A DNA stretch of 40,120 bases, taken from the IMG/VR virus record IMGVR_UViG_3300009422_000016, positions 1 through 40,120 of that record; one strand, written 5' to 3'. The translations under genes and the position numbers were made by a program. Source of the stretch: a virus. Below are positions 1-40,120 of this stretch, piece after piece. Under the pieces are notes generated by a model that saw only the letters and a list, made by a program, of their open reading frames with translations, did not search any database and was not told the DNA's origin. How positions within the stretch are numbered: the first letter of the stretch is position 1; each line of letters begins with the position of its first letter.

Positions 1-1
1 T

Positions 2-379
2 GGTGGTGGTGGTGGCACATATTATTCAGGTGCAGGCGGTAACGGAAATGGCACTAGTTTTGGACCGTATATGTCTGCAAGTGCAGGACACGGCGCCAAT
101 AGACAAAATCAACACTCGGGTGGTGTTAGCGGTAACGGCTCCGGTGGTAACTTAAATATTCACCAAGGTGGCGGTGGTTGTCATCACCACTCGTTTGGTC
201 CGGGAGGATCTACATATTTTGGAGGTGCTGCACCGTCAGGACATCCACAAGGTGGACACTTTGCGCATAACCATCAAGGCCACAGCGCACCAGGAACAGG
301 CGGCACAGGCGGGTATTTCCATGGACATAGAGGTTCAGATGGAAGACCTGGTATTGTAGTCGTTGAAGAATATAAATAA
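2..379 (+). CDS. Gly/His-rich tail-fibre-type protein, C-terminal part (5' truncated)
   Basis: The reading frame is open from the window edge, so the true start lies upstream; 125 residues are visible. The chain is dominated by Gly with Ser, Asn and His, including a Cys-His-His-His run near residue 60 and many HxH and GH pairs. It ends in PGIVVVEEYK, an ending I know from glycine-rich C-terminal domains of phage tail fibres and tail proteins. Such Gly-rich regions in known fibre tips form polyglycine-type helices that contact the host. The unusual His density suggests metal binding, but that is inference. The stop codon lies inside the late promoter box of the next gene. An ATG at codon 24 of the visible frame is unlikely to be the start, because the same Gly-rich composition runs through it. 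Confidence 0.7.
   Translation, partial: GGGGGTYYSGAGGNGNGTSFGPYMSASAGHGANRQNQHSGGVSGNGSGGNLNIHQGGGGCHHHSFGPGGSTYFGGAAPSGHPQGGHFAHNHQGHSAPGTGGTGGYFHGHRGSDGRPGIVVVEEYK
371..378 (+). promoter_or_regulatory. T4-type late promoter box TATAAATA
   Basis: A perfect match to the T4 late -10 element, overlapping the stop codon of the upstream Gly-rich gene. The predicted start site near 384 gives the next gene a leader of about 17 nt with a good Shine-Dalgarno (ACAGGAG). Confidence 0.65.
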
Positions 380-400
380 AGGACAACAGGAGTATATATT

Positions 401-901
401 ATGAAAAAAGCACTAATTGGTTATCAAGGTTGGGTACAAGATATTAGAAACCCAGGCGAAGAGTTTGAAATCTATAACGGACCAGATGCAAAAATGCAGT
501 GGATTAATGCGCCAGACGAAATTACATTAGACTGGACATTAGAATGGTCACCACAGAATCAAAGAATGATTTGGGTTGAAAGAGATGGCCCATATACACA
601 AGATTCAGAAGCACGTAGAGTTGCTTATGGAGAAGTTGGCGAACAACTTGATATGTTATATCACGAAATACAAGAAAATGGTACAATTTCAGCAAGTGGT
701 CCTTGGGCTTCGCATATTGCTACAGTTAAAACAATGATTCCATCACCTCCAGCGCCAATTCTTATTACAGAAGAAGAAGCAATGGTTAGACGTAATACAA
801 TGGAACCAGGTAATGATAGTCCTTGTAATTCAAGCACAGAAGATATGCCGTGCTGGAAAAGATACGAAGGTTGGACTGATCGTTCAAACGAAGTAGTTTA
901 A
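401..901 (+). CDS. Small phage tail/fibre accessory protein with QLDMLYH motif
   Basis: A 166-residue protein with a Shine-Dalgarno AGGAG about 8 nt before the ATG. Residues about 72-114 (R...YGEVGEQLDMLYHEI...W...I..VK...P) match a short motif common in phage tail-associated proteins encoded next to fibres; the first half is rich in Trp and acidic residues. Two Cys residues lie near the C-terminus. It follows a Gly-rich fibre-type gene and is closed by an intrinsic terminator, so the pair may end a fibre operon. A role in fibre assembly or as a minor tail component is plausible from context only; no catalytic motif is visible. Confidence 0.6.
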   Translation: MKKALIGYQGWVQDIRNPGEEFEIYNGPDAKMQWINAPDEITLDWTLEWSPQNQRMIWVERDGPYTQDSEARRVAYGEVGEQLDMLYHEIQENGTISASGPWASHIATVKTMIPSPPAPILITEEEAMVRRNTMEPGNDSPCNSSTEDMPCWKRYEGWTDRSNEVV

Positions 902-924
902 ACTTAGTTACATACTCCAATATT

Positions 925-949
925 AAAGGGCTCTTCGGAGCCTTTTTTT
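925..949 (+). terminator. Intrinsic terminator
   Basis: GGCTC stem (929-933), TTCG tetraloop, GAGCC (938-942), extended by AAA/TTT pairing and followed by seven T. It separates the fibre-type genes from the halogenase/oxygenase operon. Confidence 0.9.
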
Positions 950-971
950 ATTTACTCCACTTCAGATTCTA

Positions 972-979
972 ACTAAATA
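972..979 (+). promoter_or_regulatory. Late-type promoter box ACTAAATA of the halogenase/oxygenase operon
   Basis: TAAATA core upstream of the halogenase gene and just after the terminator. The predicted start near 985 leaves a leader of about 27 nt with AAAGGA before ATG 1012. It is the only clear promoter before the 9-kb plus-strand operon. Confidence 0.55.
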
Positions 980-1011
980 ATAGTAGCATATAATACACCA
1001 AAGGATTTATA

Positions 1012-2628
1012 ATGAAAATTAAAACAGTAACAATTGTAGGCGGCGGTTCATCAGGATGGATGACAGCAGCAGCACTAGCTAAATGTTGCCCACATTTAGA
1101 TATAACTCTAATTGAATCCAAGTCTATTGGCACAGTTGGCGTTGGTGAAAGTACCCTCGGGCATATCAACAGATACATGCGTTTACTTGATCTTAAAGAC
1201 GAAGATTGGATGGCAGCATGTAATGCTACATATAAAAATTCAATTCAATTTACAAACTTTAGAGAAGGCAACGGTGAAGTATTTCAATACCCGTTTAGTG
1301 ACGGACTTGATATGACTGATAAGCCTAGTGGGCCAGACAACTGGAAACAACTAGCTGCATTACGTCCTGAAGAATACGGTCCTGAAGAATATGCTAGATT
1401 TTTCTGTACAGGTAACACGCTACTAGCAGAGCATAACAAGCAAACTAAAAATGAAAATGGCGTATTAAGAAACTTTGATTACGATAACGATACTGCATAT
1501 CATATGGATGCACAGTTGTTTGGACAATACCTAAAAGATAACATTGCAATTCCTTTAGGTGTAAAACACATGTACGGAGAAGTACATTCGCACATGAAAG
1601 ATAATACTAATACATACATTACTCAAATTTTATGTGCTGACGGAACTATCCTTAAAGCAGACTTGTTTGTTGACTGTACCGGCTTTGCCTCAATTTTATT
1701 AGAACAATGGATGGGCTCACATTTTAGAAGTTTTGAAAACCATTTAGCAAATGACAAGGCTTGGGCATGTAGACTTCCTTATACTAATAGAGAAGAGCAA
1801 ATGCACAATGTAACTGATTGTTTTGCACTTGGCAACGGCTGGGTGTGGAATATTCCTTTATGGAATAGAATTGGTACTGGGTATGTGTACTCTAGTAGAT
1901 TTACTACTCCAGAAGCTGCTAAGGTTGAATTTAGAGAACATTTAGCAAAAACACACACTCCTGAAATTGCAGAAGCTGCTGAAATGTTTGAAGTTAAAAT
2001 TAGACACGGACGTAGACATAGAGCGTGGAAAGGTAACGTAGTTGGTGTGGGGTTAAGTTATGGATTTGTTGAACCATTAGAATCAACAGGACTATTAACT
2101 ACACATGAGAATGTTATTAAGTTGGTCGATCTATTAAATCGTAGAGACGGATTTGTATCACGCAGTGAAAAAGAAGGATTTAATTTCTCAGCTGAGTTTG
2201 ACGTAATTAAGTTTAGAGATTTTGTTTCGCAACATTATGCAATGTCGATGCGTGAAGATACTCCGTACTGGCGTTGGTGTACTGAACTTAACGAATATTC
2301 TCCAGAGATGCATGCCGATGAAATGCAAAAACATGGCCAATGGGCTAATATGTTTGGAAACATTATAGGCGCACATAGTTATGAGCCAAGTCATGTTGGT
2401 AATAACATGATTGCAGCAGGTATGGGATTACGTCCAACTGGAACACCGTCACTATTAACAGCTAGTAATAGACAATTAGTACAACTTCAAGAAGAAGTAG
2501 GTGCAGTTGATAGAATGTATCAGCAGTATAAAAACTTTGTTATAGAGCACATTAAAGATCTTCCAACGCATTATCAATTCTTACTAGAAAATATATACGG
2601 TGGTAACGATGAGCATAAACTTGATTAA
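1012..2628 (+). CDS. Flavin-dependent tryptophan-halogenase family protein (1 of 4)
   Basis: A 538-residue FADH2-dependent halogenase; the family makes HOX from halide, O2 and reduced flavin and halogenates electron-rich rings. The N-terminal GGGSSG (10-15) is the FAD-binding loop. K75 in ATYKNSIQF sits where the catalytic Lys of PrnA (K79) is expected. DCTGF at 221-225 and WVWNIP at 277-282 are family signatures, and FVEPLE (352-357) supplies the Glu expected near the active site. Full length for the family with all key residues, so probably active. AAAGGA precedes the ATG. It is the first gene of the plus-strand operon. Viral halogenases of this family are known (VirX1 of cyanophage Syn10). 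A flavin reductase partner is not visible in the window. Substrate unknown. Confidence 0.93.
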   Translation: MKIKTVTIVGGGSSGWMTAAALAKCCPHLDITLIESKSIGTVGVGESTLGHINRYMRLLDLKDEDWMAACNATYKNSIQFTNFREGNGEVFQYPFSDGLDMTDKPSGPDNWKQLAALRPEEYGPEEYARFFCTGNTLLAEHNKQTKNENGVLRNFDYDNDTAYHMDAQLFGQYLKDNIAIPLGVKHMYGEVHSHMKDNTNTYITQILCADGTILKADLFVDCTGFASILLEQWMGSHFRSFENHLANDKAWACRLPYTNREEQMHNVTDCFALGNGWVWNIPLWNRIGTGYVYSSRFTTPEAAKVEFREHLAKTHTPEIAEAAEMFEVKIRHGRRHRAWKGNVVGVGLSYGFVEPLESTGLLTTHENVIKLVDLLNRRDGFVSRSEKEGFNFSAEFDVIKFRDFVSQHYAMSMREDTPYWRWCTELNEYSPEMHADEMQKHGQWANMFGNIIGAHSYEPSHVGNNMIAAGMGLRPTGTPSLLTASNRQLVQLQEEVGAVDRMYQQYKNFVIEHIKDLPTHYQFLLENIYGGNDEHKLD

Positions 2629-3400
2629 AAATATAAAGAACTTTTTTAAAAAAAAGAAGTCTTATATTCGATTTTATAGTGTATACCCGGGTGTAATGGA
2701 TTTGTTTCCCCCTGTAAAGGCATTGTCAATAGTGAGATCATTTACTAAAGATGTGCCGCCTCCAGGGATGCTTCCTGTAGCTAAGTGTCCTGGCATACGT
2801 AAAATTGCAACTACGGGATGGATCATTACTGCCCCAGCTGATTTTAAAATTAGAACAAACGGTGACGGCGCCTCATTTGAATGGGCAGAACCGATGCAGT
2901 TTGGTAAGGGTATGCCGGGTACTGAATCTTATATTGCATCGCATGACAAAGCTCAAACAATGCCAATATTAGATGATCCATCTGATACGTTACACACTAC
3001 AATCAAAATCGAAACTCCTTGGAGAATTGAAGCTTCAAATGATATGATGCTACTGCAACTACCTGTAACATATAACAACGAATCGAGGTTTACAGCAGCA
3101 CACGGACTATTAGATCCTATGCAGTCTCATGTAATAAATGTTCAACTGTTTTGGAAAGTGCTTGAAGGCGAAACGTTGATACGTGCAGGAACACCATTAG
3201 CACAATACATTCCTGTGAAAAAACAGGACTTGCTTTATAGTGCATATGATGCTATAATTGAAGAGCCAACAGAGAATGACCATAAGCGAGAAGCTGCTTA
3301 TAACTATGCAGCTAATTGCGTAATACTAGAGCACGATCATTTAGGTTCAAGATTACAAAGAGCCTCTAAGATTCTAAATAAGTATAAACACAAAGGATGA
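2609..3400 (+). CDS. DUF6065-like conserved protein
   Basis: A 263-residue protein starting at ATG 2609 inside the halogenase 3' end (a GTG nine bases upstream is possible). A Lys-rich N-terminal stretch is followed by FYSVYPGVMDLFPPV, KCPGI, TGWIITAPADF, RTNGDG, TPWRI, LLQLPVTYN, FTAAHGLLDP, NVQLFW and GTPLAQYIP. This series matches what I recall of the DUF6065 family, often found beside halogenases and oxygenases in marine phages and bacteria. No catalytic residues can be assigned. The 20-nt overlap with the halogenase implies translational coupling and a shared process. The family name is from memory and should be confirmed by profile search. Confidence 0.6.
   Translation: MSINLIKNIKNFFKKKKSYIRFYSVYPGVMDLFPPVKALSIVRSFTKDVPPPGMLPVAKCPGIRKIATTGWIITAPADFKIRTNGDGASFEWAEPMQFGKGMPGTESYIASHDKAQTMPILDDPSDTLHTTIKIETPWRIEASNDMMLLQLPVTYNNESRFTAAHGLLDPMQSHVINVQLFWKVLEGETLIRAGTPLAQYIPVKKQDLLYSAYDAIIEEPTENDHKREAAYNYAANCVILEHDHLGSRLQRASKILNKYKHKG
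3373..3380 (+). promoter_or_regulatory. Possible internal late-type box TCTAAATA
   Basis: Lies in the 3' end of the DUF6065-like gene, 25 nt before ATG 3406. It could add an internal start site, but in AT-rich coding DNA it may be chance. Confidence 0.25.
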
Positions 3401-3405
3401 CAAAT

Positions 3406-3660
3406 ATGGAAAACAATTATATTAAAAAATTAACTGCTGTTAAGGTACAATTAACAGCTAGTCTTGAAACACAGAATGCCGAACTTGAAAAGTTAGAAAA
3501 AGAATTTGCAGATTTAAAACTTAATCCTTACGGTATCACTTCTATTGATTTTGCAAAACGTCAAGAACTTTCTGTTGATACATTAAAAATGGAAGGAACA
3601 CTTATGGGTATTGATCTAGCTTTAGAGACCTATGAGGAAGAGCATGGTAAGTCAGATTAA
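3406..3660 (+). CDS. Small coiled-coil protein
   Basis: An 84-residue protein. ATG 3406 is chosen over ATG 3397 because AAAGGA lies at correct spacing only for the later one; the 3397 start would directly abut that Shine-Dalgarno. The sequence is strongly helical and charged (TASLETQNAELEKLEKEF) with a heptad-like pattern over residues about 10-40, followed by a second helix-rich segment. No enzyme motif is visible. It sits between the DUF6065-like gene and the first oxygenase and overlaps the latter. It may be a small adaptor or chaperone for the neighbouring enzymes; that is inference. Confidence 0.6.
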   Translation: MENNYIKKLTAVKVQLTASLETQNAELEKLEKEFADLKLNPYGITSIDFAKRQELSVDTLKMEGTLMGIDLALETYEEEHGKSD

Positions 3661-4231
3661 TGAAGGAGGAGTACATCTCTTTCCGCCTTATATATGGAAG
3701 TATACTTACGACTTTCCTTTAGATACATTACAAAAATCTATTGACGAAGTTTTTGATGCTGTTAAGCACAACTCAGCTTTAGAAAAGGGCAATGCTTTAT
3801 CAACAGTAGCGAACCCCGAATGGCAAAAGCCGCATACATGGGAAGAACTTGGCGACTTCCAAGAATGGCTAGGTAATAAGCTAACAGGCATTAAAGAAGA
3901 ATTAAATTTTTACAACCGACACTCAGAAGTAATTGGATCTTGGTTTAATAGACATTATAAATCCGGTTATACTGAAGAACACCATCATAACTATAGCACA
4001 TTCGTTGCTAGTTGCTATCTAAAATGTCCGCCTAACAGTGGAAATATTGTATTTAGAAATCCGTTAGAGTACCACATGTGCAACTTTCCAATAGTTAATG
4101 AAACGCAAACATTGAGCGAAGTAGAATGTAAAACAGGAGATGTTATTATCTTTCCAGGCTGGCTTAAACATTTTGTTACACCTAACAATACAGACCAAGA
4201 AAGAATTGTAATGACAATTAATATTAAATGA
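3644..4231 (+). CDS. 2OG-Fe(II) oxygenase, TIGR02466-like
   Basis: A 195-residue protein. ATG 3644 is chosen because GAGGAAG lies just before it; ATG 3632 lacks a Shine-Dalgarno. The double-stranded beta-helix core is recognisable: SGYTEEHHHNYSTFVASCYL carries the His cluster for iron (H113-H115), CKTGDVIIFPGWLKHFV gives the distal His (H176), and DQERIVMTINI gives the 2OG-binding Arg (R187). The order H...H...R and the FPGWL.H motif match the TIGR02466 group of putative 2OG oxygenases. The exact acidic ligand of a HxD/E pair is not obvious. It overlaps the coiled-coil gene by 17 nt and the next oxygenase gene by 4 nt (ATGA). Confidence 0.75.
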   Translation: MVSQINEGGVHLFPPYIWKYTYDFPLDTLQKSIDEVFDAVKHNSALEKGNALSTVANPEWQKPHTWEELGDFQEWLGNKLTGIKEELNFYNRHSEVIGSWFNRHYKSGYTEEHHHNYSTFVASCYLKCPPNSGNIVFRNPLEYHMCNFPIVNETQTLSEVECKTGDVIIFPGWLKHFVTPNNTDQERIVMTINIK

Positions 4232-5031
4232 TGGATTTTAAGATTTGTTACCCTGATGCAAACACTATAGACAAAGTGTTAAAAGTAAAGTCATTAAATG
4301 ACTTTGCTACAGAATATGTTGACTTAGGTCAAGGCATTGGGTATTGGATTGCAGACAATCCGTTTTATAATGACGGCTTTGAAATATTTAAAAATTTAGT
4401 AAAATGTTTTCCTATTGTTAAAGATAACAGTGCAGAAGGTAACATGGATCCTAATCCGTTTGATACTATACATTTACCAGACTGGGTATACAAAAACATT
4501 TGCTTTTTAATTAGAGATTTTTATCTTAAAAATGTTGAAGATACTATGTATGATCCTCAAATACATGAATGGGGCAACATCTATTTTAAAGATAGGGCAA
4601 AACCAATTACTTGTTATAGACTTCCGCATGTAGATTATCCTAAAGGATTAGTTGCTAATTTATGGTTTACTAATCACTTAATTGAGGATTCAAATACAAA
4701 ACTATACAAGTATCATGGCGAAGTAAAAAACTGTGTATACGACTTTCAACTTGATACAACACATCCTTTGTTTGAAGCATGGAGAGAATTAGCACAGTCA
4801 CCTAAGCGTTCCAGCACGTGGTTTAACATGACAGATGACGAATTGAGTAAATGGGGATTTGAATGTATGGGTGCTGCACCTTCAATTGAAGGAAAAATGA
4901 CTATGTATAAAGCAGACATTAGCCATGCCGCAATTGTTTCGCCTAGTGTTGATTTTAGATGGAGCCATACATTTGCATTTTCAGATGATTTTGCTCCAGC
5001 AATGAGAATGGGAGATATTATACCACAATGA
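4228..5031 (+). CDS. 2OG-Fe(II) oxygenase-like protein with HxD motif
   Basis: A 267-residue protein overlapping the previous gene by ATGA. CYRLPHVDYPKGLVANLWF gives a clean HxD iron pair (H134, D136) followed by the usual beta strand. ISHAAIV (H233) and DFRWSHTFAF (R244) give the distal His and the 2OG-binding Arg. The N-terminal 120 residues are a separate region with no motif I recognise. The fold matches prolyl-hydroxylase-like oxygenases, possibly near DUF6445; the exact subfamily is uncertain. An alternative ATG three bases downstream is equally possible. Confidence 0.7.
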   Translation: MMDFKICYPDANTIDKVLKVKSLNDFATEYVDLGQGIGYWIADNPFYNDGFEIFKNLVKCFPIVKDNSAEGNMDPNPFDTIHLPDWVYKNICFLIRDFYLKNVEDTMYDPQIHEWGNIYFKDRAKPITCYRLPHVDYPKGLVANLWFTNHLIEDSNTKLYKYHGEVKNCVYDFQLDTTHPLFEAWRELAQSPKRSSTWFNMTDDELSKWGFECMGAAPSIEGKMTMYKADISHAAIVSPSVDFRWSHTFAFSDDFAPAMRMGDIIPQ

Positions 5032-5654
5032 TGCAAATGGATTTATACTTTCCAACCCCTGTATGGTGGGAACAAACAGACTTAGACAACACAGAAATGG
5101 TAAAGCTATGCTATGAATTACTTGATGTTGATACTGATGGTAGAAAATTAAGTAATCAAGGAGGTTGGCAGTCAAAAGATTTTAGACCAGATTTATATGA
5201 TGTAATGAAACCGTTATATGATAAGATTATGGATCAGGTTGATAATTGTATACGTGATTACGGATATCATGAAGACTATTGTACACCTTTAATGGAAAAC
5301 TTTTGGTTTAATATTAATAAGCAAGGCAACACAAATTCAGTACATATACATGATAACGCTTTTATATCTGGAGTATACTATGTAAAAGCAAGACCCGGGC
5401 AAGGTAACATTAATGTTTATAAAAACCATATGCAAGACTTTATTATTGCATCAGCAGCACCAATGCAGAGTTATACTCCAATTAGTGCATCTTGTATTGC
5501 ATTTGAACCAACAGAAAGTAAACTAATAATGTTTCCAGGTTGGTTGCCACACGGTGTTGAAAGAAATACTATCGACGAAGATAGAATAAGTGTATCTTTC
5601 AATGTAAAACTAATAAGGACAGATGATGAACGACTTCGGACAACGAATACTTAA
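5028..5654 (+). CDS. 2OG-Fe(II) oxygenase, TIGR02466 family
   Basis: A 208-residue protein and the clearest TIGR02466 member here. LYFPTPVWW is the typical N-terminal strand, NSVHIHDNAFISGVYYV carries H106, H108 and D109, KLIMFPGWLPHGV carries the distal His (H175), and EDRISVSFNV carries the Arg (R186). Length is normal for the family and all core motifs are present, so likely active. ATG codons at 5028, 5031 and 5037 are possible starts; the first overlaps the upstream stop by 4 nt. Homologues occur in marine phages and are usually of unknown substrate. Confidence 0.85.
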   Translation: MMQMDLYFPTPVWWEQTDLDNTEMVKLCYELLDVDTDGRKLSNQGGWQSKDFRPDLYDVMKPLYDKIMDQVDNCIRDYGYHEDYCTPLMENFWFNINKQGNTNSVHIHDNAFISGVYYVKARPGQGNINVYKNHMQDFIIASAAPMQSYTPISASCIAFEPTESKLIMFPGWLPHGVERNTIDEDRISVSFNVKLIRTDDERLRTTNT

Positions 5655-6345
5655 CGAAACTAATCTGTTAGTAGATGACAAAGCTCATTACTTTGAAAAG
5701 CTACTAGACAATCCTAGTGACCTTGTTACTTGGAATGATATAGAACGTTGTGTAAATCAAACAGAGTTGTATAAGTTCGAGTTGATTGATCAAAATAGTA
5801 CCAAGATAGAAATTCCACAATCTGGTAAAAACTGGATCTATGATAAAGCAGTGCAAGACAAACAATTTATTATTGATAGTGTTAACCAAGGACAGGGATT
5901 AATTTGTTTAGACTATGGGTTTTACAGTCAAAAAACAATGGAATTTTTAAGTGTGTTTGAAAACTTGTTTAGTGTACACGCTGCAATACATGTGTACTGC
6001 GGTATGAAAGATTCTAAGTCTTTTACAATACATGATGATTATCCATGTAACTTTATTATTCAAGCTGAAGGTGAAACACGTTGGAAAGTATATAAAAATA
6101 AAATTTCATACTTACATCGAACAGGATTAATGAATAATAAACTAAGCGATAAAGATTTAGAAGTTGATATTGATGTAGTATTAAAACCAGGAGATGCATT
6201 ATACATTCCGTCAAGGCAGTATCATTGTGCATATCCTAAAGGAAAAAGGATATCGTTAAGTATTCCGTGTTGGCAAAAACTTCCAACAGAACCACGGGAG
6301 AATGCAGTAGACAGAAATTATTATAGGATCAACAACAATGTTTAA
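5626..6345 (+). CDS. JmjC/cupin-type Fe(II)/2OG oxygenase
   Basis: A 239-residue protein. AAGGA 6 nt upstream favours ATG 5626 over 5623; both lie inside the 3' end of the preceding gene. FTIHDDYPCNFIIQAEGETRWKV has the HxD pair of JmjC/Cupin_4 enzymes (H136, D138), and VVLKPGDALYIPSRQYHCAYP carries the distal His (H200). KRISLSIP closes the barrel. This places it with the JmjC-like hydroxylases (ROXA/FIH-type fold), distinct from the prolyl-hydroxylase-like neighbours. Known relatives hydroxylate protein or tRNA residues, so a protein substrate is conceivable, but nothing here names it. Confidence 0.75.
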   Translation: MNDFGQRILNETNLLVDDKAHYFEKLLDNPSDLVTWNDIERCVNQTELYKFELIDQNSTKIEIPQSGKNWIYDKAVQDKQFIIDSVNQGQGLICLDYGFYSQKTMEFLSVFENLFSVHAAIHVYCGMKDSKSFTIHDDYPCNFIIQAEGETRWKVYKNKISYLHRTGLMNNKLSDKDLEVDIDVVLKPGDALYIPSRQYHCAYPKGKRISLSIPCWQKLPTEPRENAVDRNYYRINNNV

Positions 6346-6919
6346 ACCAATTGAAATACCAAATGTAATTGATAGAGAATATCAAAAACAAATACACGAT
6401 GTAGTAACTGACATAACATTTGATTGGCACTTTATGGAAGATACAACATTTGAAAAGAAAGATACTTTTAATAAATCTACTCCTTCTTTTGCAAACTTAG
6501 TATATCATCCAGATAATAAAGAAAATCCTGGATTAGAGTTTTTTAAACCGTTGTTAGAAAATACGTGTGCTAAAGCTGGTTTGGAATTAGATACATTGTT
6601 ACGTATGCGATTAGGATTTTTACTTAATACAAAGTATATGATGCCACATGTGAGATATCAATACAATACACCACATGTGGATTTTAATGTAGATCATTAT
6701 ACTGCGTGTTACTATATTAATGAATGCGATGGCGAAACAGTTATATTTCACGAAACACAAGAATCAGAAAAATATAAGGCTATGCATAAAAGTATGCCGG
6801 AACAAGGCAAAGTTGTAGTATTCAACGGAAGACATTATCATGCAAGTACATGCCCTAAGATGTTTACGAAAAGAATTGTAATGACTATGAACTTTACAGC
6901 GAGTAAAATAGATGGATAA
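6338..6919 (+). CDS. 2OG-Fe(II) oxygenase (paralogue of the 8125 gene)
   Basis: A 193-residue protein with AGGA about 10 nt upstream, overlapping the JmjC gene by 8 nt. YNTPHVDFNVDHYTACYYIN gives HxD (H113, D115), DGETVIFHE is the following strand, GKVVVFNGRHYHAS gives the distal His (H168), and KRIVMTMNF gives the Arg (R179). This is the compact prolyl-4-hydroxylase-like core seen in many T4-like phages. The same string of motifs recurs in the gene at 8125 (YYVN.SDGDTVIFNE, VVVFPGKYYHSS), so the two probably arose by duplication. Confidence 0.85.
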   Translation: MFKPIEIPNVIDREYQKQIHDVVTDITFDWHFMEDTTFEKKDTFNKSTPSFANLVYHPDNKENPGLEFFKPLLENTCAKAGLELDTLLRMRLGFLLNTKYMMPHVRYQYNTPHVDFNVDHYTACYYINECDGETVIFHETQESEKYKAMHKSMPEQGKVVVFNGRHYHASTCPKMFTKRIVMTMNFTASKIDG

Positions 6920-7622
6920 AGAGCAATATATTAACGAACTATTAGAAAGAGATCAAGTATCATCTTCTCGTATTAGCTCATTAAATCTTAAAGATAGGTT
7001 TACATATCCTTATCTTCCAACGATGGTAATTGATAACTTTTATGAGGAACCTGATCTAGTTCGTGAATATGCTTTAGATTTAGAATTTTATAAAGGAAAT
7101 AGAGGAAGCTGGCCAGGAGTAAGAACTAAGCTACTTCATGAGTTTGATCAACAAACATTAGATATATTCGGAAAAAAATTACTAGTGTATCTTAAAGATT
7201 ATGGATATACAGGGTTTGACGAATTACAATCAGCATTTCATTCTACACCCGAATCGTATACTAGAGGTTGGGTACATGATGACGATCCCAAGTTAAATGT
7301 TGCTGGAGTAGTTTATTTAAACAAAGAAGCTGCAATGGGCACAGGCACTACTATATACGAAGATAAAAATGATTTTGATGGTAGCAAATACGCTCAAGCA
7401 TTTATGGAAGATGTACTTGATGTTTCAGCAGAAGAAAAACAAAAGTTTAATAAATTACGAGAACAACAAGTAGCAGAATTTAAAAAAACAATAACAATGG
7501 AAAGTGTATTCAATCGTTGTATTATATTTGATACAAGGAACTGGCACAGTCCAGAGAACTTTTATGGCACCACAGTTGAAGATGCAAGACTAACCCAGGT
7601 GTTTTTTGCGAGGGCAATATGA
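6912..7622 (+). CDS. DUF6445-like 2OG-Fe(II) oxygenase
   Basis: A 236-residue protein overlapping the previous gene by 8 nt. MVIDNFYEEPDLVREYAL near residue 40 and SWPGVRT near 66 are typical of the DUF6445 group. RGWVHDDDPKLNVAGVVYLN holds the iron pair (H122, D124), RCIIFDTRNWHSPENFYG the distal His (H212), and DARLTQVFF the Arg (R226). A helical, charged insertion of about 45 residues (150-195) lies between the two halves of the core. All catalytic positions are present, in contrast to the shorter paralogue that follows. Confidence 0.75.
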   Translation: MDKEQYINELLERDQVSSSRISSLNLKDRFTYPYLPTMVIDNFYEEPDLVREYALDLEFYKGNRGSWPGVRTKLLHEFDQQTLDIFGKKLLVYLKDYGYTGFDELQSAFHSTPESYTRGWVHDDDPKLNVAGVVYLNKEAAMGTGTTIYEDKNDFDGSKYAQAFMEDVLDVSAEEKQKFNKLREQQVAEFKKTITMESVFNRCIIFDTRNWHSPENFYGTTVEDARLTQVFFARAI

Positions 7623-8128
7623 TTAAACACATTACACAGCCTATGAAAGTTATTGACAACTTTTTTGAACAACCTCAATTAGTAGTTAAACATGCTATTA
7701 AGCAAGAGTATGTTGATCAAGATAATTCATTGTTTTTAGGTACACGTTCAACAACTTTAGATATGATTGATATTGATATGTTTGAAGGCTTACTCGGAAA
7801 GTTAATTAATCATGTTGTAGGAAAAGACTTGTTTACATTTTTACATTGTGAATATCAAAAAATAAACAAAGAATCCGTTGATCAAATTAAAGTAATAGGA
7901 CCTTCGTTTAATATAGCAGGCACTATATTTTTAACAACTGATCATATACCCTATAGTGGAATAAAATTTTATGATAGTGTTATGCATAATGAAACTATGT
8001 CTGTGGAAAACATGTTTAACAGATGTGTACTTTGGGATCCTCAAGTACCTTATAAAATATCAAACTTTGCAGACAATACATTAATGCTAACATTTTATGG
8101 CACAACATTACAAAGGTATCCAGGATGA
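7619..8128 (+). CDS. Degenerate DUF6445-like paralogue without iron ligands
   Basis: A 169-residue protein with GAGGG before the ATG and a 4-nt overlap with its paralogue. The same scaffold is visible: KVIDNFFEQPQLVVKHA, SFNIAGTIFL, MFNRCVLWD and TLMLTFYGTT. Aligned by eye to the preceding gene, H122 becomes K91, D124 becomes I93, the distal H212 becomes Y145 and the 2OG Arg R226 becomes T154. It is also shorter, lacking the charged insertion. The frame is intact, so the protein is probably made. It looks like a pseudo-enzyme, perhaps a regulatory or heterodimer partner of the active neighbour. That role is inference; the missing residues are seen directly. Confidence 0.7.
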   Translation: MIKHITQPMKVIDNFFEQPQLVVKHAIKQEYVDQDNSLFLGTRSTTLDMIDIDMFEGLLGKLINHVVGKDLFTFLHCEYQKINKESVDQIKVIGPSFNIAGTIFLTTDHIPYSGIKFYDSVMHNETMSVENMFNRCVLWDPQVPYKISNFADNTLMLTFYGTTLQRYPG

Positions 8129-8736
8129 ATAACGATATTATAGTAATTGACAATGTTATTCCAAAAGATTATTCTGATCATATTAAAAATTTAATGACAG
8201 GATGGGAGTTTGGTTGGGTGTTTAATCAAACAATGGTATCACCCGATGCAGAACTACAGGGCGAAAGTAATCATGCAGGATTTAATCACTTCTTTTATGA
8301 AAACCAACAAGCTGCTAGTCAACACTTTAACTTCTTATATCCGCTTGTTTTAAGCGTTACTAGTGCGTCTAAGACGCCGTATAACAGGCTTATACGTATG
8401 CGGGCTAACTTGACCCTACCTAATAAAACAAGCACGTTAGACCACCATATGCCGCACATAGATAGCTTCTTTGAGCATTGGAATGCAATTTACTATGTCA
8501 ACGATAGTGACGGTGACACAGTTATCTTTAATGAAACAAACGATGATTACGATGCAGGCAAAGATGATATTATGCGTATTCAATCAAATAAGTTTACAGT
8601 TAAACAACGCATTGAACCTAAGCAAGGTAGAGTAGTTGTGTTTCCAGGCAAGTATTATCATAGTAGTAGCTTTGCTAAAGATTCAAATTATAGATGTGTT
8701 ATTAACATGAATTTAGATAGGGTACAGCTAACATGA
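8125..8736 (+). CDS. 2OG-Fe(II) oxygenase (paralogue of the 6338 gene)
   Basis: A 203-residue protein overlapping the previous stop by ATGA. TLDHHMPHIDSFFEHWNAIY holds HxD (H111, D113), SDGDTVIFNE follows, QGRVVVFPGKYYHSSS carries the distal His (H179), and YRCVINMN the Arg (R190). Motif order and spacing closely match the gene at 6338. The short N-terminal lead IIVIDNVIPKDYSDHI is the usual first helix of phage prolyl-hydroxylase-like oxygenases. It looks complete and catalytically competent. Confidence 0.85.
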   Translation: MNNDIIVIDNVIPKDYSDHIKNLMTGWEFGWVFNQTMVSPDAELQGESNHAGFNHFFYENQQAASQHFNFLYPLVLSVTSASKTPYNRLIRMRANLTLPNKTSTLDHHMPHIDSFFEHWNAIYYVNDSDGDTVIFNETNDDYDAGKDDIMRIQSNKFTVKQRIEPKQGRVVVFPGKYYHSSSFAKDSNYRCVINMNLDRVQLT

Positions 8737-9290
8737 GCGAATACTACTTACATGAAAGTCAATATATAATTGATAATAAGACTCAGATTTTCGATCATTT
8801 AGATAATGCACACAGGAATTTTCATAAACTATTTCCATCTAGCAACGACTCAACTTGGTCATACAATTTATATAATGTATTTGCATTAACTGCTCCTTCA
8901 ACAATTTTTCACGGCATCTATAAAGAACTAGGAACATTTGTTAAAAGTCATTTAGGTAACGAACGACCATTATGGATACAAGCGTGGCTGAACTATCATA
9001 AGCATGACGAGTGTTTAACACGCCACGGTCATGAATTTGATTACCACGGGTACATTAGTATTGACCCAAAGAAAACAAATACTGTTTTTGATAATTGGAC
9101 AATTGAAAACAAGCCAGGCCAAATATACTTTGGTCCTGGCAATGCAATGCATGAAGTTCAAGTGTTAGAACCGTATGAAGGATATCGTACAACTATAGGA
9201 TTTGACGTACACACTATACCAAATAGTCCTTTGTATAGAAACTACGAAGAACGTCCGTTTGGAAATATGGGGTTAATGCCATTACTATGA
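8733..9290 (+). CDS. 2OG-Fe(II) oxygenase-like protein
   Basis: A 185-residue protein overlapping the previous gene by ATGA. WIQAWLNYHKHDECLTRHGH leads into FDYHGYISI, giving a His-rich first ligand region (H98, H100, E101). NKPGQIYFGPGNAMHEV holds the distal His (H140), and EGYRTTIGFDV the Arg (R152). The pattern W.N....(x)L..H.H...YxGYI...t.F...PGq..f.pg...H.V...RtTigFdv is that of phage 2OG oxygenases. Which acidic residue completes the iron triad is unclear, so activity is less certain than for the HxD proteins around it. Confidence 0.65.
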   Translation: MSEYYLHESQYIIDNKTQIFDHLDNAHRNFHKLFPSSNDSTWSYNLYNVFALTAPSTIFHGIYKELGTFVKSHLGNERPLWIQAWLNYHKHDECLTRHGHEFDYHGYISIDPKKTNTVFDNWTIENKPGQIYFGPGNAMHEVQVLEPYEGYRTTIGFDVHTIPNSPLYRNYEERPFGNMGLMPLL

Positions 9291-9910
9291 TTGAAGATTA
9301 TAAAATTATTAAAGGCGCAGTATCAAAAGAACTTTGCGATTTTCTAGCATTAGAATATGAAATGATGGAAAAAGTTTGCAACGTATTGTATTCTGGTGCT
9401 GACTTGTCTGATCTTTGTGAAAACACTTTTGCAAGATACGCTCCGTTAATGTTTGAAACATTAATGGTAAAACTAAATCCTTTGGTTGCAAAAGAATGGG
9501 GCAGTGAGTTAGTACCAGTATACTCTTATGCTAGAATATACTATAAAGGTTCTGAGTTACAAAAACACTTTGATCGTCAAAGTTCAGAAGTATCAGTATC
9601 AGTAGCTATATCAAAAGAAGATATTACTTGGCCGTTTTACATTAAAAACAAAGAAGGTACTGTACACGAAATTAATTTAGAAGTTGGTGATATTGTAATT
9701 TATAGTGGACGTAGACACGAACACTGGAGAGATCCATACAAAGGTAATAAAGTAATTCAAGCATTTTTACAATATGTCAATCCCACAGGTCCGTATGCAC
9801 ATTTAAAATGGGATACGAAACCTGCACTAGGGTTGCCTGCTGAGTACGTTCGTCAAGAAATAAAAGACGAAGTACAGAGCGTTAAAGATATGCTGGGGTT
9901 TAAGCGATAA
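9287..9910 (+). CDS. 2OG-Fe(II) oxygenase, last gene of the plus operon
   Basis: A 207-residue protein overlapping the previous gene by ATGA. YARIYYKGSELQKHFDRQSS holds HxD (H94, D96). LEVGDIVIYSGRRHEHWRDP carries the distal His (H144 or H146), and NKVIQAFLQYV is the closing strand. The N-terminal half (IIKGAVSKELCDFLALEYEM) is the usual helical lead. The stop codon directly abuts the stop codon of the facing minus-strand gene with no intergenic base and no visible terminator, so the two operons may read into each other. Confidence 0.75.
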   Translation: MIEDYKIIKGAVSKELCDFLALEYEMMEKVCNVLYSGADLSDLCENTFARYAPLMFETLMVKLNPLVAKEWGSELVPVYSYARIYYKGSELQKHFDRQSSEVSVSVAISKEDITWPFYIKNKEGTVHEINLEVGDIVIYSGRRHEHWRDPYKGNKVIQAFLQYVNPTGPYAHLKWDTKPALGLPAEYVRQEIKDEVQSVKDMLGFKR

Positions 9911-10069
9911 CTAGTCGCTAACTTTTGTAGGCCCAGCAACGATTCTAGCTGGTGTGTGACGCTCTTCAAAGATTTTTGCTGCTTCTTCTTTGTTTTTTGC
10001 TTCACATGTATCTTGAGTAATTGGCGATTTGCCAGCTTCTACTCTAATAATCATTTTGTAAGTTGCCAT
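9911..10069 (-). CDS. Small 52-aa protein of unknown function
   Basis: A 52-residue protein beginning MATYKMIIRVEAGK and ending AGPTKVSD. AGGAG lies 7 nt before the ATG and a late-type box GATAAATA (10089-10096) just upstream, which strongly supports expression. The pattern beta strand, TCEAKNKEEAAKIFEERHTP helix, then ARIVAGP strand suggests a small alpha/beta domain. Last gene of the minus-strand operon, with its own promoter. I do not recognise a family. Confidence 0.7.
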   Translation of the reverse strand: MATYKMIIRVEAGKSPITQDTCEAKNKEEAAKIFEERHTPARIVAGPTKVSD

Positions 10070-10087
10070 AATATAACTCCTATATCT

Positions 10088-11641
10088 TTATTTATCAATA
10101 TTCTGCACCCATTCGTCGATTGTCCAGAATGGAGCTACAAGTTCTTTGTAGCGGTTTACGTTAGTATTTAGCACTTGTTTGCCAATATCTAATTTATCTG
10201 CAAATGCGTGTGTAAAGTATGTACTATCAAATATATCTAATCCTTGGATAACTTGCATCCATGCAGCCGGCGAGTAACCGTTAAAAACTGGCTCAACAGG
10301 CGAGTGGCCTTTCCAAAACATTTCCCATTGTTCTAATTTTTGTTTTAGAGATTCTGGAATACGCTCTTGGTCGTGCATATGACTTAACCAAAAGTCTGTG
10401 TCGCTTCGGTTTCCTCTAAAATGTAGTGCAATGAAATCTTTAATATCGTCATATACAATTGATATTCTATGATTAAATCGTTCTTGGAATGCAGTATGAT
10501 CCCTTCTATTGGGGTCCCATAAGTCTTGTAATGCAAATAAACTTTCACAAATGACTGCAATGCCGTTTGCTTCTAATGGCTCTAAAAACCCACTACTAAG
10601 ACCAATTGCTATAACATTTTTATTCCAACTTGTATCCATAACACTTGGTGTATACGTAAATGATGCAACTGGCTCAATATGATCTCCACATACACTACGT
10701 GCTTCTTCTAGTGCTTGATCAGGTGTTAAGTAGTTTGGATCAAATATGTATCCGTTTCCTGATCTATGTTGTAAATTAATATTCCAGCGCCACCCGTATT
10801 TCATTGCAGTTGCATTAGTAGTTGGTGAATATTTTGGTTCGTCCCACCACGCAATTACTGACCTATGTGTAAAGTAATTAGAATAGTCATGCTCTTTAGT
10901 TTTTAGTTTTTTACCAATAAGCAGTCTTGCAAATCCAGAACAATCTATAAACCATTCTGCATTAATTTCTCGGTTGTCATCTAACACTAATGATGTTAAG
11001 TTACCATTGCTATCTTGTGTTGCATCAACATATGTGCCTTCTGTTAAATTAATATTACGTTGTAATGCAATAGATTTTAAATACGCTGCTGTTGCTCTAC
11101 TTTCGTTATGCCACATTGGAATAATAGGCAATTCAGCTCTACTTGCACCAAAAGGAACTTTGTTTTCTTTAATAAAATAATTTGCGTAAAATGCATCTGC
11201 TAACGGAACATTGTTTCCTAGCAGAGTAGCTTGATATATATCTTTTTGTCTTTCGGCTACCATAATATTTTTTAATTGGCCAAGAGATACGTCTTTAACA
11301 GTTTTATTAGTATCAGTCCAGCCGTCTAACCAAGGTGCATAATCAGTTTGTAAACAATGTATGAATTCACTACCAACACCGCTCCAGTCTTTAAAGCTAC
11401 CACCTAGCTTAGGAGTAGATTTTGTGTGTTTAACAAAGTCGTTAAAATCAATATCAAGCACATTTAACAGTTCAACAAATGTAGTAGTGCCGCTTTCGCC
11501 TGCAATGATAGGAGGTTTATTGGGATCTTCTACTACAGTAATCTGCATAGATGGAAACTTTTTTCTAACAACTAATGCAGTTAGCCAACCTGCAACGCCG
11601 CCACCAAGTATAACAAGATTAGAGGCTGATTGTGGTTTCAA
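10088..11641 (-). CDS. Flavin-dependent halogenase family protein (2 of 4), variant WRWNIN
   Basis: A 517-residue protein with a TTG start supported by AAAGGAGA at normal spacing; the start overlaps the end of the upstream halogenase by 23 nt. GGGVAG (13-18) is the FAD loop, K78 in STPKLGGSF fits the catalytic Lys, DCSGF is at 233-237, and FLEPLE (352-357) supplies the Glu. The WxWxIP signature is changed to WRWNIN (284-289), with Asn in place of Pro. It is the most divergent of the four halogenases and its N-terminal AGESGTTT differs from the usual GVGEST. FAD binding looks intact. It may halogenate a different substrate or have altered flavin-halide chemistry. Confidence 0.88.
   Translation of the reverse strand: MKPQSASNLVILGGGVAGWLTALVVRKKFPSMQITVVEDPNKPPIIAGESGTTTFVELLNVLDIDFNDFVKHTKSTPKLGGSFKDWSGVGSEFIHCLQTDYAPWLDGWTDTNKTVKDVSLGQLKNIMVAERQKDIYQATLLGNNVPLADAFYANYFIKENKVPFGASRAELPIIPMWHNESRATAAYLKSIALQRNINLTEGTYVDATQDSNGNLTSLVLDDNREINAEWFIDCSGFARLLIGKKLKTKEHDYSNYFTHRSVIAWWDEPKYSPTTNATAMKYGWRWNINLQHRSGNGYIFDPNYLTPDQALEEARSVCGDHIEPVASFTYTPSVMDTSWNKNVIAIGLSSGFLEPLEANGIAVICESLFALQDLWDPNRRDHTAFQERFNHRISIVYDDIKDFIALHFRGNRSDTDFWLSHMHDQERIPESLKQKLEQWEMFWKGHSPVEPVFNGYSPAAWMQVIQGLDIFDSTYFTHAFADKLDIGKQVLNTNVNRYKELVAPFWTIDEWVQNIDK
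10089..10096 (-). promoter_or_regulatory. Late-type promoter box GATAAATA (minus strand)
   Basis: Overlaps the stop codon of the halogenase gene at 10088. The predicted start near 10083 gives a 14-nt leader with AGGAG for the 52-aa gene. Confidence 0.5.
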
Positions 11642-13133
11642 GATATCTCTCCTTTAGTATGTTTAGTGCTTCTCTATGAGTATAAACTGTCCCTTCATTA
11701 GGACGGTCAGCAGTACCTTCATGTATAACTCTTGAAATCTGATCGTTGTGTACACTAGCAAAATTAGTGTTCCAAAAAGATTTAATAGATGCATAATCAA
11801 ACATGTGTAAGCCGTGCATAACTTGTAACCAATTTAAAAAACTAAACATTGTCATAGGCTCTGCAAAATAGCTTGGACTTACAAATGTTTGCTTAAAGGT
11901 ACCAAGAGTATCTTTATTGAAATCAGTTAGTTCAATATTTTGATTACACCACTTCCAAAACTCGCTGTCGTTTCTTTTAGTAACATAATGAATTTGAATA
12001 AAATCAATAATGTTAGTAGCAACTTTATTCATTCTGTTGTTAAATGTTTTTACTAATGCACTAGATGAATCTTTTCGATAGTATGCAAGTGATCCCACTA
12101 ACAGAAACGTTTGCTGGATAGTTGATCCAATCGAACTTGCTTCTAATGGTTCTACAAACATAGCACTAAGACCTAATGACATACAGTTTTTAGTCCAAAA
12201 TTCGTTAACATAACCAGCATTAAATTTTACATCTTTTCCAATTTCTAAATTTTTAATACCTAAAACGTTTTCGTAGTATTGTGATACTTCATCATATGCC
12301 TGCGTTTTATTAATAAAGTTATCGCTAAACACATATCCGTTACCGTATCTATCTTGTGTTGGAATTCTCCAAACCCATCCGCTACTTAATGCAGTTGCTT
12401 CTGTCCAAGAAGGTATGTCCTCAGTTCTAGCTGTTGGAAATGCAATAGCACTATTCATTGGTAATTGATGAGAACAGTCTATCCATTGTTGTCCGAGTTT
12501 AGACGAAATTACTCTATTAAAACCACTGCAATCTATAAAAAACTCGCTAGTATGTTTAGTACCTGTAGTATCAAGTAACGATTCTACATTACCTGTATTG
12601 TCTAAAATTACATCTTGTATGTCAACATCTAATACTTTAATATCTCGATTGCTGCATTCTTTAACAAGAAACTCGTTTAATTTGTGTGTATCAAAATGAT
12701 ACTGTGCTACTGTAGCATGTAATGGTTCAGCATGTAAACTATCTTGTGTACGTTTCCATGCAGTGTCTAAAGGGTCCCATTGTTCAGCAATCATTCTCAT
12801 CCACGATACTGGCATTTCATTGTTTGGATCTAATGAACCGTATGCGGATGTTAAGCTATGAAAATAACTTTTATCATCACCATTCCAGTTAGTAAACTTA
12901 ATACCAACTTTAAATGTGGCGCCTGTTTCTCTTACAAGTGTTGGCACATCAATACCGACATGCCCTAAAAAATGTTCCCAGTGTTCAGTTGATCCTTCAC
13001 CTACACCAATAATTCCAATTTTAGATGAACGCAACAGTGTAAGGTTAATATGAGGGAAAGATTTTTTAATTATCATTGCAGAAACTAGTCCGCTAGTTCC
13101 GCCTCCTAATATTGTTAAAGATTGAATCATCAT
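11619..13133 (-). CDS. Flavin-dependent halogenase family protein (3 of 4)
   Basis: A 504-residue protein. GGGTSG (10-15), GVGEGSTEHW (43-52), K75 in ATFKVGIKF, DCSGF (201-205), WVWRIP (253-258) and FVEPLE (326-331) are all present, so the catalytic set is complete. The start overlaps the stop of the upstream halogenase by ATGA; a second ATG directly follows. It is clearly a close paralogue of the next gene upstream (shared GEGSTEHW, DRYGNGYVFSD/DRFGNGYVFSD, EPLEASSI, LNWLQVMHGL/LNWIQVMHGL), indicating tandem duplication and then divergence. Confidence 0.93.
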   Translation of the reverse strand: MMIQSLTILGGGTSGLVSAMIIKKSFPHINLTLLRSSKIGIIGVGEGSTEHWEHFLGHVGIDVPTLVRETGATFKVGIKFTNWNGDDKSYFHSLTSAYGSLDPNNEMPVSWMRMIAEQWDPLDTAWKRTQDSLHAEPLHATVAQYHFDTHKLNEFLVKECSNRDIKVLDVDIQDVILDNTGNVESLLDTTGTKHTSEFFIDCSGFNRVISSKLGQQWIDCSHQLPMNSAIAFPTARTEDIPSWTEATALSSGWVWRIPTQDRYGNGYVFSDNFINKTQAYDEVSQYYENVLGIKNLEIGKDVKFNAGYVNEFWTKNCMSLGLSAMFVEPLEASSIGSTIQQTFLLVGSLAYYRKDSSSALVKTFNNRMNKVATNIIDFIQIHYVTKRNDSEFWKWCNQNIELTDFNKDTLGTFKQTFVSPSYFAEPMTMFSFLNWLQVMHGLHMFDYASIKSFWNTNFASVHNDQISRVIHEGTADRPNEGTVYTHREALNILKERYLETTISL

Positions 13134-14623
13134 AGTGAGTAAGTAATCCCTTTTCCTTTAATACTGTCTACTGCTTGTCTACAAGTAAGCCATGTGCCTC
13201 CTGTAGTAGTTTGCGGAAGTTGATCTAATTGTTGTATATCCTGTGTACGATAATGACTATAACGACTTTCGTACAATTTTTTAATATTTTTTTGATCAAA
13301 CATTCTTAACCCGTGCATCACTTGAATCCAATTTAAGCAATCGTATATTCTAAAACTGCCATGTGTTCCGTCTTCGGGTAACAATACTTGATTAACAAAA
13401 TTAGTTTTAAACATCTCTATGTTTTCTTTATTAAAGTCTGTCATAGTAATTTCGTTATTGCACCATTGCCAAAACTTAGTATCATTGCGTTGTGTAAAGT
13501 AATGTAACTGAATAAAGTCTAATACATTAGATAAACAATCGTCAAATGTTTTGTTATATTCTTTAATGGTGCCAGTGTCGTTGCGATCCCAAGTTGCTAA
13601 AGAACCTGCTAACGCTCTTGATTGTTGAATAGTAGTTGAAATGCTACTTGCTTCTAGCGGCTCAACAAAGTTACTACTAAGCCCAATGCTTACACAATTC
13701 TTAATCCAAAACTTATTGACTTTTCCTGATACAAAGTTAATTTTTCTACCAATGTTAATTGTATCTGTAAAATGTTTTTGTATTTCGTTAACGGCTTCGT
13801 CTTCTGAAATAAATTGATCACTAAACACATATCCATTACCAAATCTATCTTGTACAGGACTGCGCCAATGCCAACCTGCATCCATTGCCTTAGATAATGT
13901 GTAAGGAGGAATTTTTTCTTCGTATGGTGTTTGGAATGCAATAGCACTATTCATTGGCAGATACTTAGACCAATCAACCCACTCTGCTCCTAGCTTAGAT
14001 GCAATAACTCTTTTAAATCCGCTACTGTCAATAAAGAAATCTGCATGATGTTTTGCATTAGTTGAGTCAACAACATAATCAACAAATCCGTTTTGATCTA
14101 ATACAGTATCAACTACTTCGGCATCGATTACTTTAATTCCAGCTTCAATACACCTCTTTAATAGATATGCATTTAATTTTTCACTATCAAAATGGAACTG
14201 ATAATAATCTTCAAACGGTGGGCTTAACCATCCTTGCATTGGCAAGTCCCAATGTAATTCTTCAGTGCTAGTACCATCTGCAATTAAACGCATCAGTGTG
14301 TGTGCATCACCAGTATATCCGTCAGTCCATACATACGGGTCGGCCAAACTATGATAATAGCTAGTACCATCACCGTGCCAATTTTCAAATTTGATACCAA
14401 TCTTAATAGTTGCGCCACATTCTTCAACAAGGTCTTTTAGCGTTATACCAACTGCTTGTGCAAATCGTTTCCAGTGTTCTGTACTACCTTCACCTACTCC
14501 GATTGTGCCAATCTTGTTAGACTTAATAAGTGTAATATCAATATTACTAATTGCTGTTTTTTGATATAATGCAGTCATGAGTCCAGCGTTTCCACCACCT
14601 AAGACTAGTAAACTTTTTATCAT
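13130..14623 (-). CDS. Flavin-dependent halogenase family protein (4 of 4), variant WHWRSP
   Basis: A 497-residue protein. GGGNAG (9-14), GVGEGSTEHW (42-51), K74 in ATIKIGIKF and FVEPLE (319-324) are present. Two signatures deviate: WxWxIP reads WHWRSP (251-256) and DCSGF reads DSSGF (199-203). A tandem paralogue of the 11619 gene. The catalytic Lys and Glu are kept, so it is likely active but tuned differently. It overlaps the upstream oxygenase gene by 4 nt and the downstream halogenase by 4 nt, so all are probably made from one message. Confidence 0.92.
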   Translation of the reverse strand: MIKSLLVLGGGNAGLMTALYQKTAISNIDITLIKSNKIGTIGVGEGSTEHWKRFAQAVGITLKDLVEECGATIKIGIKFENWHGDGTSYYHSLADPYVWTDGYTGDAHTLMRLIADGTSTEELHWDLPMQGWLSPPFEDYYQFHFDSEKLNAYLLKRCIEAGIKVIDAEVVDTVLDQNGFVDYVVDSTNAKHHADFFIDSSGFKRVIASKLGAEWVDWSKYLPMNSAIAFQTPYEEKIPPYTLSKAMDAGWHWRSPVQDRFGNGYVFSDQFISEDEAVNEIQKHFTDTINIGRKINFVSGKVNKFWIKNCVSIGLSSNFVEPLEASSISTTIQQSRALAGSLATWDRNDTGTIKEYNKTFDDCLSNVLDFIQLHYFTQRNDTKFWQWCNNEITMTDFNKENIEMFKTNFVNQVLLPEDGTHGSFRIYDCLNWIQVMHGLRMFDQKNIKKLYESRYSHYRTQDIQQLDQLPQTTTGGTWLTCRQAVDSIKGKGITYSL

Positions 14624-15240
14624 ACGCCTTTTTCCTTGTTATGCACTTCTATATTTGCAACAGAGTCTGTTGCAAGATTGTAATTAATTGCGCCTGTGGG
14701 CATTACATTAAAACTAATAACATATCTATCTTCGTTTCCAAAATGCGGTGTTGAACTATGAAACAACCAACTAGGAAATATTACTAACTTTCCAGGAACT
14801 GCTTCTATAAAATGGTGCGGAGCGTATTCGTGTCTTAACACTTCTAGTTGTGCTTCAGTTCTATGTTTTACTGGATCTTCAAACACAGTAGGGCTTCCGT
14901 CAGTTACATAATACACAGCACTAAGAAAACTCATCGAGTGCCTGTGATAATGTAATCTCATTCCGTCTTGTGGTAATGCTCTATTAAACCAACTACTAGT
15001 AATTGCAAATCCTTCGCAATCATATTTTTGATCAATTCTAACTTCTTCAATACATTTGTTAATCCAAGAAAATAAAGGTTGCAATCCTTCTTTGTCGTGT
15101 AGGTTTCTCATCGAACTTATTGTTTCGCTAGACTTAACAGCATCTGCATATTTTTCAAGTTCGGGAATTAATAGTTTATTGTCAATCTCGGTATTTTGAA
15201 ATTCAAACATATCCGTTGGAAATGTAGGAATAATTTTCAT
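14620..15240 (-). CDS. 2OG-Fe(II) oxygenase, TIGR02466-like
   Basis: A 206-residue protein. ATG 15240 forms a TAATG stop-start overlap with the upstream gene; a TTG 15 bases upstream is less likely. IIPTFPTDMF is the typical start, DGMRLHYHRHSMSFLSAVYYV the His-rich ligand strand (H97, H99, H101), PGKLVIFPSWLFHSS the distal His (H161), and EDRYVISFNV the Arg (R172). The FPSWL.H and .R..ISFNV motifs are those of the TIGR02466 family. It is in the same operon as three halogenases, which suggests that hydroxylation and halogenation act on a common target. Confidence 0.82.
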   Translation of the reverse strand: MKIIPTFPTDMFEFQNTEIDNKLLIPELEKYADAVKSSETISSMRNLHDKEGLQPLFSWINKCIEEVRIDQKYDCEGFAITSSWFNRALPQDGMRLHYHRHSMSFLSAVYYVTDGSPTVFEDPVKHRTEAQLEVLRHEYAPHHFIEAVPGKLVIFPSWLFHSSTPHFGNEDRYVISFNVMPTGAINYNLATDSVANIEVHNKEKGV

Positions 15241-15818
15241 TAGTATTCTACCCAACCAGTTAATAAATATTTTTCTCCACTTAGTGGTGGATTACCTCTA
15301 TGTGTGTGAGTATATCCCGCAGGCCAAACTGCAAGTGTACCTTGAACTGCTGGAACTCTTTTTTGTTGATACAACCATTCTGTTTCACCACCTTCTTCAA
15401 TAGTGTTAAGATACAATCCCCACGCAGCTACTCTACCAGCTCTTTCTTTGTTATCAGCTTCAAAATGCCAAGTGTGATATCCTTCTCCTGGTAGTGTTTT
15501 TTGAATTTTCATATAATACACTCTAGTCGGTGAACAATCTGTTAACACACTATAATGGGCTGTGTATTGTTTCCAACAATCTATAAATCTTTCTAGAAAT
15601 GTATGCACAGCAGGGTTATCAGTTGACAGATTTAATGCCGGTTGTTCTAAAAGAAACACTGCATTATCTGCTTTGTTGTGCGCAGAATTGTCACCTATGG
15701 ACTGGCGAGAATGCGCCATGCCCAATTTTTGTAATTGTTCATAATACTCAATTAATTGAGCACATTCTTCAGGTCTAAGGACCTCTTGCCAAGTGGCGAT
15801 ATCTTTATCTATGATCAT
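15240..15818 (-). CDS. 2OG-Fe(II) oxygenase with HxE ligand pair, first gene of minus operon
   Basis: A 192-residue protein. ATG 15818 is chosen because it lies exactly 5 nt after a CATAAATA box and starts IIDKDIATWQEVLRPEECAQLI, the normal N-terminus of this fold; the frame stays open further upstream but that part would cross the promoter. GEGYHTWHFEADN carries HxE (H118, E120) rather than HxD. RVAAWGLYLN, GGETEW and GTLAVWPAGYTHTHRGNP (H171 or H173) complete the core, and EKYLLTGWVEY closes it. Relatives are prolyl-4-hydroxylase-like. No Shine-Dalgarno is seen, consistent with a leaderless message. Confidence 0.8.
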   Translation of the reverse strand: MIIDKDIATWQEVLRPEECAQLIEYYEQLQKLGMAHSRQSIGDNSAHNKADNAVFLLEQPALNLSTDNPAVHTFLERFIDCWKQYTAHYSVLTDCSPTRVYYMKIQKTLPGEGYHTWHFEADNKERAGRVAAWGLYLNTIEEGGETEWLYQQKRVPAVQGTLAVWPAGYTHTHRGNPPLSGEKYLLTGWVEY

Positions 15819-15823
15819 ACGTA

Positions 15824-15831
15824 TATTTATG
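15824..15831 (-). promoter_or_regulatory. Late-type promoter box CATAAATA, leaderless geometry
   Basis: Minus-strand box whose last base is followed by 5 nt and then ATG 15818. With T4 late spacing, transcription would begin at the A of the ATG. It drives the oxygenase/halogenase operon and is back to back with the plus-strand box at 15866. Confidence 0.6.
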
Positions 15832-15865
15832 GTCAGAAAGTTTAACAGCCTATTAGTCTGATTCA

Positions 15866-15873
15866 GATAAATA
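15866..15873 (+). promoter_or_regulatory. Late-type promoter box GATAAATA
   Basis: The predicted start near 15879 gives a 25-nt leader with a GGAAG Shine-Dalgarno before ATG 15904. Divergent from the minus-strand box at 15824. Confidence 0.6.
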
Positions 15874-15903
15874 CTTTGTAATAACAGTGGAAGAATTGAA
15901 AAT

Positions 15904-17463
15904 ATGGCTAATATACCTATCATTAATAATCTTAGAGTAGTACCAAGAGATGCAGAGTTTCTTGACCGAAAGACTGGTGCCAGGGGTGAGATCTTTTACG
16001 ATAAAGATAATAACACCATAAGACTATACGACTCAGAGATTGTAGGTGGTTTACCATTAGCAAGAGGCGATTTAACTAATATTACTAACTCTGTATTTGC
16101 TGCAAAAGCAACAGAAGCAGGAGTTGGTGGTGGTGGTGGCAGTATTGAAGTAAGTCTAACAGCACCTAGTACACCAACAGAAGGCACAATCTGGTTTAAT
16201 AGCAATAATGGACTACTGTATGTTTATATCAATGATGGCGATAGCAATCAATGGGTACAACCTGTATTAGGTTATCCTGCAATTCCTTCAACCCTACAAG
16301 ATTTAACAAACGTAACTATTACAACACCAAGTACTAATCAGGTATTAAAATACAATGGCGCAGCTTGGGTTAATGCAGCAGCAACAGGTGGAATAGCATT
16401 AACAGATTTAAGTGTATCCACAGCGGCTGCCGGAACATCAGCATTTGCATACAACAATGGCACAGGTGTATTTACATTTACTCCACCAGATTTATCAGGT
16501 TATTTAACAAGTATACCAGCACAATCATTCACAAGTTTGACAGGCAAGCCTACTACAATATCAGGTTATGGTATTACAGATGCTGCAACATCAGCACAAG
16601 GTACTAAAGCAGATAGTGCATTACAAAATTTAACAGCAACATCAATTACAACACTATCTGATGTTGCATCAAGTTCACCGAGTGCTAACCAAGTACTTAA
16701 ATGGGACGGATCACAATGGTCACCTGCCGCAGACGCTGTTGGTAGCGGATCAGCTGCCGCAACTATTAGCGGAGCAACTCAAGCAAATCCGGTAGTAGTT
16801 ACATCAGCTTCTGCACACGGTTTCTATGAAGGACAGCCAGTAACTATTACTGGTGTTGTTGGCATGACGCAGCTTAATGGTAACGAATACTACGTAAACA
16901 TTGCAACTTCAACATCGTTTGCTTTATACTCTGACAGTGCGTTATCAACAACTGTAAACGGTACAGGCTTTGGTGCATGGTCATCAGGTGGTACAGCAAC
17001 AGGCGGAGCAGTTGCAGCTGAAGTAGGTAACTTTGTATTCACAGGTTCAAACATTGACACAGGTGATAGTTCATCTATAAGTGTTACTCCACTTGTTACA
17101 ATGCAAAGTGATTTAACTGTTGAAAACGATTTAACTGTAAACAATTTGCTTACAGCAGCACAGTTTTCAGTAACAGACTTTACAACAACAAATCACATAA
17201 CACAGAATTTAACAGTAAATGATACATTATCAGTAAAAACTATCGCACAGACCGATACTGGCACACCTCAGATTACAAGTAGTTCAACACTAGTTTTAGA
17301 TACACAAGACGGTGTAAGAGTTACCGGTGCTCCATTTAGACTGCCTAGCTTTACAACAACACAGAAAAATGCACTAACACCTGCAAACGGTGATATGGTA
17401 TATGACACTACGTTGAACAAAGCACAGGTATATCAAAATGGTGCTTGGGCGAGCTTGGTATAG
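15904..17463 (+). CDS. Tail-fibre/adhesin-like structural protein
   Basis: A 519-residue protein. Low-complexity Ser/Thr/Ala/Gly-rich beta-type sequence with several fibre modules: an N-terminal domain (NNLRVVPRDAEFLDRKTGARGE), a Gly run near residue 76, W-modules (PTEGTIWFNSNNGLLYVY, QVLKYNGAAWV, QVLKWDGSQWS, NGDMVYDTTLNKAQVYQNGAW), a SYxGYGITDA-type fibre repeat (residues about 215-230), and VENDLTVNNL repeats near 400. These are typical of marine T4-like tail fibre or virion adhesin proteins. It shares a module, down to a 28-nt identical stretch, with the fibre gene at 20027. First gene of the plus-strand unit with the protease. Confidence 0.75.
   Translation: MANIPIINNLRVVPRDAEFLDRKTGARGEIFYDKDNNTIRLYDSEIVGGLPLARGDLTNITNSVFAAKATEAGVGGGGGSIEVSLTAPSTPTEGTIWFNSNNGLLYVYINDGDSNQWVQPVLGYPAIPSTLQDLTNVTITTPSTNQVLKYNGAAWVNAAATGGIALTDLSVSTAAAGTSAFAYNNGTGVFTFTPPDLSGYLTSIPAQSFTSLTGKPTTISGYGITDAATSAQGTKADSALQNLTATSITTLSDVASSSPSANQVLKWDGSQWSPAADAVGSGSAAATISGATQANPVVVTSASAHGFYEGQPVTITGVVGMTQLNGNEYYVNIATSTSFALYSDSALSTTVNGTGFGAWSSGGTATGGAVAAEVGNFVFTGSNIDTGDSSSISVTPLVTMQSDLTVENDLTVNNLLTAAQFSVTDFTTTNHITQNLTVNDTLSVKTIAQTDTGTPQITSSSTLVLDTQDGVRVTGAPFRLPSFTTTQKNALTPANGDMVYDTTLNKAQVYQNGAWASLV
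16457..16484 (+). repeat. 28-nt exact repeat, copy 1
   Basis: Encodes NGTGVFTFTP within the fibre gene. The same 28 bases recur at 20379-20406 in a second fibre gene, within a longer similar protein module. Confidence 0.8.
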
Positions 17464-17472
17464 GTATAAAGC

Positions 17473-20004
17473 ATGGCTGACAGAGAATATATTGTTACAG
17501 TAAACCCCGGAGTTGATCTTGATGCACTTGATGCAGAGATGGTTTCAGCACTAGGTTCAGATACAATTCCAACAAGAAAAGTTACAATTGCAAATCCTCG
17601 TGAAGCTTCTAGAGTATCAACTCACTTCATGTTATCAGACGCAGAAGCAGAAGATTTAAGAAACAATGCTAGAGTTTTAGCTGTTGAAATTCCTGTTGAA
17701 GAACGTGACGATGTTCAAATAAGTTTGCGAGCTTCACAAACAGGAAACTTTTTTAGAGGTTCTGGTAGTAGTGGTAATCTTGACAACTGGGGATTACAGC
17801 GTTGTATAAGTGAAACAGAAAATTATGGCAACGGTAGTACACCAGCAGGCACTCAAACAATTACATCAATATCAGATCCTTATTTGTATCCACTAGATGG
17901 TACAGGGGTTGATGTTGTTATTCAAGATAGCGGAATTGAAGGTGGACACCCTGAATGGGAAACATTAAATTTTGTAGCACCAGATCATTATGCTGCAGGT
18001 CCATTAGTTACAGATAGTACCAATGGCGCCGTGTTTGATAGAAGTATTAATGTACACGGACTTAAAATTGTAATTGCAGGAGCAGTGGGCGGAGCAACAA
18101 CTGTACATAGCGAGTTTGCAAAAAAAGTTGCAAGAACAGTTGAGCTATTACTAACTCCACGTAAAACAACAAACACCGAAAAACAAAAAAAACTTATTGA
18201 AAACCTAAGAGGCGATACAGGTACGTGGCATGCAGGAACTCCAGCAGCACAACGAGTTGGTTTCGGCGGTGGTGCTAGTTACTCACCTAATTGGTTAACT
18301 GACAGTGGCATTGGTAGTTATAGCGGTTATCAAGGGTTTCTAGATAGCCATGCTGTTAACGATATGGTTTGGTATTTAAATTCAGGTGGCACGCCAGGTA
18401 CTGGCAACAACGATATAACAGAAGTAATAGAACATGTATTTCATACAATACATCAATATGGGCTTGAAGCTAGAGAATTAAAAATGTATCCTAGCTTTGA
18501 TTCAGACTGGGCAACAGGCCCAATGTTCCTTGCAATGAAAGAAGCAGAAGATAACAATATATGGGATGCAGCGAGCAGTGGTGCACCTAACTGGAAAACA
18601 GACGCCGATACATTTCCTGTAGCAGTAAAAGAATACTTATATCTACTAAACTTTGCAATGTTTGAATATACAAGTTTATGGGACGGTGGCAGTTTGGCTC
18701 CTGAATGGGTTGACTCTGCACGTACTCCAGCAGGTGTACAAGCTCTAAATCCGTTAGGTTATGGATTGTTTAACACACATATTAAAGATGTAATTGAAAA
18801 AATCGACATTGATGTTTTACAAAGTATTTTCCCAGACGGCGATACAGGAAATCCATTTGCAGCAGGATCGTCAGGATATGTTTCAAATACATCAAGTTCA
18901 AGACTACAGCAAATTGACTGGTACAAAGAAAGTACTGTAACAGGAACACAAGATACAACTTTTTATACAGACTTGCACGGGCACGGAACACATGTTACAG
19001 GAACAGTTGCAGGTAAAACCTTTGGTTGGGCAAAAGGTGCAAGAATATATTCACAAAAATTAGGAGGGCTTGAAGGCTCAGCAGATCCTAATGATGGTAT
19101 TAGTATTGTAAATTCATTTGATTGTATTAGACTATGGCACAGCAAAAAACCTATTGATCCAATTACAAAAGTTAAAAGACCAACTATTGTTAACATGAGT
19201 TGGGGATACGGAACTAACATTGCTAATACAGAAACTCCAGTATCTGGAAACTACAGAGGAGCAGCATGGACTTACGGTACTGACTACGCTGATGTTAACC
19301 AGGTATGGGCAAACGTAGGTGTTGTACCTTTTGTAGGAACAAGATGGAAAATTCCTGTCCAAGTAGCATACGTTGATGCTGAAGTTGCAGATATGATTAA
19401 TGATGGTATACATGTTTGTATTGCAGCAGGTAATGATTATTATAAAGTTGATGTTAGTGGCGGAGACGATTACAATAATAATGTTACATTTACTGCCGGA
19501 ACATACAATTATCATAGACCGCCTTCTCCATATGCAACAGGAGCATTTAACGTAGGCAATATCGATAGCAGAATTTTAAACAATTTAGATGTAACTAAGC
19601 CAGACAGCATGAAAGGCCCTGCTGTAACTATATGGGCACCCGGAACAAATATTATTAGTGCATGTTCAAACATATCAGAAATTGGCGGACCATCAGTATA
19701 TAAATTAAACAGCAGTTGGGGACAACAATCTATTAGTGGTACAAGTATGGCAAGTCCGCAAGTATGTGGTGTAGGAGCATTAAACTTACAAGTAGATCCT
19801 ACATTAACACCTGCACAACTTAAACAAAAGTTAGAAGGAAACGCACCTGCAGTAATGTTTACAACAAGCTCAAGCACTGATTACAATCAATATACCACTA
19901 GTATTATGGGATCAGCAGGTAAAATTTTATACAACAAATACAACTCAAGTCAACCATTTGCAACAAGCGGTGGCGTTACTATAACTAATTTGCGTATAGT
20001 ATAA
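17473..20004 (+). CDS. Subtilisin-family (S8) serine protease with large insertion
   Basis: An 843-residue protein. The catalytic triad is visible: D152 in VVIQDSGIEGGHP, H504 in HGHGTHVTGTVAG and S758 in SGTSMASPQV, with the oxyanion Asn N654 in IAAGND. The first 100 residues may be a propeptide-like domain. Between Asp and His lies an insertion of roughly 330 residues (165-495), far beyond the usual spacing, containing EHVFHTIHQYG (320-330) with a HxxHxxH pattern that could bind metal. No signal peptide or membrane segment is seen. It lies between fibre genes, so it may be virion-associated, processing fibre proteins or digesting host surface protein. The triad is seen; the role is inferred. 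Confidence 0.88.
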   Translation: MADREYIVTVNPGVDLDALDAEMVSALGSDTIPTRKVTIANPREASRVSTHFMLSDAEAEDLRNNARVLAVEIPVEERDDVQISLRASQTGNFFRGSGSSGNLDNWGLQRCISETENYGNGSTPAGTQTITSISDPYLYPLDGTGVDVVIQDSGIEGGHPEWETLNFVAPDHYAAGPLVTDSTNGAVFDRSINVHGLKIVIAGAVGGATTVHSEFAKKVARTVELLLTPRKTTNTEKQKKLIENLRGDTGTWHAGTPAAQRVGFGGGASYSPNWLTDSGIGSYSGYQGFLDSHAVNDMVWYLNSGGTPGTGNNDITEVIEHVFHTIHQYGLEARELKMYPSFDSDWATGPMFLAMKEAEDNNIWDAASSGAPNWKTDADTFPVAVKEYLYLLNFAMFEYTSLWDGGSLAPEWVDSARTPAGVQALNPLGYGLFNTHIKDVIEKIDIDVLQSIFPDGDTGNPFAAGSSGYVSNTSSSRLQQIDWYKESTVTGTQDTTFYTDLHGHGTHVTGTVAGKTFGWAKGARIYSQKLGGLEGSADPNDGISIVNSFDCIRLWHSKKPIDPITKVKRPTIVNMSWGYGTNIANTETPVSGNYRGAAWTYGTDYADVNQVWANVGVVPFVGTRWKIPVQVAYVDAEVADMINDGIHVCIAAGNDYYKVDVSGGDDYNNNVTFTAGTYNYHRPPSPYATGAFNVGNIDSRILNNLDVTKPDSMKGPAVTIWAPGTNIISACSNISEIGGPSVYKLNSSWGQQSISGTSMASPQVCGVGALNLQVDPTLTPAQLKQKLEGNAPAVMFTTSSSTDYNQYTTSIMGSAGKILYNKYNSSQPFATSGGVTITNLRIV

Positions 20005-20007
20005 ATA
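20000..20007 (+). promoter_or_regulatory. T4-type late promoter box TATAAATA
   Basis: Perfect match, overlapping the protease stop codon. The predicted start near 20013 gives a 14-nt leader with AGAGGAA before ATG 20027. Confidence 0.65.
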
Positions 20008-20026
20008 CAGTAGAGGAACAAATATT

Positions 20027-20845
20027 ATGGCATTAGCATTTCCAAACAGTCCTTCAGAAGGAGCTCAGTATTCAAGCGGTGGCGTTACATGGCAATGGGA
20101 CGGTACGACTTGGAACATCGTTATCTCTGGTGGCGGAGGCGGTGCTTCGAGCATGTCGTTTGCTACTATATCAGTTGCAGGACAAGACAATGTTTTAGCA
20201 GATAGTACATCAGATACACTAACCTTAGTTGCTGCTTCTGGTATGACTATTACTACAGATGCTGCAACAGACACAGTTACTTTTGCATCATCGGGTGGAG
20301 GAGGCGGAGGAATATCATTAACAGATTTAAGTGTAACAACTGCGTCTGCTTCAGGAGCTGGTAGTTTAGCTTATAATGATGGCACAGGTGTATTTACATT
20401 TACTCCTGCTGCAAGTGTAGCATCTACATTTGCATCACTATCAGATGTAGCTAGTTCAGGAACAACAATAGCTGATGTGTATTTGCCTGCAATTACTAAA
20501 TTAGTGGTTACTAATATAGGTACATCGGCATACTTGTTTGATCAATATGCTGATAATAACGCTACAATATATGTTATAAGCGGAACAACTATTGCATTTA
20601 GAATTACCTCAGGCGCCAGTCATCCTTTCCAAATTCAAAACGCAATTGGTACAGCATATAATACTGGACTAGTACACGTATCAGATAGTGGCACTGTTAC
20701 AACAGGTGCTGCTGCTAACGGAGCAACTAGCGGAGTGTTGTATTGGAAAGTTCCATCTAGTTTATCAGGCGGGTATAGATATCAGTGTACTAATCATGCT
20801 GCTATGGTAGGATCGATTTTTATTAAATCTATAGCAGCTATTTAA
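20027..20845 (+). CDS. Fibre-type protein with C-terminal cupredoxin (blue-copper-like) domain
   Basis: A 272-residue protein. The N-terminus PSEGAQYSSGGVTWQWDGTTW is the phage W-module, followed by two poly-Gly linkers and the ISLTDLSV...GTGVFTFTP module shared with the gene at 15904. The last ~115 residues resemble a cupredoxin: a beta-rich stretch with TSGASHPFQI supplying a first His, and YQCTNHAAMVGSIFI supplying Cys, His and Met in CxxHxxxM order, the usual type-1 copper ligand arrangement. Domains like this are familiar from marine phage structural proteins. Copper binding, redox use or a purely structural/adhesive role cannot be separated from sequence. Its stop overlaps that of the facing gene. 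Confidence 0.8.
   Translation: MALAFPNSPSEGAQYSSGGVTWQWDGTTWNIVISGGGGGASSMSFATISVAGQDNVLADSTSDTLTLVAASGMTITTDAATDTVTFASSGGGGGGISLTDLSVTTASASGAGSLAYNDGTGVFTFTPAASVASTFASLSDVASSGTTIADVYLPAITKLVVTNIGTSAYLFDQYADNNATIYVISGTTIAFRITSGASHPFQIQNAIGTAYNTGLVHVSDSGTVTTGAAANGATSGVLYWKVPSSLSGGYRYQCTNHAAMVGSIFIKSIAAI
20379..20406 (+). repeat. 28-nt exact repeat, copy 2
   Basis: Identical to 16457-16484. Marks a module shared or exchanged between two fibre genes flanking the protease. Confidence 0.8.
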
Positions 20846-21105
20846 ACTCTAAGTTCTTTAAGTTTCTTATCAAGTGTTTTTCTAATAACAGCAATGTCTT
20901 GCCTAGCTTCAGGTGCTCTGTCAGCACTAGTGGCTTCAAATGCTAATTGACCATGAAGCTCATCTACTTTTTTAACTGTAGTAATTAACTTCTGTAATAA
21001 ATTATTGCACGAAACAGCAGCTTCGGTATTAGATATTTGGTCAATTCTTTCTTGAAATTTTTGTACTTCATTTAGAAAGACCGGTGCTTCAGATAATGTT
21101 AGCAT
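20842..21105 (-). CDS. Small helical protein, last gene of the neck operon
   Basis: An 87-residue, mostly helical and charged protein (VFLNEVQKFQERIDQI, LLQKLITTVKKVDELHGQL, DIAVIRKTLDKKLKELRV) with coiled-coil character. It overlaps the Nudix-like gene by 17 nt and its stop codon overlaps the stop of the facing fibre gene. I do not recognise a family; its position after gp14-gp15 suggests a late, possibly virion-assembly role. Confidence 0.6.
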   Translation of the reverse strand: MLTLSEAPVFLNEVQKFQERIDQISNTEAAVSCNNLLQKLITTVKKVDELHGQLAFEATSADRAPEARQDIAVIRKTLDKKLKELRV

Positions 21106-21478
21106 CTTTGTTTAACTCCAAAATAGTTTCTATCTTTGTTCTAATTAGACTATTATTTAATGTATTCCGTAACCCGGTATGTAGGTTCTTGGGTAGGTAA
21201 TTTAAATCACTCCAGCAAAACGTAGCAGTATTGATTGTTAAAAATTCGTGATCAACTAAACACATATATGTTCCGTATTCAAACCCTTTGTCTTGGCTGA
21301 GATATAACTCAATAGGTACAATCTTACCTTTAGCAAACTTACCTTGTAACTCTGTACTATCGTCAATTACTGAAGTTTTCTTTGCAAAGGTTGGTACGGT
21401 CCACTTCTCGTTTTCTAATATAAGAAGTATACGTTGGGTGTCTAATGAAAGATATAATAAGCCTGCTCGTTTCTGCAT
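21089..21478 (-). CDS. Nudix-fold-like protein lacking a clear Nudix box
   Basis: A 129-residue protein. RAGLLYLSLDTQRILLILENEKWTVPTF resembles the first strands of phage Nudix hydrolases, and FCWSDLNYLPKNLHTGLRNTL is very like their C-terminal end (W...DLP.NLH.G...). The central Nudix box GX5EX7REUXEEXGU cannot be found; the corresponding part reads LQGKFAKGKIVPIELYLSQD. So it is either a degenerate Nudix protein or a different use of the fold. It lies 8 nt after the gp15 stop and probably shares its message. Confidence 0.55.
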   Translation of the reverse strand: MQKRAGLLYLSLDTQRILLILENEKWTVPTFAKKTSVIDDSTELQGKFAKGKIVPIELYLSQDKGFEYGTYMCLVDHEFLTINTATFCWSDLNYLPKNLHTGLRNTLNNSLIRTKIETILELNKDANII

Positions 21479-21486
21479 AACGATAC

Positions 21487-22977
21487 TTAGCTAGGGTTGG
21501 GGTCTATTCTCCAGAATCCTGATGAATATTCTCCCTCGAAAGATTTTAACCATTCAGTTCCTGTCCACTTGTATTGAATACCTGTTTTTAAATTTTGGAA
21601 GTATGTTGGAGCAACAAGTGTGTTTGGATCTTTTAGTGTAATCCAATCTGTACCATTCCACTCAATAATAGAGTTTGCTACAATAATAGGATCATTACCA
21701 GTTGTGCCTTTCCATGCATCAGCTCCGTCATAAGCTTCGTTGTACGGAGTTTCACGATAACTTTGTCCAACATTTTCACTATCGTTAACGTCATCTAGAA
21801 CAAGGTATCTTGTACCTAACGGAATAGCACTATGACTTCCCCAGGTTGTAATTGGATTAAACTTATATGGATCAATAATTGCATCAACTGTAGATTTTGC
21901 AGCAACGCCGTTAACTGTAGATGCGATGCTTGTATTAGTTGGAATTGTATCTTGATCAAATGTTACAAGTAGTACTTTTGGATTTGACGGATTAATAGCA
22001 AATGAACCAACCATTTCAAATCCGGTGGGCTGCATAAAGTATATTCGAGATCCAGCTTTGTATCCGCCTAGTTTATCTATAACAGCAGTCCAATCAATTT
22101 CGGTAGTTTTACTTTTTATTTCTTTTTGTAATCCTAACGAATTAACAGCTTCATCATTATCTATAATAGTTAACTCGTAATCGTATGCTTGATTATTATT
22201 TGCTTTAAACAATAATACTCCATAACGTGCATTAGCGTATATTGATGCTTGTGCTGATGATGCATCATAAATTAAATCACTTAAATTTGTTACATCGCCG
22301 GATTCTGTAAAGATGTTTGCAATAACACTTCTTACAATACCAAGTTTTTTAACTTTAGTAGGAGGAGAAATATAAATTGGCATTGTAAAATCTAGTGAGC
22401 AAATATCAACATCACTATCAACACCAACAGGAATAGCACGTGAACTAAAATTAGTAGATACTAAATCAACTACACTTAAACTTGTCCAATCAATGTAGTT
22501 GTCTGTAGCTTGAATAGCTAATGACGGATTAAATAATACTAACATTTGTTCTAATAGTTGTAATTTTTGATCTGTATTTGAAGTCCAAATATCTGCTTTC
22601 ATGTTTAACATAAATGGAGTTGGTAAAAGTCTTTCTACAGTATAGGCATTACCTTGCGCTCCTGTATACTGAGCTACGTTATTTTCATCAAAAGAAAAAT
22701 CTCTTTCTCTAACACTTAGTTTACTAACAAATGTTGGATCAGATAATCTAGTCTTGTCCATTTCCATGCCTGTAATGTAACAAGCTATTCTTGGAACTGT
22801 TGGCAATTTGTTTTCAGAGTTTTCTCTAATTAATGCTGCAACTTGTCTTGAAAGGTCTCCGTACATAACTGGCACTGTTTGCTCAGACTTATCGCCTGCT
22901 TGATATTTAAAACCAATAAAGATTCTCATAAACTGAGTTACGTATCTTCTTATTTGGCCGTCATAAAAGAAATCCAT
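21487..22977 (-). CDS. 15: Tail sheath stabiliser, T4 gp15-like
   Basis: A 496-residue protein. The N-terminus MDFFYDGQIRRYVTQFMRIF corresponds to the FxYFYNSxFRRY start of T4 gp15, and DIWTSNTDQKLQLLEQMLVLFNP and MPIYISPPTKVKK match its conserved core. In T4, gp15 caps the tail tube and sheath and joins it to the neck. The protein is much longer than T4 gp15 (272 aa); the extra C-terminal part holds W-modules (SIIEWNGTDWITL and YKWTGTEWLKSF) like those in the sheath and fibres. It begins with a TAATG overlap on gp14. Confidence 0.8.
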   Translation of the reverse strand: MDFFYDGQIRRYVTQFMRIFIGFKYQAGDKSEQTVPVMYGDLSRQVAALIRENSENKLPTVPRIACYITGMEMDKTRLSDPTFVSKLSVRERDFSFDENNVAQYTGAQGNAYTVERLLPTPFMLNMKADIWTSNTDQKLQLLEQMLVLFNPSLAIQATDNYIDWTSLSVVDLVSTNFSSRAIPVGVDSDVDICSLDFTMPIYISPPTKVKKLGIVRSVIANIFTESGDVTNLSDLIYDASSAQASIYANARYGVLLFKANNNQAYDYELTIIDNDEAVNSLGLQKEIKSKTTEIDWTAVIDKLGGYKAGSRIYFMQPTGFEMVGSFAINPSNPKVLLVTFDQDTIPTNTSIASTVNGVAAKSTVDAIIDPYKFNPITTWGSHSAIPLGTRYLVLDDVNDSENVGQSYRETPYNEAYDGADAWKGTTGNDPIIVANSIIEWNGTDWITLKDPNTLVAPTYFQNLKTGIQYKWTGTEWLKSFEGEYSSGFWRIDPNPS

Positions 22978-24356
22978 TATTCGTCTGCCTCAGGTCTAAG
23001 AGCTTTACTCAAGCTCTGTTTTTCTGCTACTTGTTTTCCACCAATGCTATTAACTTTAGTATTGTTGATAAACGAATCCTTGCCTTTGTTAGTTGCAGCA
23101 TCCTTACCAGCAAAGTCAGCACCAACAGCTACATCGCTTGGCCCTAAATTACTCATTGTTGTTCTTACATCATCCTCAGTTTTTCTCCAACGTACTCCGT
23201 TGAATCTAAACAAACGTGTAGGTTTGTAATCTGTACGTAAGTGGAATTGTCCTTCCATAGGATTTAGAGGAAATGCAATACCTTGTGTAAACGGCGCACC
23301 GTTTTCAGGTAATCCATCACCAATAATATAACCCGGATACGCATTACCATCTGGTGTTTGGTATACTGTATCAGCGGTTATTGCCATGTAAATTTCGTTG
23401 CCTTGATCATCTAATAGTGTATTACCAGCAGTATCAGTAGACGGAATTAATAAGTCATTGCTATCAGCTGTGACTAATTCTGTATTTCCTTTAATGTCTT
23501 GCTGCATGGTATAGAACTTAGTAGTGTCATAGCCTGATTGCGGAACATCAGCTTCTGCTTGATTAAGAACTGCTTGAGTAATCTGCATTTCTTTTTCATA
23601 CGTACTCATAATATCTTTGAGTGTATCTGCAAGTTTGTAATGTGTTTCATTTGGTGGTTGAATGTTTGTACATTCTGCAAGTACTGTATACTTTTCACCG
23701 TTTGGTGCAATAACAATATCACCTGGAAAGTAAGTTGACTCTGCGTTCCACGTACCTTTTAAACTTTCAACATCTGCAATACCATCGAGTATTTGTTTAA
23801 ACTCTTGTGAGTCAACAAGTGGTTTACATTTTGCACGATATAAGTGTGGATACCATGTATTTGAAAATCCTTCAGCTGCTCTGTTTACATCTTCAACAAC
23901 GTAAAAACGTTTTAGAGCGTAGTTAAGATCGTTAAGAGCATGTTCGTCATCTAAATGAGGAAGCTCAATAACATCTCCTGATAATAATTTTCTTCCTAGT
24001 TTCTCAACAGTATCGTTAATATGAAATGTTACAAACACTGTATCGTTTTGTAAAAATAAACCAAATTGGCTTAAATTAAAATCAATATCTTGTACATTGT
24101 ATACACCACGCAATCTATAAATGTCTGGATCGTATTTTCGATCTCTGTTTTCTAAGAACAGCATGTCCTGAATATTTGTAGGATCATCTTGACTGTATAC
24201 TGGTGTAGACGGTGTGTTTTCCTGTGAGGTACCCGGTCCTATGTACTTGTGTAGAAGCACGTCGGTTCCACCCACTTGGAACATCTCCCAAACGGTTCTA
24301 TCTTGAAATTTGTAATCGTTGCCCTTTTCGGGTCTATATAAACTAAGTCTTGGCAT
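22977..24356 (-). CDS. 14: Neck protein, T4 gp14-like
   Basis: A 459-residue protein. The first ~200 residues fit the T4 gp14 neck protein: NIQDMLFLENRDRKYDPDIYRLRGVY, FGLFLQNDTVFVTF, LLSGDVIELPHLDD and LKRFYVVEDVNRAAEGFSNTWYPHLYRAK are the kind of motifs seen in cyanophage gp14. T4 gp14 is only 256 aa; the C-terminal half adds domains including PMEGQFHLRT...RLFRFNGVRW, a W-module. gp14 and gp13 form the neck between capsid and tail. The ATG is 8 nt downstream of a GGTAAATA box, giving a leader of only about 3 nt. Confidence 0.75.
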   Translation of the reverse strand: MPRLSLYRPEKGNDYKFQDRTVWEMFQVGGTDVLLHKYIGPGTSQENTPSTPVYSQDDPTNIQDMLFLENRDRKYDPDIYRLRGVYNVQDIDFNLSQFGLFLQNDTVFVTFHINDTVEKLGRKLLSGDVIELPHLDDEHALNDLNYALKRFYVVEDVNRAAEGFSNTWYPHLYRAKCKPLVDSQEFKQILDGIADVESLKGTWNAESTYFPGDIVIAPNGEKYTVLAECTNIQPPNETHYKLADTLKDIMSTYEKEMQITQAVLNQAEADVPQSGYDTTKFYTMQQDIKGNTELVTADSNDLLIPSTDTAGNTLLDDQGNEIYMAITADTVYQTPDGNAYPGYIIGDGLPENGAPFTQGIAFPLNPMEGQFHLRTDYKPTRLFRFNGVRWRKTEDDVRTTMSNLGPSDVAVGADFAGKDAATNKGKDSFINNTKVNSIGGKQVAEKQSLSKALRPEADE

Positions 24357-24364
24357 GGTATAAC

Positions 24365-24372
24365 TATTTACC
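24365..24372 (-). promoter_or_regulatory. Late-type promoter box GGTAAATA (minus strand)
   Basis: Drives gp14-gp15. Eight bases separate it from ATG 24356, so the predicted leader is about 3 nt. Divergent from the box at 24389. Confidence 0.55.
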
Positions 24373-24388
24373 TAATCTATCTCCAACG

Positions 24389-24396
24389 GATAAATA
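24389..24396 (+). promoter_or_regulatory. Late-type promoter box GATAAATA, leaderless geometry
   Basis: Five bases separate the box from ATG 24402 and no Shine-Dalgarno is present. The T4 late start site would coincide with the A of the ATG. Confidence 0.6.
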
Positions 24397-24401
24397 CTTA
24401 T

Positions 24402-25160
24402 ATGAGCCAAATAGAAACTGCAAAACAAGAAGTTTTTGATTACTGTAAAGCCATGCTAGGTGACGGTATGATTGATGTTGAATTAGATCCTGTTCATTAC
24501 GAAACAGGACTAAAAAGAGCATTGGGTGTTTTTCGTCAACGTAGTGATAATGCTGTAGAAGAAAGCTATATTACTCTTGCACTTGAAAAAGATCAAAACG
24601 ATTATATATTGCCACATGAGATACAGCAAGTAAGACAGATATTCAGAAGAAGTGTAGGAAGTCGAACAGGTAACGGTTCCGGCGGAACAGTGTTTGAACC
24701 GTTCAACCTTGCTTATACTAATACATATTTGCTAAGTTCAACTAACATGGGCGGACTTGCAACTTATGAATTATTTGCACAATACCAAGAACTAGTTGGT
24801 AAGATGTTTGGATCGTTTATTAACTTTACTTGGAACCCTCAAAGTAAAAAATTAACTATTATGCAGAGACCAAGAGGATCTGAACAAGTACTTCTTTGGG
24901 CGTATAATGAAAAGCCAGATCATATTATTTTAGCAGATGTGTATGCAGGACAGTGGATTAAAGATTACACATTAGCTAATTGTAAAATTATGCTAGGACA
25001 AGCAAGAGAGAAATTTGCAAGTATTGCAGGGCCACAAGGCGGAACAGCACTTAACGGACCATCCATGAAAGCAGAAGGATTGGCAGATTTAGAAAGATTA
25101 ACGCAAGAGCTTATTACATTAGTTCCGGGCGGATCTGGTTACAGTTGGATTATTGGATAA
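24402..25160 (+). CDS. 13: Neck protein, T4 gp13-like
   Basis: A 252-residue protein. Motifs such as VELDPVHYETGLKRALGVFRQRS, DQNDYILPHEIQQVRQIFRR, TWNPQSKKLTIMQRPRG and KDYTLANCKIMLGQAREKFASI are characteristic of marine T4-like gp13 neck proteins. Length is close to T4 gp13 (309 aa). It is transcribed divergently from gp14-gp15, whereas in T4 genes 13, 14 and 15 are collinear. Its stop overlaps the next start as TAATG. Confidence 0.75.
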   Translation: MSQIETAKQEVFDYCKAMLGDGMIDVELDPVHYETGLKRALGVFRQRSDNAVEESYITLALEKDQNDYILPHEIQQVRQIFRRSVGSRTGNGSGGTVFEPFNLAYTNTYLLSSTNMGGLATYELFAQYQELVGKMFGSFINFTWNPQSKKLTIMQRPRGSEQVLLWAYNEKPDHIILADVYAGQWIKDYTLANCKIMLGQAREKFASIAGPQGGTALNGPSMKAEGLADLERLTQELITLVPGGSGYSWIIG

Positions 25161-25462
25161 TGAAAGCATCTGAATTTATGTGGGAAGACGAAGAACTATA
25201 CGATGCTATGGTTTGGGGCAGAGGAAAAGCAACTGCAAGAGGCGGATCGGTTAAAATGAAGTTCCGTTGTCCGTCGGGTCCAAGAAAAAGTAGACAAGTT
25301 TCACATCCAGCTAAATGTTGGGATCATCCTAACGTAGCACAAGCACAGCGTATGAAAACTACTAGAGCTAAAACTAGTGTGCAACAAGCTCGACGTCAGA
25401 GCAGAACCAAAAATATCAATACAGCTACTAAATTGGTAAGACGCTTAAACAAATTTAAATAA
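25160..25462 (+). CDS. Small basic protein, possible nucleic-acid-binding structural protein
   Basis: A 100-residue protein. ATG 25160 overlaps the gp13 stop (TAATG). The N-terminus MKASEFMWEDEELYDAMVWG is acidic; the rest is strongly basic: GSVKMKFRCPSGPRKSRQVS, then many Arg/Lys to the end (TKLVRRLNKFK). Two Cys residues (37 and 53) could form a metal site or be incidental. I recall similar proteins in cyanophages beside neck genes, unnamed. A role in DNA packaging or end-binding is plausible from charge only. Confidence 0.65.
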   Translation: MKASEFMWEDEELYDAMVWGRGKATARGGSVKMKFRCPSGPRKSRQVSHPAKCWDHPNVAQAQRMKTTRAKTSVQQARRQSRTKNINTATKLVRRLNKFK

Positions 25463-25468
25463 AATCTC

Positions 25469-25497
25469 TTGACAATTAGTTTATAACCTAGTATAAT
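25469..25497 (+). promoter_or_regulatory. Sigma-70-type promoter (TTGACA, 17 nt, TATAAT)
   Basis: Both hexamers are perfect consensus with 17-nt spacing, immediately upstream of the dNMP kinase gene. This points to expression by unmodified host RNA polymerase, early in infection, unlike the surrounding late-type genes. Confidence 0.85.
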
Positions 25498-25526
25498 GAA
25501 TACATTACATTAGGAGTAAACAATTT

Positions 25527-26147
25527 ATGATTATAGGCGTATGCGGTTTTATTGGTAGTGGCAAAGATACTGTTGCAGATTACCTTGTAAATTTCCATGA
25601 GTTTAGACGAGAAAGTTTTGCTAATACACTTAAAGATGCAGTGTCAGCTGTATTTGGCTGGGACCGTACACTAGTTGAAGGGCGTACAAAAGAAGCACGT
25701 GAATGGCGAGAGCAAGTAGATCCTTGGTGGGCAGAACGACTAGGTATGCCAACATTAACTCCTAGATGGGTACTTCAATATTGGGGTACAGAAGTATGTC
25801 GTAAGTCTTTTCATGATGATATTTGGATTGCAAGTTTAGAAAATAAGCTACGTAGCAGCAAAGATGATGTTATTGTTAGTGATGTACGATTTCCTAATGA
25901 AGTTACTGCTATTAAAAATCAAGGCGGTAAAATTGTTTGGGTACAGCGTGGTAGATTGCCTGAGTGGTACGACAGTGCTGTTCAAGCAAACAAAGGATCA
26001 AATCTCCATATAAACGAAATGAAAATTAATAAGATACATGCTAGTGAATGGGCATGGGTAGGAACAGAGTTTGATCATATTATTGAAAACGATACATCAA
26101 TAGACGATTTGTACTCAATTATTAAAAAGTTAATAGTCAGCAGTTAA
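25527..26147 (+). CDS. 1: Deoxynucleoside monophosphate kinase, T4 gp1-like
   Basis: A 206-residue protein with AGGAG before the ATG. GVCGFIGSGKDTVADYL is the Walker A (P-loop) of T4 gp1-type dNMP kinases, SFANTLKDAVSAVFGW follows, and VIVSDVRFPNEVTAI matches the conserved DVRFxNE region. The enzyme phosphorylates dNMPs to dNDPs, feeding phage DNA synthesis. A strong sigma-70 promoter just upstream fits early need. It overlaps the 3' end of the facing zinc-finger gene by 18 nt. Confidence 0.9.
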   Translation: MIIGVCGFIGSGKDTVADYLVNFHEFRRESFANTLKDAVSAVFGWDRTLVEGRTKEAREWREQVDPWWAERLGMPTLTPRWVLQYWGTEVCRKSFHDDIWIASLENKLRSSKDDVIVSDVRFPNEVTAIKNQGGKIVWVQRGRLPEWYDSAVQANKGSNLHINEMKINKIHASEWAWVGTEFDHIIENDTSIDDLYSIIKKLIVSS

Positions 26148-26465
26148 GTCGCCCTGTTTCCATTTTATACCTTCTTTAGTCAAAACACTAATACAGTTTG
26201 CACATACAGTTTTTAGATTACTGTGTCTGCAATTATTTAAATCACCGTCAATGTGTAGAACTCTAAACACTTCTTGATGCGGTGATTTAAATCCGCATTT
26301 GTCACATTCAAGTTTCTTTTTATATCCTGCACGAGCCCAACGAGGCACGCCAGCGTACAGCCCTTTGTTGTTGCACACTTCACACAACGATCTATAATAG
26401 GTTGTGTTTCCTTTTTTATAATTTACAGCACGTGGCCGTATTCCGCACTTACATTGTGGTCTCAT
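26130..26465 (-). CDS. Zinc-finger/HNH-like protein
   Basis: A 111-residue protein. Four Cys pairs: CKCG (6-9), CEVC, CDKCGF and CANC, with VLHIDGDLNNCRHSNLKTVC between the last two. The last block resembles an HNH nuclease motif (.lHxDgd..Nn...NL..vC.nC), but the final His after CxxC is replaced by Ile-Ser, so nuclease activity is doubtful. I recall similar small proteins in cyanophages. It may be a DNA-binding or nuclease-like factor. No clear promoter is seen; the 3' end overlaps the dNMP kinase gene. Confidence 0.6.
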   Translation of the reverse strand: MRPQCKCGIRPRAVNYKKGNTTYYRSLCEVCNNKGLYAGVPRWARAGYKKKLECDKCGFKSPHQEVFRVLHIDGDLNNCRHSNLKTVCANCISVLTKEGIKWKQGDLTADY

Positions 26466-26530
26466 AATAGTATTTACACCTTTTCTGCCCCTTTTAAGTG
26501 GTATTAAACCCAGTGATTTTTAAAATATAT

Positions 26531-26538
26531 ACTAAATA
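26531..26538 (+). promoter_or_regulatory. Late-type promoter box ACTAAATA of the tail sheath gene
   Basis: The predicted start near 26544 gives a 53-nt leader, the longest of the structural genes here, with CAGGAGA before ATG 26597. Confidence 0.5.
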
Positions 26539-26596
26539 CAATTGCAACAAGTTTACGTAATAGACTGATACAAAATATTACCAGGAGATAATAAAG

Positions 26597-29500
26597 ATGG
26601 CACTAACATCACCAGGCGTAGAAGTAACAGTAATAGATGAGAGTATGTATACCCCGGCTGAGCCAGGAACAACTCCGCTAATTGTTATTTCATCATCGCA
26701 AGATAAATTAAATGCAGCAGGCACGGCAACAGCCGCAGGCACGCTGAAAGCTAACGCAGGTAAAGCATATAAAGTTACCTCGCAGAAAGAATTAGTTGAT
26801 CTATTTGGAGTTCCAAACTTCAAGAAGACAGCGAGCAACACACCAATACACGGAAGCGAACTAAACGAATACGGCTTACTAGCTGGATACAGTTTACTAG
26901 GCGTATCAAACGCAGCTTTTGTTGTTAGGGCTGATGTTGACTTAGACGAATTAGAAGGCTCAACAACTGCTCCGGGAGCGAATCCAGCAGACGGCAAGTG
27001 GTGGATTAATACAGGATCAAGTGCATACGGCATCCAGGAATGGAACGGTGCTGCTGTTACTACAACAGGCGGCCAGAAGTTTGCAGCTAAAACACCAATT
27101 GTATTAACAGACGACGATGCTTCAAAAATTAGTAATGGTGCACCGACTGCTTCAGTAGGAGCAATTGGCAACTACGCTATTGTATTCGAAACTGTTAAAG
27201 GTAGCGGATCATATGTAGCTTCAAAAGAAAACGCAACAGTTTGGTACAAGTCCGCAGGTAACGGTTCAACCGTAGCACAGGGACTTTGGGTTAAAGTAGG
27301 AAGCAACGATTGGACAGCTAGCCATCCAACAATCGTTGGTAGTACTTACAGTGTATCAGCTGCTAGTAGTGAAACATTTACTATTAACGGGACAAACTTT
27401 AGCATTACAGGTACTTTAGATGACTTGGTAGCATCAATTAACGGATCTATCAGTGAAACACAAGGTATTGTTGCTAGAAACGTAAGCGGTAGACTTTATC
27501 TTTACTCAGACGGAACACTAGATGACGGCATTGGCGATTCAGCTAAAACAAATGCTATTGAAATTGGTGACGGCCTAAGTGGAGTAACAGTTAACTTTAC
27601 AAATTTAGGTATTGCAAAATCTACATACTACGGACCAGCTTTACAAATTTCATCGCACACAAATGTACCTGAGTTTAAAACAGACGACACAAACTCACGT
27701 CCATCAGGAAGTGTTTGGATTAAAACAACTGAGCCTAACAGTGGCGCACGTTGGAGAGCAGCTAAGTGGCAAGCATCAACTCTAGCATGGGTTTCATACA
27801 ATGCTCCAATATATGCTAACAACGGATCTTCAATCTTTGCTTTAGATAGAGCAGGCGGCGGTGTTAACATTCCAGTTGATAGTTTATATGTACAATCAAA
27901 CGCAACAGAAAATAGTGGATACGATACAACTCCTATTGATGCTGCATTTAAAGTACTACGTAGAGCAAATACAGGAAACACAACTATTACATCAGCAGCA
28001 GTAACAGCATCAACGTTTACTGCAGGATCAAACACATTTACAATTGCTGAAGGAATTAAAACTTCTGCAACATTAAATGCTGGTGTTACAGTTACATTTA
28101 CAGCAGCAGCAAATGCAAACGATGCAGCTTTGGTAGCAGGTGCTATTAACAGTGCAGGCTTTACAAATATTGAAGCTTCAGTTAACTCTGCAAACCAAAT
28201 TCAAATTTTCCACAAACTTGGTGGAGACTTTAGAATTACAGACGGAACTAATACTCCGATTGCAAGTTCATATACTGCATTTAATATTAACACAGGATTA
28301 GGATCAGCTAACTTCTACGCAGCACCAACAGGCGCAGCTGAAGACTTTATTGCTTCTAACTGGAAACCACTAGCAGCTGATAGTTTTTCAGCAACTAGCA
28401 CAGCACCATTAGCTGAACCAGCAGACGGACAACTTTGGTATAACCCAGAGTTTAGTGACGTTGACTTAATGATTCACAATGGTACAACATGGGTTGGTTA
28501 TCAAAATTACAGCTCAGGGTATGCTAATTGTTCACCAGCTGGACCAATTGTTTCTGCAACAAAACCACTTGCAGCAACAGGACAAAGCGACGGAACAGCA
28601 CTTGTAGATGGTGATATTTGGATTTCAACAGCTAGTTTAGAAGACTTTCCAACAATTTACCGTTGGAACGGAAATACACTAGCATGGGTACTTGTTGATA
28701 AAACAGACCAAACTACAGAAAATGGTGTACTATTTGGAGATGCACGTTATGGACTAGCAGGCGCTACTGGTAACACAGCAGCAACTATTTTAGACTTGTT
28801 AACTAATAACTATGTAGATCCAGATGCTCCAGATCCAGCACTATATCCAAAAGGTATGTTGCTATGGAACTTACGTAGAAGTGGCGGAAACGTTAAGAAA
28901 TACAACAACAACTACGTTGATCTAACTGCTGACAATACACGCTTTGGTGACGAAGCAATGTCAGGCTATGCTACAGACAGATGGTCTACACAATCAGGCA
29001 ACCAAGAAGATGGTAGCGGATCATTTGGTAGACATGCACAGCGTATGGTAGTTGTACAAGCACTTAAATCTGTAATTGACACAAGCTCAGAAATTAGAGA
29101 CGAAGAAACAAGAAACTTTAACTTAATTTCATGCCCAGGCTATACAGAAACAATGAGCAACCTAGTTAATCTTAATATTGACAGAGGCTTAACAGCGTTT
29201 GTTATTGGTGACACACCATTAAGACTAGCAAGTGATGCAACTTCATTGTTAACATACGGTTCAAATAGTAACTTAGTTACTGATAACAGTGACGATGGAC
29301 TTGTAACTTATGATGAATACTTAGGTGCGTTTTATCCAAATGGATTTACAACTGACTTAGGTGGTTCCAACGCTGTTGTTCCAGCTTCACACATGATGAT
29401 GAGAACAATTGCACTAAGTGATCAAGTATCGTTTCCATGGTTTGCTCCAGCAGGAACAAGACGTGGTGGAATTAGCAACGCTACATCAGTAGGATACATT

Positions 29501-29962
29501 GATGCAGCAACAGGTGAATTCCAAACTGTAGCACTTAACGAAGGACAAAGAGATACACTTTACGGATTGAAAATTAATCCAATTACATTCTTTAATGGTG
29601 TAGGACTTGTTAACTACGGACAGAAAACTAGAGCTAGAAATGCTTCTGCACTAGATAGAATTAATGTAGCACGTTTAGTTGTTTACTTACGTAGCCAACT
29701 TAACAAACTTGCAAGACCGTATATCTTTGAGCCAAACGATAAAATAACAAGAGACGAGATCAAACAAGCAGTTGAATCTTTACTACTTGAATTGGTAGGT
29801 CTAAGAGCTCTATACGACTTTGCAGTTGTATGTGATGAATCCAATAATACGCCGTCAAGGGTAGATAGGAATGAACTTTATGTTGATATTGCTATTGAAC
29901 CTATTAAGGCAATTGAATTTATTTACATTCCGTTGCGTGTCAAGAACACAGGAGAAATATAA
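26597..29962 (+). CDS. 18: Tail sheath protein, T4 gp18-like, with large insertion
   Basis: A 1121-residue protein. The N-terminus (SPGVEVTVIDESMYTP, LVDLFGVPNF, GYSLLGVSNAAFVVR) and the C-terminal third (from about 815: MVVVQALKSVID, FNLISCPGYTE, FPWFAPAGTRRGGI, NPITFFNGVGLVNYGQKT, RINVARLVVYLRSQLNKLARPYIFEPND) are sheath core. T4 gp18 has 659 aa; here about 400-600 extra residues between about 125 and 760 carry W-modules (PADGKWWINT at 130, PSGSVWIKT at 369, PADGQLWYNP at 608, VDGDIWIST at 671) and two FTINGTNFSITGTLDDLVASIN-like segments. These would project from the sheath surface. SD AGGAG precedes the ATG; the stop overlaps gp19 (TAATG). Confidence 0.92.
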   Translation: MALTSPGVEVTVIDESMYTPAEPGTTPLIVISSSQDKLNAAGTATAAGTLKANAGKAYKVTSQKELVDLFGVPNFKKTASNTPIHGSELNEYGLLAGYSLLGVSNAAFVVRADVDLDELEGSTTAPGANPADGKWWINTGSSAYGIQEWNGAAVTTTGGQKFAAKTPIVLTDDDASKISNGAPTASVGAIGNYAIVFETVKGSGSYVASKENATVWYKSAGNGSTVAQGLWVKVGSNDWTASHPTIVGSTYSVSAASSETFTINGTNFSITGTLDDLVASINGSISETQGIVARNVSGRLYLYSDGTLDDGIGDSAKTNAIEIGDGLSGVTVNFTNLGIAKSTYYGPALQISSHTNVPEFKTDDTNSRPSGSVWIKTTEPNSGARWRAAKWQASTLAWVSYNAPIYANNGSSIFALDRAGGGVNIPVDSLYVQSNATENSGYDTTPIDAAFKVLRRANTGNTTITSAAVTASTFTAGSNTFTIAEGIKTSATLNAGVTVTFTAAANANDAALVAGAINSAGFTNIEASVNSANQIQIFHKLGGDFRITDGTNTPIASSYTAFNINTGLGSANFYAAPTGAAEDFIASNWKPLAADSFSATSTAPLAEPADGQLWYNPEFSDVDLMIHNGTTWVGYQNYSSGYANCSPAGPIVSATKPLAATGQSDGTALVDGDIWISTASLEDFPTIYRWNGNTLAWVLVDKTDQTTENGVLFGDARYGLAGATGNTAATILDLLTNNYVDPDAPDPALYPKGMLLWNLRRSGGNVKKYNNNYVDLTADNTRFGDEAMSGYATDRWSTQSGNQEDGSGSFGRHAQRMVVVQALKSVIDTSSEIRDEETRNFNLISCPGYTETMSNLVNLNIDRGLTAFVIGDTPLRLASDATSLLTYGSNSNLVTDNSDDGLVTYDEYLGAFYPNGFTTDLGGSNAVVPASHMMMRTIALSDQVSFPWFAPAGTRRGGISNATSVGYIDAATGEFQTVALNEGQRDTLYGLKINPITFFNGVGLVNYGQKTRARNASALDRINVARLVVYLRSQLNKLARPYIFEPNDKITRDEIKQAVESLLLELVGLRALYDFAVVCDESNNTPSRVDRNELYVDIAIEPIKAIEFIYIPLRVKNTGEI

Positions 29963-30600
29963 TGCCAATTACATCACTTAACAACTTTGGAGTACCAACA
30001 GACGCAGGAAACCAAGTACTGTTGATGCCAAAACTAAAATATCGCTTTAGGGTGACACTTTTAGGGTTTGGTGTTAGTGCAGCTACTGAATTGACAAAAC
30101 AAGTTGTAGATGTTTCTAGACCTAAAGTAGGCTTTGAAGAAATGCCACTAGAAGTTTACAACTCACGTGTGTATCTAGCAGGTAAGTATACCTTTGAAAC
30201 TCTTTCATTGAACTTACGTGACGATGCAAGTGGGTTTGTACAGAAACTAGTCGGACAGCAGGTACAGAAACAGTTTGACTTTGTCGAACAAGCATCTGCA
30301 AGATCAGGTATTGATTACAAATTTACAACTAAAATTGAAGTACTAGACGGTGGTAACGGTGCTAGTGAAGGCGGAGTTAACGTATTAGAAACATCAAACA
30401 TGTATGGTTGTTTCCTAACTAACGTAGACTACGGCGATGCAAACTACGGTACTAACGAAGCAATGCAAGTAGCATTAACTATACGCTTTGACAACATGGT
30501 ACAATGGGGCGCAGGTGAAACAGGCGTTGGCACAGGAATTGGTGCTGCGGTTGGTAGAACACTTGGTGAAACTACTACTGGTGCAGGTGGCGTAACTTAA
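29962..30600 (+). CDS. 19: Tail tube protein, T4 gp19-like
   Basis: A 212-residue protein beginning in a TAATG overlap with the sheath gene. LMPKLKYRFRVTLLGFG, QVVDVSRPKVGFEEMPLEVYNSRVYLAGKYTFETLSLNLRDD and MYGCFLTNVDYGDANYGTNEAMQVALTIRFDN are the standard tube-protein motifs of T4-like phages. T4 gp19 has 163 aa; the extension is a Gly/Thr-rich tail. It polymerises into the inner tube within the sheath. A strong terminator follows. Confidence 0.92.
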   Translation: MPITSLNNFGVPTDAGNQVLLMPKLKYRFRVTLLGFGVSAATELTKQVVDVSRPKVGFEEMPLEVYNSRVYLAGKYTFETLSLNLRDDASGFVQKLVGQQVQKQFDFVEQASARSGIDYKFTTKIEVLDGGNGASEGGVNVLETSNMYGCFLTNVDYGDANYGTNEAMQVALTIRFDNMVQWGAGETGVGTGIGAAVGRTLGETTTGAGGVT

Positions 30601-30624
30601 ACTTCAACAGTTACAACAATATTT

Positions 30625-30654
30625 AAAGCCCGGAAAATAAACCGGGCTTTTTTT
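30625..30654 (+). terminator. Intrinsic terminator after sheath/tube
   Basis: Perfect 9-bp stem AAAGCCCGG / CCGGGCTTT with an 8-nt AT-rich loop and a T run. It isolates gp18-gp19 from the next unit, in keeping with their need for high expression. Confidence 0.93.
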
Positions 30655-30657
30655 ATG

Positions 30658-30665
30658 GCTAAATA
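30658..30665 (+). promoter_or_regulatory. Late-type promoter box GCTAAATA, leaderless geometry
   Basis: Five bases separate it from ATG 30671; no Shine-Dalgarno. It overlaps the end of the terminator T tract region. Confidence 0.6.
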
Positions 30666-30670
30666 ATAGT

Positions 30671-31744
30671 ATGGCAAACAAATTTACTAGATTCTTATCA
30701 GATTTTGCAACCGGCTTAACTCAGCCTAAAGGTATCATGGGTAACTACACTCATGCTACACGATTGTTTATTGACGATACTATGCGTCTTGCGCCTAGGA
30801 CTAAATTTAACTATTATGTTAGATTTGAATTTGATCCTACTGCACTAAAGTCAGGTAGCTTTAAACAAAAACATACAGAAGAAACCGGACTACTTGTAAA
30901 AAATGTAGGGCTTCCTAAGTTTAGTTTTGATACTGAAACAATAAATCAATACAACAAAAAACATAATGTATATAAAAAAATAACTTATGATCCAGTGAGC
31001 TTTTCAATGCACGACGATAATCAAGGTGTTATTAGTGCTATGTGGGCATTGTATTATGGATACTATGTTGCAGATAGAAGTTTGCCAACAGGCGCTTTTG
31101 ATGCAGACCGTTATCGAAGCAAAGAAACAAACAACTATGCATATGGTTTTGATAATAACTCAAGTGTAGACTTTTTTAAAAGTGTAACTATCTACACAAT
31201 GGGCCGTAGACGTTTTATTGGATACACATTAATTAATCCTAAAATTACAAAATGGGATCACGGTGAGATGGATTATGCTGAAGGTAGTGAGCCTGCAGCA
31301 AGTTCAATGACACTACAATATGAAGCAGTACAATATACAGCAGGTACAGTTTCACAAGGATCACCTAAAGGATTTACTAATCTACACTACGATACCCAAT
31401 CATCTCCACTAGGAGTTGCAGGTGGTGGAACAGGATTACTATCGGGCGAAGGTGGTGTGCTTGATGGATTAGAATCAATTTTTGGAGCTCTTGGCAACGG
31501 ATCAGCATTTAGTAGTCCACAAGGATTCTTAGGAACAGCCATTGCCGCAGTTAATACATATAAAAATATTAGAGGCTTGTCAAAAGACGGACTTAAAAGT
31601 GAAGCTCTTAATATTTTAACTAGCCCTGCAGGTATAAATCAAATTTCAAATACAATTAGTGGAATTGCTGGAACTGTATTTCCTAAGAACGATGCAAAGA
31701 ATAAAACAACAGTAGCGAGAAAACGCGGCGACATAGGAACATAA
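30671..31744 (+). CDS. Virion structural protein of tail-tube/baseplate-cap type
   Basis: A 357-residue protein. KFNYYVRFEFDP, LLVKNVGLPKFSFDTETINQYNKKHNVYKKITYDPVSFSMHDD and RFIGYTLINPKITKWDHGEMDYAEGS...MTLQYEAVQY resemble a widespread T4-like marine structural protein with the same beta architecture as tube-related proteins. Comparison with T4 points towards gp48/gp54 (tube cap/initiator), but I cannot decide between them. The Gly-rich linker (GVAGGGTGLLSGEGGVLDG) is followed by a helical tail. Collinear with the tail genes, but read from its own promoter. Confidence 0.65.
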   Translation: MANKFTRFLSDFATGLTQPKGIMGNYTHATRLFIDDTMRLAPRTKFNYYVRFEFDPTALKSGSFKQKHTEETGLLVKNVGLPKFSFDTETINQYNKKHNVYKKITYDPVSFSMHDDNQGVISAMWALYYGYYVADRSLPTGAFDADRYRSKETNNYAYGFDNNSSVDFFKSVTIYTMGRRRFIGYTLINPKITKWDHGEMDYAEGSEPAASSMTLQYEAVQYTAGTVSQGSPKGFTNLHYDTQSSPLGVAGGGTGLLSGEGGVLDGLESIFGALGNGSAFSSPQGFLGTAIAAVNTYKNIRGLSKDGLKSEALNILTSPAGINQISNTISGIAGTVFPKNDAKNKTTVARKRGDIGT

Positions 31745-31745
31745 C

Positions 31746-32111
31746 ATGCCTACTAATTTACCACCAAAGCAAATACAAGATAGTGCAGCACGTACAAGGT
31801 TATACTTTGATGTTTACGGTACTACTCCACTAGAATATAATGCAGTTGATTATGATACTGCTATTGGATTCTTTAAAGAAAAAGGATTTGAAGATTCGGC
31901 AGCACAAGTTGTTGCAACTACTCTACTAAAACAAGCCAAGTTAGAAAACATTAGTATCTCAAAAGTACTTGATGGTATTGCAGGGCTTGACTCACTAAAG
32001 ATCAGTGCGTTAGTCGGAGAAGTACTTAATAACAATAGGCCTGCAACATCTACATTAGGATATCGACAGCCAGTAGAGGATACTACAAAACAGCGCAATG
32101 TGAGTCCATAA
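31746..32111 (+). CDS. Small structural-region protein of unknown function
   Basis: A 121-residue protein, one base after the previous stop. Mostly helical in the centre (YDTAIGFFKEKGFEDSAAQVVATTLLKQAKLENISISKVLDGI) with Pro/Thr-rich ends. Similar proteins sit at this point in other marine T4-like phages, next to gp4. I do not recognise a named family; a minor baseplate or neck component is possible. Confidence 0.6.
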   Translation: MPTNLPPKQIQDSAARTRLYFDVYGTTPLEYNAVDYDTAIGFFKEKGFEDSAAQVVATTLLKQAKLENISISKVLDGIAGLDSLKISALVGEVLNNNRPATSTLGYRQPVEDTTKQRNVSP

Positions 32112-32112
32112 T

Positions 32113-32553
32113 ATGGCTAAGTTTGCTCAAGGCCGTTTTGAAATGAAAAACAAAGAAAAGTATGTTGGGACTAAACTTCCAATGGCTCGTTCAAGTTGGG
32201 AAACTGTGTTTATGAGGATGTTAGATGAACATCCAGGTGTTGCTAAGTGGGCAAGTGAAGCAATACAAATACCTTATAGAAATCCACTAACGGGAAAACC
32301 TACTATATATGTGCCAGACTTTTTTATTCAATATGCAGATAAGAACGGAAAGCAACATGCAGAAGTAATAGAAGTAAAACCAAAAAATCAATCAGTACGT
32401 GAAAATGTTGGCAAAAGTAGATACAATCAAGAACAGTATATTTTAAATTTAGCCAAATGGGAAGCTGCTGTAGCATGGTGTAAACAAAAGAAACTACGTT
32501 TTAGAGTAGTAACCGAAGAAGATATTTTTCACCAAGGCACCAAGAGAAGATAA
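32113..32553 (+). CDS. 4: Head completion protein, T4 gp4-like (TnsA-like nuclease fold)
   Basis: A 146-residue protein. SSWETVFMRMLDEHPGVAKWASEAIQIPY, YVPDFFIQYADKNGKQHAEVIEVKP and RFRVVTEEDIF match the TnsA-N-like restriction-endonuclease fold of phage head-completion proteins (T4 gp4, 150 aa). The acidic and Lys residues of the PD...(E)xK-like motif are PDF and EVIEVK. Acts after packaging, at the head portal, before tail joining. It is one base from the previous stop and precedes the terminase genes. Confidence 0.85.
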   Translation: MAKFAQGRFEMKNKEKYVGTKLPMARSSWETVFMRMLDEHPGVAKWASEAIQIPYRNPLTGKPTIYVPDFFIQYADKNGKQHAEVIEVKPKNQSVRENVGKSRYNQEQYILNLAKWEAAVAWCKQKKLRFRVVTEEDIFHQGTKRR

Positions 32554-32561
32554 GTACTTAC

Positions 32562-33065
32562 ATGACTAAGAAATTAGAAGAACTATTTAACCTAGAAGAA
32601 CAGCAGGAAGAGGAAGCCGAAGTGAGTGAAACTCCGGAGATAAAAGCAATTGACGCTGATGAAATGCACAATGAAATTGCAAGTGTTAATGATAGCTATG
32701 CTGCGATTAACAACATTACTAAAGAACTTCCTCAGATATCCGAATTAAATACACTAGACGAAAATGATTTGGATAAACTTGCAGCTAAAGCTGAACAAGC
32801 ATACGATGATCTAATGGATCTTGGTATGAATGTAGAAGTACGATACAGTGGACGTATTTTTGAAGTTGCTGGAGGCATGCTAAAAAATGCCGTAGATGCT
32901 AAGTCTGCTAAGATTGATAAAAAACTTAAAGCAGTAGATCTTCAGCTTAGAAAACTTAAAATGGATAAAGATGACCCAGATGATCCTCATAACATTGTTA
33001 ATGGGCAAGGGTATGTTATGTTAGATCGCAACGAACTAATGAAGAAATTAAGCGGAAAGGAATAA
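32562..33065 (+). CDS. 16: Terminase small subunit, T4 gp16-like
   Basis: A 167-residue protein. Acidic N-terminus, then helices with EQAYDDLMDLGMNVEVRYSGRIFEVAGGMLKNAVDAKSAKIDKKLKAVDLQLRKLKMDK, the typical central-domain helix pair of marine T4-like small terminase (the VxxxxxRxxEVxxxMLKxAxDAKxxKxxKxLK pattern). Length equals T4 gp16 (164 aa). Recognises DNA and stimulates the gp17 motor. It is separated from gp17 here by three head-associated genes. The stop is immediately followed by a late box of the next gene. Confidence 0.75.
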   Translation: MTKKLEELFNLEEQQEEEAEVSETPEIKAIDADEMHNEIASVNDSYAAINNITKELPQISELNTLDENDLDKLAAKAEQAYDDLMDLGMNVEVRYSGRIFEVAGGMLKNAVDAKSAKIDKKLKAVDLQLRKLKMDKDDPDDPHNIVNGQGYVMLDRNELMKKLSGKE

Positions 33066-33068
33066 ATA
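33061..33068 (+). promoter_or_regulatory. Late-type promoter box AATAAATA, leaderless geometry
   Basis: Overlaps the gp16 stop; five bases separate it from ATG 33074. An AAAGGA about 12 nt before the ATG could serve messages arriving from upstream, so leaderless and leadered versions may coexist. Confidence 0.5.
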
Positions 33069-33073
33069 CTAAT

Positions 33074-33652
33074 ATGAAAACGTTCAGAGAATATTTAACA
33101 GAGAGCAAAAAAATCTACAGTTTTAATGTAAAACTAGCAGGCGACTGTCCTGAAGATTTTTGTGAAAACCTTAAGTCTAGACTTGCTTCTAGGCAGGTAG
33201 TAACTTGTGAAGAAACAAATAAAACACCAGTACAAGAAGTTCCGTTAGACTTTCCAGAGTTAAAGAACGTTGAAGTACATATTTTTAATTTAGTTACTGA
33301 GTATCCATGTACACCACAGGAAATTGAAAAAGAATTAACTGAGATGGGATGTAGTCCGGAAGTTTGCAAAGTAAGAAACAGTGCAAGTCCTTCGGAAGAG
33401 TATCAAATTAACAGTGATCCTAAAACAGGCGCATTGTTACATGATAACGAATACAAAGAAGCAGGCAAAATTAAAAATAAAGATTATTTTGGAGATGATT
33501 TTAATAAATCATTCCTAAAGGATTTAGCTAAAACAGCTAAAGCACGTAAAAAAGAATTAGGACACGATAAACTTAAAGCAGATGTATTTGCTGACGTGCC
33601 TAAAATTAAAACAGACAAAGCGGGCATAAAAAGTCCGGTAGGGAGTAACTAA
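33074..33652 (+). CDS. Head-associated protein with MKTFREYL-type N-terminus
   Basis: A 192-residue protein. The N-terminus MKTFREYLTESKK resembles the capsid-targeting sequences of T4 internal head proteins and prohead core proteins. The centre has four Cys residues that could pair and an LDFPELKNVEVHIFNLV strand; the C-terminus is Lys-rich. It may be carried into the prohead and possibly cleaved by the head protease. I cannot name it. It ends one codon overlapping the next gene. Confidence 0.6.
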   Translation: MKTFREYLTESKKIYSFNVKLAGDCPEDFCENLKSRLASRQVVTCEETNKTPVQEVPLDFPELKNVEVHIFNLVTEYPCTPQEIEKELTEMGCSPEVCKVRNSASPSEEYQINSDPKTGALLHDNEYKEAGKIKNKDYFGDDFNKSFLKDLAKTAKARKKELGHDKLKADVFADVPKIKTDKAGIKSPVGSN

Positions 33653-34359
33653 TGGATTTTAATCAACTTATGCAGAGAATGCGTGAACTTGACACGCCGG
33701 TAACTGAAATGCCAGTTATGCCACAAGCAACGCCAATGTCAATGCCAACACCGGAACCAAAAGACAAAGCACGTATGAATGTTAATATTAGTGCTGAAGG
33801 TGATGCTATTGAAGATATCTTAAAACTTATGACTAAAGTTAATCCAGATATGATCAACCAACCAAAACCGCCAATGCCAATGCCTATTCCACACATGGAC
33901 ATAGATGGCGACGGTGATATGGATGCAATGCCTATGCCTAAGCCAATTAACAAATTGCTTCCAGACTTTGACGATGATAATGATGACATGCCAGGTGGTG
34001 AAATAGACATAGATATGGACAAAGATGACCATGATGCAGATCACGATGTTATCAAAGGTCTAGACAAAGATGACGATGGTGATCACGACATGGACGATCA
34101 CGATAAAGAAACAGATTCAGAAGATGAAGATGAAGATGAAAAAGAAGAAGCATATGCTAATGAGCCTGACGAAGACCACAGAGACATTGACTATATGCAA
34201 AACAAATTAGCAGGCGGAATGAACCGTCCTAAAGATACACATGCTAAAGTATCCGATGGTGATAATCCAATGCGTAAAGTTAAAGAAGGCGAGGATTTAA
34301 GAGCGCAAATCAAAGCTGAACTAGCACAACGTTTAGCAGAAGCTAAGGGAGCAAAATAA
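33652..34359 (+). CDS. Acidic prohead-core-like protein with EF-hand-like Asp-rich loops
   Basis: A 235-residue protein. Starts MDFNQLMQRMRELDTPV and ends EDLRAQIKAELAQRLAEAKG, both seen in marine T4-like head proteins. Residues about 80-170 are extremely acidic, with DIDGDGDMDAM, DFDDDNDDM and DKDDDGDHDMDDHD loops like calcium-binding EF-hand/dockerin repeats, separated by Met/Pro-rich linkers. Highly acidic scaffold-core proteins are known in T4 (gp67/gp68), so a core function is likely. Calcium binding is inference. Confidence 0.6.
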   Translation: MDFNQLMQRMRELDTPVTEMPVMPQATPMSMPTPEPKDKARMNVNISAEGDAIEDILKLMTKVNPDMINQPKPPMPMPIPHMDIDGDGDMDAMPMPKPINKLLPDFDDDNDDMPGGEIDIDMDKDDHDADHDVIKGLDKDDDGDHDMDDHDKETDSEDEDEDEKEEAYANEPDEDHRDIDYMQNKLAGGMNRPKDTHAKVSDGDNPMRKVKEGEDLRAQIKAELAQRLAEAKGAK

Positions 34360-34793
34360 TGGCAGATTTAACTCAATCTACAATCGGCGGCGGAAGTGCA
34401 ATTCTAGTTGCTGCAAACAGAAAATATTATACAGACATGACAGCAACTCATTACAACGGTAACAAAGCACTAACATGTTTTGAAGTCGCATGTGGGGCAG
34501 CAATACACCAACAAACAGAAAGCGGCGAAGCAATTGAAAGCATTATGCGTATTATTGAAAAATATGCAACTGTTGTTATTCGTGGTGCAGCATACGGTTC
34601 AAACCAAAAATTTGCTGTTTTTATTGAACAGCCAAATGATTCGTTGGACTATGATGGTGCAGGTGCAGAAACAATCGTAGAACAAATTGAAGATGAAATT
34701 ATTGCACTAACTGACTTATCAGGTGCTACACCAGCACAAATTGACTTTACTGGCGTAACTTGTACAGTAAAACCTACACTTGAATTAGCATAA
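34359..34793 (+). CDS. Small virion/head-region protein of unknown function
   Basis: A 144-residue protein starting in a TAATG overlap. Sequence is balanced and soluble (FEVACGAAIHQQTESGEAIESIMRIIEKYATVVIRGAAYGSNQKFAVFIEQPNDSLDYDG), with an alpha/beta pattern. I recall homologues in marine T4-like phages without a name. A terminator follows, closing the gp16-to-head unit. Confidence 0.6.
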   Translation: MADLTQSTIGGGSAILVAANRKYYTDMTATHYNGNKALTCFEVACGAAIHQQTESGEAIESIMRIIEKYATVVIRGAAYGSNQKFAVFIEQPNDSLDYDGAGAETIVEQIEDEIIALTDLSGATPAQIDFTGVTCTVKPTLELA

Positions 34794-34812
34794 GACTCCT
34801 ACTACTAAAATC

Positions 34813-34839
34813 AATAGCACCTCCGGGTGCTATTTTTTT
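34813..34839 (+). terminator. Intrinsic terminator before terminase
   Basis: Perfect 9-bp stem AATAGCACC / GGTGCTATT with a TCCG loop and a T run. Confidence 0.93.
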
Positions 34840-34840
34840 G

Positions 34841-34848
34841 GGTAAATA
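34841..34848 (+). promoter_or_regulatory. Late-type promoter box GGTAAATA, leaderless geometry
   Basis: Five bases separate the box from ATG 34854 of the large terminase; no Shine-Dalgarno lies in between. Confidence 0.6.
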
Positions 34849-34853
34849 ATAGT

Positions 34854-36443
34854 ATGGCAAAATCACTTGACGGTGTGCAAATTAAGAAAGCGCACCAAAA
34901 TGTAAAATACACAATAGAAGAAGTAAAGCATCTAGAAGCATGTATGGATCCTATTACAGGTCCATTATATTTTTGCGAAAACTTTCTTAAGATTCAACAT
35001 CCTGTTAGAGGATCGTTAAAGTTTGAACCTTACGGATTTCAAAGAGAACTAATTCAAGCATACGCTGAAAACAGATATTGTGTTGCTATGTTACCTAGAC
35101 AGATGGGTAAAACAACATGTGCATCTGGTTATCTATTATGGTATACACAGTTTGTTCCTGAGGCACAAGTCCTTATTGCTGCACACAAGTACACAGGTGC
35201 GCAAGATATTATGAACAGATATAGATTTGGGTACGAAAATTTACCTGACTTTATTCGTGCTGGAATATACACATACAACAGAAACACAATTGAATACGAT
35301 AACGGAAGTAGAATACAAGCAACAACTACTACAGAAGATTCTGGACGTGGTAAATCACTTTCATTAATTTACTGTGATGAGTTTGCGTTTGTGCAACCTC
35401 CTGAAAAAGCCAAAGAGTTTTGGACTGCACTATCACCTACACTTTCAACAGGTGGTAAAGCTATTGTTACAAGTACACCAAACTCAGATGAAGATCAGTT
35501 TGCTATGATTTGGGCTGAAGCTAATAAAAAATTCGATGATCACGGTAATGACTTAACAGTAGGAACTAACGGATTCTTTCCTTACTTTGCACCGTGGACT
35601 GAACATCCAGACAGAGATGAAGCATGGGCAGCACAAGAGAAAGCAAAGATTGGAGAAGAACGTTTCCGTCGTGAGTTTGATTGTGAATTCTTAATCTTTG
35701 ATGAAACACTTATCAACAGTGTTAAACTTATAGAACTGGAAGGCAAAGAACCTATAGTAAACATGGGGCAAACACGCTGGTACAAAAAGATTGATCCAAA
35801 AGCAACATTCCTTATAAGTATGGATCCAAGTTTAGGTACAGGTGGCGACTACGGTGCTATTCAAATATTTGAAATGCCGTCAATGACACAAGTTGGAGAG
35901 TGGAGACACAACCTAACTCCTATACAACAGCAGGTAAGAGTACTTAGAGAAATTTTACAATACATTCATGAACAGTGTGAAGAAAAAGGCAGTCCAAACC
36001 CAACTATCTATTATAGTGTTGAGAACAATACAATTGGTGAAGCAGCACTAGTAGTTATTTCTGACATTGGAGAGGAAAACTTTAGAGGGTTATTCCTAAG
36101 CGAACCAATTAGAAAAGGGCATGTAAGACGCTATAGAAAAGGCTTTAATACAACACATAAAACAAAGATTACTGCGTGTAGTAGCTTTAAAAACTTACTA
36201 GAAAAAGGTAAAATGACGGTATACAGTAAACCGTTAATATCAGAACTTAAGACATTTGTAGCACACGGAGTTGGGTACGGTGCTAAAACAGGTGAACACG
36301 ATGACCTTGTGTCCGCAGTACTTTTAATTGTACGCATGGCAAATGTGTTATCTGACTGGGATCCTAAGATATACGAAAAAATGACCGAAAGAATGACCGA
36401 AGATCAGTTCCCAATGCCGATCTTCATTAGCACAGGATATTGA
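34854..36443 (+). CDS. 17: Terminase large subunit, T4 gp17-like
   Basis: A 529-residue protein. ATG 34854 is chosen from the promoter geometry; an upstream start would cross the terminator. Walker A is MLPRQMGKTT (79-88), Walker B LSLIYCDEF with D175/E176, and coupling motif STP (207-209). The RNase-H-like nuclease has D324 in ISMDPSLG, E390 in YYSVENN and D483/D484 in GEHDDLVSA, matching the T4 D401/E458/D542 triad. Length is close to T4 gp17 (610 aa). Packages DNA into the prohead through the portal. Confidence 0.95.
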   Translation: MAKSLDGVQIKKAHQNVKYTIEEVKHLEACMDPITGPLYFCENFLKIQHPVRGSLKFEPYGFQRELIQAYAENRYCVAMLPRQMGKTTCASGYLLWYTQFVPEAQVLIAAHKYTGAQDIMNRYRFGYENLPDFIRAGIYTYNRNTIEYDNGSRIQATTTTEDSGRGKSLSLIYCDEFAFVQPPEKAKEFWTALSPTLSTGGKAIVTSTPNSDEDQFAMIWAEANKKFDDHGNDLTVGTNGFFPYFAPWTEHPDRDEAWAAQEKAKIGEERFRREFDCEFLIFDETLINSVKLIELEGKEPIVNMGQTRWYKKIDPKATFLISMDPSLGTGGDYGAIQIFEMPSMTQVGEWRHNLTPIQQQVRVLREILQYIHEQCEEKGSPNPTIYYSVENNTIGEAALVVISDIGEENFRGLFLSEPIRKGHVRRYRKGFNTTHKTKITACSSFKNLLEKGKMTVYSKPLISELKTFVAHGVGYGAKTGEHDDLVSAVLLIVRMANVLSDWDPKIYEKMTERMTEDQFPMPIFISTGY

Positions 36444-36449
36444 TAAATA
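36442..36449 (+). promoter_or_regulatory. Late-type promoter box GATAAATA, leaderless geometry
   Basis: Overlaps the end of the terminase gene; five bases separate it from ATG 36455, with no Shine-Dalgarno at normal spacing. Confidence 0.6.
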
Positions 36450-36454
36450 GTTAT

Positions 36455-38977
36455 ATGGATGCAACGAATAACATAGCAACTGATCTATTCTACAAAATTA
36501 GAAGTAGATTTAAAGGTTTAAAATTAGGCGATGATGCTGGGTCAATTACAATTAATCCAGAAGACGCTCGCTTCTTTGATTTTGATTACAACGAAGGTGA
36601 TAAAAACATCGGGCATGTAAGTATTAGTTTGGCAGAACCAAACTCAATGAAGGTATACTTTTCAAATGGTATTACTGAAGGTATGGATGGTGATCAAAAA
36701 GATAACTGGTTTGGCTTCCTAAAAGAATTAAGAAAATTTAGTAAAAGACGAATGTTAGCATTTGATACAAGAGACATTTCTAAAGACAATTTAGATCAAA
36801 GAGATTATGCGTTTTTAAGTCAGCACACATCACCAAAAGCTGATAATAATACAATAGTAAAACCAGTCGGAGAGAGTACAATGAATGAGAGTAACCTATA
36901 CGGTACTAAAAAACAAAGTTTCCAAAAATTGGAAGATACAAGATTAATCATTAAGCACAGTAAGACACTTGCTGATGATACAGAGCAAAAACCCGGCGAC
37001 AGGTCAAGAAATATTGGAGCGTTGTTTGTTGAAAACTCACAAGGCGAAAGATTTAAATATCCCTTTATTCACTTAGCTGGTGCTAGAGCAATGCAAAGAC
37101 ACGTTGCAAATGGCGGTGCTCCATATGATGAAATTGGTGAAAGCATTATTAAAATGAGTGAAGAAATTGCTCAACTAAAAAGTTTCACAGGCTATGTTGT
37201 ACGTAACGACTTAATGAACTCCGACACTAATTCTGTTGTTGAACGTAGCAAAGGCCAACTTGATGCTTTAAGAGAAAGAGTTGCTAAATTATCTAAACAA
37301 GCACACTACGAAAACTATATATCTGAATTCCAAACACCAGAAGCATTTGAAGTTCCAGACGAAGTTATGGAACAGTTTAAAGATCAATTTACTGTACGCA
37401 ATTTTAAAGAAGATTTAGCATCAGTATTTCCAGTACTATACAGGCTGATGAAAGAAGATGAAATTATAGGCTATGACGACATAGTCGAAATGTCAGGCAG
37501 TGAAGAATCAAACTACCATTGTAAAGATTGTGGAGACACAATGCACAAACCTACTTCTGATTGCTCACATGATTCACATGATGAAAAAGGCAGTCATTGG
37601 ATTGATGACAACGGTAATGGTATTAACGATGTAGATGAATCATCCGATCCGATGGCAGCATTTGAAGCTTGGGCGATGGGTTTAGGTGAAGATTCGCCAA
37701 TTCAATCAGGCAGCGACGAAGAAATTAAAGAAGCAGTGTCTAGTTTAAGTGAGCTAGTTAACTCAGAGTTTCCAGCAGGCATGGGCGGAATTAACGCTAT
37801 TGAAAGTTTAAAAGGTATTATCGAAGATGGTACATTGTTTAATGATATTAAAGAACAGGCTAAACAAGATCCAAACGCAGATTGTCGTCCATTAATTAAA
37901 GCATGGGTTCAAGAGAATGCACCAGAAGTATTAGAAGACCTAGACTTTGGTGACATGGTAGACGAACCAGCCATGGAAGATGCATTTGATAAGGCAGATA
38001 GAATTACAGATCCAGAAGAACTTAATTTATATGGTCCAGAAGACATAGAAAATAATAGTAAACTGAGTGCAGAAGAACTTAAAGACGAGCTAGAAGGCTC
38101 CATCTATCATTTAATGGATAAAGCCAGTGATGATTTTACTGACAATGATCATATTGCAGATGAATTGGGAGACCACTTTGCCAACATGCATCTTAAAGCC
38201 GACGATAAAACATTAAGTTGTTATTCAGCAATAAGAGATTTGATAGATGCAGATCCATCAGACGTTTATGAAACAGGTAAGAAATGTCTTAAAATATTAG
38301 GCGCTCAAGAACATGAAGATAATATTCGTGGTAACAAAGGACCAAGAGGCCGTCCAGCCGCAGATGCTTATGCTGGTGGGATGGAATCACAACAAGAAGG
38401 GTTTATGCCAGAAGAGATAGAAGGCAAGACTGAGTTTGAATTCATTGGCGATGACGGTGAATCACAAATGGGAACATTACACTATAAAGCAAAAATTGAA
38501 CAAACAGAAGAAGGCGGCTACAAAGCAATTATTGATCCTAAAAGTTTAAGAGGCGAAGCAGATCCAATGGAAGATCCAAATGGCGCAAACGCTAAAGTGG
38601 ACGACGAACTTGCAACAATGCAGGTAGTACCGGGCGGAGATGCTCATGAAGGCGCAATGGAATTTGCAGAAGAGGACGCACAAGAACAAATTGAAAATGC
38701 TGACACAAACGAAGGCAACGGACACAAAGAACAGGAATCTAAAAATAAGTTAAACGTAACAGAAGTAGCTAACTTTATCCTGTCAATGTATGACAGACAA
38801 GCTGGTACATTCCCTAAAGGCCCAGAAGGTGTTGCTACTATGGTAGGCAAGAAGTTTGGTGAACAAGCAGAAATGGTTGCTCGCAAAATGGTAGAACGTA
38901 TGGCACCTGCACAAGAACACGGTGCAGAAGAACTTGCTGAGTTAGAAAGAATCAAAACTCTTTCAGGCGCTTACTAA
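36455..38977 (+). CDS. Large acidic protein of unknown function
   Basis: An 840-residue protein. ATG 36455 follows the late box exactly. The first ~340 residues are alpha/beta with no motif I know (FFDFDYNEGDKNIGHVSISL, GNLYG-type linkers, RDYAFLSQ). Residues 356-370 contain CKDCG...DC, a possible zinc site, and 384-395 a DDNGNGINDVDE loop like an EF-hand/dockerin loop. The rest is acidic and helical (many DE-rich, ELKDELEG, EEIEGKTEFEFIGDDGESQMG). I recall similar large proteins in marine phages near the terminase, unnamed. It may be a virion component, judged by late promoter and position only. Confidence 0.6.
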   Translation: MDATNNIATDLFYKIRSRFKGLKLGDDAGSITINPEDARFFDFDYNEGDKNIGHVSISLAEPNSMKVYFSNGITEGMDGDQKDNWFGFLKELRKFSKRRMLAFDTRDISKDNLDQRDYAFLSQHTSPKADNNTIVKPVGESTMNESNLYGTKKQSFQKLEDTRLIIKHSKTLADDTEQKPGDRSRNIGALFVENSQGERFKYPFIHLAGARAMQRHVANGGAPYDEIGESIIKMSEEIAQLKSFTGYVVRNDLMNSDTNSVVERSKGQLDALRERVAKLSKQAHYENYISEFQTPEAFEVPDEVMEQFKDQFTVRNFKEDLASVFPVLYRLMKEDEIIGYDDIVEMSGSEESNYHCKDCGDTMHKPTSDCSHDSHDEKGSHWIDDNGNGINDVDESSDPMAAFEAWAMGLGEDSPIQSGSDEEIKEAVSSLSELVNSEFPAGMGGINAIESLKGIIEDGTLFNDIKEQAKQDPNADCRPLIKAWVQENAPEVLEDLDFGDMVDEPAMEDAFDKADRITDPEELNLYGPEDIENNSKLSAEELKDELEGSIYHLMDKASDDFTDNDHIADELGDHFANMHLKADDKTLSCYSAIRDLIDADPSDVYETGKKCLKILGAQEHEDNIRGNKGPRGRPAADAYAGGMESQQEGFMPEEIEGKTEFEFIGDDGESQMGTLHYKAKIEQTEEGGYKAIIDPKSLRGEADPMEDPNGANAKVDDELATMQVVPGGDAHEGAMEFAEEDAQEQIENADTNEGNGHKEQESKNKLNVTEVANFILSMYDRQAGTFPKGPEGVATMVGKKFGEQAEMVARKMVERMAPAQEHGAEELAELERIKTLSGAY

Positions 38978-38981
38978 AAGA

Positions 38982-38989
38982 CGTAAATA
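38982..38989 (+). promoter_or_regulatory. Late-type promoter box CGTAAATA
   Basis: The predicted start near 38995 gives an 18-nt leader with GGAGA before ATG 39013. Confidence 0.45.
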
Positions 38990-39012
38990 ACACTTATAAA
39001 AATGGAGAAATT

Positions 39013-39213
39013 ATGATTAATTTTATTAAGAAGATATTTGGTATGGATACTGCACCTGTTGTAGTAGAAGAAGCAAAGGTAATTCAAAAAACAGTTACGA
39101 AAAATGGTGTAGGACATGCACCTAAGATTGAACCTGTAATTACTGAAGTTAAAAAAGCTACTGCTAAAAAAGCTACTGCTAAAAAGCCTGCTGCTAAAAA
39201 AACTAAGAAGTAA
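39013..39213 (+). CDS. Lys/Ala-rich small protein with histone-H1-like tail
   Basis: A 66-residue protein. A hydrophobic N-terminus MINFIKKIFGMDTAPVVVEE is followed by a tail VKKATAKKATAKKPAAKKTK resembling histone H1/HU-type Lys-Ala-Pro repeats. Such tails bind DNA or other polyanions. The pattern may help DNA condensation, packaging, or anchor the protein to a membrane through the amphipathic start. Closed by a terminator. Function is inferred from composition only. Confidence 0.7.
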   Translation: MINFIKKIFGMDTAPVVVEEAKVIQKTVTKNGVGHAPKIEPVITEVKKATAKKATAKKPAAKKTKK

Positions 39214-39232
39214 CTGAGCTAGGCTCAAAACT

Positions 39233-39269
39233 AAAAAGGGTTGCTTTACAGTAGAGCAACTCTTTTTTT
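39233..39269 (+). terminator. Intrinsic terminator
   Basis: Stem about GGGTTGCT (39238-39245) with AGCAACTC (39255-39262), a 9-nt loop and a T run. Separates the Lys-rich gene from the riboswitch unit. Confidence 0.85.
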
Positions 39270-39272
39270 ATG

Positions 39273-39280
39273 ACTAAATA
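39273..39280 (+). promoter_or_regulatory. Late-type promoter box ACTAAATA of the riboswitch unit
   Basis: Five bases separate the box from 39286, the first base of the predicted riboswitch P1 stem, the same offset as in the leaderless genes. Confidence 0.55.
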
Positions 39281-39285
39281 TTATA

Positions 39286-39335
39286 CGTTCATCCTATCAA
39301 GGACGGAAGTAGCATAACGCGAAGGAACGCACCTA
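39286..39335 (+). ncRNA. Glutamine-riboswitch-like element (glnA / Downstream-peptide type)
   Basis: CGTTC (39286-39290) pairs with GAACG (39325-39329) as P1; ATCC with GGAC forms a hairpin over TATCAA; between lie GGAAGTAG and AACGCGAAGG. These strings and their order match the glutamine riboswitch consensus as I remember it (GGACGGAAGUAG ... GAAGGAACGC). CACC just 3' of P1 can pair with GGTG of the downstream AGGAGGGTG, so the Shine-Dalgarno could be masked. The Downstream-peptide type is known from cyanobacteria, cyanophages and marine metagenomes, upstream of short genes, as here. Secondary structure is drawn by eye. Confidence 0.8.
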
Positions 39336-39355
39336 ACTTTAAAAAGGAGGGTGTT

Positions 39356-39460
39356 ATGGAACTATGGAACCAATATTGCTGGAAGATAGCAGTTCGAGAC
39401 CATAGACGTAAGCAGATATTAAAACGCTTATGGCTACGTTCAATCAACATATACATTTAA
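39356..39460 (+). CDS. 34-aa basic peptide under riboswitch control
   Basis: Begins MELWNQYCWKIAVRDHRRKQ and ends WLRSINIYI. Strong Shine-Dalgarno AAGGAGG 5 nt before the ATG. Net positive with a basic helix (RDHRRKQILKRLWLRS) and several aromatics, which would suit binding a host protein or nucleic acid. Its position directly after the glutamine-riboswitch-like element fits the known short downstream peptides of this riboswitch class. I do not recognise its sequence family firmly, and it is not the cyanobacterial GifB type. Confidence 0.7.
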   Translation: MELWNQYCWKIAVRDHRRKQILKRLWLRSINIYI

Positions 39461-39493
39461 TGATTTTACGTATGACTTCTGCTCTAAAATATG

Positions 39494-39501
39494 TTTAAAT
39501 A
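39494..39501 (+). promoter_or_regulatory. Possible late-type box TTTAAATA for pqqA
   Basis: The predicted start near 39507 gives a leader of about 38 nt with AAGGAG before ATG 39545. The box is a weaker match than the others. Confidence 0.35.
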
Positions 39502-39544
39502 CTAGTGCAGTACAATTTTTAAACTTAATTAAGGAGTACAAGTT

Positions 39545-39616
39545 ATGTGGACAAAACCAGAATATACAGAAATGCGTTTTGGGTTTGAAGTAACAATGTA
39601 TGTATTAAACAGGTAA
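39545..39616 (+). CDS. pqqA: PQQ precursor peptide PqqA
   Basis: A 23-residue peptide starting MWTKPEYTEMRFGFEVTMY and ending in Arg. Shine-Dalgarno AAGGAG 8 nt upstream. The sequence is near-identical in pattern to bacterial PqqA (MWxKPxxxxxRxGxEVTxY): E15 and Y19 of the E-V-T-M-Y core are the two residues that PqqE cross-links and that become the PQQ skeleton. Length is typical (22-29 aa). No pqqB, C, D or E gene is seen here, so the peptide would need the host enzymes. An intrinsic terminator follows directly, so this is its own short transcript. PQQ is the cofactor of methanol and other alcohol dehydrogenases, which suggests a methylotroph-like host. Confidence 0.92.
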   Translation: MWTKPEYTEMRFGFEVTMYVLNR

Positions 39617-39630
39617 CAATGCAGTAATTA

Positions 39631-39659
39631 GGAAGGAGGCTTTTGTCTCCTTTCTTTTT
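39631..39659 (+). terminator. Intrinsic terminator after pqqA
   Basis: GGAAGGAG (39631-39638) pairs with CTCCTTTC (39647-39654, one G-T pair), 8-nt loop, then a T run. Confidence 0.85.
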
Positions 39660-39693
39660 GGCTAAACTGATTCACTTTTGTACAAATTAACTG

Positions 39694-39722
39694 TTGACAA
39701 GATAAATATATGAGTGCATAAT
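39694..39722 (+). promoter_or_regulatory. Sigma-70-type promoter of gp32, overlapping a late box
   Basis: TTGACA (39694-39699), 17 nt, CATAAT (39717-39722). The spacer contains GATAAATA (39701-39708), a late-type box. Both could drive gp32, which is needed in early and late replication. The leader to ATG 39788 is about 60 nt, with AGGAGG (39773-39778). I saw no gp32-type pseudoknot by eye. Confidence 0.7.
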
Positions 39723-39787
39723 AGTATATGTGCATTAAGGCATAAACAAAGTAAGATAACCATAAAGGCTATAGGAGGCATTATAAA

Positions 39788-40120
39788 ATGGCATCACTCG
39801 CAGAAATCCGCGCTAAACTTCAAGAAGGCGCAAACAAAGCATCCGGTGGAAACACTGGCGGCGACAACGCAATTTACCCACATTGGAATATGGCAGAAGG
39901 CAAAGAATCGGTATTACGATTCCTACCTGACGCTGACAATTCTAACACGTTCTTTTGGGCAGAACGTGCTATGATTAAACTTCCGTTTGCTGGAGTAAAA
40001 GGCGAATCTGACTCACGTCAGGTTATTGTACAAGTTCCATGTATGGAAATGTACAACGATGGTACACCGTGTCCGATCTTAACAGAAGTTCGTCCATGGT
40101 TCAAAGACAAATCATTAGAA
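39788..40120 (+). CDS. 32: Single-stranded DNA-binding protein, T4 gp32-like (3' end beyond the window)
   Basis: The first 111 residues are visible. The N-terminus MASLAEIRAKLQEGANK is the basic B-domain type start that mediates cooperative binding, followed by NAIYPHWNMAEGKESVLRFLPD, the typical gp32 entry, and VIVQVPCMEMYNDGTPCPI with two Cys of the zinc site. FFWAERAMIKLPF belongs to the OB-fold core. The frame runs off the window, so the C-terminal acidic domain is not seen. Coats ssDNA in replication, recombination and repair. Confidence 0.93.
   Translation, partial: MASLAEIRAKLQEGANKASGGNTGGDNAIYPHWNMAEGKESVLRFLPDADNSNTFFWAERAMIKLPFAGVKGESDSRQVIVQVPCMEMYNDGTPCPILTEVRPWFKDKSLE

Follow-up and report, generated by a model that had tools for sequence, protein, structure and literature searches.

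A 23-codon reading frame near the right end of a viral sequence raises the question of why a phage would carry the gene for PqqA, the PQQ precursor peptide, with no other pqq gene beside it. The sequence analysed, hereafter the window, is the entire IMG/VR record IMGVR_UViG_3300009422_000016, a 40,120-base entry classed as a linear fragment; for this phage, the search for companion genes covers these 40 kb.

A genuine PqqA gene without pathway partners

The reading frame encodes the 23-residue peptide MWTKPEYTEMRFGFEVTMYVLNR followed by a stop codon (Table 1). This peptide scored 43.9 bits (E 2e-11) against the Pfam PqqA model PF08042, which has a cut-off of 21.1 bits, and 48.8 bits (E 4e-13) against the NCBIfam equivalog TIGR02107 (cut-off 20 bits). 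The latter model had matches in 0/14 control genomes. In PqqA, a glutamate and a tyrosine separated by three residues make up the PQQ skeleton. The window peptide contains E15-V-T-M-Y19, following the E-x-x-x-Y rule of the family, and the glutamate and tyrosine were invariant across 70/70 distinct phage DNA variants. The gene has the size expected for PqqA (about 20-30 codons with their own ribosome site), and a Shine-Dalgarno-like core preceded 84/85 phage pqqA copies, as against 9.6% when every ATG of the fetched loci is counted. The first-pass annotation had described a full PqqA pattern including E15 and Y19 behind a strong Shine-Dalgarno and had proposed a profile search; translation, ribosome site and both models agreed with that description. 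A PDB search with the peptide returned nothing useful, and PHROGs holds no family for PqqA.

Sequence variation indicated that the peptide is under constraint. Among 16 distinct pqqA copies, fetched via the terminase gene so that pqqA was not used as bait, pS was 0.62 and pN 0.13, with 17/22 third positions variable. A larger set of 70 distinct variants gave 0.64 for synonymous and 0.10 for nonsynonymous differences; the search patterns behind this set favour the conserved core, and its low pN is partly built in. A chance reading frame or annotation artefact was ruled out by the profile scores, the selection and the Shine-Dalgarno enrichment. Because both curated models scored far above their cut-offs, E15 and Y19 were in place and no control genome matched, we conclude that the window contains a genuine PqqA gene.

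No pqqB, pqqC, pqqD or pqqE was found in the 40-kb window, and PqqE was also absent by profile; pqqA is the sole pqq gene there, as had been claimed. Likewise, pqqB-E were absent near 86/86 phage or viral pqqA copies, and the whole records of one representative per cultured methylophage lineage (n = 5) contained no PqqE gene. The linked pqqBCDE operon that usually accompanies PqqA was thus found neither in the window nor near the copies of its relatives. This does not weaken membership of the family, which is defined without reference to linkage. Host contamination of the viral contigs as a set was ruled out, since pqqB-E lay nearby in 0/86 phage or viral loci versus 34/72 bacterial loci. A viral methanol dehydrogenase nearby was also ruled out; no PQQ_2-domain protein was found across 29 related or pqqA-bearing records.

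The peptide has Tyr7, as in other Beta/Gammaproteobacteria (the fetched Methylophilaceae copies mostly have Ala7), and differs by one residue from the PqqA of a betaproteobacterial MAG (L094). For these reasons the host is probably a PQQ-making Beta/Gammaproteobacterium, its membership of the Methylophilaceae not being certain. Beta/Gammaproteobacterial genomes with Tyr7-type PqqA had 1-3 pqqA copies together with PQQ alcohol dehydrogenases, and the latter were present in 12/12 candidate host genomes.

Insertion site and upstream leader

The window belongs to a T4-like phage with terminase, virion, tail-sheath, gp15-like and gp32-like genes; among named phages, its terminase was closest to those of jumbo phages such as PA5oct (52%). 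Four tryptophan halogenase genes (PF04820) were present at 1012-2628 (+), 10088-11641 (-), 11619-13133 (-) and 13130-14623 (-), and share the region from 1 to 15 kb with genes for 2OG-Fe(II) oxygenase, JmjC/cupin and DUF6445 proteins, with which they form a group. An 843-aa protein with a subtilase domain (PF00082) was encoded among the structural genes (17473-20004, +).

Table 1 Features surrounding pqqA in the window
Feature	Position	Strand	Evidence
845-aa virion protein gene, conserved and flanking the insertion site on the left	36440..38977	+	PHROG 13484 (head and packaging); synteny
Hairpin with T-run closing the preceding unit (p66 gene, 39013-39213)	39233..39267	+	-17.3 kcal/mol, z -5.0
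CTAAATA, T4-type late-promoter-like box just ahead of the riboswitch	39274..39280	+	Position relative to gene starts
Glutamine riboswitch aptamer, RF01739	39284..39333	+	Rfam 54.1 bits, gathering threshold 35, E 2.5e-9
Predicted hairpin over the ribosome site of the small ORF, CACC 39330-39333 with GGTG 39350-39353	39330..39353	+	Pairing kept across leaders
Small ORF, 34 codons, MELWNQYCWKIAVRDHRRKQILKRLWLRSINIYI, conserved behind phage glutamine riboswitches	39356..39460	+	Relatives behind riboswitches in L009, L011, L013, L024, L035 and others
Shine-Dalgarno of pqqA, AAGGAG	39531..39536	+	Sequence; 8 nt before ATG
pqqA, 23-codon PQQ precursor peptide gene	39545..39616	+	Translation, PF08042, TIGR02107
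Intrinsic terminator after pqqA, common to relatives without pqqA	39630..39655	+	Also in L172 and L174, both without pqqA
gp32-like ssDNA-binding protein gene, right conserved flank, runs off the window	39788..40120	+	PHROG 1192, E 2.5e-23; synteny

Of 80 terminase relatives, 59 covered the whole stretch from the 845-aa virion gene to gp32. The search for the gene in related phages, another check proposed earlier, gave a divided answer: pqqA was present at this site in 24/59 and absent in 35/59, and because so many relatives lack it there, it is dispensable at this position. The loci of two relatives, L174 and L175, matched at 96-98% identity; L175 is longer by about 144 bases, which hold a Shine-Dalgarno and pqqA, and in L174 the preceding gene leads directly to the same terminator hairpin. 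Judged from this comparison, pqqA is a recently gained or lost cassette set ahead of a pre-existing terminator. The terminator previously assigned to pqqA as its own does exist, but it is not pqqA's own, as this near-identical relative keeps the hairpin without the gene. No sigma-70 promoter belonging to pqqA was found on the + strand before the gene. Beside the neighbouring gene of phage MEP401, pqqA occurred in 3/12 relatives, and the upstream sequence of some of them may not reach far enough to include it.

The first-pass annotation overlooked both this site-specific presence and absence in close relatives and what lies upstream: a late box, a glutamine riboswitch and a conserved small ORF. 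The window has nine CTAAATA/TATAAATA boxes, which we take to be late promoters of the T4 type. Seven of them precede a start on their own strand by no more than 90 nt, compared with 5% of window positions, the gene starts being our own ORF choices. The aptamer scored above the gathering threshold of the RF01739 covariance model and was found at the same place in L010, L163 and L165. The small ORF had no match in PHROGs, which holds no family for it, and none by tblastn against named phages, for which the query is too short and divergent. Directly 3' of the aptamer, a CACC segment (or a variant of it) is predicted to base-pair with the small ORF's ribosome site. This predicted pairing was kept in 26/26 leaders listed, including two-sided changes from CACC/GGUG to CACU/AGUG and to CAUC/GAUG. 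In cyanobacteria there are hints that expression behind this riboswitch group is lower under nitrogen depletion (PMC2864571), which suggests that glutamine may be the ON signal for the switch. In the window, the small ORF and pqqA are separated by 84 nt and pqqA has its own Shine-Dalgarno; coupling of this pqqA to the switch is therefore at best at the level of the transcript.

Riboswitch and pqqA in other phages

The order riboswitch, small ORF, pqqA recurred in at least 76 IMG/VR contigs, searched for in two spacings (68 contigs at 95-125 nt and 8 at 180-210 nt). It was found in four genomic neighbourhoods: before gp32 in the window's clade, after a T4-like capsid gene (L018, L044), after a podovirus-like capsid gene (L011, L013 and others) and upstream of a terminase gene (L035). 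In the 636,550 bases surrounding 80 viral pqqA copies, 20 glutamine riboswitches were found. Of these, 16 preceded pqqA on its own strand by at most 400 nt, where about 0.5 would be expected from random placement, a comparison in which the lineages are not independent. Most of the viral pqqA copies fetched had no recognisable riboswitch. The small ORF, approximately M-x-W-x-x-[YF]-C-R-K, was recognisably alike over most neighbourhoods and was not found in L018. In podoviruses its stop codon lies inside the first codons of pqqA, overlapping the pqqA start, and in L011 (5918-6073), as well as in L378 and L429, the small ORF and PqqA share one frame with a possible 51-aa product.

Other arrangements were also seen. 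Phage Melnitz (L009, 2505-2672) has a 32-codon ORF of the same small-peptide type after a glutamine riboswitch, with no pqqA at that place; its record annotates a reverse-strand ORF there. In L030, a glutamine riboswitch was found downstream of pqqA, followed by a freshwater-2 RNA motif (6150-6191 and 6654-6730). No paper naming both the glutamine riboswitch and pqqA was found, most subscription papers lying outside the search.

These arrangements bear on whether pqqA is regulated by the switch at all. It may supply precursor as an unregulated passenger, transcribed late from its position ahead of the terminator while the riboswitch serves the small ORF only. The Melnitz arrangement agrees with this, as do L171, L175, L183 and others, in which pqqA occupies the same site and no riboswitch is recognised. 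The recurrence of one gene order across four neighbourhoods, in at least 76 contigs, argues against it, and so do the overlapping frames of the podoviruses and the in-frame fusion in L011, L378 and L429. We regard an unregulated passenger as possible and on balance doubtful. With somewhat more confidence, at just short of even chances, we propose that riboswitch, small YCRK-type peptide gene and pqqA form a mobile module, common to unrelated phages of PQQ-producing bacteria, that would tie precursor supply to glutamine, so that alcohol and methanol oxidation would be fed only while nitrogen is sufficient. If true, this would make pqqA one of the few metabolic genes of phages to be controlled by directly sensing a metabolite.

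Proposed role and known systems

The reading that we consider probable is that orphan phage PqqA is converted to PQQ by host PqqBCDE for alcohol and methanol dehydrogenases, with late expression gated by glutamine. A T4-like phage would bring in pqqA, and the peptide would be a competent substrate of host PqqD/PqqE and PqqB/PqqC. Late in infection, a transcript would begin at the CTAAATA box, span the glutamine riboswitch, the small ORF and pqqA, and stop at the terminator after pqqA. The switch would govern how readily ribosomes reach their site at the small ORF, and its effect would extend to pqqA output through the shared transcript or, in podoviruses, through overlapping translation. Since PqqA is spent one-for-one while the Pqq enzymes turn over, more substrate alone could raise PQQ and keep the PQQ alcohol and methanol dehydrogenases supplied. 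In surface waters, one-carbon compounds have in these dehydrogenases a major point of entry. Extra precursor supply for the cofactor, as put forward in the first-pass annotation, is backed as the likeliest role of the gene, PQQ output itself being what we infer.

In Methylophilaceae, 3-12 pqqA copies generally accompany a single set of the remaining pqq genes (PMC4109929), and the representatives examined here had 4-12 copies. In a methylotroph PQQ overproducer, a stand-alone pqqA copy was strongly expressed (PMC9851590). Both observations are consistent with substrate dose mattering. An orphan substrate without processing genes could also act as a decoy, flooding the cell so that the chaperone is saturated, occupying PqqD/PqqE, lowering host PQQ synthesis and steering the cell off alcohol oxidation. 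We think this improbable: Glu15 and Tyr19 were kept in every copy examined, while a decoy would be free to lose one, and hosts themselves have many orphan pqqA copies. Recruitment to a role outside PQQ, such as virion assembly or translation regulation, could be imagined from the capsid or replication genes that adjoin pqqA in several phages, but the sequence stays inside the equivalog PqqA model and resembles host-type variants, which makes such a role very improbable. Extra substrate for an intact host pathway would be the simplest account.

The gene was not as unusual as the first-pass annotation had supposed, as at least 587 IMG/VR contigs encode close PqqA relatives. By tblastn against 50,697 phage records, pqqA was found in 12. 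Nine of these are cultured OM43/LD28 methylophages of five lineages (P19250A, Venkman, MEP301, MEP401, MEP402 and four Melnitz isolates); the other three are one spring-water podovirus genome and two contigs labelled 'Acinetobacter phage MD-2021a'. One of the latter (L008, CAKLQF020000010.1) was rejected as a phage pqqA, having a whole pqqABCDE operon beside ppk and looking like bacterial chromosome. None of the phages found by tblastn annotates pqqA as such; it is omitted or overlapped by a differently called hypothetical ORF. No mention of phage pqqA was found in the papers describing Melnitz, MEP401/402, MEP301 and Venkman. Only two viral contigs fitted the pattern used for alphaproteobacterial-type pqqA, and for this reason viral pqqA looks concentrated in phages with the Beta/Gammaproteobacterial type of PqqA. 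An alphaproteobacterial-type pqqA was seen at 4436-4462 of L369, a 265,895-base contig filed as viral. If the supply role holds, finding this 23-codon gene in every cultured OM43/LD28 phage lineage checked would make PQQ-precursor supply a standard phage strategy, one that has stayed out of sight since gene callers pass over reading frames of this size.

The orphan multicopy pqqA of Methylophilaceae (PMC4109929; Ge et al. 2015, as cited in PMC9851590) resembles the phage gene in being a stand-alone extra copy beside a single set of other pqq genes. Unlike the phage gene it is chromosomal, and a glutamine riboswitch was found in 0/72 bacterial pqqA loci fetched. The leader has its counterparts in the glutamine riboswitch (glnA RNA, RF01739) and Downstream-peptide RNA (PMC2864571) and in the Melnitz example (PMC9004378), where the same aptamer is followed by a short conserved ORF. 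However, the Melnitz riboswitch was connected with ssrA and a late-transcription coactivator, and no control of a unit containing pqqA was reported. Phage pqqA by itself is not new. Viral pqqA has been reported from reservoir sediments (PMC13188868), and the mention of earlier cases in the first-pass annotation is right in substance: a T4-like methylophage population from Lake Baikal, VP_266, was described in 2020 as encoding PqqA (PMC7678222). That study denied P19250A any of these genes, whereas tblastn finds an unannotated pqqA in it. VP_266 differs from the phages studied here in also encoding a methanol dehydrogenase, the 29 records having shown no PQQ_2-domain protein, and no riboswitch link was described for it. 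What the two share is a phage-borne pqqA in a T4-like virus, proposed for VP_266 to raise PQQ for methanol dehydrogenase.
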